From the NCBI GenBank assembly GCA_947501005.1, contig CANMTU010000001.1, forward strand, positions 1,140,501 through 1,204,500: a stretch of 64,000 bases of DNA, in the 5' to 3' direction. How positions within the stretch are numbered: position 1 is the stretch's first letter; each line of letters starts with the position of its first letter. Both the position numbers and the translations under genes were made by a program. The DNA comes from an uncultured Erythrobacter sp. GTDB taxonomy: Bacteria > Pseudomonadota > Alphaproteobacteria > Sphingomonadales > Sphingomonadaceae. Under the pieces are notes generated by a model. That model was not told the origin of the DNA. It did no database searches and saw nothing but the letters and a program-made list of their open reading frames with translations. This document shows, in pieces, positions 1 through 64,000 of this stretch.

Positions 1-1
1 C

Positions 2-2992
2 GGACGAGCATGGATACGCGCCCGAGACCTCGAAAAGACGTTCTACACAGAATATCGGGACTATCGGCAACACCTCTACACCGCGTTGCTGGAGGCTAAC
101 CCCAACTTCCCCGGCACAAGGGGACGGCTTGTCCGGCTGGCGCAAAAGCTGCTGGATCGCAGCATCTTCATTTTCTACTGCGAGGATATGGGCCGGGCCA
201 TCGGCTATCCCCCGCAACTGCTGCGCGACTTCCTGATCAATCGGAGCCGCGATCAATATCTCAGCCAGGACGGCAACGAGATTTGGTCAACGCTGTGCGG
301 CCTTTTCCGGGCGATGAATGACGGCACCGCGTTTGGCGACCATCGCCTCAACCAATTCAATGGTGGCCTTTTTGCACATGATGCTGAGTTGGAAGGGCTG
401 AATGTCCCCAATCGCCTTTTCTGCATCCGCGGACAGGGGCACAACGAGGCGAGCCTGTATCAAAACAAGCTGACGCTGCTTTATCTCTCTGCATCTTACA
501 ATTATGCCGCCGATCTGGCTCAGGGCTCGGGCGCGACCCGTCCCGATGCAGCGGAGCCGGGATCTGCCGAAGCTGCGGCGAATGCTCGAAAGGCTGATCC
601 TGAGACGGCATTGGGTCTCTACACGCTGGGACACATTTTCGAGCAATCGATCACCGAACTGGAAATTCTCGAAGCTGAGGCGGACGGGCGAGTCTCGGTC
701 AACAAGGAAAGCGGGCGCAAGACCAACGGCGTCTACTACACCCCGGAATGGGTCGTGGAACGCATTGTCCGCGAAGCCCTTGGCGGGCGGCTAACCGAGA
801 TAAAGCAGGAATGCGGGTGGACGCTCGATGATTTCGGCGTCGCCACTACCGGCGATGTCGCAGCAATCGACGCTTATCGGGAGCGGCTGCAAGGCGTTCG
901 GGTGCTTGATCCGGCTTGCGGGTCTGGCGCATTCCTGATCACGGCGCTGAAATATCTGCTTACCGAATGGCGTTCCATCCTCGACTTGCGCCGCCGTGTG
1001 TCGGGCGATGCAATGGCACGGGACGAGGACGAGCTGATAAGGGACGTTCTGCGGACCAATCTCTACGGCGTGGACATCAACCCTTCCTCGGTCGAGATTA
1101 CCCAATTGGCGCTGTGGCTGCATACGGCTCGCGGGGACCGTCCGCTCTCGTCGCTCGACGCCCATATACAAGACGGCAACAGTCTGATCGACGGCCATTT
1201 CTGGCTTGGGCAACAGAACCTCGATCTGGACGAAGAGGGCCGGGAGCGCATCAACACATTCGATTGGGCGGAAGCCTTTCCCGAAGCAATGGCGGATGGC
1301 GGGTTCGATGTCGTGTTGGGCAACCCACCCTATGTGAAGCTGCAAAACTTCCGCAGAGCGCACCCGGATATGGCCGACTATCTGCGCAACGGGAGGGCCG
1401 GAACCGCCTTCACCGGCTATCGCAGCGCCCAATCGGGCAATTTCGACCTCTATCTCCCGTTCATCGAAAAGGGCATCGCCCTTCTGAGACCGGGCGGGCG
1501 GCTGGGCTACATCGCGCCAAGCGTTTGGGTGATGAACGAATATGGCGAGAACCTGCGGACCCTGATTGCCGGGCAGCGTTCGCTTTCCCGTTGGCTGGAT
1601 TTTCGGTCGCACCAGATTTTCGAAGAAGCGACGGTTTACACCGCCCTGCAATTCTTCCGTCGCCCCGATCAAGGCGAGCAACCGGAGTTTGTCGAAGTTG
1701 CAGCCGCTCCCGATGGGATCGTTGCCGATGATCCTTGGCAGGGGGATGACGCGCGGCTCCCTTATGGCAACCTGGGCTATGGCGACCGTTGGCTGATGCT
1801 GAGCGGTGCAGAGCGTGAGCTAATTGATCGACTAGATGCATCATGTGATCGCTTAGTGAGCGGCCACCTTACATCCGCAGTTTTTCAAGGTCTAATTACC
1901 AGCGCCGATCCTGTCTATCATCTCCGCCGGATTGCACCGGGACGATATATCAGCCGGGCATCGGATGGGAGCGAAGTCCGGATTGAAGATGCCCTGATGC
2001 ACCCCCTTGTTTCGGGAACCGAGGCAAAGCGATACATCGAACCGGACACCGACACCTACATCCTGTTCCCCTACCAGCGCGCCGGGCAAGCGGTCCGGCT
2101 GATCGACGCCGACCGGCTTGAAAACAACTTCCCCTTGGCGTGGGCCTATCTTCTCAGCCACGAAGTGCGCTTGCGGGCGCGGGAAAATGGCGGGTTCGAT
2201 GACGATCAGTGGTATCGGTTCGGCAGACACCAGAGCCTCGACAGGCAGGATGTTGCGAAGCTTATCGTCCCTCGTCTCGTTGCTGACCTCAAATGTGCGG
2301 TCGATGAAGCAGGTACATATTATCTCGACAATGTGGATGTTGGAGGCGTTGCACCCGCCGAGCGTGTTGACCCCTACTTTCTCGCTGGCGTCCTGAATGC
2401 CCCCGTCGCGCGCTATGTCTTCAAGCGTATCTCAAAGCCTTTCCGTGGGAATTATCTCTCGGCCAACCGCCAGTTTATCGCTCCACTCCCAATTCCCCGC
2501 ACCGATGAAGCGACCCGCAACGCGATAGGGGCAACGGCCCGCGAACTCCAAGCGCTGCACTCGTCCCGCCGGGATACCTTGCGCGACTTGCGGCACAGAT
2601 TGGATGCCAGCCCCGCACAGAACAGGCGGCTCGATTTCATCTTCCCGACATTGCGGACCGCCCGGCAACGGCGTGGAGAAGCGCCGCGTGGAGTGGACGC
2701 TGGCGCATGGGCAACAGCGGCCTATGATGCGGAACTGGAAGAGCGTTACGGTGCGATTGCCAGCGCTCTGCATCCCGAGGTGGCGTTGGAAGCCGTGTTC
2801 GAACGTGGGGAAGTTCGGGTTTTGGCGGACGGCGCGACTATCATCGACGGGATTTTTGTTGATGCGGTAGAAGGTTCATTCATTGCTGCCCAATGGAATG
2901 CCCGCCTCGATAGCTTCACCCCGCCAAGCAACAATCCGGGCCGGTCGCTGGTCAATTTGCTTCGACGGCTGATCGTGACCGACAATCATTAG
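2..2992 (+). CDS. Type IIG-like restriction-modification enzyme, Eco57I/PglX-class adenine methylase (5' partial)
   Basis: The reading frame is open to the window edge, so the gene starts upstream; the first internal start (TTG at 86) leaves 968 residues. The first visible stretch (EKTFYTEYRDYR, then LLDRSIFIFYCEDMG) resembles the helical linker that follows the N-terminal nuclease region in Type IIG enzymes. Next come a methylase entry motif (NGVYYTPEWVV), SAM-binding motif I (DPACGSGAF, about nt 908-934) and the catalytic NPPY of N6-adenine methylases (nt 1322-1333). The last 400 or so residues probably hold the target recognition domain. Whether a PD-(D/E)XK nuclease exists upstream cannot be seen. 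PglX of BREX or a DISARM methylase would look similar; no other gene of those systems is present here. Confidence 0.85.
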   Translation, partial: GRAWIRARDLEKTFYTEYRDYRQHLYTALLEANPNFPGTRGRLVRLAQKLLDRSIFIFYCEDMGRAIGYPPQLLRDFLINRSRDQYLSQDGNEIWSTLCGLFRAMNDGTAFGDHRLNQFNGGLFAHDAELEGLNVPNRLFCIRGQGHNEASLYQNKLTLLYLSASYNYAADLAQGSGATRPDAAEPGSAEAAANARKADPETALGLYTLGHIFEQSITELEILEAEADGRVSVNKESGRKTNGVYYTPEWVVERIVREALGGRLTEIKQECGWTLDDFGVATTGDVAAIDAYRERLQGVRVLDPACGSGAFLITALKYLLTEWRSILDLRRRVSGDAMARDEDELIRDVLRTNLYGVDINPSSVEITQLALWLHTARGDRPLSSLDAHIQDGNSLIDGHFWLGQQNLDLDEEGRERINTFDWAEAFPEAMADGGFDVVLGNPPYVKLQNFRRAHPDMADYLRNGRAGTAFTGYRSAQSGNFDLYLPFIEKGIALLRPGGRLGYIAPSVWVMNEYGENLRTLIAGQRSLSRWLDFRSHQIFEEATVYTALQFFRRPDQGEQPEFVEVAAAPDGIVADDPWQGDDARLPYGNLGYGDRWLMLSGAERELIDRLDASCDRLVSGHLTSAVFQGLITSADPVYHLRRIAPGRYISRASDGSEVRIEDALMHPLVSGTEAKRYIEPDTDTYILFPYQRAGQAVRLIDADRLENNFPLAWAYLLSHEVRLRARENGGFDDDQWYRFGRHQSLDRQDVAKLIVPRLVADLKCAVDEAGTYYLDNVDVGGVAPAERVDPYFLAGVLNAPVARYVFKRISKPFRGNYLSANRQFIAPLPIPRTDEATRNAIGATARELQALHSSRRDTLRDLRHRLDASPAQNRRLDFIFPTLRTARQRRGEAPRGVDAGAWATAAYDAELEERYGAIASALHPEVALEAVFERGEVRVLADGATIIDGIFVDAVEGSFIAAQWNARLDSFTPPSNNPGRSLVNLLRRLIVTDNH

Positions 2993-3039
2993 GCAACCTT
3001 TTTGCTGGAGATGACGACGCCTTCCAGCTTCTTCGCAAT

Positions 3040-5163
3040 ATGGCTCCCGTTGCCCCGGAAGAGGTTTTGCAGCGCGCAGAGGATGAAACGACAGGCACGA
3101 ACGGGGGAGCGATCCTGAACCCCAAATCGCCTTCTCGTTGGCAGTTGACGATGGTGCTGAAGTCGCTGGCATACGAACAAGGATTGTTTGACCGTGCAGC
3201 CAAGCTCTTGGCCAAGTTTGCGGCGGCTGAGGCCCCCGACGAAAACCACAATTCGGCTCGTGGACCCTTTGAAGAACTTTTCCACCTGCATCTGTCCGGC
3301 ACGCAAGCCCCGCCCGATCAGCGAAGAAGGCTGATCCGCGATCTTTATGCGAGCAGCGATCCAAACCTGATCCGCTGCGGCCACGTCGCGTTGCGGGCAC
3401 TGCTACAGTCAGGACATTTTTCGTCCTCATCGAATTTCGATTTTGGTGCCCGTCCGAGGGACTTCGGCTGGCATCCCCCAACCTACGGCGACATCTGGAA
3501 CTGGTACAGCGATGGCATCAGCCTAGCCGTCGAACTAGCCTCAAACCGTGACCTCCGATCGGAAATCCGACGGATTGTTTCTGGAAGTCTGCGGGGCATT
3601 GTCGGAATTGAAGCCTGCCTGACTGCCGTTGAGGCGGCGACGACCGAATTCCTGACAGACGGCGAGTGGATCGACGGTTGGCTCGCTATTCGCGGTGCCA
3701 TTGGGTTTGACGGAAAAGGCTGGCGACCTGAGGTTTTGGAGCGAGTTCGGGCGCTGGAAACGCAGTTGCGTCCGTCTGATCCGCTGAATGTCGCTAGGGC
3801 TTACGTAATGGAAGGCCGTGGCTCAGGCTTCGACCTCATCGACGGAGACGAGGATGACAGCAGCGAACGGGACTATACCGCTGCTTACAGGCGTTTGGAG
3901 CAAAAGGCCGAAGCTATCGGGAAGGATTTTGGCGATCAGAGCGAGCTGCTAATCCCCTTCTTGGGGGAGGCACTTCAATCCAATCATGCACCCCGCGCAT
4001 TTTCATTTGGCGTCGGGTTGGCCCAATCGACAACGCCCCTACGCCATACGTGGCAAACGCTTCGTGAGGCATTCACCGCCGTTCCAAAGGAGGCGCGAAA
4101 CGCAACAATCCTTGGCGGCTTCCTGCACAAGTTGAACGAAACCGACGCGGCGCTCTGTTCGGCGCTTCTAGATGAGATACTAGCCGACCCTGAAATGGCC
4201 CTGCATTTCGTTTATCTCCAGGCACGGACAGAGATGAACGAGGAAGCCGTCGCAAGGTTGAGGAAGGCCATCGCATTCGGTCGCATCCTCTCTTACACCT
4301 TCGGCAATCTTGCTTGCGGAGTCATCGGCCCTGCTCCCCAGCCTGCGCTTGCTGCAATGCTCGATGACTTATGCGGGTTGGAGGGTGGAACGGCGAACGC
4401 GCTCGAAATATTCCATATGGCCGTTTACTGCCGCAAAACTGACGGCCTCGAAGTGGACGGTGTTCTCCTCGACGCCGGGCACCAACTCCTACTACGCACT
4501 GACTACAAAAACACGCACGATGCCAGAGAGCACAGGGTCCAACAGGCAATCAAGTTTTGCTATTCTGGTCCGGGCGGAGAGTCTGGCGCACGCGAGCTAT
4601 GCCGCCTGCTCAAATCGAAGATCGAGGCTGGCGAGATATATGCCTTCCATCTTGATCATGCGTTTGAGGCACTCTTCGAAGTGCAACCCATCGTCGCGCT
4701 GGACGAATTTTTGCTTGGAGCGAATGCGAACGAGGAAGACCCTATCTATGGGGACACTAGCATCAGCAGGCGATCTCCGCTGGAGAAAGTCGATCCCGGC
4801 GTTCTTTGGTCGTGGGCCGATCAAGCCCCGACCGTTCGCTATCCACTGCTGAGCCGGTCACTGAGCGTCTTTGCTACCAAAAATTACGATGACGATGGCT
4901 TGTCTCCGCTGTTCCTTGAGGGCTTGGAAAGGGCACCGGACAAGGCGGCATTCCTAAATAGCAACAAGGCCCGGATGTTGCCGAACGGATGGTCGGGCAA
5001 CCTCTCCATAATTCTGGATAAGCGCCGCGAATATCTCGGCTCGCTCGCTGATCACGCGGACAGCGGCGTTCGATCATGGGTCGCAGAGCAGGTGTCAAAT
5101 CTCAAACAATGGGCCGACCACGAGCGCGGGCGTGAGGCGGAGAGTGAAGAGACTTTCGAATAG
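3040..5163 (+). CDS. Large helical-repeat protein of unknown function, probably 5'-truncated remnant of an NTPase-type defence protein
   Basis: A 707-residue product with no recognisable catalytic motif or membrane segment; mostly helical, repeat-like. From memory, the block FDFGARPRDFGWHPP with the upstream LSGTQAPPDQRRRL resembles the C-terminal halves of much longer (over 1,200 residue) proteins with N-terminal SIR2 or P-loop NTPase domains. No P-loop is present here. The frame stays open upstream of the ATG back to a stop at 2911-2913 and reads family-like there (GDDDAFQLLRN just before the Met), yet contains no ATG, GTG or TTG. No Shine-Dalgarno lies at a good distance from 3040. The front of the gene therefore appears to be lost. 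It lies 47 bases after the methylase gene and 52 bases before the DUF262 gene, all on one strand. Confidence 0.6.
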   Translation: MAPVAPEEVLQRAEDETTGTNGGAILNPKSPSRWQLTMVLKSLAYEQGLFDRAAKLLAKFAAAEAPDENHNSARGPFEELFHLHLSGTQAPPDQRRRLIRDLYASSDPNLIRCGHVALRALLQSGHFSSSSNFDFGARPRDFGWHPPTYGDIWNWYSDGISLAVELASNRDLRSEIRRIVSGSLRGIVGIEACLTAVEAATTEFLTDGEWIDGWLAIRGAIGFDGKGWRPEVLERVRALETQLRPSDPLNVARAYVMEGRGSGFDLIDGDEDDSSERDYTAAYRRLEQKAEAIGKDFGDQSELLIPFLGEALQSNHAPRAFSFGVGLAQSTTPLRHTWQTLREAFTAVPKEARNATILGGFLHKLNETDAALCSALLDEILADPEMALHFVYLQARTEMNEEAVARLRKAIAFGRILSYTFGNLACGVIGPAPQPALAAMLDDLCGLEGGTANALEIFHMAVYCRKTDGLEVDGVLLDAGHQLLLRTDYKNTHDAREHRVQQAIKFCYSGPGGESGARELCRLLKSKIEAGEIYAFHLDHAFEALFEVQPIVALDEFLLGANANEEDPIYGDTSISRRSPLEKVDPGVLWSWADQAPTVRYPLLSRSLSVFATKNYDDDGLSPLFLEGLERAPDKAAFLNSNKARMLPNGWSGNLSIILDKRREYLGSLADHADSGVRSWVAEQVSNLKQWADHERGREAESEETFE

Positions 5164-5215
5164 GGTTTTGTCCGCTGCCTTCGGGCGCGATTGAAATGGA
5201 ATGAGGGGGTAGGAG

Positions 5216-7327
5216 GTGAAGCCGTTTACACGATCCATCGTCGATCTTTTCGACGGCAAGAAGCGATACCTTATCCCCCTCTACCAGCGGCAATATGCTT
5301 GGCCGGTTTCCCAGCTTGAATTGCTGTGGGAGGACATCGAGCGGGCCGTTGACCGGCTCAACACGGATCGGACCACGCTAACCCCGCATTTCATGGGCGC
5401 GATAGTGATCAGCCAGGTCAAGACCTTTGGCAAGCAGGTCCAGGCTTACGAGATTATCGACGGCCAGCAGCGACTCACGACGTTCCAAATCCTGCTATCG
5501 GCATTGCGGGATGTGGCGAACGAATTTGGATCGGCCTACGGCGCTGAAATTCAGGACTATCTGTTGAACAGCGGGGTGATGGAAACCCCGGCGGTCGAAC
5601 GCTACAAGCTGTGGCCTTCGCTAACTGATCGTCGCGCGTTTGTTGCACTGATCGACCCTTCCGCCGATCCCTCAGAGATCGAAGCGGCTGTAATTGACGA
5701 AGCCAGCTATGTGCGCCGCTCGACCGAGGCACACGCCTACTTCCTCCAGAAAGTCCGCACCCATGTTTCACCCGATGGCGGAGAATATGAGGAGCATCGG
5801 TTAGAGCGACTATTCGAGGCGCTGAAAGAAGGGCTGGCGGTTGTCTCCATCGAACTGGAGGGTGGCGACGATCCGCAGACGATCTTTGAGACGTTGAACA
5901 GCCGAGGCGCGGAACTGACTCCCGGCGACCTCATGCGGAACTTCATTTTTCAGCGGGCAAAGGGCTTGGGCCAGTCTGCCGGTTCGCTCAATATCGACAA
6001 GCTGTATGCGACCCATTGGCTCCCGCTGGACGGGTCGTTCTGGCAGACGCCAGCCTCTAGGGGGCGCTTGTTCCGTCCTCGTTTGGTTTGGATGTTGACG
6101 GACCATCTGTCGATGCATTTGGCTGACTTGGTTTCCGTTGACGGCCTGTTCGATACCTACCGGAAGTGGGTTCTCACGCAACAGCCCTTCACCTCCACCG
6201 AGGACGAGTTGAAGGCGATTTCGGCAACGGCGGCTATCGAGCGTCGGCTTTTCGAGCAATCGAAGGACGATGCCTTGGGCCAGTTTGGCCGATTTGCCGA
6301 AGCCTTCGACGTTTCAACAGCCATGCCTCTGGTGATCTATCTCGCCAACGCGATCAGCGACGAGAAGGCGCTTGCCGATGCGCTGGCATCCCTGAAAAGC
6401 TACATCCTTCGGCGGGACGTGTGCGGGCTGACAACCAAGAACTACAATCGGTTCTTCGTCGGCACGATCCAATGGCTACGGAAGGCAGAGGGCGACATCG
6501 CTGCAAACGTGCGGGAGTATCTCTCAGGGCGGACATCGGACATTGATCGTTGGCCCGACGACGCGGAATTTCGGAACGGTTGGCTCGGGCGGGATCAATA
6601 CAAGAATGCGAGGCAGCCGCGCTTGCGCTTGATTTTCGAGGGCATCGAACAGCGCAAACGGTCTCTATTGAATGAGGACATCGAAATTCGCTCTGCGCTG
6701 ACCATCGAGCATATCATGCCGCAGTCGTGGCGCGACAACTGGCCAGTTCCTGAGGTGGAAGGGGAAATCGGCATTTTGGGCGCGGTGGATACCGAGATCG
6801 CCCGGAGCATGTGCATCAACAAGATGGGCAACCTGACCCTACTGACGCATAGTCTCAATGCGTCGGTATCCAACGGACCATTCGACGTGAAAATGCCTGC
6901 CGTTCGCGCCCACTCGTCGCTTGCCCTCAATCGGGAGTTGGGCGCCTATCAGAATTGGGATGAAGAAGCCGTCGCGGAACGCGGGTTGGCTCTCTTTGAA
7001 GTTGCCCGTTCGGTTTGGGGTGCGCCTGAAAGGCCTGAAGGCACCATTCCAGCAGGATCGGGCAGTGGAACCGCTTATGTCGCTGGCCTGCCTCCCATCG
7101 GAACTGAATGCAGCTTCCGGTATGCTGACAAGATTTGGAACGGCGTTATCGTTGGAGGCGGAATGCAGATTGAGGGATTGGACGGGCTGGCCTCCACCTT
7201 CACGGCAGCCTCGCGGATGGTGACGGGCACGAGTCGAAACGGATGGATGGATTGGCGGCTTCGCATTCCCGGAACCCCAGCCGACTTGCTCGCTGATGAA
7301 TGGAGGCAAAAGTCATCTGCAGCGTGA
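5216..7327 (+). CDS. DUF262-DUF1524 family nuclease (GmrSD/SspE-like) with RAMA-like C-terminal domain
   Basis: The N-terminal DUF262 domain (about residues 1-330) has the family signatures IPLYQRQYAW and IIDGQQRLTTFQ, typical of the NTP-dependent GmrS-type module. A DUF1524 HNH-like nuclease follows (IEHIMPQSW near nt 6704-6730, then GNLTLLTHSLNASVSN). The last 80 or so residues (SFRYADKIWNGVIV to TSRNGWMDW) resemble the RAMA domain linked to adenine-methylase systems. Relatives restrict modified or phosphorothioated phage DNA. The start is GTG, fixed by a stop only two codons upstream (5210-5212), with G-rich GAGGGGG at 5203-5209 as ribosome site. Next to the adenine methylase, it could act as a partner that reads the methyl mark; that is inference. 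Confidence 0.82.
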   Translation: MKPFTRSIVDLFDGKKRYLIPLYQRQYAWPVSQLELLWEDIERAVDRLNTDRTTLTPHFMGAIVISQVKTFGKQVQAYEIIDGQQRLTTFQILLSALRDVANEFGSAYGAEIQDYLLNSGVMETPAVERYKLWPSLTDRRAFVALIDPSADPSEIEAAVIDEASYVRRSTEAHAYFLQKVRTHVSPDGGEYEEHRLERLFEALKEGLAVVSIELEGGDDPQTIFETLNSRGAELTPGDLMRNFIFQRAKGLGQSAGSLNIDKLYATHWLPLDGSFWQTPASRGRLFRPRLVWMLTDHLSMHLADLVSVDGLFDTYRKWVLTQQPFTSTEDELKAISATAAIERRLFEQSKDDALGQFGRFAEAFDVSTAMPLVIYLANAISDEKALADALASLKSYILRRDVCGLTTKNYNRFFVGTIQWLRKAEGDIAANVREYLSGRTSDIDRWPDDAEFRNGWLGRDQYKNARQPRLRLIFEGIEQRKRSLLNEDIEIRSALTIEHIMPQSWRDNWPVPEVEGEIGILGAVDTEIARSMCINKMGNLTLLTHSLNASVSNGPFDVKMPAVRAHSSLALNRELGAYQNWDEEAVAERGLALFEVARSVWGAPERPEGTIPAGSGSGTAYVAGLPPIGTECSFRYADKIWNGVIVGGGMQIEGLDGLASTFTAASRMVTGTSRNGWMDWRLRIPGTPADLLADEWRQKSSAA

Positions 7328-7433
7328 CTCTGCGTGCCAAGTACTACGGGGAGGCTGGCTGACATAATCTGATGCCCCAATGGGACCACGCCGGAAGGCG
7401 TAACTCGCAACTCACATCTAAGTCATTGAAAAA

Positions 7434-7510
<77 letters not shown>

Positions 7511-7634
7511 CGAGCGGATTTGCCGCTGGCGCCGAAGCGCCCCCCGAATCGGGGAAGCGCTCATATAGCCGGTGTCGCGCGGATGAAAAGGGGGCGTGCG
7601 CGCTATTTTCGGCGCCATCGCACACGAACGCACA

Positions 7635-8756
7635 TCAGTGAGTGAAACGGCCGCTGCGCGCGGATTTGCGGGTCCAGCGATCGACCATCATCAGCACGCC
7701 GATGCAGATCATGTTGGTCATCATCGAGCTGCCGCCGTGGCTCATGAAGGGCAGCGGGATGCCGACGACCGGCGCAAGGCCCATGACCATCATCAGATTG
7801 ATTGCGATGAAGAAGAAGATCGTCGCCGTCATCCCGGCGGCAAGCAGCTTTGCGAACCGGTCGTCGCTCGCCCGCGCGATCATGGTGCCGCGATACAGGA
7901 TCAGAGCGAAAGCCAGAATCGTGAACAAGCCGCCCATCAGGCCCCATTCCTCGGCCATGGTGGCGAACACGAAATCGGTGTGCGGTTCGGGCAGGTAGTT
8001 GAGGTGGCTCTGCGATCCCTCGTTGAACCCCTTGCCGAACACGCCGCCCGAACCGATCGCGATTTTCGACTGAGTAATCTGATAGCCTTCGCCCAGCGGA
8101 TCGCTTTCCGGATCGAGGAAGGTCGTCACCCGGTCCTGCTGGTATGGTTGCAGGGCGAAGAAGAAGGCGACCGGGATGGCCGCCGCGCCCGCCAGTGCCG
8201 CCCCCACGAACCAGCGCAGCGGCAGGCCGGCGAAGAACATCACCAACCCGCCGCCGAAGGCGATGGCGAGCGAGGTGCCGAGGTCCGGCTGCAGCAGGAC
8301 GAACGCCATCGGCAAGGCGATGATGATGCCGGCGGGGATCAACGCCCGCCAGGTCGGCACCATGCCGATGGGCAGGCTGTCGTAATAGCGCGCGAGGGCA
8401 ACAACGACGGCGGGTTTCATCAGTTCGGACGGCTGGATGCGGATCGGCCCGATTTCGAGCCAGCGCTGGCTGCCGCCGCCGATCTGCCCCGCCAGCTCGA
8501 CCGCCACCAGCAACAACAGGATGACGACATAGGAGGGGTAGGCGAGGAAGGTGACCCAGCTTCGCTTGATCCGGCTGATGACGACCGCCATCGTGAAGAA
8601 GATTGCGAACCGCAGCAGGTGCGAGCTCGCATAGGGAGACAGCGATCCGCCGCCGGCGGAATACAGCACCAGGCCGCCGAAGATGATCAGCGCGAAGAGC
8701 GGAAAAAGAAGTTGCCAGGGCTGCCGCGCGATGGGCGCCGGAACGATGCCGCTCAC
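7635..8756 (-). CDS. rodA: Rod shape-determining protein RodA, SEDS peptidoglycan glycosyltransferase
   Basis: A 373-residue polytopic membrane protein of the SEDS family, which polymerises glycan strands of peptidoglycan during cell elongation with PBP2 (the preceding gene). Seen: many hydrophobic segments, the GTSLAIAFGGG and GFNEGSQSHLNYLPEPHTDF blocks, and the C-terminal VVGIPLPFMSHGGSSMM signature. The start is GTG, overlapping the mrdA stop codon as GTGA (4 bases), so the two are translationally coupled. The length is normal for the family. It is the last gene of the mreB-mreC-mreD-mrdA-rodA block. Confidence 0.97.
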   Translation of the reverse strand: MSGIVPAPIARQPWQLLFPLFALIIFGGLVLYSAGGGSLSPYASSHLLRFAIFFTMAVVISRIKRSWVTFLAYPSYVVILLLLVAVELAGQIGGGSQRWLEIGPIRIQPSELMKPAVVVALARYYDSLPIGMVPTWRALIPAGIIIALPMAFVLLQPDLGTSLAIAFGGGLVMFFAGLPLRWFVGAALAGAAAIPVAFFFALQPYQQDRVTTFLDPESDPLGEGYQITQSKIAIGSGGVFGKGFNEGSQSHLNYLPEPHTDFVFATMAEEWGLMGGLFTILAFALILYRGTMIARASDDRFAKLLAAGMTATIFFFIAINLMMVMGLAPVVGIPLPFMSHGGSSMMTNMICIGVLMMVDRWTRKSARSGRFTH

Positions 8757-10861
8757 CGTGGGTCCCGCGCGGTCCCGGAGGAAGGGCTGGGCGAGGGGGC
8801 AGGGGACGTCGGTGCGGCGCCGCGCGAAACTCCGTCGCGCGAGGCGGCCGAGCGTTTCGCCATGGCTTCCGACTGACGCTCGGCCAGGCGGGCTTCGGCG
8901 ACCACCTGGTCGAAGATCACATCGGTCCGCCGGGGTACGGGCCGCACAAGTTCGCCCGCCGCCGAAGCATAGGCGCGGTACTTCGCCTCGAGCCGCTGTT
9001 GCGCGGTGCCGCCCCATTGTTCTTCCAGCGGGCGCAGGGCTTCCATGCCTTTTTCCGGGTCGAACAGGAAGGTCATGACGTCGCGCGCGATCGGATAGGC
9101 CGAGCCCGAGCCGCCGCCATGCTCGATCACCACGGCGCCGGCATATTTGGGTTTGTCGAACGGAGCGAAGAACACGAACAGGCCGTGATCGCGGTATTTC
9201 CACGGCCCGGTCTTGCCGTTCGAGATGCTGAGCGAGACGACCTGCGCCGTCCCGGTCTTGCCGGCCATCATGATGTCGTCGAACGGCAGCCGGGCGCGGC
9301 CGGCGGTGCCGGGGCCGTTGACCACGTCGCTCATCGCCTTGCGCACGTAATTGATCTCGTCCGCGCTGAAATCGAAATGTTCGAAGCGCTTGCGGGGATC
9401 GTCCATCCGCAGGTGTGGCACGACCTCGTATCCGGTCGCCAGCCGCGCGCTCATCACTGCGAGTTGCAGCGGATTGACGAGGTAATAGCCCTGGCCGATC
9501 GAGGCGTTGACGGTATCGTAGGGCTGCCAGGCCTGTTCGTATTTGCGCATCTTCCACGCCGGATCGGGTACCGTGCCGTAGAACTGGCTGGTCACGGGCA
9601 GCTTGAATTCCTCGCCCAGGCCCATCTTGTGCGCCCACTTCGCCACCTGATCGAACCCGACCTGCTGGGCGAAGTGATAGAAATAGCTGTCGCAGCTCTG
9701 ATAGATCGCCTTCGCCATGTCGACGGCGCCGTGATTGCTCCAGCAGTTGAAGAAGCGGTTGCCGATCCGCCGCCCGCCGCCGCAGATGATGGTTTCCTCG
9801 GGCTTCACCCCGGCGTCGAGAAAGGCCATGCAGTGCATCGGCTTGACGGTGGAGCCGGGGGGATAGAGGCCCTTCAGCACCTTGTTGCGCAGCGGCACCC
9901 GCTCGTCGTCGCGCAGCATGGAATATTCGACGCGGCCGATCCCGGCGGAAAAGCTGTTGGGATCGAAGCTGGGCATGGAGGACATGCACAGGATGTCGCC
10001 GCTCTCGCAGTCGATCACCACGCAGGATCCGCTTTCCAGCCCGATCCGCCGCGCGGCATAATCCTGCAAGGGGCCGTCGATCGTCAGCCGCACCGATGCG
10101 CCCTGCTCGTCCTCGCGGGTTTCCAGATCCCGCACGATCCGGCCTGCCGCGGTCACCTCGACGCGGCGGGCGCCGGGTTCGCCCTGCAATTCCTTCTCGA
10201 ACTGGCTTTCGAGCGCGTCCTTGCCGATCTTGTAGCCGGGGGTGATCAGGATCGGATCCGGGTTCTTCTCGTAATCCTCGGCCGAGGCGGGGCCGACATA
10301 GCCGATCAGATGGCCGACGCCCGGCCCGGTCGGATAATAGCGCGAGAAACCGCGCTGCGGCACCACGCCCGGCAGATCGGGCAGGCGCACGCTGATGGCG
10401 GCGAACTGGTCGTAATTCAGTCCGGTCGCCACCTCGACCGCCTGGAAGCCGCGCGCATCGGCGACGTTCTTCTTCACGTCGGCCACCGCATTGGGTTCCA
10501 GGCCGAGGATACCGGCCAGCACGCCGATCTGGGCATCGGGATCCCGCATCCGGTCGGGAATGACGTCGACCCGGAAATCCGCCCGGTTCGAGGCGAGGGG
10601 GGCGCCGTTGCGATCGAGGATCCAGCCCCGGCGCGGCGGGATCAGCGACAGGTTGACGCGGTTGCTTTCGGATTCGAGCGCCCAGCGTTCGTTCTGCGCG
10701 ACGGCGATATAGCCCATCCGCCCGGCGAGCAGCATGCCGAGCCCGCCCATGCCGCCGGCGACCACGAAGGTCCGCCGGTCGAACGCATTGTCGAGCGTTG
10801 TCCGGCTGACCAGATCCTTGCTCTTGCGACCGATCCGGCCCCGCCTGGAAAACACGCCCAT
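8753..10861 (-). CDS. mrdA: Penicillin-binding protein 2, elongation-specific transpeptidase
   Basis: A 702-residue class B penicillin-binding protein that crosslinks peptidoglycan with RodA and the MreBCD scaffold. An N-terminal membrane anchor (about residues 33-52, GGMGGLGMLLAGRMGYIAV) is followed by the dimerisation domain and a transpeptidase domain. Active-site motifs are GSTVKP with the serine near residue 337, SCDSYFY as the second motif, and KTGTAQ near residue 535. The ATG overlaps the mreD stop by one base (TGATG), which fixes the start; an in-frame upstream extension lies inside mreD and is rejected. The C-terminal tail is Ser/Pro/Arg-rich. Confidence 0.97.
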   Translation of the reverse strand: MGVFSRRGRIGRKSKDLVSRTTLDNAFDRRTFVVAGGMGGLGMLLAGRMGYIAVAQNERWALESESNRVNLSLIPPRRGWILDRNGAPLASNRADFRVDVIPDRMRDPDAQIGVLAGILGLEPNAVADVKKNVADARGFQAVEVATGLNYDQFAAISVRLPDLPGVVPQRGFSRYYPTGPGVGHLIGYVGPASAEDYEKNPDPILITPGYKIGKDALESQFEKELQGEPGARRVEVTAAGRIVRDLETREDEQGASVRLTIDGPLQDYAARRIGLESGSCVVIDCESGDILCMSSMPSFDPNSFSAGIGRVEYSMLRDDERVPLRNKVLKGLYPPGSTVKPMHCMAFLDAGVKPEETIICGGGRRIGNRFFNCWSNHGAVDMAKAIYQSCDSYFYHFAQQVGFDQVAKWAHKMGLGEEFKLPVTSQFYGTVPDPAWKMRKYEQAWQPYDTVNASIGQGYYLVNPLQLAVMSARLATGYEVVPHLRMDDPRKRFEHFDFSADEINYVRKAMSDVVNGPGTAGRARLPFDDIMMAGKTGTAQVVSLSISNGKTGPWKYRDHGLFVFFAPFDKPKYAGAVVIEHGGGSGSAYPIARDVMTFLFDPEKGMEALRPLEEQWGGTAQQRLEAKYRAYASAAGELVRPVPRRTDVIFDQVVAEARLAERQSEAMAKRSAASRDGVSRGAAPTSPAPSPSPSSGTARDPR

Positions 10862-11412
10862 CAGACGCGCTTCCAGCGGCTCAGCCGCAGACGGTCGAGG
10901 GCCGCGGTCAGGCGGGCGATGGCGGGGAAAAGCAGAAGGGAAAGCACAAGCTGCGGCACGATAGCGATGAGGGACCGGACGGTAGGCTCGCCTCCGGAGA
11001 GGAGCCAGCCGGCAAGGAGGTACACGAGGATGGCTATACATGCCGTGAACCAGTCCTGCCAGAAATTACGCCACGGCATGCGCATCTCGATCGCCTCGAT
11101 CGCGATCATTGTGACCGACCACATGAAGATGGCGAAGCCGAACGGCTGGCCCGAATACAGATCGTCGATCAGGCCCAGCGGCAGCCCGACCCATACGGCC
11201 AGCAGTCCGGGGCGGACCAATCGCCAGCCAAGCAGCATCATGTAGCCAAGCGGCGGTATCAGGGGCAGCGCCGCCGCGACCACGAACACGGGCAACAACG
11301 ATCCCAGGACGATCGAGACCCACGGAACGATATTGGCCAGGATCGGCGAATGTGACCGGTTTATCCGGCTGCCATAGGCATCGCTGCGGGCACGAGGCTC
11401 GACCCGCTCCAT
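10861..11412 (-). CDS. mreD: Rod shape-determining protein MreD
   Basis: A 183-residue inner-membrane protein with about five hydrophobic segments and the family-typical GLIDDLYSGQPFG loop. It links MreC to the RodA-PBP2 synthase. The stop of mreC and the start of mreD overlap by one base (TAATG). Its own stop overlaps the mrdA start in the same way. Identification rests on the loop motif, the membrane topology and the fixed operon position. Confidence 0.94.
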   Translation of the reverse strand: MERVEPRARSDAYGSRINRSHSPILANIVPWVSIVLGSLLPVFVVAAALPLIPPLGYMMLLGWRLVRPGLLAVWVGLPLGLIDDLYSGQPFGFAIFMWSVTMIAIEAIEMRMPWRNFWQDWFTACIAILVYLLAGWLLSGGEPTVRSLIAIVPQLVLSLLLFPAIARLTAALDRLRLSRWKRV

Positions 11413-12377
11413 TATTCGGGTGCGGAGGTGGGGGCAGGAGACGCGGCGGCGTCGGCCTCGGGCGCCTGTTCCGCGGTTTCGATCAGGTTGGCGCCCAGTT
11501 CTTCCTCGGGCGGGGTGGCGGCGCCGGTCAGCGCATCGGGCTCGAAGATCGGTTCGATCGAGACGAAGTCGGTCGCGGCGGGATCGCTGATGATGCGCGC
11601 CAGGGCGCCGTCGTCCGTCAATTCGGACACGATGGCGACGGCGACCCCGGGCGGATAATATCCGCCAGCGCCGCTGGTCACGAACACGTCGCCCTTCTTC
11701 AGCGGGTTGAGGCCGAGATTGATGAGCTTGATCCGCAACAGGCTGTCGCCGCGCCCTTCGGCAAAGGCGACCGTCTCGTCGCTCGCCCGGCGGACGGGGA
11801 GGACGCTTTCGGGATCGGTCAGCAGCAGGACGCGGGCGTTGCGGTTCCCGGTCTCGAGCACGCGGCCGACCACCCCGCGCGGCGAGCGGACCGGCATCCC
11901 CACCCGCACCCCGTCGTCATAGCCTGCGCCGATATAGGCGAAACGGCGCGTGCTGGTGGCGGTGGACCCGATCAGCCGGGTGACTGCCACCGGCTGGCGC
12001 TCGGCATCATGCAGCTTCATCAGCCCCTTGAGCCGGGCGTTTTCCGTGCGCACCGCGTCGGCCTCGGCCAGCCGGATGCGGGCGAGTTCCATCTCCCGCT
12101 TGAGTTCGGCATTCTTCGAACCCGCCCGGTAATAGCCGTTGATCGCGGCCCACAGGGAATTTCCGCCGGTGCGGACATGCGCCGCAGCCTCGCTCGCCGG
12201 GGTGATCGCATCCTGTGCCGCCCCGCGCGGCCCGCTGAACAGGTGCGGCTGAAAGAACGACAGGGCAAGCAGGATCGCGCCGATCAGCGCGCCGATGCCG
12301 GCCACGATGTAGCCGGTGAACAGATTGTACTGGGCCCGCCGCGAATAGCCGGAGCGCCGGGATCCTGGCGACGCCAT
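11412..12377 (-). CDS. mreC: Rod shape-determining protein MreC
   Basis: A 321-residue protein with one N-terminal membrane span (about residues 20-42), a short coiled-coil (ELKREMELARIRLAEADAVR) and a periplasmic beta-domain region (GVVGRVLETGNRNARVLLL). This is the standard MreC layout, scaffolding the elongation machinery. The C-terminal tail (last 45 or so residues) is Ala/Pro/Glu-rich and poorly conserved in the family. It follows mreB after 22 bases. Confidence 0.95.
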   Translation of the reverse strand: MASPGSRRSGYSRRAQYNLFTGYIVAGIGALIGAILLALSFFQPHLFSGPRGAAQDAITPASEAAAHVRTGGNSLWAAINGYYRAGSKNAELKREMELARIRLAEADAVRTENARLKGLMKLHDAERQPVAVTRLIGSTATSTRRFAYIGAGYDDGVRVGMPVRSPRGVVGRVLETGNRNARVLLLTDPESVLPVRRASDETVAFAEGRGDSLLRIKLINLGLNPLKKGDVFVTSGAGGYYPPGVAVAIVSELTDDGALARIISDPAATDFVSIEPIFEPDALTGAATPPEEELGANLIETAEQAPEADAAASPAPTSAPE

Positions 12378-12399
12378 GGCCCCCTCCTATCTCCCCGCT

Positions 12400-13633
<1,234 letters not shown>

Positions 13634-15448
13634 ATGCCGCAAATCCGCCGCCTTCCGGAAACGCTGGTCAACCGTATCGCCGCGGGCGAGGTGGTCGAGC
13701 GGCCGTCTTCCGCGCTGAAGGAATTGATCGAGAATGCGATCGATGCGGGCGCCGGGCGGATCGCGGTCAAGCTGGTCGAAGGCGGGCTTGCGAGTCTCGA
13801 AGTGACCGACGACGGCTGCGGCATGACGCCGGAGGAGATGGCGCTGGCGCTGGAACGACACGCGACCTCGAAACTGCCGGAAACCCTGATCGGCAGCGAA
13901 GGCGCGATCGAACAGGTCGCGACGCTCGGCTTTCGGGGGGAGGCTCTGCCCAGCATCGCCAGCGTGGCGCGCTTCACCATCGAGAGCCGGCCGCAGGATG
14001 CCGCGCAGGGCTGGCGCAGGGTGGTCGATCACGGCGAAGTCGCGGGGGAAGGGCCCGCCGCCCTGCCGCCGGGCACCAGGGTGCGGGTGGAGAACCTGTT
14101 CGCGAAGGTGCCCGCCCGCCGCAAATTTCTGCGCACACCGCGCAGCGAATATGCCGCCGCGCTCGACGTGGTGCGTCGGCTGGCGATGGCTCGGCCCGAT
14201 ATCGCCATCACCCTCGATCATGGCGAGCGGCGGATCTTCGTCCTGCAGGCGGGCGAGGGGCTGGAGGCGCGGGTCGCGCAGATCGTCGCGCGCGAGTTGA
14301 AGGATAACGGGGTGTCCATCGCACTCGATCGCGGACCGATGCGGCTGAGCGGGATCGCCGGCCTGCCGACCTATAATCGCGGGGTGGCGGACCACCAGTA
14401 TCTGTTCGTCAACGGCCGTCCGGTGAAGGACCGGTTGCTGACCGGCGCGGTGCGGGGCGCCTATCGCGACATGCTCGCGCGCGACCGGCACGCGGTGCTT
14501 GCCCTGTTCCTGACGCTGCCGCCCGAGGATGTGGACGTGAACGTGCACCCCGCCAAGACCGAAGTGCGCTTTCGCGACGCGGCGGCAGTGCGCGGTTTCA
14601 TCGTCTCGGGCCTGCGGCAGGCGCTGGCGAGCGGCGACCGGCGCAGCGCGCAATCTCCCGACGTCGCCGCGATGGGCCGCTGGCAGGCGGAACCGGCGCG
14701 CGCGGAACCGGCGGCGTTGCGCTCGATCTTCGCGGGGGAGGACTGGTCGGCATCGCCGTCCCGCGTGGCCGACCCGGTGCAGGCCTGGCGCGGCGAGGAG
14801 GGCGCCGTCCATGCCGAACCGCAGGGCCGCGCGGCAGACGCCGCCCCGCCGCCGGAGGATCGGGACTATCCGCTCGGCATCGCGCGGGGGCAGGTCGCCA
14901 ACACCTATATCGTGGCAGAGACGAAGGACGGGATGATCCTGGTCGACCAGCACGCCGCGCATGAACGCCTGGTGCTCGAACGTCTGCGGGCGGCTGGGGC
15001 CGAGGATGCGGTGGCGCGCGGGCAGGCGCTGCTGCTGCCCGAAGTGGTCGAGCTGGACGAGACAAGCTGCGATCGGCTTGAGGATGCCGCCGCTGCCCTG
15101 GCGAAGCACGGGCTCGATCTGGAACGCTTCGGCCCCGGCGCCATGCTGGTGCGCAGCCTGCCCCATGCGATCGCGCGCACCGATCCCGCCCGCCTGCTGC
15201 GCGACATCGACGACGATCTGGCGCTGAACGGCGAGGCGCTGCTGCTGGGCGAAAAGCTCGACCTCGTGCTGGCGACCATGGCGTGTCACGGTTCGGTCCG
15301 CGCCGGGCGCGTGCTGCGGGTGGACGAGATGAACGCCCTCCTGCGCGAAATGGAGCGGACGCCGCGCTCGGGCCAGTGCAATCACGGGCGGCCCACCTGG
15401 GTCAAGCTGGCGCTGGAAGATGTCGAGAAGCTGTTCGGCCGCCATTGA
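13634..15448 (+). CDS. mutL: DNA mismatch repair protein MutL
   Basis: A 604-residue GHKL ATPase of mismatch repair. N-terminal motifs are ELIENAIDAGA, DDGCGM and GFRGEAL. The C-terminal domain has the metal-binding nuclease signature DQHA-X2-E-X4-E (DQHAAHERLVLE, about residue 438) plus ACHGSVRAG and GQCNHGRPTW. It is thus the endonuclease type found in bacteria without MutH. The start ATG at MPQIRRLPETLVNRIAAGEV matches the family; an open upstream extension reaches into the mreB promoter and is ignored. An Ala/Arg/Glu-rich linker joins the two domains. Confidence 0.97.
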   Translation: MPQIRRLPETLVNRIAAGEVVERPSSALKELIENAIDAGAGRIAVKLVEGGLASLEVTDDGCGMTPEEMALALERHATSKLPETLIGSEGAIEQVATLGFRGEALPSIASVARFTIESRPQDAAQGWRRVVDHGEVAGEGPAALPPGTRVRVENLFAKVPARRKFLRTPRSEYAAALDVVRRLAMARPDIAITLDHGERRIFVLQAGEGLEARVAQIVARELKDNGVSIALDRGPMRLSGIAGLPTYNRGVADHQYLFVNGRPVKDRLLTGAVRGAYRDMLARDRHAVLALFLTLPPEDVDVNVHPAKTEVRFRDAAAVRGFIVSGLRQALASGDRRSAQSPDVAAMGRWQAEPARAEPAALRSIFAGEDWSASPSRVADPVQAWRGEEGAVHAEPQGRAADAAPPPEDRDYPLGIARGQVANTYIVAETKDGMILVDQHAAHERLVLERLRAAGAEDAVARGQALLLPEVVELDETSCDRLEDAAAALAKHGLDLERFGPGAMLVRSLPHAIARTDPARLLRDIDDDLALNGEALLLGEKLDLVLATMACHGSVRAGRVLRVDEMNALLREMERTPRSGQCNHGRPTWVKLALEDVEKLFGRH

Positions 15449-15529
15449 CGCACGTTCGCTGCCACTTCGCGCACGAAGGGGGCGGGCTGCGCGCCCTAAC
15501 TGTGCTGGACAGGCAACACAGGCACGGGC

Positions 15530-16279
15530 ATGACGCGCCATCCCCAAATTGCCGAGCGAGTGCCCGTGGATCCCGGTTTCAAGCCTGAACTTACCCCTAT
15601 CGACCGGATCCAGGAAAACCTCGTCGCCCGGGTGGAGCGAAGACTGCTGAACTGGTTCTGCGCCCGGCTGCCGGCATGGGTCACTCCCGACAAGTTGACC
15701 GCCTTCGGAATGTTCGGCGCGCTGCTGGTCTTCGCCGGCTATCTCGGCAGCAATATCGGACGCGACTGGCTGTGGCTTTCGATCTTCGGCTACGTCGTGC
15801 ACTGGTTCGGCGATTCCCTCGACGGCAGCCTGGCGCGGTTCCGCCGGATCGAACGCCCGCGCTACGGCTATTTCCTCGATCACAGCTGCGACGGGTTGGC
15901 GACCACCCTGCTCGTGGTGGGCATCGGCTTGAGCCCCTTCGTCCAGCTCGAGGTCGCGCTGGTGGCGCTCGCGGGTTATCTCCTGATGTCCATCCACGCT
16001 TTCCTGTCGGTGCGGGTGCTGGGGCAGCTGCGCCTGTCCTACCTCAATGCCGGGCCGACCGAGATGCGGCTGGTCCTGATCGGGCTGACGCTGGCGATGT
16101 ATTTCGCCGGACGGGAATATCCGGTCCTGTGGGATTTGAATCCGTTCGATCTCTTCGTCGGCGGCGTGGGGCTGCTGCTGATCGCCCTGTTTCTGAAGCA
16201 GACCTACCAAGTCGCCGCCCAGTTGGCCGTCGACGAGCCCGCGCGCAATTGGCCGGGCAAGGACGACGATCCGACATGA
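15530..16279 (+). CDS. CDP-alcohol phosphatidyltransferase family protein
   Basis: A 249-residue membrane enzyme with the family catalytic motif D-x2-DG-x2-AR-x(9)-G-x3-D-x3-D (starting DSLDGSLARFRR, ending YGYFLDHSCD) and about six hydrophobic segments. Such enzymes transfer a phosphatidyl group from CDP-diacylglycerol, or a similar donor, to an alcohol in phospholipid synthesis. The substrate cannot be told from sequence. The ATG at 15530 has no strong ribosome site; GTG at 15560 is an alternative. It stands 81 bases after mutL. Confidence 0.9.
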   Translation: MTRHPQIAERVPVDPGFKPELTPIDRIQENLVARVERRLLNWFCARLPAWVTPDKLTAFGMFGALLVFAGYLGSNIGRDWLWLSIFGYVVHWFGDSLDGSLARFRRIERPRYGYFLDHSCDGLATTLLVVGIGLSPFVQLEVALVALAGYLLMSIHAFLSVRVLGQLRLSYLNAGPTEMRLVLIGLTLAMYFAGREYPVLWDLNPFDLFVGGVGLLLIALFLKQTYQVAAQLAVDEPARNWPGKDDDPT

Positions 16280-16310
16280 AGCAGCGGGCGCGCCGCGGTC
16301 TCACCGGGCC

Positions 16311-16541
16311 TTACTGAAACCGTTCGATCGTCCGCCGCAAGCGTGCGCCCAGCGTCTGCGGTTCGGGCCGGGTGCCCGCCACACGGCCTTCCTCGCGCGC
16401 GAGGCGCCGCGCCAGCCGGTCATGCCTGACCGCTTCCTCGCGCAGGCGGCGGGCGACCAGCGGATCGGCATGCTCCGCCGCGATCCGGCGCGCCTGGCGG
16501 GCGAGTTGCTGATGGTGGATCGAGTCGCGCTCTTCGCTCAT
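16311..16541 (-). CDS. Small Arg/Glu-rich hypothetical protein
   Basis: A 76-residue, highly charged, helical product (MSEERDSIHHQQLARQA..., many ARR/REE repeats) with no membrane segment or known domain. It sits tail-to-tail with the phosphatidyltransferase gene. No good ribosome site is visible upstream. Support is limited to an uninterrupted frame in a gap otherwise without a gene and a protein-like helical heptad pattern. It could be a spurious frame. Confidence 0.45.
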   Translation of the reverse strand: MSEERDSIHHQQLARQARRIAAEHADPLVARRLREEAVRHDRLARRLAREEGRVAGTRPEPQTLGARLRRTIERFQ

Positions 16542-16667
16542 GGGAATCGTGCATTAGCCGCTTCCGCGAAATTGGACAAAATGTGCAGACGCAAGCTGCG
16601 CGATCTTTCGGTGGGCACGGCCAAGGGATAGCGATAGGTCGAAACCCCACCATGCCGGAGACGACAG

Positions 16668-17162
16668 ATGATGCGCCACCTTTTGCTCGCGAGTGTTTTC
16701 CTGCTGGCGGGTTGCGGCCCGACGCCCGAGGAACAGGCGGCGCAGGATGCCCAGGCGGTGGCGGAGGTGCGGGCCAACCAGGTGCCGCCGCCCGAACGGG
16801 TGGAACCCGAACCGATCCTCTATCCCGATATCGAGGAGCACGAGCTGTTCGGCGCGGGGTGCAATTTCGTGCCCGAGGGCGGGGGATTGGGCGCCATCGC
16901 CATCGCGCAGGAAGACCGGGGCTACATGAAACGCGGCGGCGAGGTCCTGACTTTCGCGGCGGACAAGGGCAGCGCGCGGCAGCCGCTCGGTTCCTATCGC
17001 AAATACGATGGCAGGCTGTTCGGCTTCACGCTCGAACTCACCGGCGATGCGGGCGAGCAGGAGGGCATCGAAACCGTGAACATCCCCGCCAATCTGACCG
17101 TGCGGGACGGGCGCGGGCGGACGGTGTTCGCGGCGCCCGGCATCGCGCAGTGCGGCTCCTGA
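16668..17162 (+). CDS. Putative lipoprotein of unknown function
   Basis: A 164-residue product with an N-terminal signal and a clear lipobox (LLLASVFLLAGC), so it is predicted to be lipidated and face the periplasm. The mature part begins with an Ala/Glu/Pro-rich linker, then a small domain (GAGCNFVPEGGGLGAIAI ... APGIAQCGS) with two cysteines that could form a disulphide. No known function. GGAGAC about 8 bases upstream serves as ribosome site; ATG at 16668 or 16671 may be used. It converges with the MaoC gene, with one base between stop codons. Confidence 0.82.
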   Translation: MMRHLLLASVFLLAGCGPTPEEQAAQDAQAVAEVRANQVPPPERVEPEPILYPDIEEHELFGAGCNFVPEGGGLGAIAIAQEDRGYMKRGGEVLTFAADKGSARQPLGSYRKYDGRLFGFTLELTGDAGEQEGIETVNIPANLTVRDGRGRTVFAAPGIAQCGS

Positions 17163-17163
17163 C

Positions 17164-17622
17164 CTAGTCGGCGCCGCCTGCGTCGCGGGTGCGGATGAGG
17201 CCGTTGCTGACCATTTCCAGCACGACCTCGTCGTTCTGGTTCAGTGTTCGGGTATTGCTCTTGAACAGGCCCATTTCCGGGCGCGACTGGCTGCGTCGTT
17301 TCTCGATCACTTCGCTTTCCACGCGCAACGTGTCGCCGGGATAGACCGGCTTCTTCCAGCGCAGATTGTCGATCCCCGGTGATCCGAGGCCGGCCTGAAC
17401 CTGCGTCTTCATGTTCTCGACCAGCATCGCCATCGTCATTGCGCAGGTGTGCCACCCGCTGGCCGAAAGCCTGCCGAAATGCGTCTCGGCCGCCGCCTCG
17501 TCGCTGAGGTGGAAGGGCTGCGGATCGAATTTCGCCGCGAACGCCATCACCTCTTCGCGGGTGACCTCGTAATGGCCGAAGGACTGTTTCGCCCCGACCG
17601 CGATATCCTCGTAATACAGCAT
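17164..17622 (-). CDS. MaoC family (hotdog-fold) dehydratase
   Basis: A 152-residue single-hotdog protein with the hydratase-2 signature (FAAKFDPQPFHLSDEAAAE, then FGRLSASGWHTCAM), which places the catalytic Asp and His. MaoC enzymes hydrate trans-2-enoyl-CoA thioesters. The substrate is unknown, and the surroundings give no pathway. The start MLYYEDIAVGAK matches the family; an upstream in-frame ATG at 17658 would add 12 unlikely residues. Confidence 0.88.
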   Translation of the reverse strand: MLYYEDIAVGAKQSFGHYEVTREEVMAFAAKFDPQPFHLSDEAAAETHFGRLSASGWHTCAMTMAMLVENMKTQVQAGLGSPGIDNLRWKKPVYPGDTLRVESEVIEKRRSQSRPEMGLFKSNTRTLNQNDEVVLEMVSNGLIRTRDAGGAD

Positions 17623-17691
17623 GGCTGCGACGATGGACCGAGGGCCGGGGCGATGCAATCGTTTATGCGCGACCCATTCAGGCTTGAAGCA

Positions 17692-18501
17692 TCAAGCGCG
17701 GAACTTGGGCACTTTCCCCTGCGAGGACATTTCCGGAATGATCCGGTAGCGGGCCAGCACCAGGCTGAAGAGGCCGAACAGCATCAGGCCGATTGCGGTG
17801 AGGGTGAAGATGAACCCTTCGCCGGCCAGGCTGGCGACCGCATCGCCCAGCGTGCGGACCTGGCTCGCCCCGCTCGACATGAAGCCCGCCCGCACCAGCG
17901 ACCAGCCAATCACGACATAGACGACCGCACGGGCGAGGAAGCCGGCGAGGCCGAGCCAGCGGGTGCCGTCGGGCGCGTCGCGGCTGATGCGGTTCATGAA
18001 GCTGCCGGTGATGGCCTTCTTCGCCTGCGAGATCGCGGCGCCGAAGAACGCGATGCCGAGCAGGCCGAGGACGATGCCGCCGAACTCGAACGACAGGATG
18101 CCCGATGCCGCCTGCTGCGCGCCGCCGCCGCTTCCGCCGCCCGACGATCCCGTCGAACTGGCGAATTGATACGCCGAATAGGCAAGGGCGAGGTGGGCGA
18201 TGCCGCTGCCGCCATGGCCCACGCGCCGCGCCCAGCCTTTCGCATCCGATCCGTTATTCTCGATATCGAAGAACAACGAGGCGAAGCGGAACAGGGCATA
18301 GGCCGCGAGCCCGACGACCATCAGCCAGAGGATCGCGGTGCCCGCCGGATAATCCTCGATCGCGCGAAAGATGCCGTTGGTCCCCTCGGCAACCCGATCG
18401 GCCCGCGTCAGCGCGATGAGGCCGAGGACGAAATAGAGGATCGCCCGGCTGAAATAGCCGACCCGCACGAGCCAATTGAACTTCTCGGATTTGTCGACCA
18501 T
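17692..18501 (-). CDS. DUF1206 domain-containing membrane protein
   Basis: A 269-residue integral membrane protein with six hydrophobic segments arranged as three pairs. Each repeat starts with an aromatic/Arg motif (VRVGYFSRAILYFVLG; HGGSGIAHLALAYSAY; GLAGFLARAVVYVVIGW), the hallmark of DUF1206. A Gly/Ser-rich loop (SSGGGSGGGAQQ) sits mid-protein. Function unknown. It lies between the phosphodiesterase-like and MaoC genes on the same strand. Confidence 0.87.
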   Translation of the reverse strand: MVDKSEKFNWLVRVGYFSRAILYFVLGLIALTRADRVAEGTNGIFRAIEDYPAGTAILWLMVVGLAAYALFRFASLFFDIENNGSDAKGWARRVGHGGSGIAHLALAYSAYQFASSTGSSGGGSGGGAQQAASGILSFEFGGIVLGLLGIAFFGAAISQAKKAITGSFMNRISRDAPDGTRWLGLAGFLARAVVYVVIGWSLVRAGFMSSGASQVRTLGDAVASLAGEGFIFTLTAIGLMLFGLFSLVLARYRIIPEMSSQGKVPKFRA

Positions 18502-18553
18502 TCCCTGTTTCCCCTGTTGTTTGCACCTGAACGGCAGGGCCGCCCTTGCGTTC

Positions 18554-19870
18554 CTACTCCGCCGCCGCCAGCGCGCCCGCCACCGGGCCGAGCATGCCGT
18601 CGAGCGCGGGGTCCTGCGGCAGGTCGAGCAGTTCGCGGATCAGCGGATTGATATCAACATTGTCGAACCGTTCCAGCCGCTTGCCGCGCGCGAAACGCGG
18701 GCCGGTGGCAATGAACAGCGCCGCCATTTCGGGGGCGAAATTGTCGTAACCATGATTGCCGCCGATCCGCTCTTCGCTGCGGCGTTCGGGGAAGATCTGC
18801 CAGCCGGTCTGCGCGAGGCACAGATAGGCCGGGATGCGCGGGCTCGTGCCGTAGCGGAACCGTGCCGGTATCGCGTCCTTGCGCCAGCATTCCATATGCT
18901 TGTGCGGCGCCAGCAGCGCCGCTTCCAGCTCCGCCTCGCGGCCCGGCACGGGATTGAGGCTGGCATAGGGGCCGGCCTCGACCAGACGATAGGCATCGCG
19001 CGCGATCACCCGGTCGAGCTCGACCGTCCGGCTGGTGCGCGTTTCCGCCATGCCGTGATCCGAGGTGATGATAAGGTTCGCCGGTTGGCCGAGCGCCTCG
19101 AGGCCAGCGAGGAGCGCGGCGATGTCTTGATCGACTGCGGCGATGGCCTCGTTCACCGCCGCGCCGTCAGGACCGCTTTCGTGGCCCGCCGTATCGACCT
19201 CGTCGAAATACAGGGTGACGAACTGCGGGCGGATATCGGCGGGGCGGCGCAGCCAGTCGATCACGGTGTTGACCCGCTGGGTCGGCGAGACCGCCTGATC
19301 GAACGCCGTCCAGTCCTGCGGGCGAGTGCCGCCTTCGATCTTGCCGTAACTGTCGGGGACCACTTCGCCCCCATAGGCGACGGCCGAGCCGGGCCAGAAC
19401 ATCGCCGCGGTGCGGATGCCCGCTTTCTCCGCCGTCACCCAGATCGGCTCGCGCCCGTTCCAGAAATAGGGATCGGTCGTCGCCATGGTGAACTTGTCCT
19501 CGGCGCGCGAGGGGTCGGTGAAGCTGTTGGCGACGATCCCGTTATGGTCGGGCACATAGCCGGTAACCTCGGCCCAGTGATTGGGAAAGGTCTTGGACGG
19601 GAAGGAGGGCCGCATCGATGCCGTCACCCCGCGCCGCGCCAGAGCGGAGAGGGCGGGGGTGAGGCCGCGCTCAAGATAGTCGGGCCGGAACCCGTCGATC
19701 GATACGAGGATCGTCACCGGCTCGCGCAGTTCCGCCGCAGCGACAGTCGTGGGCGGGGCGGCTGCGGGCGCGTCGGCAGGACCGGCAACGCAGCCGGAGA
19801 GCAGCATTGCCGCCGTCGCCGCGAGCGACGCGGCTGCCGCACGCCAGGAAAGAGTTCGCCGGGCTTTCAT
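18554..19870 (-). CDS. Nucleotide pyrophosphatase/phosphodiesterase (NPP) family lipoprotein
   Basis: A 438-residue alkaline-phosphatase-superfamily enzyme predicted to be exported and lipidated (lipobox AAMLLSGC near residue 27). Metal and nucleophile motifs are present: SIDGFRPDYL (metal Asp), FPSKTFPNHW (Thr nucleophile), DEVDTAGHESGP, TSDHGM and GGNHGYDN. Relatives hydrolyse nucleotide or phospholipid phosphodiesters in the periplasm. Its ATG overlaps the stop of the VOC gene by 4 bases (ATGA), so it is likely co-translated. Confidence 0.92.
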   Translation of the reverse strand: MKARRTLSWRAAAASLAATAAMLLSGCVAGPADAPAAAPPTTVAAAELREPVTILVSIDGFRPDYLERGLTPALSALARRGVTASMRPSFPSKTFPNHWAEVTGYVPDHNGIVANSFTDPSRAEDKFTMATTDPYFWNGREPIWVTAEKAGIRTAAMFWPGSAVAYGGEVVPDSYGKIEGGTRPQDWTAFDQAVSPTQRVNTVIDWLRRPADIRPQFVTLYFDEVDTAGHESGPDGAAVNEAIAAVDQDIAALLAGLEALGQPANLIITSDHGMAETRTSRTVELDRVIARDAYRLVEAGPYASLNPVPGREAELEAALLAPHKHMECWRKDAIPARFRYGTSPRIPAYLCLAQTGWQIFPERRSEERIGGNHGYDNFAPEMAALFIATGPRFARGKRLERFDNVDINPLIRELLDLPQDPALDGMLGPVAGALAAAE

Positions 19871-20238
19871 CGCTGTGCCTTTCTAGATGTCTTGATCGAT
19901 AGCAGATATCCGTCGGGACTGCGGAAATATTGCCACCGCTGATCGTCCCACGATCCCGGCGGGCCGACCAGATCGACGCCGCGATCCGCCAGGGCGGCAC
20001 GCGCCGCATCGAAATCGTCGACCTCGAACGCGACCGTCGGCGGCGTGTTGTTGGCCTTTCCGGGTCCGTCGCGTCCGAACAGTTCGACCTGCTGCCCCGC
20101 CGGGGTCGCCAATATGGCCTGCCGTTCGACTTCGACCACGACATCGAGGCCGAGCGTGTCGCGGAACAGAGCGAAGGTTTCCTCGTACCGGTCGGTGCCG
20201 ACGTCCAGCCAGCTGATGCCGAGGACGCGGAACGCCAT
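19867..20238 (-). CDS. VOC family (glyoxalase/bleomycin-resistance fold) protein
   Basis: A 123-residue product with two beta-alpha-beta-beta-beta halves: RVLGISWLDVGTDRYEETFALF at the start and the ending YFRSPDGYLLSIK, where Glu/His-type metal ligands usually lie. It could be a lyase, dioxygenase or binding protein; the sequence does not say which. Its start overlaps the ychF stop by one base and its stop overlaps the next gene by 4 bases, so it sits in the ychF transcription unit. Confidence 0.85.
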   Translation of the reverse strand: MAFRVLGISWLDVGTDRYEETFALFRDTLGLDVVVEVERQAILATPAGQQVELFGRDGPGKANNTPPTVAFEVDDFDAARAALADRGVDLVGPPGSWDDQRWQYFRSPDGYLLSIKTSRKAQR

Positions 20239-21338
20239 CAGACGTTGAACTTGAACAGCATCACGTCCCCGTCCTGCACGAGGTATTCCTTGCCCTCCTG
20301 ACGCAGCTTGCCTGCCTCGCGCGCGCCGCTTTCCCCGCCCAGCGCGACGTAATCGTCGAAGGCGATGGTTTCGGCGCGGATGAAGCCCTTTTCGAAATCG
20401 GTATGGATCTCGCCTGCCGCCTGCGGCGCCCGCGCGCCTTGCGGATAGGTCCAGGCGCGGGCTTCCTTGGGGCCGGCGGTGAAGAAGGTGTTGAGGCCCA
20501 GCAGCGTGTAGCCCGCCCGGATCACGCGGCTGAGCCCGCTTTCCTCGAGCCCGAGTTCCGCCAAATATTCGCCGCGATCCTCCGGGTCCATTCCGACAAG
20601 TTCGCTCTCGATGGCCGCCGAGACGACGACCGCCTGCGCACCCTCGCGCTCCGCCTTGGCGAACACTTCGGCGGACAGGGCGTTGCCCTCCGCCGCGTCT
20701 TCTTCCGCGACGTTGCAGACATAGAGGACCGGTTTGGCGGTGAGCAGCTGCGCCTGCGCGAACAGGCGCGCCTCCTCCTCGTCCTTCGGTTCGGTCAGCC
20801 GGGCAGGCTTGCCGTCGCGCAGCAGGTCGAGCGCCTGGCCGAGCACGCTGGCGAGGATCCTGGCTTCCTTGTCGCCGCCGGTCGCGCGCTTGGCCGCGGC
20901 GGGAACGCGCTTTTCGAGGCTTTCCAGGTCCGACAGCATCAGTTCCGTCTCGACCACTTCGGCGTCCGCGATGGGATCGACCTTGTTGGCGACATGCTGG
21001 ATATCGTCATCCTCGAAACAGCGCAGGACGTGGACGATGGCATCGACCTCGCGGATATTGCCGAGGAACTGGTTGCCGAGACCTTCGCCCTTGCTCGCCC
21101 CTTTGACGAGGCCGGCGATGTCGACGAAGGCCAGCTGCGTCGGCACGATCTTGGCCGATTTCGCGATGCCCGCGATCTTCTCCAGCCGGGCGTCGGGCAC
21201 CGCGACCTGCCCGACATTGGGTTCGATTGTGCAGAAGGGATAGTTCGCGGCCTGTGCGGCCTGCGTCTCGGTCAAAGCGTTGAACAGGGTGGACTTGCCG
21301 ACATTCGGCAGGCCGACGATCCCGCAGCGGAAACCCAT
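20238..21338 (-). CDS. ychF: Redox-regulated ATPase YchF (OLA1 family)
   Basis: A 366-residue Obg-family P-loop protein that prefers ATP. Seen: P-loop GLPNVGKSTLFNAL at residue 8, FVDIAGLVKGASKGEGLGNQ (switch and G3), the NxxE-type G4 (YVCNVAEED) in place of NKxD, and a C-terminal TGS domain (FFTAGPKEARAW ... FIRAETI). It binds ribosomes and stress factors. GGAG six bases before ATG fixes the start. The usual pth-ychF order is kept, with one extra gene in between. Confidence 0.97.
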   Translation of the reverse strand: MGFRCGIVGLPNVGKSTLFNALTETQAAQAANYPFCTIEPNVGQVAVPDARLEKIAGIAKSAKIVPTQLAFVDIAGLVKGASKGEGLGNQFLGNIREVDAIVHVLRCFEDDDIQHVANKVDPIADAEVVETELMLSDLESLEKRVPAAAKRATGGDKEARILASVLGQALDLLRDGKPARLTEPKDEEEARLFAQAQLLTAKPVLYVCNVAEEDAAEGNALSAEVFAKAEREGAQAVVVSAAIESELVGMDPEDRGEYLAELGLEESGLSRVIRAGYTLLGLNTFFTAGPKEARAWTYPQGARAPQAAGEIHTDFEKGFIRAETIAFDDYVALGGESGAREAGKLRQEGKEYLVQDGDVMLFKFNV

Positions 21339-21400
21339 GATATACTCCGATTACAGATTTTGCCGCGCCTCTAGTCGCCAATGCGGCGATGCGCCACCTT

Positions 21401-22048
21401 TTAGCGCGCCGGCGCCTCGCCCCCGCCGCCGAACAGACAGCCGAGACGGCGCATTTCCTTCATCAGGTAGTGGAGCGCAAAGACATCGTACGCTGCGTGC
21501 GCGATCATCACGAGGACGAGGCTGCCCGTGGCGTGATAGATCGTCCCGAACAGCAGCCCGATGGCGAAGATGATCCCCATGATGGGAGGCTTGCTCAGAT
21601 GGACCACGGCGAAGAGGGCGGAGGCGATCAGGATGCCCGCGAGCGGCCCGAGATAGTCGATCAGCAGGGTTTGCAAGCCGCCGCGAAACAGCGCCTCCTC
21701 GCCGACGCCCGCGCCGATCGAGATCAGCACGACCATCGGCAAACTCAGCCGGTCGCCGAGGAAGCCGTAGGTCTTGCTCTGCATGCGGACGAACCGCTCG
21801 CTGATGCGGGGAAAGATCTTGAAGCCGAGATACGCCGCCGCGATCAGCGCGCCGCCAAGAGCGAGACCCGGAAGGATAGCATCGGGCGAGAGGCGAACGA
21901 AGTCGGCGAGCGGCCGTCCGGACCAGGACCACAAGGCAAGGCCGATCACGGCGAAGACCGCGAATTGCAGACATAGGGCAACGGCAAGCTTGCGAGTGGA
22001 AAGCGGCCGCCCCGCGGGCGCGGGTTCCGGGTCTTGCGCGCCGTTCAC
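21401..22048 (-). CDS. CPBP family intramembrane metalloprotease
   Basis: A 215-residue membrane protein with about six hydrophobic segments and the CPBP/Abi catalytic motifs: GVGEEALFRG (EExxxR), FAVVHL (FxxxH) and a late HAAYD. These are the glutamate and histidine ligands of the Rce1-like protease site. Substrate unknown; relatives act in prenyl-protein processing or bacteriocin immunity. It starts 3 bases after the pth stop, so it is very likely in the same operon. Confidence 0.92.
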   Translation of the reverse strand: MNGAQDPEPAPAGRPLSTRKLAVALCLQFAVFAVIGLALWSWSGRPLADFVRLSPDAILPGLALGGALIAAAYLGFKIFPRISERFVRMQSKTYGFLGDRLSLPMVVLISIGAGVGEEALFRGGLQTLLIDYLGPLAGILIASALFAVVHLSKPPIMGIIFAIGLLFGTIYHATGSLVLVMIAHAAYDVFALHYLMKEMRRLGCLFGGGGEAPAR

Positions 22049-22051
22049 GTT

Positions 22052-22621
22052 TCAGCCCTGCTGGCGCAGAGCCACATCGCTCATGAAGCGGGGGCCGTCA
22101 TTCTCCGCGAGCCAGCGGGCTTCCGCGCCGATTGCGGCGAGCATGTCGGAAAGGTCGTCCATCTCCGCCTTGCCATAATTGCCGAGGACGTGGCCATTCA
22201 CCCGGTCCTTGCTGCCCGGATGGCCGATGCCGATCCGCACGCGGCGGAAATCGGGGCCGAGATGCTGATCGATACTGCGCAGGCCGTTATGGCCAGCAAG
22301 GCCCCCTCCGTGGCGCACCTTGACCTTGCACGGCGCCAGGTCGAGCTCGTCATGGAAGACGGTGAGCGCATCGGTTTCGAGCTTGTAGAAGCGCATCGCC
22401 TCGCCCACCGCGCGGCCGCTTTGGTTCATGAAGGTCGCCGGCTTCAACAGCAGGATTTTCTCCCGCCCGATCCGCCCTTCCTGCGCCCAGCCGGAGAACT
22501 TCTTCTGCACCGGGCCGAAATCGTGCATCTCGGCGATGACGTCCACCGCCATGAAGCCGACATTGTGACGGTGCAGCGCATATTGCGGGCCGGGATTGCC
22601 GAGACCTGTCCAGATTTGCAT
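22052..22621 (-). CDS. pth: Peptidyl-tRNA hydrolase
   Basis: A 189-residue cytosolic enzyme that frees tRNA from dropped-off peptidyl-tRNA. Seen: WTGLGNPGPQYALHRHNVGF with the catalytic His, KPATFMNQSG, FHDELDL and GGGLAGHNGLRS. Length and motifs are typical. It is normally directly after rplY; here a short-chain dehydrogenase gene lies between them. Confidence 0.97.
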   Translation of the reverse strand: MQIWTGLGNPGPQYALHRHNVGFMAVDVIAEMHDFGPVQKKFSGWAQEGRIGREKILLLKPATFMNQSGRAVGEAMRFYKLETDALTVFHDELDLAPCKVKVRHGGGLAGHNGLRSIDQHLGPDFRRVRIGIGHPGSKDRVNGHVLGNYGKAEMDDLSDMLAAIGAEARWLAENDGPRFMSDVALRQQG

Positions 22622-22664
22622 GGCCCGCCCTTAAACCCTGGCGAGCCGAGGGCAAGCCGGTGCG

Positions 22665-23660
22665 TCAGTCATGCACCGCCCGCACCATGGGGCCGGCGCG
22701 GCCCGAACCGCCGAGCCAGTCGAGCTGGGTCTGCGCGCTCACCCGGTTGATCGCGGTCTGCGGGATCGGGCTGGCGCTGACCGGGCGGCGCAGTGGGCGC
22801 GTTCCGGCCGGCATGGCGACGAGGGCGACGATGGCGCGCGGCACGTCCATCGGATCGGCGCTGCGGCCCGAACCGTCTTCCGTGCCCATGGCGGCGACGA
22901 CCTGTGGCCAGCCGTTCTTGTGTTCCTCCGCCGCGCGTTCTTTCAAGGCGCCGGTATAGATGTTGCGGTTCACCCAGACCTCGGTGGGATAGCCGCCCGG
23001 CTCGATGATGGTGACGTCGATATTGTGCGGCACCAGCTCGTAGGCGAGTTGTTCGCTCAGCGCCTCGAGCGCGAATTTCGTCGCCGAGTAATGCCCCCCG
23101 AACGGGATGATCACCCGGCCGAGCTGCGAACTGATCTGGACGATCTGCCCGCTGCCCCGCTCGCGCATCGCGGGCAGGGCGGCGCGGGCGACGCGGTGCG
23201 CGCCGAAGACGTTGGTGTCGAAGATCGCCTGCGTCGCTTCCATGTCCTGCACTTCGACCGGGCCGCTGATGCCGATGCCGGCATTGTTGACGATCACGTC
23301 GAGCGCGCCGCCCGCCAGCCGTTCTGCCTCGGCGACGGCGCGTTCGACCTGGTCATCGTCGCGCACGTCGAGTTCGAGCACGGTGATATCGAGTTCGTCG
23401 CGCGCCGCGAGCCGAGTCAACTCGTCTGCTTCGGGGCGAGGGAGGTTGCGCATGGTGGCGAACACCTTGGCGCCGAGCCGCGCGTAATGTTCCGCGCCGA
23501 GCCGGCCGAACCCGCTGGAGCAGCCGGTGATGAGGATCGACTTGCCCGCCAGATTGGGCGTGCCCTGGACGGGATCGGATTGCGCGCGGCCGGCAGTGGC
23601 GACCAGAGTGCCGGCCGCGGCGGCGGAGGCAAGCAGGGTGCGGCGGTTGAGGTTGGGCAT
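22665..23660 (-). CDS. Tat-exported short-chain dehydrogenase/reductase (SDR)
   Basis: A 331-residue protein with a twin-arginine signal (NRRTLLASAAAAGTLVATA, residues about 4-22) followed by a classical SDR: cofactor motif TGCSSGFG, NNAG, and the catalytic Ser plus YSATK. Export of a folded NAD(P)-dependent enzyme by Tat is uncommon, as the cofactor must be bound beforehand. The start ATG places the RR pair at residues 5-6; an in-frame ATG 15 codons upstream would bury the signal. Substrate unknown. Confidence 0.9.
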   Translation of the reverse strand: MPNLNRRTLLASAAAAGTLVATAGRAQSDPVQGTPNLAGKSILITGCSSGFGRLGAEHYARLGAKVFATMRNLPRPEADELTRLAARDELDITVLELDVRDDDQVERAVAEAERLAGGALDVIVNNAGIGISGPVEVQDMEATQAIFDTNVFGAHRVARAALPAMRERGSGQIVQISSQLGRVIIPFGGHYSATKFALEALSEQLAYELVPHNIDVTIIEPGGYPTEVWVNRNIYTGALKERAAEEHKNGWPQVVAAMGTEDGSGRSADPMDVPRAIVALVAMPAGTRPLRRPVSASPIPQTAINRVSAQTQLDWLGGSGRAGPMVRAVHD

Positions 23661-23702
23661 GACAACTCCTCTTGAATGGCCGCAACCTAACCCATCCGGA
23701 GC

Positions 23703-23743
23703 CAAAACGAAAACGCCGGACTTCTTTGACGAAGCCCGGCGTT
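23703..23743 (-). terminator. Rho-independent terminator after rplY
   Basis: Read on the minus strand, the inverted repeat AACGCCGG...CCGGCGTT (23712-23743) has an inner CTTC/GAAG extension and is followed by a T-rich run (TTTTCGTTTT). It ends the rplY transcript and separates it from the SDR-pth operon. Confidence 0.85.
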
Positions 23744-23770
23744 CCGAAAATTTGGGAAAGGAGAGGAAGC

Positions 23771-24463
23771 TTACTCGCTCTTGTCTTCCTGTTCCTGCGC
23801 GGCGTCGTCGTCCGGGCCCAGTTCGGTCGCGGCGGTTTCGCCCGGTTCCATGTCCTCGCCCGTCTGGTCGGAGGATTCGTCGCCGGCCTTGCGCAGCGCG
23901 GACGGAGCCACAAGCGTGGCGATGGTGAAGTCGCGATCGGTGATGGCGCTTTCCGAACCCTCGGGCAGCGAGACTTCGCTGATGTGAATCGAATCGCCGA
24001 CTTCCTTGCCGGTCACATCGATTTCGATCTCGCCCGGGATCTTGTCGGCATCGCAGACCAGTTCGAGCTCGTGACGGACCACGTTCAGCACGCCGCCCTT
24101 CTTCAGGCCGGGGCTAGCTTCTTCGTTGGTGAAGACGACCGGTACGCTGACATCGACCTTCGCGCCCTTGGCAAGGCGGAAGAAGTCGACATGCTCGGGA
24201 CGGTCCTTGACCGGGTGCAGAGCGACGTCCTTCGGCAGCGTGCGGATGGTCTGGCCGCCGAGGTCGATATTGACGATCGAGTTCATGAAGTGGCCGGTGT
24301 TGAGCTGTTTGACCAGCTCCTTCAGCTCCACATGGATCATCACGGGTTCTTCCTTGCCGCCATAGATGACGGCGGGAACACGGCCTTCGCGGCGCAATTG
24401 ACGGGAGGCTCCCTTGCCAGCCCGTTCGCGCGCCTCGGCCGGCAGGGTCAGAGCGTCGCTCAT
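23771..24463 (-). CDS. rplY: 50S ribosomal protein L25/general stress protein Ctc
   Basis: A 230-residue Ctc-type L25 that binds 5S rRNA. The N-terminal domain ([25 protein letters not shown]) is followed by the long C-terminal TL5 domain and an acidic, disordered tail (EEDKSE-like), as in many alphaproteobacteria. GAAAGG nine bases before ATG is the ribosome site. It has its own terminator just downstream. Confidence 0.96.
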
Positions 24464-24539
24464 TACAGATGCCTTTCGAATGCGTTAGAATGTTCGGTCC
24501 GCCACGCCTCCAGGGATGACCATGACGCCGAAGACCACG

Positions 24540-24567
24540 CGCATAACAGGGCGTGGGCAAAAAGCAA
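24540..24567 (-). promoter_or_regulatory. Possible promoter of rplY
   Basis: On the minus strand TTGCTT (24567-24562) and TATGCG (24545-24540) are 16 bases apart, leaving a leader of about 70 bases before the rplY start. The match is only moderate. Confidence 0.25.
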
Positions 24568-24570
24568 GCG

Positions 24571-25470
24571 TCAGGGCACGCGGGCGACGGTGTAGCCTGC
24601 ATCCCGAAGCAGGGCCGGCAAGCCTTGCGGGCCGAGCATATGACCGGCACCCACCGCGACGAGGGGCCGTTTTCCCGCCGCGATCAGCTGCGTGATACTT
24701 GCCGCCCAGGCGCGATTGCGCCGGTCGAGCAGGGTTTCGCGCAAGGCCGGATCGGCCAGCATCCCGCCCCCGGTGATCCGGCGCATCGCGGCGACGTCGC
24801 CGCGTTGCCATGCCTTGGCGAGGTTTCCGGAGGTTTGCTCGCCCGTCGCCGCCTCGGCCAGTACGGCGTTGAGGAAGCGGCGCTGTTCGTCTTCGGGCAG
24901 GGTGTCGAAAATCTCGAACTGGCGAACGGCGCCTTCCAGTTCGACCACCGACCCTGCGTCGAAGTCGGCGAGCAGCGCCCGGTCGACCCCGTTGCCGGAA
25001 TCGCCGGTTTGCGCCAGCTGCGCGAGCGCCAGCGCGGCGGCCCAGCTTTCCATCGCATCGAACTCGGCATCCGGGGTTGCCGATTGCCCTCGCAGCCGAC
25101 CGTACACGGCGCGCATGGCGGGATCGATCCGTTCCCCGAGCGGCTGGTTGGGCGGCTCGTCCACCGCCATCCGCTGAAAGAGGTTCTGCAACGCGGCGCC
25201 ATTGGCCAACCCGGCAATCTCGACCACGAGGAAATCCGCCTGTTCGACAGCCCGGTCGAGCGCGGGAAAGCGCCATTCGACCGCGTCGGGAAGGGCGTGG
25301 ACCGTGCCGAACAGCCAGCCGACCGCCGCACCTGACGCGTCCTGCACGACCCACATCGCCGGGTGCTGCTGCGGATCGCGCGGCTTGGGCTTCGAACAAC
25401 CCGCCGCCAACAGCAATGCGAGCAGAGCGAGGAGGGGGCAGACGACCATCCGCCCCCGGCCCACCGTCAT
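24571..25470 (-). CDS. TraB/GumN family protein, putative lipoprotein (copy 2)
   Basis: A 299-residue protein with a signal peptide and lipobox (LLALLLAAGC), then the TraB/GumN domain: WLFGTVHALPDAVEWRF near the N-terminus and the closing PLVAVGAGHMLGPQGLPALL. This fold (Tiki-like) has conserved Gly-x-x-His and Gly-His motifs suggestive of metal proteases, but the bacterial role is unknown. It is a paralogue of the next gene upstream, 41 bases away. The start could be ATG 25470 or 25449; neither has a strong ribosome site. Confidence 0.88.
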   Translation of the reverse strand: MTVGRGRMVVCPLLALLALLLAAGCSKPKPRDPQQHPAMWVVQDASGAAVGWLFGTVHALPDAVEWRFPALDRAVEQADFLVVEIAGLANGAALQNLFQRMAVDEPPNQPLGERIDPAMRAVYGRLRGQSATPDAEFDAMESWAAALALAQLAQTGDSGNGVDRALLADFDAGSVVELEGAVRQFEIFDTLPEDEQRRFLNAVLAEAATGEQTSGNLAKAWQRGDVAAMRRITGGGMLADPALRETLLDRRNRAWAASITQLIAAGKRPLVAVGAGHMLGPQGLPALLRDAGYTVARVP

Positions 25471-25511
25471 TGCGCGGAAATTCTGCAAGAACCGAAACCC
25501 GCAAAACGCCC

Positions 25512-26408
25512 TTACTGGACGCGCGTCACCTTGATGCCGCGTTCGGCGAGGTAATCCTGTACGCTTCTGGTGCCTGCCAGATGGCCCGCGCCGACGGCGA
25601 CGAACACGGTTCCCGGCTGTTCCATGCGATCGTCGATCCACTGCGCCCAGTTGGCGTTGCGCTGATAGAGCAGGATGTTCGCAAGTCCGGGATCGGTCAT
25701 GCTGTCGTTCATCAGTTCGGCGAGGAGGACGGCATCGCCCGCCGCCCATTCGGCGACCATCCTGTCCATGCTCGGCAGAACCTGGTCGAGCTGTTCGGTG
25801 GTGGCCATGAGGTATTCGATCTGCGCATCCTGCGGCAGACTGTCGAACAGGGCCATCTGCCCGTCGAGCGTCTCGAACGCGTCGCGCCGCTTGTCCGGCC
25901 CGGCGCGCTCGTCGATCACCGTCTCCACGCCCATTTCCGGCGTCCATCCGTTCTGCGTCAGTGGCAGGATCGACAGGGTGAGGGCCGCGAACCACGGTTC
26001 GAACCGGTCGAACGCGGCCGGCGGCATCGACAGCGAGGCCAGCGCCGCCTCGAAGGTCGCGCGCTGCTCGTCGCTCAGCATGTCGCGCAGCGACTGGCCG
26101 GCGGGCAGCAGCGCCCGCTTCATTACGATCTGCTGGCTCGCCGGATCCTTCATTGCGGACGCCGGTATCTCGGTCACCAGAACGTCCGCCCCGGTAAGCG
26201 CGCTTTCGACCTCGCCGCGATACCATTCCACATTCTGGGGCAGGGCATGGACCGTCCCGAACAGATACACCGTCGTATCTTCGTCCGCCGCTTTCCACAG
26301 GGCCGGGCCGGAGGTGCCCGCGGGCCGGGCGTCCGGCGCGGTGGCGCATCCTGGAAGGCTGACGGCAAGCACACTTGCCGCGACGAGCAGCGAACGGAAC
26401 GGGCGCAT
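25512..26408 (-). CDS. TraB/GumN family protein, putative lipoprotein (copy 1)
   Basis: A 298-residue paralogue of the downstream gene with the same layout: signal and lipobox (VLAVSLPGC), YLFGTVHALPQNVEWYRGEV, and terminal VFVAVGAGHLAGTRSVQDYL. AGGGAG eight bases before the ATG supports the start. It diverges from glyQ. The two copies share the opening and closing motifs but differ in the middle, so the duplication is old. Confidence 0.9.
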   Translation of the reverse strand: MRPFRSLLVAASVLAVSLPGCATAPDARPAGTSGPALWKAADEDTTVYLFGTVHALPQNVEWYRGEVESALTGADVLVTEIPASAMKDPASQQIVMKRALLPAGQSLRDMLSDEQRATFEAALASLSMPPAAFDRFEPWFAALTLSILPLTQNGWTPEMGVETVIDERAGPDKRRDAFETLDGQMALFDSLPQDAQIEYLMATTEQLDQVLPSMDRMVAEWAAGDAVLLAELMNDSMTDPGLANILLYQRNANWAQWIDDRMEQPGTVFVAVGAGHLAGTRSVQDYLAERGIKVTRVQ

Positions 26409-26554
26409 CGGGTTCTCCCTGTGTAGGCGTTCCCTATGCGCCGAACGCACTCGATTTGGCAAGCTTTCGGCACGGTTCGCCGCAATGAGGGCTGGATAAG
26501 CCGGTGCGCCCCTCGTTGACCGCCCCGGCCGGTTGCGGCATTGCGCGCCGCACT

Positions 26555-27454
26555 ATGACGCGCGATCCGCAAAACTCCTTTCAGGACATGATCCTTGCCC
26601 TCCACGATTTCTGGAGCGCGAAGGGGTGCCTGATTCTCCAGCCCTACGACATGCGGATGGGGGCGGGCACGTTCCACACCGCGACCACCCTGCGCGCCCT
26701 CGGCCCCGAACCATGGAACGCCGCCTTCGTCCAGCCGTGCCGCCGGCCGACCGACGGCCGCTATGGCGAGAACCCCAACCGGCTGCAGCATTACTACCAG
26801 TATCAGGTCATCCTGAAGCCGAGCCCGCCCGAGATCCAGGACTGGTATCTCGACAGTCTGCGCGTCATCGGCATCGATCCGCTGAAGCACGACATCCGCT
26901 TCGTGGAAGACGATTGGGAAAGCCCGACGCTGGGTGCCTGGGGCCTCGGCTGGGAAGTGTGGTGCGACGGGATGGAGGTGACGCAGTTCACCTATTTCCA
27001 GCAGATGGGCGGCTATGATTGCAAGCCGGTCGCGGGCGAACTGACCTACGGGCTCGAACGGCTGGCCATGTATATCCAGGGCGTCGACAACGTCTACGAT
27101 CTTGCCTTCAACGGGCGGGGCGTCAGCTATGGCGACGTGTTTTTCGAGAACGAGCGGCAGATGTCGAAATGGAATTTCGAGGTCGCCGATACCGCCGCCC
27201 TGTTCGACCTGTTCAACAAGGCCGAGGCGGAATGTCGCAACGCCCTTGCGGCGGAGGTTCCCATCGCCGCCTATGAACAGGCAGTCGAGGCGAGCCATAT
27301 CTTCAACCTGTTGCAGGCGCGCGGCGTGATCAGCGTGCAGGAACGCGCCAGCTATATGGGCCGGGTGCGCGATCTCGCCCGCGGATCCTGTGAGGCACAT
27401 ATGAAGAGGGAAGCGCCGCGCTGGGCGCAGGCCTTCCCCGAATGGTCGGCATGA
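26555..27454 (+). CDS. glyQ: Glycyl-tRNA synthetase, alpha subunit
   Basis: A 299-residue class II catalytic subunit that charges tRNA-Gly as an alpha2-beta2 enzyme. Typical blocks: [55 protein letters not shown] and [18 protein letters not shown] 26555 ([12 protein letters not shown]) is the natural start; an earlier in-frame ATG at 26504 adds an unlike leader. It overlaps the sulfotransferase-like gene by 4 bases. Confidence 0.98.
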
Positions 27455-28260
27455 CGGTGCTGGCGGAACGCCCGGCCCCGTGTGCAACGGCGGACCCGGC
27501 GGTTACGGGGGCCGAGTGGCTGTTCGTCGCCACCTTCGCCAATGGCGGGTCGACCGCGCTGGCCAAATTGCTCGTCAGCGCGCCGTCGGCCGAGTTGTTG
27601 CACGAGCATGGCGAAGCCCAGTGGCTGGTGCCGGGGATGACGGCACAGGGCCAGCCCTACGATCCCGCCACGCCGATCGACTGGGGCGATGTGCGCCGCA
27701 TCTGGCTCGAGGAATTGCGCGGCAAGCGTCGCCCCTGCATCGTGGTGGAGAAGAGCCCGCCGAACCTCGTCCGCATGCGCGAGATGCTGGCGGCTTTCTC
27801 CGACATGCCGACCACGCTGCTGCGCCTCACCCGCGATCCCTATGCTGTGTGTGCGAGTTGGGCCAAGCGCTACACGCCCGATCTGCTGGCCGCCGAATGG
27901 GGCGCGCCCACTGCCGGGCTCGACCCGCACGGCGCCCCGTTTTTCGAGGAACTGGGGCGCATGTATGGCACACGCGCGAGGCTCATGGACGATCTCGGCG
28001 ACGTCACCGATCTTAGTGTATCGTACGAGGAACTGGCCGCCGATCCCGGGGCGGCGCTCGCCCCGCTGATCGGGCGGATGCCGCTGTTCGCCGGGCTCGA
28101 CCCTTCGGCCGAGATCGCGATCAAGGATTACCCGGCGCAGCCTCTGGTCGATATGAACGCCGGGCAGGCCGCCCGGCTCACCGCACGCCAGCGCGATGCG
28201 ATCGCGCGCGGCCTGCAACCCTTTCGCGACGCGGTCGCCGCCATCGGTTACGAGATATGA
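27451..28260 (+). CDS. Sulfotransferase-like family protein between glyQ and glyS
   Basis: About 269 residues. The sequence has the layout of P-loop sulfotransferases: an N-terminal phosphosulphate-loop-like stretch ([17 protein letters not shown]), [10 protein letters not shown], and the 3'-phosphate region [19 protein letters not shown]. The usual PAPS-loop lysine is not obvious (GGSTAL in place of SGTTWL), so activity is uncertain. The ATG at 27451 overlaps the glyQ stop as ATGA; ATG 27442 is an alternative. Its own stop overlaps the glyS start by 4 bases. It is fully embedded in the glyQ-glyS unit and probably co-translated. Confidence 0.78.
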
Positions 28261-30662
28261 TGCCTGATTTCCTCCTCGAATTGCGCTCGGAAGAGATCCC
28301 GGCGCGGATGCAGGCCGGCGCCCGGCGGGAACTGGAAACGCGCTTTCGCGGCGAGATGGACGCCGCCGGAATCGCGGTGGGAGACGTCACCGTCTGGTCG
28401 ACGCCGCGCCGCCTCGCCCTTATCGCGCGCGGCCTGCCCGAAGCGACCGAGGCGGTGCGCGAAGAGGCGAAGGGGCCGCCCGAAGGCGCGCCGGATCAGG
28501 CGGTGGAGGGGTTCTGCCGCAAGAACGGCGTCACCCGCGACCAGCTCGAGGTCCGCGATGTGAAGGGCCGGGCGACTTACTTCGCAGTCATCGAGAAACC
28601 GGGCCGCGCCACCGCCGCCCTGCTGGCCGAGGCGGTTCCCGCCATCGTCCGCGCGTTCAACTGGCCCAAGTCGATGCGCTGGGGCGATGCCTCGGTCAGC
28701 ACCGAAAGCCTGCGCTGGGTGCGTCCGCTGTCCGGCATCGTCGCGCTGCTGGGCGAGGACGTGGTCGAATGCGAGGTGCATGGCGTCACCTCGGGCGCGG
28801 TCACGCTGGGCCACCGGTTCCATCATTCGGGTGACATCACCATCGGTGGGGCCGACGATTACGCGATGAAGCTGCGCGCCGCGCACGTCATCGTCGATCA
28901 CGAGGAGCGGCAGGACCTGATCCGCGCGGGCGCCGCCTCGGTCGCGTCGCAGGCGGGGCTGAACCTAGTCGAGGACGAGGGGCTGGTGATCGAGAATGCC
29001 GGCCTCACCGAATGGCCGATCCCGCTGCTCGGCCGGTTCGACGAGACGTTTCTCGAAGTACCGCCGGAAGTCATCCAGCTGACCGCGCGGGTCAACCAGA
29101 AGTATTTCGTGTGCGAGGACAGCACGGGAAAACTCGCCAACGCCTTCATCTGCACCGCCAATATCGAGGCGGAAGACGGCGGCGGAGCGATCGTCGACGG
29201 CAACCGCAAGGTCCTTGCCGCGCGTCTCTCGGACGCGCGCTTCTTCTGGGAGCAGGATCGCAAGAAGACCTTGCGTGAGCATGCGAACGGGCTCGAGCGG
29301 ATCACCTTCCACGAAAAGCTCGGCACCGTTGCCGACAAGGTGGACCGGGTGGCGAAGCTGGCGCGGTGGCTGGTGGAAGAGGGCATCGTCAAGCCCTCTC
29401 CCGTTCGCCCTGAGCCTGTCGAAGGGCTGCTCTCTACTTCGGGTACAGCGCAGGAAGAGGAAAGCAGTGCTTCGACAGGCTCAGCACGAACGGTTCCTGG
29501 GCTTGCGGATATGGCCGAGCAGGCAGCCCGCCTCGCCAAGGCCGATCTCGTCACCGAGATGGTCGGGGAGTTTCCCGAATTGCAGGGGCTGATGGGCGGC
29601 TATTACGCCCGCGCCGAGGGCTTGCCCGACGAAGTCTCCGACGCCATTCGCGATCATTACAAGCCGGTCGGGCAGGGCGACGAAGTTCCCACCGTGCCTG
29701 TGACGGTGGCGGTGAGTTTGGCGGATAAGCTGGATAGCTTACTCGCGTTCTGGTCGATCGGTGAGAAGCCAACTGGGTCTAAAGATCCCTTCGCATTAAG
29801 ACGCGCTGCCTTGGGGGCCCTTGCAACGATCCTTCAGAACGAGCTTCGATTTGCACTTGGTTCAATCCCTGTGCTCACCCTTAATGAAGCTACAGCGCGT
29901 CAAATCGTGGAAGACTACTACGAGTTTGCAGCAAAAGCTGTTGAGGATGGACGAATGCGTCCGGAATCCGTGAAAGCGATCGATACATCGAACAAAGATG
30001 GGCTGTTGGTAGAAACTGTCCGGCAGTTCTGGGGAGAAGGGCAAGGATACGCTGATCCAATTCGGGCGTTCATCACCGACCGCCTCAAGGTGCAGCAGCG
30101 CGAGGCCGGGGTTCGGCACGATCTGATCGATGCGGTGTTTGCTCTTGGCGGGGAGGACGATCTCGTCCGCCTGCTGGCAAGGGTGAAGGCATTGCAGAAT
30201 TACATCGAGACTGCCGAAGGGGCCGACCTGCTCGCCGCCTACAAGCGGGCCGCGAACATCCTCAAGAAGGAAGACTGGCGCGGCAGCGAGGATCGGGTGG
30301 CCCGTACCGGCGAGGAGGATCCGCTGGCGATCGTGGACGATCCCGATCTCAAGGCGGTGGTCGACGCCAAGCTGACGGAGCGCAAGGAACGCGCGATGGA
30401 CTATACGCCCGAACCGGCCGAACAGGCGTTGATGGACGCGCTGGACCAGGCCGAGCCGCGCGCCCGGGCCGCCATCGCGGACGAGGATTTCGAAGGCGCG
30501 ATGGGGGCGCTGGCCACCCTGCGCAAACCCATCGACGATTTCTTTACCGACGTAACCGTAAACGCCGACGAGGAAAACAAGCGCAGTCATCGGCTCGACC
30601 TGCTTGCACGTTTCCGTGCTGCAGTGCACAACGTCGCCGATTTCTCGCGGGTCGAGGGCTGA
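28257..30662 (+). CDS. glyS: Glycyl-tRNA synthetase, beta subunit (mosaic, with in-frame repeat insertion)
   Basis: An 801-residue beta subunit, longer than the roughly 690 of E. coli. The N-terminus (DFLLELRSEEIPARM) and core (FHEKLGTVADKVDRV; VSLADKLDSLLAFW; GSKDPFALRRAALG; RHDLIDAVFALGG) are standard. Two oddities: an in-frame palindromic repeat at 29401-29493 adds about 35 Ser/Pro/Glu-rich residues before the helix LADMAEQAARLAKADLV, and a low-G+C stretch (roughly 29720-30075) has codon use unlike the rest. The gene is nonetheless open throughout and should be functional. Start ATG 28257 overlaps the upstream stop. Confidence 0.96.
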   Translation: MMPDFLLELRSEEIPARMQAGARRELETRFRGEMDAAGIAVGDVTVWSTPRRLALIARGLPEATEAVREEAKGPPEGAPDQAVEGFCRKNGVTRDQLEVRDVKGRATYFAVIEKPGRATAALLAEAVPAIVRAFNWPKSMRWGDASVSTESLRWVRPLSGIVALLGEDVVECEVHGVTSGAVTLGHRFHHSGDITIGGADDYAMKLRAAHVIVDHEERQDLIRAGAASVASQAGLNLVEDEGLVIENAGLTEWPIPLLGRFDETFLEVPPEVIQLTARVNQKYFVCEDSTGKLANAFICTANIEAEDGGGAIVDGNRKVLAARLSDARFFWEQDRKKTLREHANGLERITFHEKLGTVADKVDRVAKLARWLVEEGIVKPSPVRPEPVEGLLSTSGTAQEEESSASTGSARTVPGLADMAEQAARLAKADLVTEMVGEFPELQGLMGGYYARAEGLPDEVSDAIRDHYKPVGQGDEVPTVPVTVAVSLADKLDSLLAFWSIGEKPTGSKDPFALRRAALGALATILQNELRFALGSIPVLTLNEATARQIVEDYYEFAAKAVEDGRMRPESVKAIDTSNKDGLLVETVRQFWGEGQGYADPIRAFITDRLKVQQREAGVRHDLIDAVFALGGEDDLVRLLARVKALQNYIETAEGADLLAAYKRAANILKKEDWRGSEDRVARTGEEDPLAIVDDPDLKAVVDAKLTERKERAMDYTPEPAEQALMDALDQAEPRARAAIADEDFEGAMGALATLRKPIDDFFTDVTVNADEENKRSHRLDLLARFRAAVHNVADFSRVEG
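29401..29493. repeat. Palindromic REP-like element inserted within glyS
   Basis: The left arm (29401-29426, core GAGCCTGTCGAAGGG) and right arm (29468-29493, core CTTCGACAGGCTCAG) are near-perfect reverse complements around a spacer of about 41 bases. From memory, this sequence type recurs in sphingomonad genomes, usually between genes. It reads as PVRPEPVEGL...ASTGSARTVP in the glyS frame and keeps that frame open. Confidence 0.85.
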
Positions 30663-30710
30663 CGGAAGGCCTCGCATCCAACGCACATTGACAGATAATC
30701 AAGGATCAGC

Positions 30711-33370
<2,660 letters not shown>

Positions 33371-33374
<4 letters not shown>

Positions 33375-34129
33375 TCCTTCCAGCCGGTCAGGGTCAGGAT
33401 CTCGAACGTCTCGATGACCTGACCCTCATGGTCCGCATCCTGCAGGAAAGCGGCGGCGGCGCGGCGGGCGGCGGTCCTGTCCAAGGGCGGGGCGTTGTCG
33501 CGCAGCACGTTGCCGAGCCCCTGGTCGCGCAGATCCCCCACCAGCCGCCCCAGCGAACGGTAAGCGACGTCGATGGCATGGCTGTCCACGACCTGGCGGC
33601 GAAAGCCGGCGCGCTGCATCAGGGCGCTCGCCGATTGCGTGTCGATCAGGGGATGCAGGCGCGCGGCGGTCCGCTCCGGCTCGGCGGCAATCATGGCGCG
33701 GCGCAAATGCGCCAGCGACCCCGCGCCGATCACGCTGGCGAGGAAGATTCCCCCGGTCCTCAGCCCGCCGCGCGCATGGAGGAGCGCGCCGGGCAGATCG
33801 TTGACCTGCGCGATTGAGGCAAGCGACACGACGAGATCGTAGGGACCGCCCGGCAACGGCGCCTCCTCGTCGAGCGAGCGGACATCCGCTTCGCTGACCG
33901 AGGCGCCGGGGACGCGCAACGCTTCGCCAAGCCGGCCCGTCAGATCGCCGATCACGAGAGCGCTTGCGGGTTCGAATCGCATGAAGGCCAGCCGGTCGAG
34001 CACGTCTTCAACCATCTCGTCCAGCACGAAGCGGGCGGCATCCTCAGCCGCCTGGCGCCGCAATGCGCGGTCGAACGCGGCGATCCGGCGGGGGCGGGAG
34101 AAGATCTGGGGCGGGGTGGTTCGAGACAT
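33371..34129 (-). CDS. BioC/NDUFAF5-like SAM-dependent methyltransferase
   Basis: A 252-residue Rossmann-fold methyltransferase. A degenerate SAM-binding stretch (ALVIGDLTGRLGEAL) and acidic motif (VSEADVRSL) are followed by PYDLVVSLASIAQVNDLPGALLHARGGL. The family (mitochondrial NDUFAF5 and bacterial relatives) modifies respiratory proteins or the biotin precursor. It is convergent with ppdK and divergent from comF (57 bases). The GxGxG loop is weak, so it may have reduced or altered activity. Confidence 0.8.
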
Positions 34130-34186
34130 GGCGGTTCGTCCTGCCGCGCTTGCACCGGCGCATCAAGTTGCGCATGACATTTCGCG

Positions 34187-34945
34187 ATGACGAGCGGCAC
34201 AATTCATTCGGTCGTCCGGGACCTGCGCGATGGCGTCGCCCCGGTCCTCGATTTCGTCTATCCGCCGCGCTGCCCTGTATGCGGCGCGGCCACGCTGGAT
34301 CAGGGCGGGCTGTGCGCGCAATGCTGGGGCGGTCTGGAAATCCCCGGCGAGCCGGCATGCGCGCGCTGCCAGGCACCGCTATCGGGCGCAGAGGGCGGGG
34401 CGGACTGCCAGACTTGTTGCCAGACCCCGCCGTTGCATGACGGGATCGCGGCGGCCACCATCTACAACGACATATCGCGGCAATTGGTCCTGGCGCTGAA
34501 GCATGGTCGGCGCATGGCTCTGGCAAAGGTCATGGCGCGGTTGATCGGCGCGCGCTTGCCTGTCGATGCCGATATGCCCCTGCTGATCCCTGTCCCGCTG
34601 CATCGCTGGCGAATCTGGAAGCGTGGCTTCAACCAGGCGGCGCTGATCGCCACCGAGCTTGCGCGGGCCGGGAAGGGCGAGGTGCTGGTCGACGGGTTGG
34701 AGCGCGTCCGCCAGACGCCGAGCCTCGGCGGAATGGGTGCGGCCGAGCGCGATGCGACGCTGTCGGGCGCCATTCGCATCGGCAGGCGGAACCGGGCGCG
34801 CATCGCGGGCCGGGCGGTGGTGCTGGTCGACGACGTTCTCACCAGCGGCGCGACGAGCCGCGAATGCGTGCGGGTGCTGAAGGAAGGGGGCGCCGGGCCG
34901 GTTCGCATCGCCTGCTTCGCGCGGGTGCTGGGCGGGCGGGATTGA
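34187..34945 (+). CDS. ComF family protein (phosphoribosyltransferase fold)
   Basis: A 252-residue protein with an N-terminal zinc-finger pair (CPVCGA ... CAQCW; CARCQAP ... CQTCCQ) and a type I phosphoribosyltransferase domain (LIPVPLHRWRIWKRGFNQ; VVLVDDVLTSGAT). ComF proteins act in DNA uptake, possibly at replication restart or nucleotide recycling. No other competence gene is nearby. Length is typical. Confidence 0.92.
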   Translation: MTSGTIHSVVRDLRDGVAPVLDFVYPPRCPVCGAATLDQGGLCAQCWGGLEIPGEPACARCQAPLSGAEGGADCQTCCQTPPLHDGIAAATIYNDISRQLVLALKHGRRMALAKVMARLIGARLPVDADMPLLIPVPLHRWRIWKRGFNQAALIATELARAGKGEVLVDGLERVRQTPSLGGMGAAERDATLSGAIRIGRRNRARIAGRAVVLVDDVLTSGATSRECVRVLKEGGAGPVRIACFARVLGGRD

Positions 34946-35277
34946 GGCGGACAGCGAAACGCCCGGGTCCGATCGGAACCCGGGCGCCGCGTGACGATAA
35001 TTTGTACGAACCGGCGTGCTTGTCCCCCCGGAAAGCCTGCCGCCTCAAACCTCATCATATACCGGGCGCGATTGCCGTATTATCGGGCCGCGTCCACGGT
35101 GTTTCCCTGAACCTTGGCGGTGTGGCCGCCTTCGGATCCGCGGGTCCGCTTACCCGCAGGACGATGTATTGCGTATTCGTGGCGCATCGAAAACAGTGTA
35201 TGGTTCAAAAGGTGCTTTTTGATGGAATATAGTGTCGAACATGCAACAAAATGTCACAGTGATGGAAAGGCAAGCTA
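34946..35277. other. Intergenic region between comF and hisI
   Basis: A 332-base gap with no supported gene. It holds a GC-rich hairpin just after comF, a second small inverted repeat (GCGGGT...ACCCGC near 35140-35160) and an A+T-richer stretch before hisI (about 35180-35275) that must contain the hisI promoter. A weak candidate is TTCAAA (35204-35209) with TATAGT (35228-35233), spaced 18 bases. Confidence 0.6.
34960..34986 (+). terminator. Hairpin after comF, probable terminator
   Basis: The inverted repeat CGCCCGGGT...ACCCGGGCG lies 15 bases after the comF stop. No clear T-run follows, so it may be an attenuated or Rho-aided end. Confidence 0.5.
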
Positions 35278-35652
35278 TTGACCTCGCAGACGGATGACAT
35301 CGAACAGGGGATCCGGTTTCAGCCCAAGTTCGACGGGAAGGGACTGCTGAGCGCTACCGTCGTCCATTCGGAGACGAATGCCGTATTGATGGTCGCCTTC
35401 ATGGATGCCGAAGCTCTTGCGGCGACGCGCGCGACGAAGCTGGCCCATTTCCATTCCCGTTCCCGGGGGACCTTGTGGCAGAAAGGCGAAAGCTCGGGAA
35501 ACGTGCTGCATGTCGAGGAAATCCTGGTCGATTGCGATCAGGATGCACTGGTCCTGAAATGCCGACCCGCCGGGCCAACTTGCCACACCGGGGCGAACAG
35601 CTGCTTCTACCGGTTGCTGGAGGACGACACTCTCCGACACGTCAAGACTTGA
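35278..35652 (+). CDS. hisI: Phosphoribosyl-AMP cyclohydrolase (histidine biosynthesis)
   Basis: A 124-residue metalloenzyme that opens the ring of phosphoribosyl-AMP in the third step of histidine synthesis. Seen: FHSRSRGTLWQKGESSGN, the metal-binding DCDQDA, and CHTGANSCFY. Only the cyclohydrolase domain is present, with no HisE fusion. The start is TTG with GGAAAGG 8 bases upstream; no ATG fits. Other his genes are not adjacent. Its stop codon overlaps the -35 box of the next gene. Confidence 0.94.
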   Translation: MTSQTDDIEQGIRFQPKFDGKGLLSATVVHSETNAVLMVAFMDAEALAATRATKLAHFHSRSRGTLWQKGESSGNVLHVEEILVDCDQDALVLKCRPAGPTCHTGANSCFYRLLEDDTLRHVKT

Positions 35653-35678
35653 CGCTTACGTAAACGGCGGTGTAGATT
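35649..35678 (+). promoter_or_regulatory. Promoter of the MerR gene with embedded operator ACGCTTACGTAAA
   Basis: TTGACG (35649-35654) and TAGATT (35673-35678) are 18 bases apart. The 13-base motif ACGCTTACGTAAA (35652-35664) fills the left part of the spacer, where MerR-type regulators bind. The same motif sits before the moxR-like gene at 48701-48713. The -10 box ends 6 bases before the ATG, so the transcript is probably leaderless. Confidence 0.6.
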
Positions 35679-35684
35679 GGCGGA

Positions 35685-36170
35685 ATGAACGCTTACACCA
35701 AGGGGCGCAGCCTCGATACCTTGCCGGACCGCGCGGCCCCGGCCGGGCGGGCGGAGGACAAGGCGCATCAGGGCGCCCATCTCGACCGTCCCGATGCCCT
35801 CGATCGGCAGCAATTCTCGATCTCCGATCTGACGAGCGAGTTCGACTGCACCGCCCGCGCCCTGCGCTTTTACGAAGACGAGGGGCTGATCGCGCCGGCG
35901 CGCGTCGGGCTTACGCGGATCTATTCCAAACGCGACCGGGCGCGGCTCGCCTGGATCATGCGGGCCAAGAATGTCGGCTTTTCGCTGACCGAGATCCGCG
36001 AGATGATCGACCTCTACGATCTCGATGACGGGCGGGTCGAACAGCGCCGCGTCACGATCGAGAAATGCCGCAACCATGTCGCCAAGCTGATCAGCCAGCG
36101 TGACGATATCGACAGCTCGATCCAGGAATTGACCGAATTCATCTCGCTCGTCGAAGACCGACTCGACTGA
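35685..36170 (+). CDS. MerR family transcriptional regulator (LiuR-like)
   Basis: A 161-residue regulator with a long N-terminal tail (about 45 residues), a winged helix-turn-helix (ISDLTSEFDCTARALRFYEDEGLI; VGLTRIYSKRDRARL) and a C-terminal dimerisation coiled coil (RRVTIEKCRNHVAKLISQRDDID). There is no metal-binding cysteine pair. It resembles the MerR group (LiuR type) that controls branched-chain and fatty acyl-CoA degradation. It lies 27 bases before an acyl-CoA dehydrogenase gene, which fits. Autoregulation through the embedded operator is inferred. Confidence 0.9.
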   Translation: MNAYTKGRSLDTLPDRAAPAGRAEDKAHQGAHLDRPDALDRQQFSISDLTSEFDCTARALRFYEDEGLIAPARVGLTRIYSKRDRARLAWIMRAKNVGFSLTEIREMIDLYDLDDGRVEQRRVTIEKCRNHVAKLISQRDDIDSSIQELTEFISLVEDRLD

Positions 36171-36197
36171 GCGACCGACCTTCTGAAGGACTAGTAA

Positions 36198-38003
36198 ATG
36201 CCGACTTATACCGCTCCTGCGCGCGATGCGCGGTTCATCATCAACGAAATGCTCGATCTGGCGAGCTACGGCAATCTGCCCGGCTTCGAAATGGCGACGC
36301 CCGACGTGGTCGACGCCGTGATCACCGAAGGTGGCAAATTCTCCGCCGAGGTTCTGGCTCCGCTGAATCGCATCGGCGACGAGGAAGGCTGCACCCGGCA
36401 TGAAGACGGTTCGGTCACCACGCCGACCGGCTTCAAGGACGCGTTCGACCAGTTCCGCGAGGCGGGCTGGGGCACCGTGTCGCAACCGGAGGAATTCGGC
36501 GGGCAGGGCATGCCGCATGTGCTGGGCTTCGCGCTCGAGGAATTCATCTCCAGCGCCAATCAGGCGTTCGGCATGTATCCCGGCCTCACCAATGGGGCGG
36601 TATCGGCGCTGATCGCGCAAGGTTCGCAGGAGCAGAAGGAGAAGTACCTTCCGAAGATGATCTCCAACGAATGGACCGGGACCATGAACCTGACGGAGCC
36701 GCATTGCGGCACCGATCTCGGCATGATCCGGACCAAGGCGGTGCCGAACGAAGACGGCTCCTATGCGCTGACCGGGACCAAGATCTTCATCTCCGCCGGC
36801 GAGCACGACATGGCGGACAACATCATCCACCTCGTGCTGGCGAAGACGCCCGGTGCGCCGGACAGCACCAAGGGTATCTCGCTGTTCGTGGTGCCCAAGT
36901 TCATCGTGGAGGATGACGGCTCGCTCGGCGCGCGCAACGGCGTCACCTGCGGCTCGATCGAACACAAGATGGGCATTCACGGCAATTCGACCTGTGTCCT
37001 CAACTACGATGGCGCCAAGGGCTGGATGGTCGGCGAGGAGAACAAGGGCCTCAAAGCCATGTTCATCATGATGAATGCCGCCCGCCTCGGCGTCGGCATC
37101 CAGGGTTTGAGCCAGGCCGAAGTCGCTTACCAGAACGGCGTGAACTACGCCCTCGACCGGCGGCAGGGCCGGGCGCTGACCGGCCCGGCGGAACCGGAGG
37201 CACAGGCCGATCCGATCTTCGTCCACCCGGACGTGCGCCGGATGCTGATGGACGCCAAGGCCTTCACCGAAGGCATGCGCGCCTTCTGCCTGTGGGGCGC
37301 CCTGCTGGTCGATCTCACGCACAAGGCCCAAACCGAGGAAGAGCGGGCCGAGGCCGACGCGCTGATCGGGCTGATGACGCCAGTGATCAAGGGCTACGGC
37401 ACCGACAAGGGCTACGAGATCGCGACCAACATGCAGCAGGTCTATGGCGGGCACGGCTATATCGAGGAATGGGGCATGAGCCAGTTCGTCCGCGACGCCC
37501 GGATCGCGCAGATCTACGAAGGCACGAACGGTGTGCAGGCGATGGATCTGTGCGGCCGCAAGCTCGCCCAGAACGGCGGCGCGGCGATCCAGGCTTTCTT
37601 CAAGCTGATCGGTGAGGACATCGCCGCGGCGAAGGATATCGACGGGTTGGCCGAGATGGCAGAACAGCTCGAAAAAGCCGTCAGCCAGCAGCAGGCGGCG
37701 ACGATGTGGTTCATGCAGAACGCGATGCAGAACCCCAATCACCTCGGCGCGGGCGCGCATCACTACATGCACATCATGGGTATCGTGACGCTCGGCCTGA
37801 TGTGGCTGCGCATGGCGAAAACCGCGACAAAGCAGCTGGCGACAAGCGGCGAAGACAAGGCGTTCTACGAAGCGAAGCTCGCCACCGCGCGCTACTATAT
37901 GGACCGCTATCTGCCCGATGCCGGCGCATTACGGCGCAAGATCGAGAGCGGGAGCGACAGCCTCATGGCCTTGGGCGAAGAGGCGTTCGCAACCGCCGCC
38001 TGA
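36198..38003 (+). CDS. Acyl-CoA dehydrogenase with C-terminal extension
   Basis: A 601-residue FAD-dependent beta-oxidation enzyme of the long (about 600 residue) subgroup, with an N-terminal cap and a C-terminal extra domain. Seen: WTGTMNLTEPHCGTDLG (flavin/substrate region), QQVYGGHGYIEEWG and IYEGTNGVQAMDL with the usual catalytic Glu. It may act on medium or long acyl-CoAs. It is co-transcribed with the MerR regulator, and GAAGGA lies 8 bases before the ATG. A shared terminator follows. Confidence 0.95.
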   Translation: MPTYTAPARDARFIINEMLDLASYGNLPGFEMATPDVVDAVITEGGKFSAEVLAPLNRIGDEEGCTRHEDGSVTTPTGFKDAFDQFREAGWGTVSQPEEFGGQGMPHVLGFALEEFISSANQAFGMYPGLTNGAVSALIAQGSQEQKEKYLPKMISNEWTGTMNLTEPHCGTDLGMIRTKAVPNEDGSYALTGTKIFISAGEHDMADNIIHLVLAKTPGAPDSTKGISLFVVPKFIVEDDGSLGARNGVTCGSIEHKMGIHGNSTCVLNYDGAKGWMVGEENKGLKAMFIMMNAARLGVGIQGLSQAEVAYQNGVNYALDRRQGRALTGPAEPEAQADPIFVHPDVRRMLMDAKAFTEGMRAFCLWGALLVDLTHKAQTEEERAEADALIGLMTPVIKGYGTDKGYEIATNMQQVYGGHGYIEEWGMSQFVRDARIAQIYEGTNGVQAMDLCGRKLAQNGGAAIQAFFKLIGEDIAAAKDIDGLAEMAEQLEKAVSQQQAATMWFMQNAMQNPNHLGAGAHHYMHIMGIVTLGLMWLRMAKTATKQLATSGEDKAFYEAKLATARYYMDRYLPDAGALRRKIESGSDSLMALGEEAFATAA

Positions 38004-38020
38004 TTGGTTGACCCCAGAAA

Positions 38021-38053
38021 AAAGGCCCGTCGGAGCGATCCGGCGGGCCTTTT
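38021..38053. terminator. Bidirectional Rho-independent terminator
   Basis: The inverted repeat AAAGGCCCGTCGGA...TCCGGCGGGCCTTT is flanked by A-rich and T-rich runs. It ends both the acyl-CoA dehydrogenase transcript (+) and the MFS-cysK transcript (-). Confidence 0.93.
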
Positions 38054-38070
38054 GCATCTGCGGCGTTCGA

Positions 38071-38991
38071 TCAGTTCTCCGGCAGGAAGTCCGGCACGGA
38101 GAGATACCGCTCGCCGGTGTCGTAGTTGAAGCCCAGGATGCGACTGCCGCTGTCGAGCTCGGGCAGTTTCTGCTTGATCGCGGCCAGGGTCGCGCCGCTG
38201 GAAATGCCGACCAGCAGGCCTTCCTTCGCCGCCGACTGACGGGCCATTTCCTTGGCGTCCTCGGGATCGACCTGGATTGCGCCGTCGATCGACTGGGTGT
38301 GCAGATTGTCCGGAATGAAGCCGGCGCCGATGCCCTGAATGGGGTGCGGGCCGGGCTGGCCACCACTGATGACGGGCGAGCCCTTGGGCTCCACCGCGAA
38401 GGCCTTCATCTCGGGCCAGGTCTTGCGCAATTCCTCAGCGCAGCCGGTGATGTGGCCGCCAGTGCCGACGCCGGTAATGATCGCGTCGATCGGCGCATCG
38501 CGAAAATCGTCGAGGATTTCCTTCGCCGTCGTGCGGACATGGACCTTCCAGTTGGAATGGTTGTCGAACTGGCTGGGGATCCATGCGCCTTCGGTCTGGC
38601 CGGCCAGTTCCTGCGCACGTTCGATCGCGCCCTTCATTCCGCCCTCCTTCGGCGTGAGATCGAAAGTCGCCCCGTAGGCCAGCATCAGGCGGCGGCGCTC
38701 CATGCTCATGCTTTCGGGCATGACCAACACGAGCTTGTAGCCTTTGACAGCGGCGACCATGGCAAGGCCGATGCCGGTATTGCCGCTCGTCGGCTCGATG
38801 ATCGTGCCGCCGGGTTTCAGCGTGCCGTCCTTCTCCGCATCCTCGACCATGGCGAGAGCGATCCGGTCCTTGATCGAACCGCCGGGATTGGATCGTTCCG
38901 ACTTAACCCACACCTCGTGATCGGGAAACAGGCGGGAGAGACGGATGTGCGGGGTGCCGCCGATGGTGGCGAGAACGGAATCGGCTTTCAT
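38071..38991 (-). CDS. cysK: Cysteine synthase A
   Basis: A 306-residue PLP enzyme that makes cysteine from O-acetylserine and sulphide. Seen: the Schiff-base lysine in [11 protein letters not shown] (about residue 42), the substrate loop [10 protein letters not shown] and the phosphate loop [11 protein letters not shown]. It ends PDFLPEN. The start overlaps the preceding MFS gene by 4 bases (ATGA). Confidence 0.96.
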
Positions 38992-40313
38992 GGTATACGC
39001 TCCTGGAGCTTTTCTTCGGGTGTATCTTCCATCAATTCATCGGGCGGATCAAAGGTCCGGGTGGTGCGCAAAACGGGAAACACCCGGCTCCACAAGGCGA
39101 CAGTGACGATCGCGCCTGCCCCGCCACCGACCACAGCGAAGACCGGTCCGAAGGCGAAGGCGAGGCTGCCCGAGAAGAAATCCCCGAACTCGTTCGAGGC
39201 GCTGATGGTGAGCAGACTGACCGAGGATACCCGGCCGCGCTTGTCGTCGGGCGTGTGCAACTGGATGAGCGACTGGCGGATATAGACGCTGAACATGTCC
39301 GCCGCGCCGACCACGAACAGGGCGGCGAGCGACAGCGGCATGGATTTGGAAAAACCGAACACGATGGTGGCAACGCCGAAGATCGCGACCGCCCACAGCA
39401 TCTTGGGGCCGACCTGCGTCTTCAGCGGCCGAAACGAGAACCACAGGGCGGTCAGTGCCGCGCCGATCGCCGGTGCCATGGCGAGCTGGGCAAGCCCCGT
39501 CTCGCCTACTTCCAGCACATCGCGGGCATAGACCGGAAACAGCGCCGTGGCGCCGGCAAGAAACACCGCAAACAGGTCGAGCGTGATGGCGCCCAGCACC
39601 ATCTTGTTGCGCACGACATAGCGCAGCCCGTCGACCATCTGGCCGATCGGCCGGCGGTTCGCCTCGCGCGGGGGTTGCGGCACCTTGCCGATGAAACTCA
39701 GCGAGACCAGCGCGAGCACGAACAGCACGGTGGCCGCCGCATAGGGCAGGGCGGGGACGATGGCGTAGAGATAGCCGCCGATTGCCGGGCCGATGATCAT
39801 GCCGCTCTGCCACGATATAGAGGACAACGCGATGGCGTTGGGAAGAATGTTTTTCGGAACCAGATTGGGTGCAAGCGCGGACAGCGCCGGCCCGTTGAAC
39901 GCGCGCACCACGCCGAGCACGACCGCGATGACGAACAGCCAATGCAGGTCGATCAGGCCGAGCCAGGTGAGCAGCGCCAGCGCCGCGCCGCAGCCGATCT
40001 GCAGCAGCACGGTCAGCCGCGCGACGTTCCTCCGGTCGAACCGGTCGGCGGCGAGGCCCGAAAACGGCGTCAGCAGGAAAAGCGGAATGAACTGGAGGAG
40101 GCCGATCAGGGCCAGCTGGCCCGAAGCCTCCGCCACGCCGAGCCCGCTGTCGCGCGCGATATTGTAGGTCTGCCAGCCGATGATCAGCATCATCGCATAC
40201 TGGCCGAGCGTCATCGAAAGCCGCGCGATCCAGTAGGCGCGGAAGTTCGGTATGCGCAGGGGCGAGCGGGTTTCGTCGAACGAGGAGGCAGCGTCGGTCA
40301 CACGGGCGCGCAT
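38988..40313 (-). CDS. MFS transporter (EntS-like exporter)
   Basis: A 441-residue major facilitator with about 11-12 hydrophobic segments, the loop motif [12 protein letters not shown] between helices 2 and 3, and similarity in pattern to the EntS/multidrug exporter group. The substrate is unknown. The 4-base overlap with cysK suggests a possible role in amino-acid or sulphur-compound export, but that is only context. Confidence 0.92.
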
Positions 40314-40375
40314 GGCAGGCGCGCCCCCGCTTGGGAAGCCGTCCGTGCTTCCGGGCCTTAATTAACGGTTCGGGT

Positions 40376-40714
40376 TCAGCGCGTTCGGCGCAGGCGCGGA
40401 TTGGGCTGCAACGTGTCGATCACGGCGAGGAAATCGTCCACCCGGATGATCCGTTCGAACTGGAAGCCAGCGCGATTGTCGCGGTTCCAGATGCAATAGG
40501 CCTCGATCCGGCCCACGACCGGAAGGCGCACGACGACGCGTTCGCCCCGCGCGATCCCGTCGGCATCGTCGATCATGAAGCCGTTGGCGGAGAGATTGGC
40601 GATATGCATGCGCACGTCGCCCTTGGTGTAATGTTCGGCGATGACAGGATGATCCACCGGATGGCGGGCCATGCGCCGTTGATCGGTTACGCTCAGTTGT
40701 GCTCCGGCACTCAT
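40376..40714 (-). CDS. PilZ domain protein, putative c-di-GMP receptor
   Basis: A 112-residue single-domain PilZ protein with the two c-di-GMP contact motifs: an Arg-rich RRMARHPVD near residue 13 and NLSANGFMI (the (D/N)xSxxG motif). It ends with a basic tail. It stands alone, so the output is not evident. Confidence 0.88.
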   Translation of the reverse strand: MSAGAQLSVTDQRRMARHPVDHPVIAEHYTKGDVRMHIANLSANGFMIDDADGIARGERVVVRLPVVGRIEAYCIWNRDNRAGFQFERIIRVDDFLAVIDTLQPNPRLRRTR

Positions 40715-40823
40715 GCTTGCGGTCCATCGGTTGCTTGCGTCAAAGCCCGTGGTACCGAAAAAAGGACAACAAATGGTAAACTGACCGATTGCGACGCGCG
40801 GCCGGACTATACCCTTCTGACCC

Positions 40824-42053
40824 TCAAAGCCGCAGAACGGCGTGCTTCTTGCGGCCCAGGCTCAACCTGGCCTCGGCCCCTGAATCGAGCATGACGAGAT
40901 AGCCCGGATCGGCGAGCGTCTCCCCGTCGAGCTTGACCGCTCCTTCCGCCAGCTTGCGCTTCGCTTCCGCGTTGGAGGCGGTGAAACCCAGCGCGGTAAG
41001 CACCGCGCCGATGCGCATGCCTTCGGGGCCGACCGACAGGGTGGGCAGGTCGGCGCCGGTGCCGCCGCCGGCAAACGTCTCGCGGGCGGTTTCCTGCGCG
41101 GTCCGCGCCGCTTCCTCGCCCCGCACCAAGGCGGTGACCGCGTCGGCGAGGACGAGCTTGGCCGCGTTGATCTCCGCCCCCTCGAGCGCTTCGAGCCGGG
41201 CGATCTCGTCCAGCGGGAGGTCGGTGAACAGGCGCAGGAACCGGCCCACGTCCCGGTCGTCGGTGTTGCGCCAGTATTGCCAGAAATCGTAGCTCGGCAG
41301 CTGGGCCTCGTTCAGCCAGACCGCGCCCGATGCCGACTTGCCCATCTTCCTGCCGTCCGCCGTGGTCAGCAGGGGCGTGGTCAGCCCGAACAGTTCCGCC
41401 CGGTCCATCCGGCGGCCAAGTTCCATGCCGTTGACGATATTGCCCCACTGATCGCTGCCGCCCATCTGCAGGCGCACGCCCATCTCGCGCGCCAGATGGC
41501 GAAAATCGTAGCCCTGCAGGATCATGTAGTTGAATTCGAGGAAGGTCATCGGCTGCTCGCGCTCGAGCCGGAGCTTGACGGAATCGAAGGACAGCATCCG
41601 GTTGATCGTGAAATGCGGGCCGACATCCTGCAGCAATTCGATATAGCCGAGATCACCGAGCCAGTCCTGATTGTCGACCATGACGGCATCGGTCGCGCCG
41701 TCGCCGAAGGTCAGCAAGCGTTCGAACACCGTGCGGATACCTGCGATATTGTCGGCGATCGCCTGATCGGTGAGCATCTGGCGGCTCTCGTCGCGCCCGG
41801 TGGGATCACCGATCCGCGTGGTGCCGCCGCCCATCACCACGATCGGCTTGTGGCCCGTCTGCTGGAGCCGGCGCAGCATCATGATCTGCACCAGGCTGCC
41901 GACATGCAGGCTGGGCGCGGTGGCGTCGAACCCGATATAGCCCGGTACCACCTGGCTTGCGGTCAGGGCATCGAGGCCCGCGGCATCGGTTACCTGGTGG
42001 ATGTAGCCACGCTTGTCCAGCAGGCGCAGCAGATCGGACGCATATTCTTGCAT
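40824..42053 (-). CDS. tyrS: Tyrosyl-tRNA synthetase
   Basis: A 409-residue class I synthetase. The HIGH-type motif is PSLHVGSL (residue about 50), the KMSKS-type motif is RKMGKSASG, and a C-terminal S4 RNA-binding domain begins near [11 protein letters not shown]. The start MQEYASDLL has AAGGGAA upstream; a longer in-frame start at 42101 would run into the divergent gene. It diverges from the DOMON-like gene by 47 bases. Confidence 0.97.
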
Positions 42054-42100
42054 TGCATTCCCTTGCCTAGTCGCGCGGCGGTTAGCATGGGGAGGGCGCA

Positions 42101-42640
42101 ATGCAAACGATGCGCCTCGTTCCCCATCCGGCCAGTCCGCCGGCCACGGCCATGCGGATGGACTTCGCCTGCGCCATCAAGGGCGGCTGGCTGACACTGC
42201 GCTGGCGCATCGAAGGCGCGTCCGGTCTCGCGATCCCGCCGTTCGCCGGGCGCCGCCGGGCGGACGGGTTGTGGCGCACGACCTGCTTCGAACTGTTCGT
42301 GAAAGGGCAGGGTGCGCCCTATAGCGAGTTCAACTTGTCGCCCTCCGAAGCATGGGCCGCCTACGATTTCGATGGCCGGCGTGAAGGCATGCGCGACCGC
42401 GCGATGCCCGTGCCGCCCGTATGCACGTGGCGGGGCGGGGGTCCGCGCCTTGCCCTGTTCGATGCGGCCCTACCATTAAATGCGCTGCCGGCCCTGCCAT
42501 GCCGCATCGGCCCCGCCGCCGTCATCGAGGAAGGCGGAGGGCGCAAATCCTTCTGGGCCGCCGATCACGGCCAGGCGCAGCCCGATTTCCACGATCCCGC
42601 TTGCTTCGCGGGGACGCTTGCGGCACCTGACATGCCATGA
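42101..42640 (+). CDS. DOMON-like domain-containing protein
   Basis: A 179-residue cytosolic-looking protein with the beta-sandwich DOMON-like pattern ([46 protein letters not shown]). This small bacterial family probably binds a sugar or haem-like ligand. It has no signal peptide. Its stop overlaps the NamZ-family start by 4 bases, so the two are translationally coupled. Confidence 0.85.
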
Positions 42641-43839
42641 AGTTCGGCATCGACCGCTTGCTCACGGAAGACAATCTCCGCCGCCCCCTCGATGGTCGGC
42701 GTGTCGCGCTGGTCGCGCATCCCGCCTCGGTCACGGCCAATCTCGACCATTCGCTCGACGCGTTGATCGGACGCGGGGTGAATATCGCCAGCGCTTTCGG
42801 GCCGCAGCATGGCCTGAAGGGCGACAAGCAGGACAATATGGTCGAAACCGCGGACGAGACCGATCTGCAATACGGCTTCCCGGTCTTCAGCCTCTACGGC
42901 GAGGTCCGCCGGCCGAGCGGGCAGATGATGTCGAGCGCGGACGTATTCCTGTTCGACCTGCAGGATCTGGGCTGCCGCATCTATACCTTCGTCACCACAC
43001 TCCTTTATCTGCTCGAGGAAGCGGGGCGGAGCGGGAAGGAAGTATGGGTACTCGACCGGCCCAACCCGGCGGGCGGCCCAGTGGAAGGCACGCTGCTCGA
43101 AGCCGGGCAGGAAAGCTTCGTCGGGGCGGCACCCATGCCGATGCGCCACGGGATGACGATGGGCGAGATGGCGCAGTGGTTCGTCGCCCATTTCCGTATC
43201 GACGTGCCGCTGACCGTGATCGAGATGCGCGACTGGCAACCGGGGCGCGCGCCGGGCTATGGCTGGCCGCAGGACCGGGTGTGGGTCAATCCCAGCCCCA
43301 ATGCCGCCTCGCTCAACATGGCGCGCGCCTATGCCGGTACCGTCATGCTGGAAGGGACCAACCTGTCCGAAGGGCGCGGCACCACCCGCCCGCTGGAGGT
43401 GCTGTTCGGCGCGCCCGATATCGACGCGAAGGCCGTGCTCGGCGAAATGGAGCGGTTGGCGCCGGCGTGGCTGCGCGGCTGCAAGCTGCGCGAATGCTGG
43501 TTCGAGCCGACCTTCCACAAACACGCGCGCAGCCTGTGCAACGGGCTGATGATTCACGCCGAGGGGCCGTTCTACGATCACCACGAGTTCCGCCCGTGGC
43601 GGCTGCAGGCGCTGGCCTTCAAGGCGATCCGCGCGCTGTATTCCGACTATCCCCTGTGGCGGGACTTCCCCTACGAATACGAGTTCGACCGGCTGGCGAT
43701 CGACGTCATAAACGGTGGCTCGTCGCTACGCGATTGGGTTGACGACCGCGCAGCGACACCGGGCGATCTCGACGAGATCGCCGGAGCCGACGAAGCCCGT
43801 TGGCGCGAGGAGATCGCGCCGCACCTGATCTACACCTGA
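42637..43839 (+). CDS. DUF1343 exo-beta-N-acetylmuramidase NamZ-family protein
   Basis: A 400-residue protein with family motifs AFGPQHGLKGDKQDNM, FDLQDLGCRIYTF and VLDRPNPAGG. NamZ proteins trim N-acetylmuramic acid from the non-reducing end of peptidoglycan fragments during recycling. No signal peptide is present, so a cytoplasmic recycling role fits better than secretion. No other muramate-recycling genes are adjacent. Confidence 0.93.
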   Translation: MKFGIDRLLTEDNLRRPLDGRRVALVAHPASVTANLDHSLDALIGRGVNIASAFGPQHGLKGDKQDNMVETADETDLQYGFPVFSLYGEVRRPSGQMMSSADVFLFDLQDLGCRIYTFVTTLLYLLEEAGRSGKEVWVLDRPNPAGGPVEGTLLEAGQESFVGAAPMPMRHGMTMGEMAQWFVAHFRIDVPLTVIEMRDWQPGRAPGYGWPQDRVWVNPSPNAASLNMARAYAGTVMLEGTNLSEGRGTTRPLEVLFGAPDIDAKAVLGEMERLAPAWLRGCKLRECWFEPTFHKHARSLCNGLMIHAEGPFYDHHEFRPWRLQALAFKAIRALYSDYPLWRDFPYEYEFDRLAIDVINGGSSLRDWVDDRAATPGDLDEIAGADEARWREEIAPHLIYT

Positions 43840-43847
43840 GATCGGGT

Positions 43848-44195
43848 TCAGCGCGCCGGGATCAGTTCGACCGTCTTGCCTTCGAAGCGAGGAAGCGGGC
43901 GGATGTCCGACGTATCGTGCCGCATGACGAGAACGTCGCAGCCCGCGACCTGATGGTCGACCGCGGCAATGAGGAGCGCGTCATCCGGCTTGGCCGGTTC
44001 GTCGTCAAACTTCGGCAGGCCCCGCTCCGCACGGACGAACTGGATACGGTCGCGGCAATTCTCCGGCGAGCGTTCCTCGGCCTGTTCGGTCGACAGGGTG
44101 CGCTTCTCTGCCTGCGCAGGCGGCGGCGTGTCGTCGACGGGTTCGGTCGCGGAAACACTCATCGCGGCGACAATCGACAGTATGATGGTTCGCAT
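43848..44195 (-). CDS. Small secreted protein of unknown function
   Basis: A 115-residue product with an N-terminal signal (RTIILSIVAAMSVSA) and a short mature part with two cysteines (ENCRDRI; AGCDVLV) that may form a disulphide. No known domain. ATG 44195 gives a clean signal; an in-frame ATG at 44228 would add 11 residues. It converges with the NamZ gene. Confidence 0.72.
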   Translation of the reverse strand: MRTIILSIVAAMSVSATEPVDDTPPPAQAEKRTLSTEQAEERSPENCRDRIQFVRAERGLPKFDDEPAKPDDALLIAAVDHQVAGCDVLVMRHDTSDIRPLPRFEGKTVELIPAR

Positions 44196-44241
44196 GATCG
44201 CTCTCCCAAGGCGACAGACATACAGCATTTTCGGGCGTTTC

Positions 44242-45090
44242 TCAACGCGGTGCGTCCGGTTCGCGGATCGGCGACACCAGAGATACCAGCACGAAGCTGA
44301 TCAGCATCAGCAGATACCAGCTGCCGAACTTGGCGATGCCGACCATGCGCCAGCCGGCTTTTTGGTCCGGATAGTTCCAGGCATCGGCGAAGGTCGCGAG
44401 GTTCTCCGCGAACCAGATGAACAGGGCGACCAGCCCGAACCCGATCAGCAATGGCATCCAGCGGTGCGTCTGCCAGTTGTGGAAATAGACGCGGGTGCGC
44501 CGGAAGATCAACGCGGTGCCGGCGAACAGCACCCAGCGCATGTCGAGCATGAAATGGTGGGTAAAGAAATTCACGTAGATCGCCGCGGCGAGCAACCAGG
44601 TCGCCCAATGCGGCGGATAGCGAGTGAAGCGGAAATCGAAGATGCGCCACACCCGCGCCATGTAGCTGCCGACGGCGGCATACATGAAGCCGGAAAACAG
44701 CGGCACCGCGCCGATATGCAGCACGCTCGCCTCGGGATAGTCCCACGATCCGACAGCGGTCTTGAACAGTTCCATCACCGTGCCGACGATATGGAAGATC
44801 AGGATGACCTTCGCCTCCTGCCACGTCTCCAGCCGGAACAGCAACATCCCCGCCTGGATTGCGAGCGCCGCAAGGGTCAGGAAATCGTAGCGGTGGAGGG
44901 GCGCATCGTCGGGATAGAACATGTGCGTCGCCAGCAGCAGGAACAGGAGCAGGCCGCCGAACAGGCAGGCCCACGCCTGCTTGAAGCCGAACAGCAGGAA
45001 TTCGTAGAGCCACAGCCGCCAGCCGGTCCCCGGATCGAACGCTTCGAGCCGGCGGCGGAATTCGGCGAAGCGCGAATGCGAGCGGGTCAC
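44242..45090 (-). CDS. DUF817 family membrane protein
   Basis: A 282-residue protein with about eight hydrophobic segments. The family-typical stretches [32 protein letters not shown] and [11 protein letters not shown] support DUF817 (YoaT-like). Function unknown. The start is GTG, overlapping the VWA stop as GTGA, so it is translated with the VWA protein. Confidence 0.88.
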
Positions 45091-46274
45091 CCGTGCTTGC
45101 GGCTCAGCTCCCGCATCGCGTCGTCCAAGCCATCGAGCGTCAGCGGGTACATCCGGTCGTTGACCAATTGCTTGATGATCCGCGTGCTCTGCGAATAGCT
45201 CCACTGCTTTTCCGGAACGGGATTGAGCCACACCGTCGCGGGATAGGTGTTGGTCATCCTCTGCATCCAGGCAGCGCCGGCTTCCTCGTTCATATGTTCG
45301 ACACTGCCGCCCGGATGGGTGATCTCGTAGGGGCTCATCGCGGCATCGCCGACGAACACGACCTTGTAGTCGTGCCCGTATTTGTGCAGCACGTCCCAGG
45401 TCTTGGTCCGTTCCTGCCAGCGGCGGCGATTGTCCTTCCACACGCCTTCGTAAAGGCAGTTGTGGAAGTAGAAGAATTCGAGATTCTTGAACTCGGTGGT
45501 GGCGGCGCTGAACAATTCCTCGGTGGTCCTGATGAACGGGTCCATCGATCCGCCGACATCGAGGAACAGCAGCAGCTTGACCGCATTGCGCCGCTCGGGC
45601 CGCATGTGGATGTCGAGCCAGCCCTGCTTGGCCGTGCCTTCGACCGTGGCATCGATATCCAGCTGGTCGGCCGCGCCTTCGCGGGCGAAGCGGCGCAGGC
45701 GGCGCAGGGCCATCTTGATGTTGCGGGTGCCGAGTTCCTTCGTGTTGTCGAGGTTCTTGAACTCGCGCTTGTCCCACACCTTGATCGCGCGCTTGTGCCT
45801 GCTCTCGCCGCCGATCCGCACGCCTTCGGGGTTGTAACCCGAATTGCCGAAGGGCGAGGTGCCCCCGGTGCCGACCCATTTGTTGCCGCCCTGATGGCGT
45901 TCCTTCTGTTCCTCGAGCCGCTTCTTCAGCGTCTCCATGATCTCGTCCCAGTCGCCCAGGGCCTTGATCTTCTCCATCTCCTCGTCGGACAGGAATTTCT
46001 CGGCCACGGCTTTCAGCCAGTCTTCCGGCACGTCGACCGGGTTCTGCCCGTAATCGGAGAACACGCCCTTGAAGACCTTCTGGAACACCTGATCGAACCG
46101 GTCGAGCAAGCCCTCGTCCTTCACGAAGGTCGCGCGGCTGAGATAGTAGAAAGCCTCGGGCGTCTGCTCGATCACGTCGCGATCGAGCGCCTCCAGGAGG
46201 GTGAGGTGTTCCTTGAAGCTGGCCGGAATGCCGGCTTCGCGAAGCTCGTCGACGAAATTGAAGAACATGGGCAT
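45087..46274 (-). CDS. VWA domain-containing protein, CoxE-like
   Basis: A 395-residue cytosolic protein. An N-terminal helical region ([20 protein letters not shown]) precedes a C-terminal von Willebrand A domain with a MIDAS-type DVGGSMD (DxGxS) motif and a later FVGDAAMSP. CoxE-type VWA proteins partner MoxR ATPases in metal or cofactor insertion chaperoning. The partner MoxR gene lies 1.5 kb away on the same strand, with a chemotaxis gene in between. The start may be ATG 46274 or 46268. Confidence 0.92.
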
Positions 46275-46408
46275 CGTCTTATCGGCAAATTCCGGATTAG
46301 CGAACCCCCAATGGTGCCGGCCGCGAGAAGGGGCTTAACCCGCCGATAACCATTCGCTTCTATCACCCGGCAAGCGATTGCACCAAACCATTCGAAGGCC
46401 GAATTCCC

Positions 46409-47812
46409 ATGGAATTGAACCGCATCGACGCGAACCACGCCGCCCCGCTCGACCGGATCCCCGAAAGCTGCGGCAAGGTCACCGTGGGGTGCAGCGATGT
46501 CGCCGGCATCGTGCAGGCGGTCATCGACAGTTCCGGCCTGCTGCGCGCCGAGCACGTCGAATTGCAGAGCACCGTCAGGGAACTCGAACAGGACCAGCGC
46601 AAGGTCGCCGAGGCGAGCGACGAGGCGCGGCTGCTGTCCGCCCGCGCGATCGAGCGGCTGGGACAGGGCACGGCGCAGATCCAGTCCTCACTGGCGCAGA
46701 TCACCGATCTGCTCGATCTGGTCGGCGCGCTGGCCACGCATGTCACCGGATTTGCCGCCGCGATGGACCAGGTGAAGCGGTGTTCGCGGGACATCGAACA
46801 GATCGCCGAGACGACCAATATTCTCGCACTCAACGCCACCATCGAGGCGATGCGCGCGGGCGAGGCGGGACGCACTTTCGCCGTGGTAGCCAACGAGGTG
46901 AAGTCGCTCGCCGGGGAAACCCGCAAGGCGACCGAGGAGATTTCGGACGTGGTGGATACCCTGGCCGGCGAGGCCACGACCATGATCGAACGGATCGAGA
47001 CGGGCGCCCGCGCATCGAGCCAGGCGAAAAGCTCGGTCGCCAGCATCGAGGCGATGCTCGGCGGGGTCAGCGAACTCGTCGGCGAGGTGGACAACCAGAA
47101 CGACCAGATCGCCCGGGCGACCAGCATGATGACCGGCAATGTCGAGCGGGTCTCCGACGTGATCGAGAGTTTCGACAAGGCGGCGACGCTGAACGAGCAA
47201 CGGCTCGAAAAGGCGCATGTCCGGATCGAGGAACTTGAACTCACCGCCAGCGAGATGTTCGATTCCATCGTGCGCGCCGGCCTCTCGCCGCAGGACAGCG
47301 CGATGGTCGAGGCGGCGATGGCCCGGGCCCGCGATGTCGAGGCCATGGCGGAAGCGGCGCTGGCGAGCGGCACGCTGTCGGTCGATGCGCTGTTCGATCA
47401 TGCGTACCGCCCGATCGAAGGCAGCAATCCGCAACGCTTCCGTACCCGGCTGATGGACTGGGCGCATGCCAACTGGCGCCCCCTGCTCGATCGCACCGAA
47501 GCCGAGATCGATGCGGCGATGGCCGCGGCCTGCACCGACCTCAACGGCTATCTGCCCACGCACCTGACCCGCCATTCGCGCACTCCGAACGGCGATCTCA
47601 TGCACGACACCCAGTTCTGCCGCCACGGCCGGATCATCCTCGATCCGATCGACAGGAAGGCCAAGCACAGCACTCAGCCCTACATGATGGCGGTCTATCG
47701 CCAGGAAGGCGACGGCCGAAGCTACAGGGTGGTGCGCAACGTCTATGTTCCGCTCACCATCGGCGGGCGCCGCTGGGGCGATTTCGAACTGGCCTACAGT
47801 TTCGACCGCTAG
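46409..47812 (+). CDS. Soluble methyl-accepting chemotaxis protein
   Basis: A 467-residue protein with a short N-terminal helical part, the conserved MCP signalling hairpin tip ([19 protein letters not shown], about residues 135-155), helical arms on either side and a C-terminal globular domain ([17 protein letters not shown] ... YSFDR) that is probably the sensor. No membrane segment is present, so it is cytosolic. No cheA/cheW genes lie in the window. It is divergent from VWA and convergent with MoxR, with 15 bases between the stops. Confidence 0.9.
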
Positions 47813-47827
47813 GCCGAAAGCCGCCCC

Positions 47828-48682
47828 TCAGGTCTGGCGGCGCGCCATGAAGGCCAGCCGTTCGAACATCATCACGTCCTGCTCGTTCTTGAGCAGCGCG
47901 CCGTGGAGCGGGGGGATGGCGCTGTTGGGATTGCTGCTTTGCAGCACCTCGAGCGGCATATCCTCGTTGAGCAGCAGTTTCAGCCAGTCGAGCAGTTCGC
48001 TGGTGCTCGGCTTCTTCTTCAGGCCCGGCACTTCGCGCAGTTCGTAGAACACGTCCATCGCCTTGGAGACGAGGGTTTTCTGGATGTTCGGGAAATGCAC
48101 GTCGATGATGTCGCGCATCGTCTCGCGATCGGGAAACTTGATGTAGTGGAAGAAACACCGGCGCAGGAACGCGTCGGGCAATTCCTTCTCGTTGTTCGAG
48201 GTGATGACCACGATCGGGCGTTCCTTCGCCTCGATCCGCTGCTGCGTTTCGTAGACGTCGAAGCTCATCCGGTCGAGCTCCTGCAACAGGTCGTTGGGAA
48301 ACTCGATGTCGGCCTTGTCGATCTCGTCGATCAGCAGCACGGGCAGCTGCGGCGCGGTGAACGCTTCCCACAGCTTGCCCCGCTTGATGTAGTTCGAGAT
48401 ATCGTGCACCCGCTCGTCGCCGAGCTGGCCGTCGCGCAGGCGGGCGACGGCGTCGTATTCGTACAGGCCCTGCTGCGCCTTGGTGGTGGATTTCACGTTC
48501 CACTCGATCAGCGGCGCATCGAGAGCCTTGGAGATTTCGTGGGCGAGAACGGTCTTGCCGGTGCCGGGTTCGCCCTTCACCAGCAGGGGCCGCCGCAGCG
48601 TGACGGCGGCGTTGACGGCGACCTTGAGATCCTCGGTCGCGATGTAGGACTGGGTGCCTTCGAAACGGCTTTGCTCGGTCAT
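47828..48682 (-). CDS. MoxR-family AAA+ ATPase
   Basis: A 284-residue AAA+ protein with Walker A GEPGTGKTVLAHEI, Walker B VLLIDEIDKAD and sensor region VVITSNNEKELPDAFLRRC. MoxR ATPases remodel or load metal cofactors together with VWA proteins such as the one at 45087. AGGAAG before the ATG is the ribosome site. Its promoter carries the motif shared with the MerR gene. Confidence 0.94.
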   Translation of the reverse strand: MTEQSRFEGTQSYIATEDLKVAVNAAVTLRRPLLVKGEPGTGKTVLAHEISKALDAPLIEWNVKSTTKAQQGLYEYDAVARLRDGQLGDERVHDISNYIKRGKLWEAFTAPQLPVLLIDEIDKADIEFPNDLLQELDRMSFDVYETQQRIEAKERPIVVITSNNEKELPDAFLRRCFFHYIKFPDRETMRDIIDVHFPNIQKTLVSKAMDVFYELREVPGLKKKPSTSELLDWLKLLLNEDMPLEVLQSSNPNSAIPPLHGALLKNEQDVMMFERLAFMARRQT

Positions 48683-48700
48683 CTCTTGCTTCCTGTCTGC

Positions 48701-48713
48701 TTTACGTAAGCGT
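48701..48713 (-). promoter_or_regulatory. Operator motif ACGCTTACGTAAA upstream of the MoxR gene
   Basis: An exact 13-base copy of the motif at 35652-35664, here read on the minus strand and ending 18 bases before the MoxR start (20 bases at the MerR gene). The matching position and orientation suggest that the MerR regulator also controls this gene. Confidence 0.6.
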
Positions 48714-48771
48714 TAGGGTGCGGGACCGCTCAGGGCAAGGGTGCGTTATCGCCAGGGACAGGAGGAATACC

Positions 48772-49992
48772 ATGCCGACCGAACGCCTGACGATCCCGAC
48801 CAATCGGGGCTACGACCTTGCAGGAAGCATCGAACTGCCGACCGGGCTGGTGCGCGGTGCGGCGCTGTTCGCGCATTGCTTCACCTGCACCCGCCAAAGC
48901 CTCGCCGCCGTGGCGGTGACGCGCGCTCTGGCCGCGCAGGGGATCGCCTGCCTGCGGTTCGATTTCACCGGGCTGGGCGGAAGCGGCGGCGATTTCGGGC
49001 GGGCCGGCTTCGCCAGCGACGTCGAGGACCTGATCGACAGCGCGACCTATCTGATCGAGCGCTTCGGCGAGGGCATCATGCTGATCGGCCACAGCCTGGG
49101 CGGGGCGGCGGTGCTGGTCGCGGGCGACATGCTGCCGGCAGGCCAGATCGCCGCCATCGCAACGCTCGGCGCACCGGCCGACGTGCCGCACGTGTTGGGC
49201 AATGTGAAGGGCGACCTCGCCGCGATCGAGCGGGAAGGGCAGGGCGACGTCACGATCGCCGGGCGGAAATTCACCCTGAGCCGCGCCTTCCTGGAAAAAA
49301 CGCGGGGGATCGACCTGTTGCTGGAGGTGTCGCAACTTCGCGTGCCCCTGCTGTTCTGCCATTCCCCGACCGACGAGGTGGTCGGGATCGAGAACGCGAA
49401 GAAGCTGTTCGACGCGGCGAAACATCCCAAGAGTTTCGTGAGCCTCGCCGGCGCGGACCATCTGCTTACCGATGGGGAGGATGCCGCATTCGCGGCCGAC
49501 CTGCTGGCCAGCTGGGGGCACCGCTACATCCCGCTGAAACAGGACTGGCCGCTCCCGCAGGAAGGCATCATCGCGGTGACCGGCCACGGCAAGTTCGGGA
49601 CCGAGGTGCATACGACCGGTCATCGCTTCATCGTGGACGAACCCCGGACGCATGGCGGCGACGATACCGGGCCGACGCCCTACGACCTGTTGAACGCGGC
49701 GCTGGGCACCTGCACGGCAATGACGATCAAGCTCTACGCCGACCGCAAGGGCTGGCCGCTGGACGACGTGACCGTCAGCGTGCGGCACGAGCGCGACCAT
49801 GCGGACGAATGCGACCATGTCGAGGCGATGGCGCTGGGCAGGCAGATCCAGGCGCTGCACCGAACGATCACGCTGTTCGGCAACCTCGACGAGGAACAGC
49901 GCGCAAAGCTGATTGAAATCGCCGACAGGTGCCCTGTGCACCAGACGCTGGAGGGCAGGTTGCACGTACATACGGATAGCACCGGTGGATGA
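48772..49992 (+). CDS. Bifunctional alpha/beta hydrolase and OsmC family protein
   Basis: A 406-residue fusion. The N-terminal alpha/beta hydrolase (about 1-255) has the nucleophile elbow GHSLGGAAVLVA. The C-terminal OsmC/Ohr-type domain (about 270-406) has GTCTAMTIKLYADRKGWPL and ADRCPVHQTLEG, with the redox-active cysteine positions. This joins an esterase-like and a hydroperoxide-reductase-like activity in one chain. AGGAGG seven bases before ATG fixes the start. Confidence 0.92.
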   Translation: MPTERLTIPTNRGYDLAGSIELPTGLVRGAALFAHCFTCTRQSLAAVAVTRALAAQGIACLRFDFTGLGGSGGDFGRAGFASDVEDLIDSATYLIERFGEGIMLIGHSLGGAAVLVAGDMLPAGQIAAIATLGAPADVPHVLGNVKGDLAAIEREGQGDVTIAGRKFTLSRAFLEKTRGIDLLLEVSQLRVPLLFCHSPTDEVVGIENAKKLFDAAKHPKSFVSLAGADHLLTDGEDAAFAADLLASWGHRYIPLKQDWPLPQEGIIAVTGHGKFGTEVHTTGHRFIVDEPRTHGGDDTGPTPYDLLNAALGTCTAMTIKLYADRKGWPLDDVTVSVRHERDHADECDHVEAMALGRQIQALHRTITLFGNLDEEQRAKLIEIADRCPVHQTLEGRLHVHTDSTGG

Positions 49993-49995
49993 CGC

Positions 49996-50370
49996 CTAAG
50001 CCAGCAATCCCAAGACCGAAATCGCCAGGAAGAACGCCAGCATCGTCACCGTCGCGATCCGCCAGCCGCGCGGCGCGCGGGCCATGCCCCGCTCCATCGT
50101 GACATGCCAGACGAAGCCACTGGCCAGCAGGCACAGGCCGATGGCGAACCAACGGGAAAAACCGATCTGCACCGCGCCGATCGCCAGCGCGGGCTGCCCG
50201 ATGACCTGCATGACCAAGGCGCCTGCGAACCAGGTGATCGGGATCGGTCGGTAGGCGGCATCGGATGCGTACCAGTCGGGCAGAGCGGTATCGCCGCGCG
50301 CGATGCGCCGGTCGCCCGCCATCACATCGTCCTCCTCGCCCGGCTCCGCCCGCGCGGGATCGTCAGGCAT
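49996..50370 (-). CDS. Small membrane protein coupled to parE
   Basis: A 124-residue protein with an acidic N-terminal tail and three hydrophobic segments (ITWFAGALVMQVIG; WFAIGLCLLASGFVW; VTMLAFFLAISVLGLL). No known family. Its ATG overlaps the end of parE by 8 bases, implying coupled translation. ATG 50322 is a possible shorter start. Confidence 0.72.
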   Translation of the reverse strand: MPDDPARAEPGEEDDVMAGDRRIARGDTALPDWYASDAAYRPIPITWFAGALVMQVIGQPALAIGAVQIGFSRWFAIGLCLLASGFVWHVTMERGMARAPRGWRIATVTMLAFFLAISVLGLLA

Positions 50371-52339
50371 CGATCATGTCGCGCTCCAGATCGCCGGCGC
50401 GGTTCTGGATGAAGTTGAAACGGTGTTCGGGATTGCGGCCCATCAGCTGATCGACCAGTTCCTTGACCACCGCGCGCTGCTCGAATTCGTGGGGCAGGGT
50501 GATGCGGATGAGGCTGCGGGATTCCGGGTCCATCGTCGTTTCGCGTAGCTGACCGGGATTCATCTCGCCCAGGCCCTTGAACCGGCCGACATCGACTTTC
50601 CTGCCCTTGAACACGGTCTTTTCCAGCTCGGCGCGGTGTTCGTCGTCGCGGGCGTAGCGGCTCTCTTTCCCGGCTGTCAGGCGATAGAGCGGCGGCTGCG
50701 CGAGGAACAGGTGCCCCTTGCGCACGATGTCGGGCATTTCCTGGAAGAAGAACGTCATCAGCAAGGTGGCGATATGCGCCCCGTCGACATCGGCATCGGT
50801 CATGATGATGATCCGGTCGTAGCGCAAATTTTCCGCGTCGCACTCCTTGCGCGTTCCGCAGCCCATCGCCAGCACCAGGTCGGCGATCTCGTTGTTGGCG
50901 CGGATCTTGTCCGCGGTCGCACTGGCGACGTTGAGGATCTTGCCGCGGATCGGCAGGATCGCCTGGGTCTTGCGGTTGCGCGCCTGCTTGGCGCTGCCGC
51001 CGGCGCTGTCGCCCTCGACGATGAACAGTTCGGTCTCGCCGCCGGTCTCGCCGCTGCAATCGGTGAGCTTCCCGGGCAAGCGCAGTTTCTTGGCATTGGT
51101 TGCGGTCTTGCGCTTGATCTCGCGTTCCTGCTTCCTGCGCAGGCGCTCGTCCATCCGCTCCATCACCTGGCCAAGCAGGGCCTTGCCGCGCTCCATATTG
51201 TCGGACAGGAAGTGGTCGAAATGGTCGCGCACGGCGGTCTCGACCAGCTTGGCGGCCTCGGGCGAAGTCAGGCGGTCCTTCGTCTGGCTCTGGAATTGCG
51301 GCTCGCGGATGAACACGCTGAGCATGACCTCGGCCCCGTTCATCACATCGTCGGCAGTGAGGTCCTTGGCCTTCTTCGCGCCGGTCAGGTCGCCGAAGGC
51401 GCGCAACCCCTTGGTCAGCGCGGCGCGCAGGCCCTGTTCGTGCGTGCCGCCATCGGGAGTGGGCACGGTGTTGCAATACCAGCTGGTCGACCCGTCGGAA
51501 AACAGCGGCCAGGCGATCGCCCACTCGACCCGGCCCTGTTCCTGCGGGAAATCCTGCGTGCCGGCGAAGGGCTGGGCGGTCACGCATTCGCGCCCGCCGA
51601 TCTGTTCGGCCAGATGATCGGCGAGGCCGCCGGGGAACTTGAACACCGCTTCGGCCGGCACGTCCTCGCTCGCCAACGCTTCGGCGCATTTCCAGCGGAT
51701 CTCGACGCCTGCAAACAGGTAGGCCTTGGAGCGGACGAGCTTGAACAGCCGCTTGGGGTTGAACTTGCGGTCGCCGAAGATCTCCGTGTCCGGCGTGAAG
51801 GTGACCGTCGTGCCCCGGCGGTTCGGCGTCGGCCCCAGATCCTCGATCCCGCCCAGCGGCTGGCCTTGCGCGAATTCCTGCGCGTAGAGCTGCTTGTCGC
51901 GCGCGACCTCGACGCGGGTATGGCTCGACAATGCGTTGACCACGCTGATGCCGACGCCGTGCAGGCCGCCACTGGTGGCATAGGCCTTGCCCGAAAACTT
52001 GCCGCCCGAATGCAGCGTGGTCATGATCACCTCGAGCGTGGACTTGCCCGGATATTTCGGATGCTCGCCGGTCGGGATGCCGCGCCCGTTATCCGCGATG
52101 GAGACGGTGTTGCCGTCCTCCACACGGACCTCGATCCGGCTGGCATGGCCGGCGACCGCCTCGTCCATCGCATTGTCGAGCACCTCGGCAACGAGGTGAT
52201 GCAGCGCGCGATCGTCGGTCCCGCCGATATACATGCCCGGCCGCCGGCGGACCGGTTCGAGCCCTTCGAGAACCTCGATCGAGGAGGCGTCGTAATCGCC
52301 GCTGGAAGTCGGGGTGTTTTCGAAAAGATCGTCCGCCAT
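50363..52339 (-). CDS. parE: DNA topoisomerase IV subunit B
   Basis: A 658-residue type IIA topoisomerase ATPase subunit that decatenates chromosomes with ParC. Seen: GHKL ATP site (EVLDNAMDEAVAG; IADNGRGIP; GLHGVGISVVNAL), TOPRIM EGDSAGGSAKQARNRKTQ and the metal motif MTDADVDGAHI. The length is that of alphaproteobacterial ParE, shorter than GyrB. The C-terminus (NRAGDLERDMIDA) is intact. parC is not in the window. Confidence 0.95.
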   Translation of the reverse strand: MADDLFENTPTSSGDYDASSIEVLEGLEPVRRRPGMYIGGTDDRALHHLVAEVLDNAMDEAVAGHASRIEVRVEDGNTVSIADNGRGIPTGEHPKYPGKSTLEVIMTTLHSGGKFSGKAYATSGGLHGVGISVVNALSSHTRVEVARDKQLYAQEFAQGQPLGGIEDLGPTPNRRGTTVTFTPDTEIFGDRKFNPKRLFKLVRSKAYLFAGVEIRWKCAEALASEDVPAEAVFKFPGGLADHLAEQIGGRECVTAQPFAGTQDFPQEQGRVEWAIAWPLFSDGSTSWYCNTVPTPDGGTHEQGLRAALTKGLRAFGDLTGAKKAKDLTADDVMNGAEVMLSVFIREPQFQSQTKDRLTSPEAAKLVETAVRDHFDHFLSDNMERGKALLGQVMERMDERLRRKQEREIKRKTATNAKKLRLPGKLTDCSGETGGETELFIVEGDSAGGSAKQARNRKTQAILPIRGKILNVASATADKIRANNEIADLVLAMGCGTRKECDAENLRYDRIIIMTDADVDGAHIATLLMTFFFQEMPDIVRKGHLFLAQPPLYRLTAGKESRYARDDEHRAELEKTVFKGRKVDVGRFKGLGEMNPGQLRETTMDPESRSLIRITLPHEFEQRAVVKELVDQLMGRNPEHRFNFIQNRAGDLERDMIDA

Positions 52340-52402
52340 GGTTACAGGCTATATCGCGCTGGAATCGCGCGGCACAAGGCGTGGGGGCAGGTTATCCGCC
52401 TG

Positions 52403-53578
52403 TCAGAACCTGCTCGGCGCGTCGGACACGACGGCGATCGCGCCGTTGCGTATCTGCCGCACCTCCATCGCGCGTTCGATCTCGCCATTGCGCTGGAAAC
52501 GAAAGGCGCCGTCAACGCCCGTGAAACCGCCGCTCTGTCGGAGGCGCGAAATCGGGAAATCGTCGCCGACGTCCCAGTCTCGCGCTATGTTCAAGGTCAA
52601 AAGAACGGCATCGTAGCCGAGCGTGGCGATGCGATAGGGCTTGCTGCCGAACCGCGCATCGTAACTGTTGACGAAGCCGCCATACAGCTTGTCCGACACG
52701 GCGGAGAAGATCGCCCCGTCGAGGGCGGCGGCGCGCAGGACGGAATTCTCCCCGCTCCACAATTCGGTCCCGATGATCTGGACCGTGCCGCTTCCCCCCG
52801 GCTTCAGCACGCCGGCCGCCTGCGCCGAGAAGCGCGCACCGTCGGCGATCACGACGCCTTCGACGCCGCTGCGCGCACGAATACGCTCCGCCGCGCTGAC
52901 GACCGAGGTGTTGCTGCGGGCATAGCGTTCGGTCGCCGCGACCTGTCCGCCATAGTCGCGCGCCGCATCGAGCGCGGCTTTCTGCGCGCGGTCGCCATAT
53001 TCTCCGCTCGGCGCGAGGACGGCGAATTCGTCTGCCCCACGGTCCCGGACATAACGGATCGAGCGGTTGATCGAATGTTCGGGCGCAATCCCCATCACGA
53101 ACACGTTCGGTCCAGCGACCCCGGTATCGTTCGAGAACGAGATGATCGGCACGTCCGCCGGCCCGGCCTCGGCCCGGATCGCGGGCACGTTGCTGCCCAG
53201 CAGCGGGCCGAGGATCAGCTTGTTGCCGTCGGCGATGGCCTGGCGCGCTGCCTGCTGCGGATTGCGCGCGGTATCGTACGTCGTGATGCGCATGTTCTGC
53301 GCGTTGGTGTCGAGAATGGCCATCGTGGTCGCATTGGCGATCGACTGGCCGACCGCGCCATTGTCGCCCGACAGCGGGACCAGCAGGGCGACGCGGTGAA
53401 GGGCCGCATCCTGCGGCAGGGAGGTGGCGCTGGGTTCGGGCGAAGGTGCGGGAACATCCGCCGGGGCGGTGGGGCGCGGCGCGGTCTGCGGGGCCTTCGG
53501 AATGATCGAGCAACCGGCCAGCAATGCCGCCGCCCCCGCCACCATCGCCCCGCGCCGGTCGAAACTCGCACGCACCAT
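52403..53578 (-). CDS. LpoA/LppC-like penicillin-binding protein activator lipoprotein
   Basis: A 391-residue lipoprotein (lipobox GAAALLAGC, residue about 23) with a Pro-rich linker and a periplasmic-binding-protein fold (HRVALLVPLSGDNGAVGQSI; NKLILGPLLGSNV; IATLGYDAVLLTL). In enterobacteria LpoA activates the synthase PBP1a. It is divergent from rsmI, a gene order remembered as common in alphaproteobacteria. Confidence 0.9.
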   Translation of the reverse strand: MVRASFDRRGAMVAGAAALLAGCSIIPKAPQTAPRPTAPADVPAPSPEPSATSLPQDAALHRVALLVPLSGDNGAVGQSIANATTMAILDTNAQNMRITTYDTARNPQQAARQAIADGNKLILGPLLGSNVPAIRAEAGPADVPIISFSNDTGVAGPNVFVMGIAPEHSINRSIRYVRDRGADEFAVLAPSGEYGDRAQKAALDAARDYGGQVAATERYARSNTSVVSAAERIRARSGVEGVVIADGARFSAQAAGVLKPGGSGTVQIIGTELWSGENSVLRAAALDGAIFSAVSDKLYGGFVNSYDARFGSKPYRIATLGYDAVLLTLNIARDWDVGDDFPISRLRQSGGFTGVDGAFRFQRNGEIERAMEVRQIRNGAIAVVSDAPSRF

Positions 53579-53615
53579 CTTGCCGCATCCCTTGTTTCTG
53601 GTTCATTGGGGCAAG

Positions 53616-54470
53616 GTGAGCGATTGCCCGCCTTCCCCGTCTGACCCTCTCTTACCCGGTCTCTACGTTGTCGCCACCCCTATCGGCAATCTCGGCGACA
53701 TCACTCTGCGCGCCGTCGATATCCTGAGCCGCTGCGACGGCGTGGCGTGCGAGGATACGCGCGTCACCGGCAAGCTGCTGAAGCACCTCGGCATATCGAA
53801 GCCCCTGTGGCGGTACGACGATCATAGCGAGCATCGCGACCGCACGCGCCTGGTCGCCTCGATGCGCGACCGGGCGGTGGCGCTGGTCAGCGATGCGGGC
53901 ACGCCGCTGATATCGGATCCCGGTTTCCGCCTGATCAACGACTGCCGGGCCGAGGGTATTCCCGTGACCAGCCTGCCCGGCGCCTGCGCGGCGATCGTCG
54001 GCATGACCCTGTCGGGCCTGCCCAACGATCGTTTCCTCTTCACAGGCTTCTTGCCGGCCAAGGACAAGGCCCGGCGCGAGGCGCTGGAAGAGCTTGCCGG
54101 GATCGATGCCACATTGATCTTCTACGAGACCGGGCCGCGCCTGCTCAAATCGCTCGCCGCGATCGGTGCGGCCCTGCCCGACCGCGAGATCGCGGTGGCG
54201 CGCGAACTCACCAAGCTGCACGAGGAATGCCGCCGGGGCCTCTCGCACGGCCTCGCCGCCTATTACGAGGCGCACCCGCCCAAGGGGGAGATCGTGCTGA
54301 TGATTGGCCCGCCGGGCGAAACGCTTGCTTCGGCAGACGATGCCGACGCCCTGCTGCGCGAGGCGCTGGCGACGATGAAGACCTCGCAGGCCGCGGCCGC
54401 CGTGTCCAAGGCCACTGGGCTGGATCGCAAGGCGCTCTATGCCCGCGCGATGGATCTGAAGGCGGAATGA
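53616..54470 (+). CDS. rsmI: 16S rRNA (cytidine(1402)-2'-O)-methyltransferase
   Basis: A 284-residue tetrapyrrole-methylase-fold enzyme that methylates the ribose of C1402. Seen: LYVVATPIGNLGDITLRAV, CEDTRVTGKLLKHLGI, VSDAGTPLISDPG and PGACA. The start is GTG (VSDCPPSPS) just before the conserved core; a longer open frame reaches into the divergent lipoprotein gene. It overlaps yraN by 4 bases. Confidence 0.95.
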   Translation: MSDCPPSPSDPLLPGLYVVATPIGNLGDITLRAVDILSRCDGVACEDTRVTGKLLKHLGISKPLWRYDDHSEHRDRTRLVASMRDRAVALVSDAGTPLISDPGFRLINDCRAEGIPVTSLPGACAAIVGMTLSGLPNDRFLFTGFLPAKDKARREALEELAGIDATLIFYETGPRLLKSLAAIGAALPDREIAVARELTKLHEECRRGLSHGLAAYYEAHPPKGEIVLMIGPPGETLASADDADALLREALATMKTSQAAAAVSKATGLDRKALYARAMDLKAE

Positions 54471-54817
54471 AACGGCAGATCGCCGAACGCAGCGGCCGGG
54501 ACGCCGAAGACCGGGCGGCCCGCTGGCTGGAAGCGCAGGGCTGGGCTGTGGTCGCCAGGCGAGTGAAGACCAAAGCGGGCGAGATCGACCTCATCATGCG
54601 CCGCGAAGGTCTGGTCGCCTTCGTCGAGGTCAAGTGGCGGCTGCGTCCCGCCGAACTCGATCTGGCCATCGACGAGCGCCGCCTTGCCCGCGTCGCCGCC
54701 GCCGCCGAGGCGGTCGCCCACGATTATCTGGCGCCGGGCGACGACATGCGGATCGACGTGATCCTGCTTGCGCCCGGCACGCCGCCGCGCCACATCGCCA
54801 ATGCCTGGCAGCCTTGA
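54467..54817 (+). CDS. yraN: YraN family (UPF0102) nuclease-fold protein
   Basis: A 116-residue protein with the PD-(D/E)XK-like core (GEIDLIMRREGLVAFVEVKWR) that gives the family its predicted endonuclease fold. Its role is not established. ATGA overlap with rsmI shows coupling, a pairing remembered as conserved across proteobacteria. Confidence 0.92.
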   Translation: MKRQIAERSGRDAEDRAARWLEAQGWAVVARRVKTKAGEIDLIMRREGLVAFVEVKWRLRPAELDLAIDERRLARVAAAAEAVAHDYLAPGDDMRIDVILLAPGTPPRHIANAWQP

Positions 54818-54827
54818 GGAAATTTGC

Positions 54828-55796
54828 ATGACATTGCGCGTCGCCGTCCAGATGGACCCGCTCGAAAGCATCAATATCGCCGGCGACAGCTCGTTCGCCC
54901 TGATGCTGTCGGCGCAGGAGCGGGGGCATGCTGTCTGGCACTACGATGTCGCCTCGCTCGCCTACGAGGGCGACGGAACGCCCCATGGCCGCATCACCGC
55001 GCACGCCGCGCCGGTAACCGTGCGACGGGTCGAGGGGGATCACTTCACGGTCGGGGAGCGGCGGCGGATCGACCTTGCACGCGATATCGACGTGATCCTG
55101 ATGCGGCAGGATCCGCCGTTCCACCTCGGCTATATCAGCGCGGCCTTCCTGCTCGACCGGCTGAAAGGCACCACGCTGGTGGTCAACGATCCACGCGAGG
55201 TGGTGAACGCGCCGGAAAAGATGTTCGTCCTAGATTATGCCCGCTTCATGCCGCCGACGCTGGTCGCCCGGCAATTGAGCGACCTGCGCGACTTCCAGAA
55301 TCGGCACGGTTCGGTCGTGGTCAAGCCGCTCCACGGCAATGGCGGCAAGGCGATCTTCCGCATCGCGGAAGACGGCACGAACCTGTCCGCCCTCAGCGAA
55401 GTGTTCGACAAGACCTGGCCCGAGCCGCACATGATCCAGCCCTTCCTCCCCGAGGTGAGCGAGGGGGACAAGCGCATCGTGCTGGTCGACGGGGAATTTG
55501 CCGGCGCGATCAACCGCTTCCCCGGCGAGGGTGAATTTCGTTCGAACCTCGCACAGGGCGGCCATGCCGAGGCGGCGACCCTGACTGCGCGCGAGGAGGA
55601 AATCTGCGCCGCGATGGGGCCGGAACTCAAGCGGCGGGGGCTGGTCTTCGTCGGCATCGACGTGATCGGCGGCAAGTGGCTGACCGAGATCAACGTGACC
55701 AGCCCGACCGGCATCGTCGCGATCGACAGGTTCAACGGCACCGACACGGCCGGCCGTATTCTGGATGCGATCGAACGGCGCCACGCGAAACTCTAG
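54828..55796 (+). CDS. gshB: Glutathione synthase
   Basis: A 322-residue ATP-grasp ligase joining gamma-glutamylcysteine and glycine. Seen: AVQMDPLESINIAGDSSFAL, MRQDPPFHLGYI, HGNGGKAIFRI, and LTEINVTSPTG near the C-terminus. GAGGAAA upstream of ATG 54828 fixes the start. It completes the rsmI-yraN-gshB unit. Confidence 0.97.
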   Translation: MTLRVAVQMDPLESINIAGDSSFALMLSAQERGHAVWHYDVASLAYEGDGTPHGRITAHAAPVTVRRVEGDHFTVGERRRIDLARDIDVILMRQDPPFHLGYISAAFLLDRLKGTTLVVNDPREVVNAPEKMFVLDYARFMPPTLVARQLSDLRDFQNRHGSVVVKPLHGNGGKAIFRIAEDGTNLSALSEVFDKTWPEPHMIQPFLPEVSEGDKRIVLVDGEFAGAINRFPGEGEFRSNLAQGGHAEAATLTAREEEICAAMGPELKRRGLVFVGIDVIGGKWLTEINVTSPTGIVAIDRFNGTDTAGRILDAIERRHAKL

Positions 55797-55819
55797 CGCC
55801 CTCGCGCGTTTAGCCTGTT

Positions 55820-56428
55820 GTGAATGCGATCATCCTCAACGCGATCCAGACCGGCGGCTATGTCGGCATCTTCCTGCTGATGGCGCTGGAGAACGTGTTT
55901 CCGCCGATCCCGTCGGAAATCATCATGGGGTATGGCGGGGTTCTGGTCGCGCAGGGCAAGATGAATTTCCTGCCCCTGCTGCTGATCGGAACGTTCGGCA
56001 CGGTGGCGGGCAATTACCTGTGGTTCTGGCTCGGTTCGCGCTGGGGGGAGGAACAGCTTCACGGCTTCGTCAACCGGCATGGCCGCTGGCTGACGATGGA
56101 GTGGGAGGATTTCGCCCGCGCCCAGCATTATTTCCGCAAGAACGGGGACTGGGTCGTGTTCTTCCTCCGCTTCTCGCCCTTCCTGCGCACAATCATTTCC
56201 CTGCCCGCGGGCCTTGCCAAGATGAAGCTGTGGCGGTTCCTGCTGTTCACCTTTCTGGGCTCGCTGGTGTGGAACGGTTTCCTGATCTGGGGCGGCAGCA
56301 AGCTTTCCGGCACGATCGAACGATATGAAAGCGTGGCCGGCTACGTCGTCGGAGGGATCATCGGCCTTGGCGTCGCGTGGTATCTCTACCGCGTCGCGAC
56401 CTGGAAACCGCGCAGCGAACGCAGCTAG
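55820..56428 (+). CDS. DedA family membrane protein
   Basis: A 202-residue membrane protein with the DedA signatures ENVFPPIPSEIIMGYGG and RFSPFLRTIISLPAG. DedA proteins are probably lipid flippases (undecaprenyl-phosphate or phosphatidylethanolamine) needed for envelope homeostasis. The start is GTG. Its stop and the xerC stop share the same CTAG. Confidence 0.93.
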   Translation: MNAIILNAIQTGGYVGIFLLMALENVFPPIPSEIIMGYGGVLVAQGKMNFLPLLLIGTFGTVAGNYLWFWLGSRWGEEQLHGFVNRHGRWLTMEWEDFARAQHYFRKNGDWVVFFLRFSPFLRTIISLPAGLAKMKLWRFLLFTFLGSLVWNGFLIWGGSKLSGTIERYESVAGYVVGGIIGLGVAWYLYRVATWKPRSERS

Positions 56429-57321
56429 TCCCGCTCGCGCGGATGGGCGGCGCGATAGGTTTCCAATAGGTGCGCGGCATCGACCCTGGTATAGATCTGT
56501 GTCGATCCCAGGCTCGCATGGCCGAGCAATTCCTGCAGGCTGCGCAAATCCGCCCCGGCGCCGAGCAAATGGGTGGCGAAACTGTGGCGCAGCGCGTGCG
56601 GCGTCGCGCTGTCGGGCAGGCCGAGGGGCTTGCGCGCGCGGGCGACGACTTTCTGCACCATGCCTTGCCCGAGCGGCCCGCCCTTGGCGCCGCGAAACAC
56701 CGGATCCGCCTTCGCGAGCGGCCATGGGCAGAGTTCGGCATAGCGCCCCACCGCTTCGCGAACCGCGGGCAATATCGGCACGACGCGCTGCTTGCCGCCC
56801 TTGCCCAACACCATCAGGGTTTCGCCCAGCGGCAGGTCCGCGCCGGTCAGCGACAGGGCTTCGGCGATGCGCAGACCGCTGCCGTATAGCAGCAGCAGCA
56901 CGGCGCGGTCCCGCGCACCGATCCAGTCCTCGCGCGCGAGGTCGGCCACCGTCTCGGCAAGGCCCAGCGCATCGTCCGGAGTGACGGAGCGGGGCAGGCC
57001 CTTTTTGATGCGCGGCCCCCGTATGCGCGGTGCCTCAGCCGCGCCGAGCCCCGCTTGCTTCCGCGCGAAGGCGATGAAGCCCTTGAGGGCGGAAAGTTCG
57101 CGCGCGACCGAGGCGTTGGCGATCCCGTCGTCCCGGCGGCTCGCAAGATGGGCGCGCAGATCGGCGACGGTCAGACGGGCGACGCCGCCCCAATCGCGAA
57201 TGTCCTGCCGCACCACCAGCCGCTGGGCCGCCCGGCCATAGGCGCGCACCGTATGCGGCGAGCGGCGGCGGCCGAGCGCAAGGTGGTCGTGCCAGGCCGC
57301 CAGCAGGTCCGCCTGGCTCAC
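56425..57321 (-). CDS. xerC: Tyrosine recombinase XerC
   Basis: A 298-residue site-specific recombinase that resolves chromosome dimers with XerD at dif. Catalytic residues are in place: Arg in GSGLRIAEAL, Lys in GKGGKQR, His-Arg in HALRHSFATH, His in LGHASL and Tyr in STQIYTRV. It is chromosomal rather than an island integrase, judging by its length and neighbours. The GTG start overlaps the hemW stop (GTGA). Confidence 0.93.
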   Translation of the reverse strand: MSQADLLAAWHDHLALGRRRSPHTVRAYGRAAQRLVVRQDIRDWGGVARLTVADLRAHLASRRDDGIANASVARELSALKGFIAFARKQAGLGAAEAPRIRGPRIKKGLPRSVTPDDALGLAETVADLAREDWIGARDRAVLLLLYGSGLRIAEALSLTGADLPLGETLMVLGKGGKQRVVPILPAVREAVGRYAELCPWPLAKADPVFRGAKGGPLGQGMVQKVVARARKPLGLPDSATPHALRHSFATHLLGAGADLRSLQELLGHASLGSTQIYTRVDAAHLLETYRAAHPRERD

Positions 57322-58472
57322 GAGGCGACCAGTTCGCCCCCGACGATCTCGCCGAGGATCGCATCGAGCAGGGGCATCCCCGCATCCGTCACGGCAAGCC
57401 GCCCATCCGCGAATGTCAGCAGGCCGAGCGAGCGGTAGAGTTCGACCTTCCCCGCATCGAGCAACGCGGCAGACGAAAGCCCGAACCGCCGCGCCAGTGC
57501 GGCCGGCTCCACTCCCGCATCGAGACGCAGGCCCATGAGCAATGCCTCGGCCGCCTGTTCATGGCCGGCGAGGGGACGGGCCTCGACGATGCCGTGGGCC
57601 TGCGCCGCGACCGCCGCGAGGTAATTTTCCGGCTTGCGATGCCGCATGGTGGCAAGGCCGCCCCGCCGGCCATGTGCGCCCGGCCCGATGCCGCAATAAT
57701 CGCGGTACCGCCAATAGGCGAGGTTGTGGCGGCTTTCCTCGCCGGGGCCGGCATGGTTGCTGATCTCGTAAGCCGGCAGACCGCGTGCCGCGGTCATCTC
57801 GCGCGTGAGGGTGAAGAGGTCGGCGGCGGGATCGTCGGCCAGCGGATCGAACACGCCGCGCCGCACGTCGCTGGCAAAGCGGGTCGAGGGTTCGATGGTC
57901 AGTTGATAGAGCGAGAGGTGGCCGGTCCCGAAGGCGAGAGCATCGTCCAGTTCGGCCTGCCACAGATCGGCGGTCTGGCCCGGGCGGGCGTAAATCAGGT
58001 CGAACGAAACCCGACCGAAATTGTCCTGCGCCGTCTCGATGGCGCGCCGTGCCTCGTCGGCCCCGTGGAGCCGGCCGAGAAATTGCAGCGCCACATCGTC
58101 GAACGACTGCACGCCGAGCGAGACGCGGTTCACCCCCGCCGCCGCGAGAGCGGCAAAGTTCGATGCTTCCACGGATGACGGATTGGCTTCCAGCGTTATC
58201 TCGATGCCGGGCGCGAAACCCCACAGGCGTTCGGCCTCGGCGATCAGCGCGGCGACCAGCGCCGGCGGCATGAGCGAGGGTGTCCCGCCGCCGAAGAACA
58301 TGCTTTCGAGCGGTTCGCCCGCCGCGCCTTCCCGCGCTTCATGGCGCATGTCCGCCAGCAGGGCGGCTTTCCATGCATCCATGTCCGCCCCGTCGCGGAC
58401 ATGCGAATTGAAGTCGCAATAGGGGCATTTCGAGAGGCAGAAGGGCCAGTGGATGTAGAGAGCGCGCGCCAT
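57318..58472 (-). CDS. hemW: Radical SAM family haem chaperone HemW
   Basis: A 384-residue radical SAM protein with the 4Fe-4S motif CLSKCPYC near the N-terminus (IHWPFCLSKCPYCDFN), plus FFGGGTPSLM, EANPSS and GVQSFDD. HemW inserts haem into respiratory proteins and was long misnamed coproporphyrinogen III oxidase. The start MARALYIHW fits; an earlier ATG at 58499 adds nine residues. Confidence 0.95.
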   Translation of the reverse strand: MARALYIHWPFCLSKCPYCDFNSHVRDGADMDAWKAALLADMRHEAREGAAGEPLESMFFGGGTPSLMPPALVAALIAEAERLWGFAPGIEITLEANPSSVEASNFAALAAAGVNRVSLGVQSFDDVALQFLGRLHGADEARRAIETAQDNFGRVSFDLIYARPGQTADLWQAELDDALAFGTGHLSLYQLTIEPSTRFASDVRRGVFDPLADDPAADLFTLTREMTAARGLPAYEISNHAGPGEESRHNLAYWRYRDYCGIGPGAHGRRGGLATMRHRKPENYLAAVAAQAHGIVEARPLAGHEQAAEALLMGLRLDAGVEPAALARRFGLSSAALLDAGKVELYRSLGLLTFADGRLAVTDAGMPLLDAILGEIVGGELVAS

Positions 58473-58514
58473 ATGATCGGTCCACGCCCTTCCTAGCACG
58501 CGTTGCCGCGCCCG

Positions 58515-59141
58515 TCAGCCGAACTGTTCGGCGACGAGCTTGGCGAAGGCATCGGCGCGGTGGCTGATGGCGTGCTTTTCCTCCGGGTCGATTTCCGCGA
58601 AGGTCCGGTCGCGGCCTTGCGGCACGAACACCGGGTCGTAGCCGAAGCCCAACTCGCCGCGCGGCGGCCAGGTAAGAGTACCGGGCGCGGTGCCTTCATA
58701 CACGGCGTACTCGCCATCGGGCCAGGCGAGCGCGAGCGTGCAATGAAAGGCGCAGGACCGGTCGGCATCCGGCCCGACCTGTTGCAGCAGCCCTTCCACC
58801 TTGCCCATCGCCATGAACCAGTCGCGCCCCGGTTGGCCCTCGAACCACTGCCGCTCTGCCCAGTCCGCCGTGTAGACGCCGGGACGCCCGCCAAGCGCGT
58901 CGACCGACAGCCCGCTGTCGTCCGCAAGCGCCGGCAGGCCCGACGCCTCTGCCGCGGCTTGCGCCTTGATAAGCGCGTTCTGCGCGAAGGTCGTGCCGGT
59001 CTCCGCCGGTTCGGGCAGGCCGAGTGCGCCGGCGGAGAGGCATGTCAGGCCATACGGTTCGAGCAGCGCGGAAATCTCTTTCAGCTTGCCGGCATTGTGC
59101 GTGGCGATGACCAGCGATCCCGAACCCAGGCGGCGGGTCAT
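58515..59141 (-). CDS. rdgB: RdgB/HAM1 family non-canonical purine NTP pyrophosphatase
   Basis: A 208-residue enzyme that removes dITP/XTP from the nucleotide pool. Seen: [25 protein letters not shown] and [12 protein letters not shown]. Full length. Its ATG overlaps the rph stop by 4 bases. Confidence 0.97.
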
Positions 59142-59854
59142 TTACGGCTCGCTTCGTCCTGCGCCTTGAAGATCTGACCGCAGCCGATCTGGGCAAGGCG
59201 GAGGAGGCGCAGGAACCCTTCCTCGTCGAACGGCGCACCTTCCGCCGTCGCCTGCGCCTCGGCGATCTTGCCGCCTTCGATCAGCACGAAGTTCGCATCG
59301 GCATCGGCCCCGCTGTCCTCGGGATAGTCGAGATCGAGAACCGGCGTGCCCTTGTAGATGCCGCACGAAACTGCCGCGACCTTGGCGGTGATCGGATCTT
59401 CCACGATGGCGCCGGACTTCATCAAGCCGTTGACGGCGAGCCGCAAGGCGATCCACGCCCCCGAAATGGAGGCGGTGCGGGTCCCGCCATCGGCCTGGAT
59501 GACGTCGCAATCGAGGGTGATCTGGTGTTCGCCCAGCTTCTTCAGATCGACCACCGCGCGCAGGGAACGCCCGATAAGCCGCTGAATTTCCTGTGTACGA
59601 CCGCTTTGCCGGCCCTTGGCCGCCTCGCGCTGGCCACGCGTATGGGTGGCGCGGGGGAGCATCGAATATTCGCCGGTCACCCAGCCCTGGCCCTTGCCGC
59701 GCATCCATGGCGGCACGCGGTCTTCGACGCTCGCGGTGCACAGCACCTTGGTGTCACCGAAGCCGATCAGGCAGCTTCCCTCGGCATGGCGCGTATAGCC
59801 GGTTTCGATGGTGATGGCGCGCATTTCGTCGGGCGCGCGTCCTGAGGGTCGCAT
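59138..59854 (-). CDS. rph: Ribonuclease PH
   Basis: A 238-residue phosphorolytic 3'-5' exoribonuclease that trims tRNA ends. Seen: [29 protein letters not shown] and [18 protein letters not shown]. First gene of the rph-rdgB-hemW-xerC run, divergent from hrcA (81 bases). Confidence 0.97.
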
Positions 59855-59907
59855 CCTGTATCCTTATTTCGTGAAACTGCGCGGCTGTAGACGGCGCGGG
59901 CTTGAGG

Positions 59908-59923
59908 GCGCAAGCGCTTGCGC
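59908..59923. promoter_or_regulatory. 16-base perfect palindrome upstream of hrcA
   Basis: GCGCAAGCGCTTGCGC lies 12 bases before the hrcA ATG, in the rph-hrcA divergent gap. A CIRCE element (TTAGCACTC-N9-GAGTGCTAA) is absent. The palindrome could be an operator for either gene. Confidence 0.45.
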
Positions 59924-59935
59924 TAAGGTGGGGCC

Positions 59936-60979
59936 ATGAATTCACCGCCGCTCAACGATCTGACCGACCGCGCGCGGGATATCTTCCGCCTCGTGGTGGA
60001 AGGCTATCTCGAAACCGGCTCGCCGGTCGGCTCCAAGGCGCTGAGCGGGGAAGGGCGGCTCGGCCTCTCGCCCGCCTCGATCCGTTCGGTGCTGGCCGAT
60101 CTCGAACAGCGCGGACTACTGGCAGCCCCACACACCAGCGCCGGGCGCATGCCCACCGATAGCGGGCTGCGCCTGTTCGTCGATGCGATGATGCAGGTCG
60201 CCGAACCGACGCGCGAGGAACGCGAGGCGATCGAGCAGCGCTTGTCCTCGCGCGGTCCGATCGAACGCGCGCTGGAAGAGGCGAGCGCCATGCTGTCGGA
60301 CCTTTCGGGCGCGGCGGGCATGGTGATGGTGCCGCGCCGCGAACCGCTGCTCGAACAGGTGTCGCTCACCGCGCTTGGCGGCAACCGGGTGCTCGCCGTG
60401 CTGGTGGCGCGGGACGGGCAGATCGAGAACCGGGTACTCGACCTGCCGGCAGGCGCCTTCGGCTTCTCGCTCGAACAGGCGAGCAATTACCTCACCGCGC
60501 GGGTCGCCGGGCGCACGATGGCGGATGCGGCGCGCCTGATCATGGACGAGATCGCGACCGACCGCAGCGCGCTCGACGATGCGAGCCGCGATCTGGTCGA
60601 GCGGGGGCTGGCCGTCTGGTCGCGCGACGCGGCGGAACGGCCGGTGCTGATCGTGCGCGGGCAGGCCAATTTGCTCGACGATGCGGCGCTGTCGGATATC
60701 GAGCGGGTGCGATCGCTGCTCGACGATCTGGAAAGCAAGCAATCGGTGTCCGACCTGCTCGAGAACGCGCGCGAGGCGGAAGCGCTGCGCATTTTTATAG
60801 GCAGCGAGAACCGGTTGTTCTCGCTTTCCGGCTCCTCGGTCATCGCCGCGCCCTATCGCGACCGCGAAGGCAACGTCGTCGGCGTGCTGGGCGTGATCGG
60901 GCCGACGCGGTTGAATTACGCCCGGGTTGTCCCCATGGTGGACTTTACCGCCCGATCGCTGGGCAAACTCATCAGCTGA
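59936..60979 (+). CDS. hrcA: Heat-inducible transcription repressor HrcA
   Basis: A 347-residue repressor that binds CIRCE operators and controls groESL-type chaperone genes. N-terminal winged helix (ARDIFRLVVEGYLETGSPVGSKAL; GLSPASIRSVLADLEQRGLL) with the HrcA C-terminal domain (FIGSENRLFSLSGSSVIAAPY; VIGPTRLNYARVVP). It lies 9 bases before grpE. Confidence 0.96.
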   Translation: MNSPPLNDLTDRARDIFRLVVEGYLETGSPVGSKALSGEGRLGLSPASIRSVLADLEQRGLLAAPHTSAGRMPTDSGLRLFVDAMMQVAEPTREEREAIEQRLSSRGPIERALEEASAMLSDLSGAAGMVMVPRREPLLEQVSLTALGGNRVLAVLVARDGQIENRVLDLPAGAFGFSLEQASNYLTARVAGRTMADAARLIMDEIATDRSALDDASRDLVERGLAVWSRDAAERPVLIVRGQANLLDDAALSDIERVRSLLDDLESKQSVSDLLENAREAEALRIFIGSENRLFSLSGSSVIAAPYRDREGNVVGVLGVIGPTRLNYARVVPMVDFTARSLGKLIS

Positions 60980-60988
60980 CAGGTAACA

Positions 60989-61591
60989 ATGATCGACGAA
61001 CCGATGGACGAGCGCGAGGACGCTCTCGATGAAGAAGCCGCACGCGAAATGGAAGGCGTGCCCACCCATTTGCGCGGCGCCGGCGACAGTCTGGAGGAAG
61101 AGACCCCCGACCAGGCCCTCGACGAAGCGCTGGCGAGCCTGCGCGGCGATCTCGAAACGGCCAAGCAGGACGTGCTTTACGCCAAGGCGGAAACGCAGAA
61201 CGTGCGCCGCCGCATGGAAAAGGACGTGCAGGACGCGCGCAGCTATGCCGCGACCGGCTTCGCCCGCGATATCCTGAGCGTGGCCGACAATCTCGGCCGG
61301 GCGCTCGATTCCATTCCCGCCGACCTGCGCGGGGACGACAAGCTGAAAGGCTTCGTCGCCGGTATCGAGGCAACCCAGCGCGAGCTGGAAAAGGTGTTCA
61401 ACCAGAACGGCATCACCCGGATCGCCGCCAAGGGCATGCCGCTCGATCCCAACCAGCATCAGGCGATGCTCGAGATCCCGACCGCCGAGGCGGAGCCGGG
61501 CACCGTCGTGCAGGAAATGCAGGCGGGCTACATGATCAAGGATCGCCTGCTGCGCCCGGCCATGGTCGGCGTGGCGAAGAAGCCCGAATGA
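60989..61591 (+). CDS. grpE: Nucleotide exchange factor GrpE
   Basis: A 200-residue DnaK cochaperone. An acidic N-terminal tail is followed by a long coiled coil (LETAKQDVLYAKAETQNVRRRMEKD region) and a C-terminal beta-wing (GMPLDPNQHQAMLEI; GYMIKDRLLRPAMVGV). dnaK/dnaJ are not adjacent here. Confidence 0.97.
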   Translation: MIDEPMDEREDALDEEAAREMEGVPTHLRGAGDSLEEETPDQALDEALASLRGDLETAKQDVLYAKAETQNVRRRMEKDVQDARSYAATGFARDILSVADNLGRALDSIPADLRGDDKLKGFVAGIEATQRELEKVFNQNGITRIAAKGMPLDPNQHQAMLEIPTAEAEPGTVVQEMQAGYMIKDRLLRPAMVGVAKKPE

Positions 61592-63387
61592 GGCTTCCCG
61601 CAGCGCTGCGGTTCGGGGGGGCCCTGGCGGCGTTCGCCGGGGCGCCGGTGGCGGCACAGGACGGCGCGGCAGCGGACAGCGCCCCACAGGTTGAGGCCGC
61701 GCAGGCCAGCGTCGATGCGCGGCTGGCCGAGCTTGCCGACGCCTATTACGCGTACCAGCTCGAACAGTCGGGCCGGACCGAAACCGCGAGCGGGGATACG
61801 GAGCAGGGCGACCGGCTGTGGTCGGTCACCCCGCAGGCCCAGCGGGCGCGGGCGGCGCGGTATGCCGGTTTCCTGCGCCAGCTGGACGCCTTGCCGGCGG
61901 ACGCGTTCGGCGCGGATGCGCGGATCGATGCGGCGGTGCTGCGCACCTTGTTAGAACAGGATATCGGCGATGCGCGCTTCTCCGAATGGGAGATGCCGTT
62001 CGACAGCGATTCCAATTTCTGGTCCTACCTCGCCGCGCCGCGCGGTTTCGCCAGCGTCGCGGAATACGAGAACTATATCGGCCGGATGCGCGACATTCCG
62101 CGCTATTTTTCGGAGCAGACCGCCAATGCCCGCGCCGGCCTCGCGCGCGGCTTCAGCAACCCGCGCGTTACGCTGGAAGGGCGCGACATGTCGATCAGCG
62201 CCTATTTGGTCGATGATCCGCGAAGCAGCGTGTTCTACAAGGCGTTCGAGGACATGCCGGCCAGCATTCCCGCGGCCGAGCAGGAGCGGTTGCGGACCGC
62301 GGCGCGGCAGGTGATCGCCGAGGATGTCGTCCCCGCCTATCGCGACTGGCTGGCCTTCTTCCGCGAGGAATACCTTCCCAACACCCGCACCAGCCTGGCC
62401 GCGCGCGCCATGCCGGACGGCGAGGCCTATTACGCCCAGCAGATCCGGCAATACACCACGCTCGACCTGACGGCGGAACAGATCCATGTCATCGGGCTGG
62501 AGGAAGTCGCCCGCATCACGGCCGAGATGGAGAAGGTCAAGGCGCAGGCGGGCTTCGACGGCACCCTGGCCGAATTCGTTACGTTCCTGCGGACCGATCC
62601 GCAATTCGTGGCGCAGGACGGGGACGCGCTGATGGGCGTCTCGTCCTATGTCGCCAAGCGGGTGGACGGCAGGCTGGCGGACTATTTCGGGTTCCTGCCG
62701 CGCCACCGTTACACCATTCGCCCGGTCGATCCCTCGATCGCGCCGTTCTATACCGCCGGGCGCGGCGGGCTCGATGCGTGCCAGATGAACACCTATGATC
62801 TGCCGTCGCGCCCGCTCTACAATATCCCCGCCCTGACCCTGCACGAATGTGCGCCGGGGCACAGTTTCCAGATGGCCGTCGCGCTCGAACAGGAAGAGGC
62901 GCCGCGGTTTCGCCGGCAGACCTATTTTTCCGGCTTCGGGGAAGGGTGGGGCCTCTATACCGAGTATCTCGGCGAGGAAATGGGCATCTACCGCACGCCT
63001 TACGAGCGGTTCGGCCGCCTCTCCTACGAGATGTGGCGTGCCGCCCGGCTGGTGATCGACACGGGCATCCACCATTACGGCTGGAGCCGCGAACAGGCGG
63101 TGGACTACCTTGCCGCGCACACCGCCCTGTCATCCCGCGAGGTCGAAACCGAGGTCGATCGCTATATCAGCTGGCCGGGGCAGGCGCTCGCCTACAAGCT
63201 CGGCGAAATGACCATCCGGCGGCTGCGCGGCGAGGCGGAGCAGGCGCTCGGCCCGCGGTTCGACATTCGCAAGTTTCACGACGTCATCCTGTCGCTCGGC
63301 TCGGTTCCGCTGCCCGCTTTGGAAGACCGGATCGCTACCTTCATCGCCGATGGCGGGCAGGGTTTGCCGGGGGTGACGTACGAGTAA
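61588..63387 (+). CDS. DUF885 domain protein, putative secreted metallopeptidase
   Basis: A 599-residue protein with an N-terminal signal (ALRFGGALAAFAGAPVAA) and the DUF885 zinc-peptidase-like motif HECAPGH (HExxPGH), followed by GFGEGWGLYTEYL. It starts within the grpE stop (ATGA). Periplasmic peptidase activity is likely, but the substrate is unknown. Confidence 0.92.
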   Translation: MRLPAALRFGGALAAFAGAPVAAQDGAAADSAPQVEAAQASVDARLAELADAYYAYQLEQSGRTETASGDTEQGDRLWSVTPQAQRARAARYAGFLRQLDALPADAFGADARIDAAVLRTLLEQDIGDARFSEWEMPFDSDSNFWSYLAAPRGFASVAEYENYIGRMRDIPRYFSEQTANARAGLARGFSNPRVTLEGRDMSISAYLVDDPRSSVFYKAFEDMPASIPAAEQERLRTAARQVIAEDVVPAYRDWLAFFREEYLPNTRTSLAARAMPDGEAYYAQQIRQYTTLDLTAEQIHVIGLEEVARITAEMEKVKAQAGFDGTLAEFVTFLRTDPQFVAQDGDALMGVSSYVAKRVDGRLADYFGFLPRHRYTIRPVDPSIAPFYTAGRGGLDACQMNTYDLPSRPLYNIPALTLHECAPGHSFQMAVALEQEEAPRFRRQTYFSGFGEGWGLYTEYLGEEMGIYRTPYERFGRLSYEMWRAARLVIDTGIHHYGWSREQAVDYLAAHTALSSREVETEVDRYISWPGQALAYKLGEMTIRRLRGEAEQALGPRFDIRKFHDVILSLGSVPLPALEDRIATFIADGGQGLPGVTYE

Positions 63388-63451
63388 GGAACCGTCCTGC
63401 CACCTCGCGGGTATTGAGGGTTCTACAGGGACAATGATGGAGAATCCCACC

Positions 63452-63742
63452 ATGAACAAGAAACTGATGTTCGCCCCCGCGCTCGCGCTGTCCACGATGA
63501 GCCTTGGCGCATGCGCCGAAAACTACGCTGTCGAAGGCGGCGGTCTCGGTGCAGCGGCAGGTGCTGGCCTTGCCGCCATTACCGGTGAAGACATCGCCAC
63601 CTACGCGCTGGCCGGTGCCGCGATCGGCGGCGTGGTCGGGTATTTCAAGGACAAGAACGAGGGTTGCGACGGCTATTACGACAATGGCCGCTATGTCGAC
63701 GACGACTGCCGTTACGACGATCGTTACGCCCGCTATTTCTGA
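63452..63742 (+). CDS. Small glycine-zipper lipoprotein
   Basis: A 96-residue protein with a lipobox (STMSLGAC), a Gly/Ala-rich helical hairpin (GGGLGAAAGAGLAAITG; GAAIGGVVGYF) and an Asp/Tyr-rich tail. The SlyB/OsmB-type fold is probable. Start ATG 63452 uses GGAG upstream; earlier in-frame ATGs at 63434 and 63437 lack one. Confidence 0.78.
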   Translation: MNKKLMFAPALALSTMSLGACAENYAVEGGGLGAAAGAGLAAITGEDIATYALAGAAIGGVVGYFKDKNEGCDGYYDNGRYVDDDCRYDDRYARYF

Positions 63743-63767
63743 TAGCAGGCAACGATAATTCCAGAGA

Positions 63768-63796
63768 GGGCCGCCCGGTGGGAGCGGCCCTTTTCG
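63768..63796 (+). terminator. Rho-independent terminator
   Basis: GGGCCGC...GCGGCCC followed by TTTT, 26 bases after the lipoprotein stop. Confidence 0.85.
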
Positions 63797-63802
63797 TTTG
63801 CG

Positions 63803-64000
63803 CTATCCGCGCCGGGCGCCGGGAAAATTCACCAGCATCGCATAGGCGCCGACATCGGGCGCGCCCGCGATCCTCACTCCGTTGCGCAGCCAGAAGGCGT
63901 GCTTCACGATTTCGGCCTGCTGTTCGATCCCGTATCGGTCGAGCGACCAGCCCGGCTTGAGACTGTAGTCATAGCGCGACCACGGCATGCGGTGCGTGAC
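63803..64000 (-). CDS. Unidentified protein, C-terminal part only
   Basis: The reading frame enters from the right edge (codons for VTHR before an internal Met at 63988) and ends at 63803, so only the last 65 or so residues are seen. The piece contains RYDYSLKPGWSLDRYGIEQQAE and VGAYAMLVNFPG. From memory it resembles the tail of proteins labelled vgr-related in sphingomonads, which carry an upstream HExxH-type motif. That cannot be checked here. Confidence 0.55.
   Translation of the reverse strand, partial: VTHRMPWSRYDYSLKPGWSLDRYGIEQQAEIVKHAFWLRNGVRIAGAPDVGAYAMLVNFPGARRG

Follow-up and report, generated by a model that had tools for sequence, protein, structure and literature searches.

A clipped STAND-like immune gene between type IIG and GmrSD-type restriction genes at the end of a tRNA-Lys island in an uncultured Erythrobacter sp.

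The island and its right-end genes

The window (the whole 64,000-nucleotide stretch analysed, G000:C1:1140501-1204500) belongs to a 3.12-Mb genome in six contigs, with the locus on a contig of 2.97 Mb. The ORF listing of the window begins with three co-directional reading frames on the forward strand, 1-2992 (gene 1, open at the window edge), 3040-5163 (gene 2) and 5216-7327 (gene 3), separated by 47 bases between genes 1 and 2 and by 52 bases between genes 2 and 3. G+C content was 0.57-0.59 over window positions 1-8000 as against 0.62-0.70 in the remaining window, which agrees with the low-G+C island block on one strand described in the initial annotation.

The three genes lie at the right-hand end of a roughly 17.6-kb island inserted at a tRNA-Lys gene, and the island as a whole has a G+C content of about 0.55-0.60 compared with 0.62-0.70 for window DNA outside it. 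The integration target is a tRNA-Lys(CTT) gene at 7434..7509 on the reverse strand, identified by a tRNA call and by its occurrence together with the right flank in related genomes. It is overlapped by an exact 49-bp direct repeat (7430..7478), the right attachment site of the island, whose other copy lies 17,581 bases upstream (L002:7849-7897). Towards its other end the island encodes, by Pfam, a tyrosine integrase (L002:9176-10330) that includes an arm-binding domain, and after it come a TacA-like antitoxin, a GNAT protein, a primase of the RepB type and an AAA protein. A search of 26 genomes of the genus for the tRNA-Lys gene and its right flank, where a gene looks rodA-like by eye, gave a match in all 26, and in 12 of these the match formed a single block spanning the tRNA. 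The tRNA-Lys locus is a core site into which the island has inserted. Near-identical extra copies of the tRNA-Lys end, about 45-60 bases long, were seen in genus relatives (G022 C8, C11, C12 and C18; G018 C21; G001 C1; G027 C1), as expected if several islands share the attachment site.

Gene 1 (window part 1..2992, forward strand) starts 713 bases upstream of the window, and its full product has 1,234 residues. It matched the PADLOC profile PDLC03629 (REase_MTase_IIG) at 1252 bits over profile positions 2-1130 of 1182, with the profile extending 52 positions past the end of the match. In Pfam it matched Eco57I (E 6e-41), MmeI_Mtase and N6_Mtase, Eco57I and N6_Mtase far over their curated cut-offs, as well as MmeI_hel and TaqI_C below threshold. 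Its likeness to the type IIG enzymes of the Eco57I/MmeI kind lies in a single chain that combines a putative nuclease motif in the N-terminal EFK region, kept in all three sequences aligned (gene 1 and two full-length relatives), the N6-adenine methylase motifs DPACGSGAF and NPPY, and a target-recognition region with a weak likeness to TaqI. These domains place gene 1 among the type IIG restriction-modification enzymes, with nuclease and adenine methylase in one polypeptide; the methylase motifs and domains named in the initial annotation are present, but the gene is not a lone adenine methylase, the window edge having cut a larger enzyme.

Only two full-length relatives of gene 1 were found, a Methylocystis rosea plasmid protein (1,271 aa, 50.8% identity) and a protein of genome G503 (1,283 aa, 53-55%). 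Because both continue for 49 residues past the last aligned gene 1 position (1,222 of 1,271 and 1,234 of 1,283), with LYxLTxxExRLIE as their common C-terminal ending, we regard gene 1 as clipped at its C-terminus, and herein it differs from its type IIG relatives. A complete C-terminus is no strict definition of the type IIG family, and the tail, seen in two full-length relatives, may not be essential; the clipped enzyme is presumed to be active. A search of IMG/VR gave no pattern match for gene 1. On the Methylocystis rosea plasmid, genes for multiubiquitin, E2, ThiF and AbiV adjoin the full-length relative (L019:559-5936).

Gene 3 (5216..7327, forward strand; 703 aa) was assigned by Pfam and alignment as an intact DUF262-DUF1524 (GmrSD-type) protein. 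The domains GmrSD_N (DUF262, E 4e-36) and GmrSD_C (DUF1524, E 9e-27) scored far over their curated cut-offs, and the motifs DGQQR and EHIMPQ were invariant in nine of nine aligned gene 3 sequences, the longer IEHIMPQ in eight, so that the DUF262/DUF1524 motifs reported earlier were well founded. The RAMA-type tail reported with them fared less well: at a threshold of E 1, RAMA was matched in three of the nine tails (best E 4.6e-4) and DUF4357 in all nine (best E 6.3e-6), and the tail of the window protein itself matched only DUF4357, at E 0.011 and under the curated cut-off. Among the PADLOC matches listed, gene 3 scored 306 bits with Orf5 and 267 with mREase_IV versus 65 for the best SspE. 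Solved relatives found by sequence include the DUF262 protein 9jfl (E 8e-16) and SspE, and one weak partial match was found in IMG/VR. GmrSD proteins with DUF4357 and a restriction-gene neighbourhood are already described in the available text of PMC4619093, and gene 3 is by its domains a GmrSD/type IV protein of this published architecture. Like GmrSD and BrxU, it joins DUF262 and the His-Me finger domain DUF1524 within a single polypeptide and has both motifs, DGQQR and EHIMPQ; it differs in its weakly DUF4357/RAMA-like C-terminal domain. GmrSD enzymes cleave modified DNA in an NTP-dependent manner, an activity that is putative for gene 3.

The initial annotation had set the cluster apart from BREX, DISARM, Ssp and GmrSD. 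In BREX and DISARM the methylase is accompanied by core genes (PglZ, BrxC or DrmA/B), and Ssp consists of SspBCD with SspE. The PADLOC scan covered seven island proteins upstream of gene 1, leaving a few short island ORFs outside it, and returned no matches, and Pfam showed an integrase and a GNAT protein. BREX and DISARM were therefore rejected for want of partner genes among the proteins scanned. Ssp was rejected on the preference of gene 3 for Orf5/mREase_IV over SspE and on the absence of PADLOC matches in the same seven proteins. PD-Lambda-4 comprises an A and a B protein; no PD-Lambda-4_B was found among 25 of the 37 matches of gene 3, among all 17 matches of the gene 3 part 5966-7324, or in the seven island proteins scanned.

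The middle gene and its junction with gene 1

Gene 2 (3040..5163, forward strand) is a 707-codon remnant corresponding, by profile, homologue and model, to the C-terminal alpha-solenoid of an Avs-like STAND protein. It matched PADLOC PD-Lambda-4_A at E 4e-127 but only over profile positions 561-1282 of 1283, and the protein had no Pfam match at E 1 and no NCBIfam match. It represents the C-terminal 707 residues of a protein of about 1,265, with the nuclease and NTPase half absent; the "truncated NTPase-like" gene of the initial annotation is truncated as stated, but the NTPase is the part that is missing. Two relatives were found in a scan of genome contigs, in Sphingobium sufflavum (76%) and Novosphingobium (39%). 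The Sphingobium homologue (L006:7276-11127) has 1,283 codons in one frame and matched PD-Lambda-4_A over positions 2-1283 with 1161 bits, and a gene 3 homologue starts 55 bases after it; the Novosphingobium relative is split over two frames. At several loci the relatives are uninterrupted reading frames over their full length, about 1,260-1,305 aa.

Structure prediction, suggested in the initial annotation as a check on the middle protein, gave an almost all-helical solenoid for the retained 707 residues (pLDDT 83.9), and Foldseek returned many generic HEAT-type solenoids (importin 13, CAND1) with TM no higher than 0.40 among the matches listed. These fold matches point to a solenoid and carry no indication of function. 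For the missing half, Q76, K78 and the Walker A motif were invariant and DGGxD nearly invariant in 16 aligned relatives, and QxK with DGGxD can be read as a putative PD-(D/E)XK-like nuclease and Walker A as a putative P-loop. An AlphaFold2 model of residues 19-600 of the Sphingobium protein (8 alignment rows, mean pLDDT 82.4) had as its best PDB match Avs4 bound to phage portal (8dgf, E 2.7e-7, with a query-normalised TM of only 0.27), and NOD2 and AVAST5 were also among the matches. A second fold comparison, spanning mainly residues 180-543 and barely covering the nuclease region, gave NRC4 at Z 11.8 (rmsd 8.5, 274 aligned) followed at Z 11.0-11.3 by CED-4, NLRC4, Apaf-1 and a STAND-TPR protein, with clamp loaders scoring as high. 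A PDB sequence search with an intact relative yielded nothing useful. PD-lambda-4 is grouped under P-loop NTPase in the available text of PMC10952713, and the passages on it in the main text of PMC9519451 describe no domains.

Based on the motifs and the model matches to Avs4 and STAND ATPases, we concluded that the gene 2 family is STAND-like with a probable nuclease effector. Alignment and model place effector, STAND NTPase and C-terminal sensor regions in the intact Sphingobium relative, which by analogy with Avs4 would sense a phage protein via its solenoid and trigger its own nuclease through the STAND ATPase. Gene 2 is like the Avs proteins and PD-Lambda-4_A in its homology to the C-terminal, presumed sensor half and in having Avs4 as the best PDB match for the model of its missing half; it differs in that only this C-terminal part is present in the window, the effector and STAND NTPase of the one-chain Avs architecture being absent. 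With effector and ATPase gone, the remnant should be inert. There is a very slight chance that the clipped solenoid continues to be expressed and senses phage on its own, controlling the adjacent DUF262-DUF1524 nuclease; if so, an NLR-type sensor that had lost its own nuclease and ATPase would have been coupled anew to a GmrSD effector.

The position at which homology to the intact copy begins bears on how both genes came to be shortened. DNA homology between the window and the Sphingobium locus starts at window position 2987 (blastn), identity per 10 bases rises from 1-5 before 2990 to mostly 7-9 beyond it, and the stop codon of gene 1 occupies 2990-2992. In tblastn, residue 559 of the Sphingobium protein falls at window 2989, and the homology of gene 2 extends in frame 5' of its first ATG (2989..3039, forward strand). 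Because homology to the intact copy starts at the gene 1 stop, we infer that one deletion, with its probable junction at 2987..2990, clipped genes 1 and 2 together. Such a deletion would have removed roughly the final 49 codons of gene 1 together with the spacer and some 557 codons from the start of an ORF of the Sphingobium type. Gene 1 would then have been joined at its end to gene 2 at codon ~558, and both truncations would be accounted for. The junction comes from assembled sequence and its breakpoint lies at a stop codon, as might be the case if it were an assembly artefact and both genes were intact in the real genome; against this, the locus lies within the 2.97-Mb contig of a six-contig assembly and no second copy of gene 2 was found elsewhere in the source genome, and we consider an artefact very unlikely.

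The shortened gene 2 with this junction was seen only here among the genomes and loci searched. The middle protein was matched in one of 99 near genomes, the source genome itself; the full Sphingobium protein was matched in 10 of 396 genomes of the order, and of these ten, three gave short marginal matches and one was the source genome. A C-terminal profile at 1e-20 matched 8 of 337 genomes of the class, including the source genome, and 38 of 72,556 plasmid records were matched. Relatives of the full protein were found in two IMG/VR contigs, one in a single frame and one split. With 0 matches in 50,697 phage records, a phage origin of gene 2 was rejected, as was a stand-alone short family, since homology runs 5' of the window gene 2 start at those examined loci that include the upstream sequence.

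The frame was single over most of the Sphingobium protein in 11 loci (L006, L020, L023, L071, L072, L073, L079, L082, L083, L084, L125) and split with no N nearby in six (L007, L074, L077, L078, L080, L091). Two more (L094, L126) were split beside N runs or single Ns, where assembly effects are possible, L081 and L085 could be aligned from residue 186 onwards only, and L075 and L076 were distant and partial; cut or partial loci (L089, L090, L092, L093, L095, L096, L097) were left out of the frame counts. The breaks in eight disrupted relatives fell, in residues of the Sphingobium ORF, near 75-86, 248, 319, 553, 616, 832, 835-893 and 559-604, and this scatter with no common boundary led us to reject gene 2 as half of a naturally split gene. 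The break in Rhizobium beringeri (553, with an annotated C-terminal CDS of 739 codons) is close to that of the window gene (557), but with an overlap of about 260 bases between the two frames it looks like a frameshift. The scattered split frames suggest frequent loss of the STAND gene, or in some relatives sequencing error, which may account for part of them. Two STAND relatives (L073:3787-9653 and L074:6640-11336) carry about 300 additional N-terminal residues, with a gene of 382-386 aa upstream that weakly matches PDC-M03A.

Association of the three genes

The initial annotation proposed a new three-gene defence system in which a methylase marks host DNA and the DUF262-DUF1524 nuclease reads the mark, and in such a system the short gene 2 could serve as a dedicated sensor or adaptor. 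The tight same-strand spacing (47 and 52 bases), the open frame of 707 codons and the lack of rate acceleration in gene 2 are in keeping with this idea. Unique amino-acid changes in the window gene 2 versus the Sphingobium copy numbered 24 versus 22 and 20 versus 29 with two outgroups, so that either the truncation happened recently or constraint on the fragment persists. Association was assessed at 31 gene 3 loci, comprising the Sphingobium locus, 28 drawn from the 44 of 396 genomes that matched (the source genome among the 44) and two plasmid loci. A gene 1-like gene lay in the flank of three (L070, L088, L021), the gene 2 family occurred in one (L006), and both partners in none; methylases of any kind were near gene 3 relatives in six, three of them (L065, L067, L069) by motif only, a frequency that speaks in favour of the initial annotation. 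These counts are lower bounds, because contig ends cut several flanks. Similarly, relatives of gene 1 or gene 3 were absent from the flanks of gene 2 loci in two sets (0/6 and 0/8, with L071 and L072 in both), and relatives of gene 2 or gene 3 from both loci of full-length gene 1 relatives.

The absence of all three genes together from the sampled loci, the restriction of the short gene 2 and its junction to this locus, and the putative nuclease motif that the clipped gene 1 carries itself all argue against the three-gene proposal, which we rejected as a single system; that the cluster nevertheless functions in this way is most improbable. A lack of co-occurrence in other genomes, named in the initial annotation as refuting its proposal, was thus what these samples showed. 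The mark-and-read model is likewise not supported, gene 1 being an enzyme with its own nuclease motif and gene 2 a clipped gene.

Two other loci merit mention in their own right. In a genome of the same genus (L088:3256-8063, G043:C1), an MmeI-type IIG gene (966 aa) is followed after 17 bases by a DUF262-DUF1524 gene with 30% identity to gene 3, and judged by family this pair is a tighter form of the methylase-plus-reader idea. At L070:7462-17999 (G344:C3), one strand carries in succession genes for a helicase of the HKD/SNF2 type, a IIG-like methylase of the Eco57I type (1,344 aa), an AAA protein with a weak match to mads_3, an unknown protein of 185 aa and a relative of gene 3 (64%), which may together form a multi-gene restriction system.

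The order of genes 2 and 3, common to the Sphingobium locus and the window with a spacing of 52-55 bases, raises the question of whether they derive from a two-gene unit of STAND sensor-nuclease and GmrSD nuclease that is intact in Sphingobium and disabled here. Relatives of gene 2 elsewhere, however, had no gene 3 in their flanks at any of the loci in either set, and gene 3 occurred without gene 2 in 30 of 31 loci. Divergence from the Sphingobium locus is also unequal, with 70.5% DNA and 75.7% protein identity for gene 2 (pS 0.76, saturated; pN 0.146) in contrast to 90.5% and 94.2% for gene 3 (dS 0.39, dN/dS 0.07), and the two genes thus have separate histories despite their common order. We consider the two-gene unit improbable, though less so than the other alternatives. 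Identity to the Sphingobium locus changes from about 70% to about 90% or more near the start codon of gene 3 (window 5163-5216 versus L006:11127-11183), which has the appearance of a mosaic boundary between adjacent defence genes.

Separate defence modules

Based on these data, we consider it very likely that the locus holds separate defence modules, a type IIG and a type IV module acting independently with the remnant of gene 2 between them, and not one system. Among the observations contrary to this reading are that the remnant shows neither a stop or frameshift nor any rate acceleration, and that 3 of the 31 gene 3 loci have a type IIG-like gene close by. Gene 1 would methylate adenine at its own recognition site and cut DNA without the mark, gene 3 would cut DNA carrying modified bases, and the two would work in parallel and complement each other; the substrate preferences and activities assigned to both follow from their families. 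Modules against unmodified and modified DNA stand side by side in the defence island with BREX and BrxU described in the available text of PMC8565348, and BREX and BrxU are reported to complement each other in that of PMC10952713. The present locus would be similar, by family, in placing an unmodified-DNA module beside a modified-DNA module, and differs in that its first module is type IIG, with no BREX gene among the island proteins scanned.

In all likelihood, then, the locus is an ordinary defence island in which one immune gene has been clipped. The defence-island reading of the initial annotation is right, and its assignment of both flanking genes to restriction families accords with the type IIG domains of gene 1 and the GmrSD domains of gene 3. 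One dubious candidate is thereby struck from the list of new defence systems and the puzzling middle gene is accounted for, the locus being a record of a STAND immune gene dismantled within a defence island. The disrupted frames in several relatives would be consistent with a gene whose maintenance is costly, and the loose but recurrent neighbourhood of DUF262-DUF1524 and type IIG genes offers a modest lead towards paired restriction of unmodified and modified DNA.
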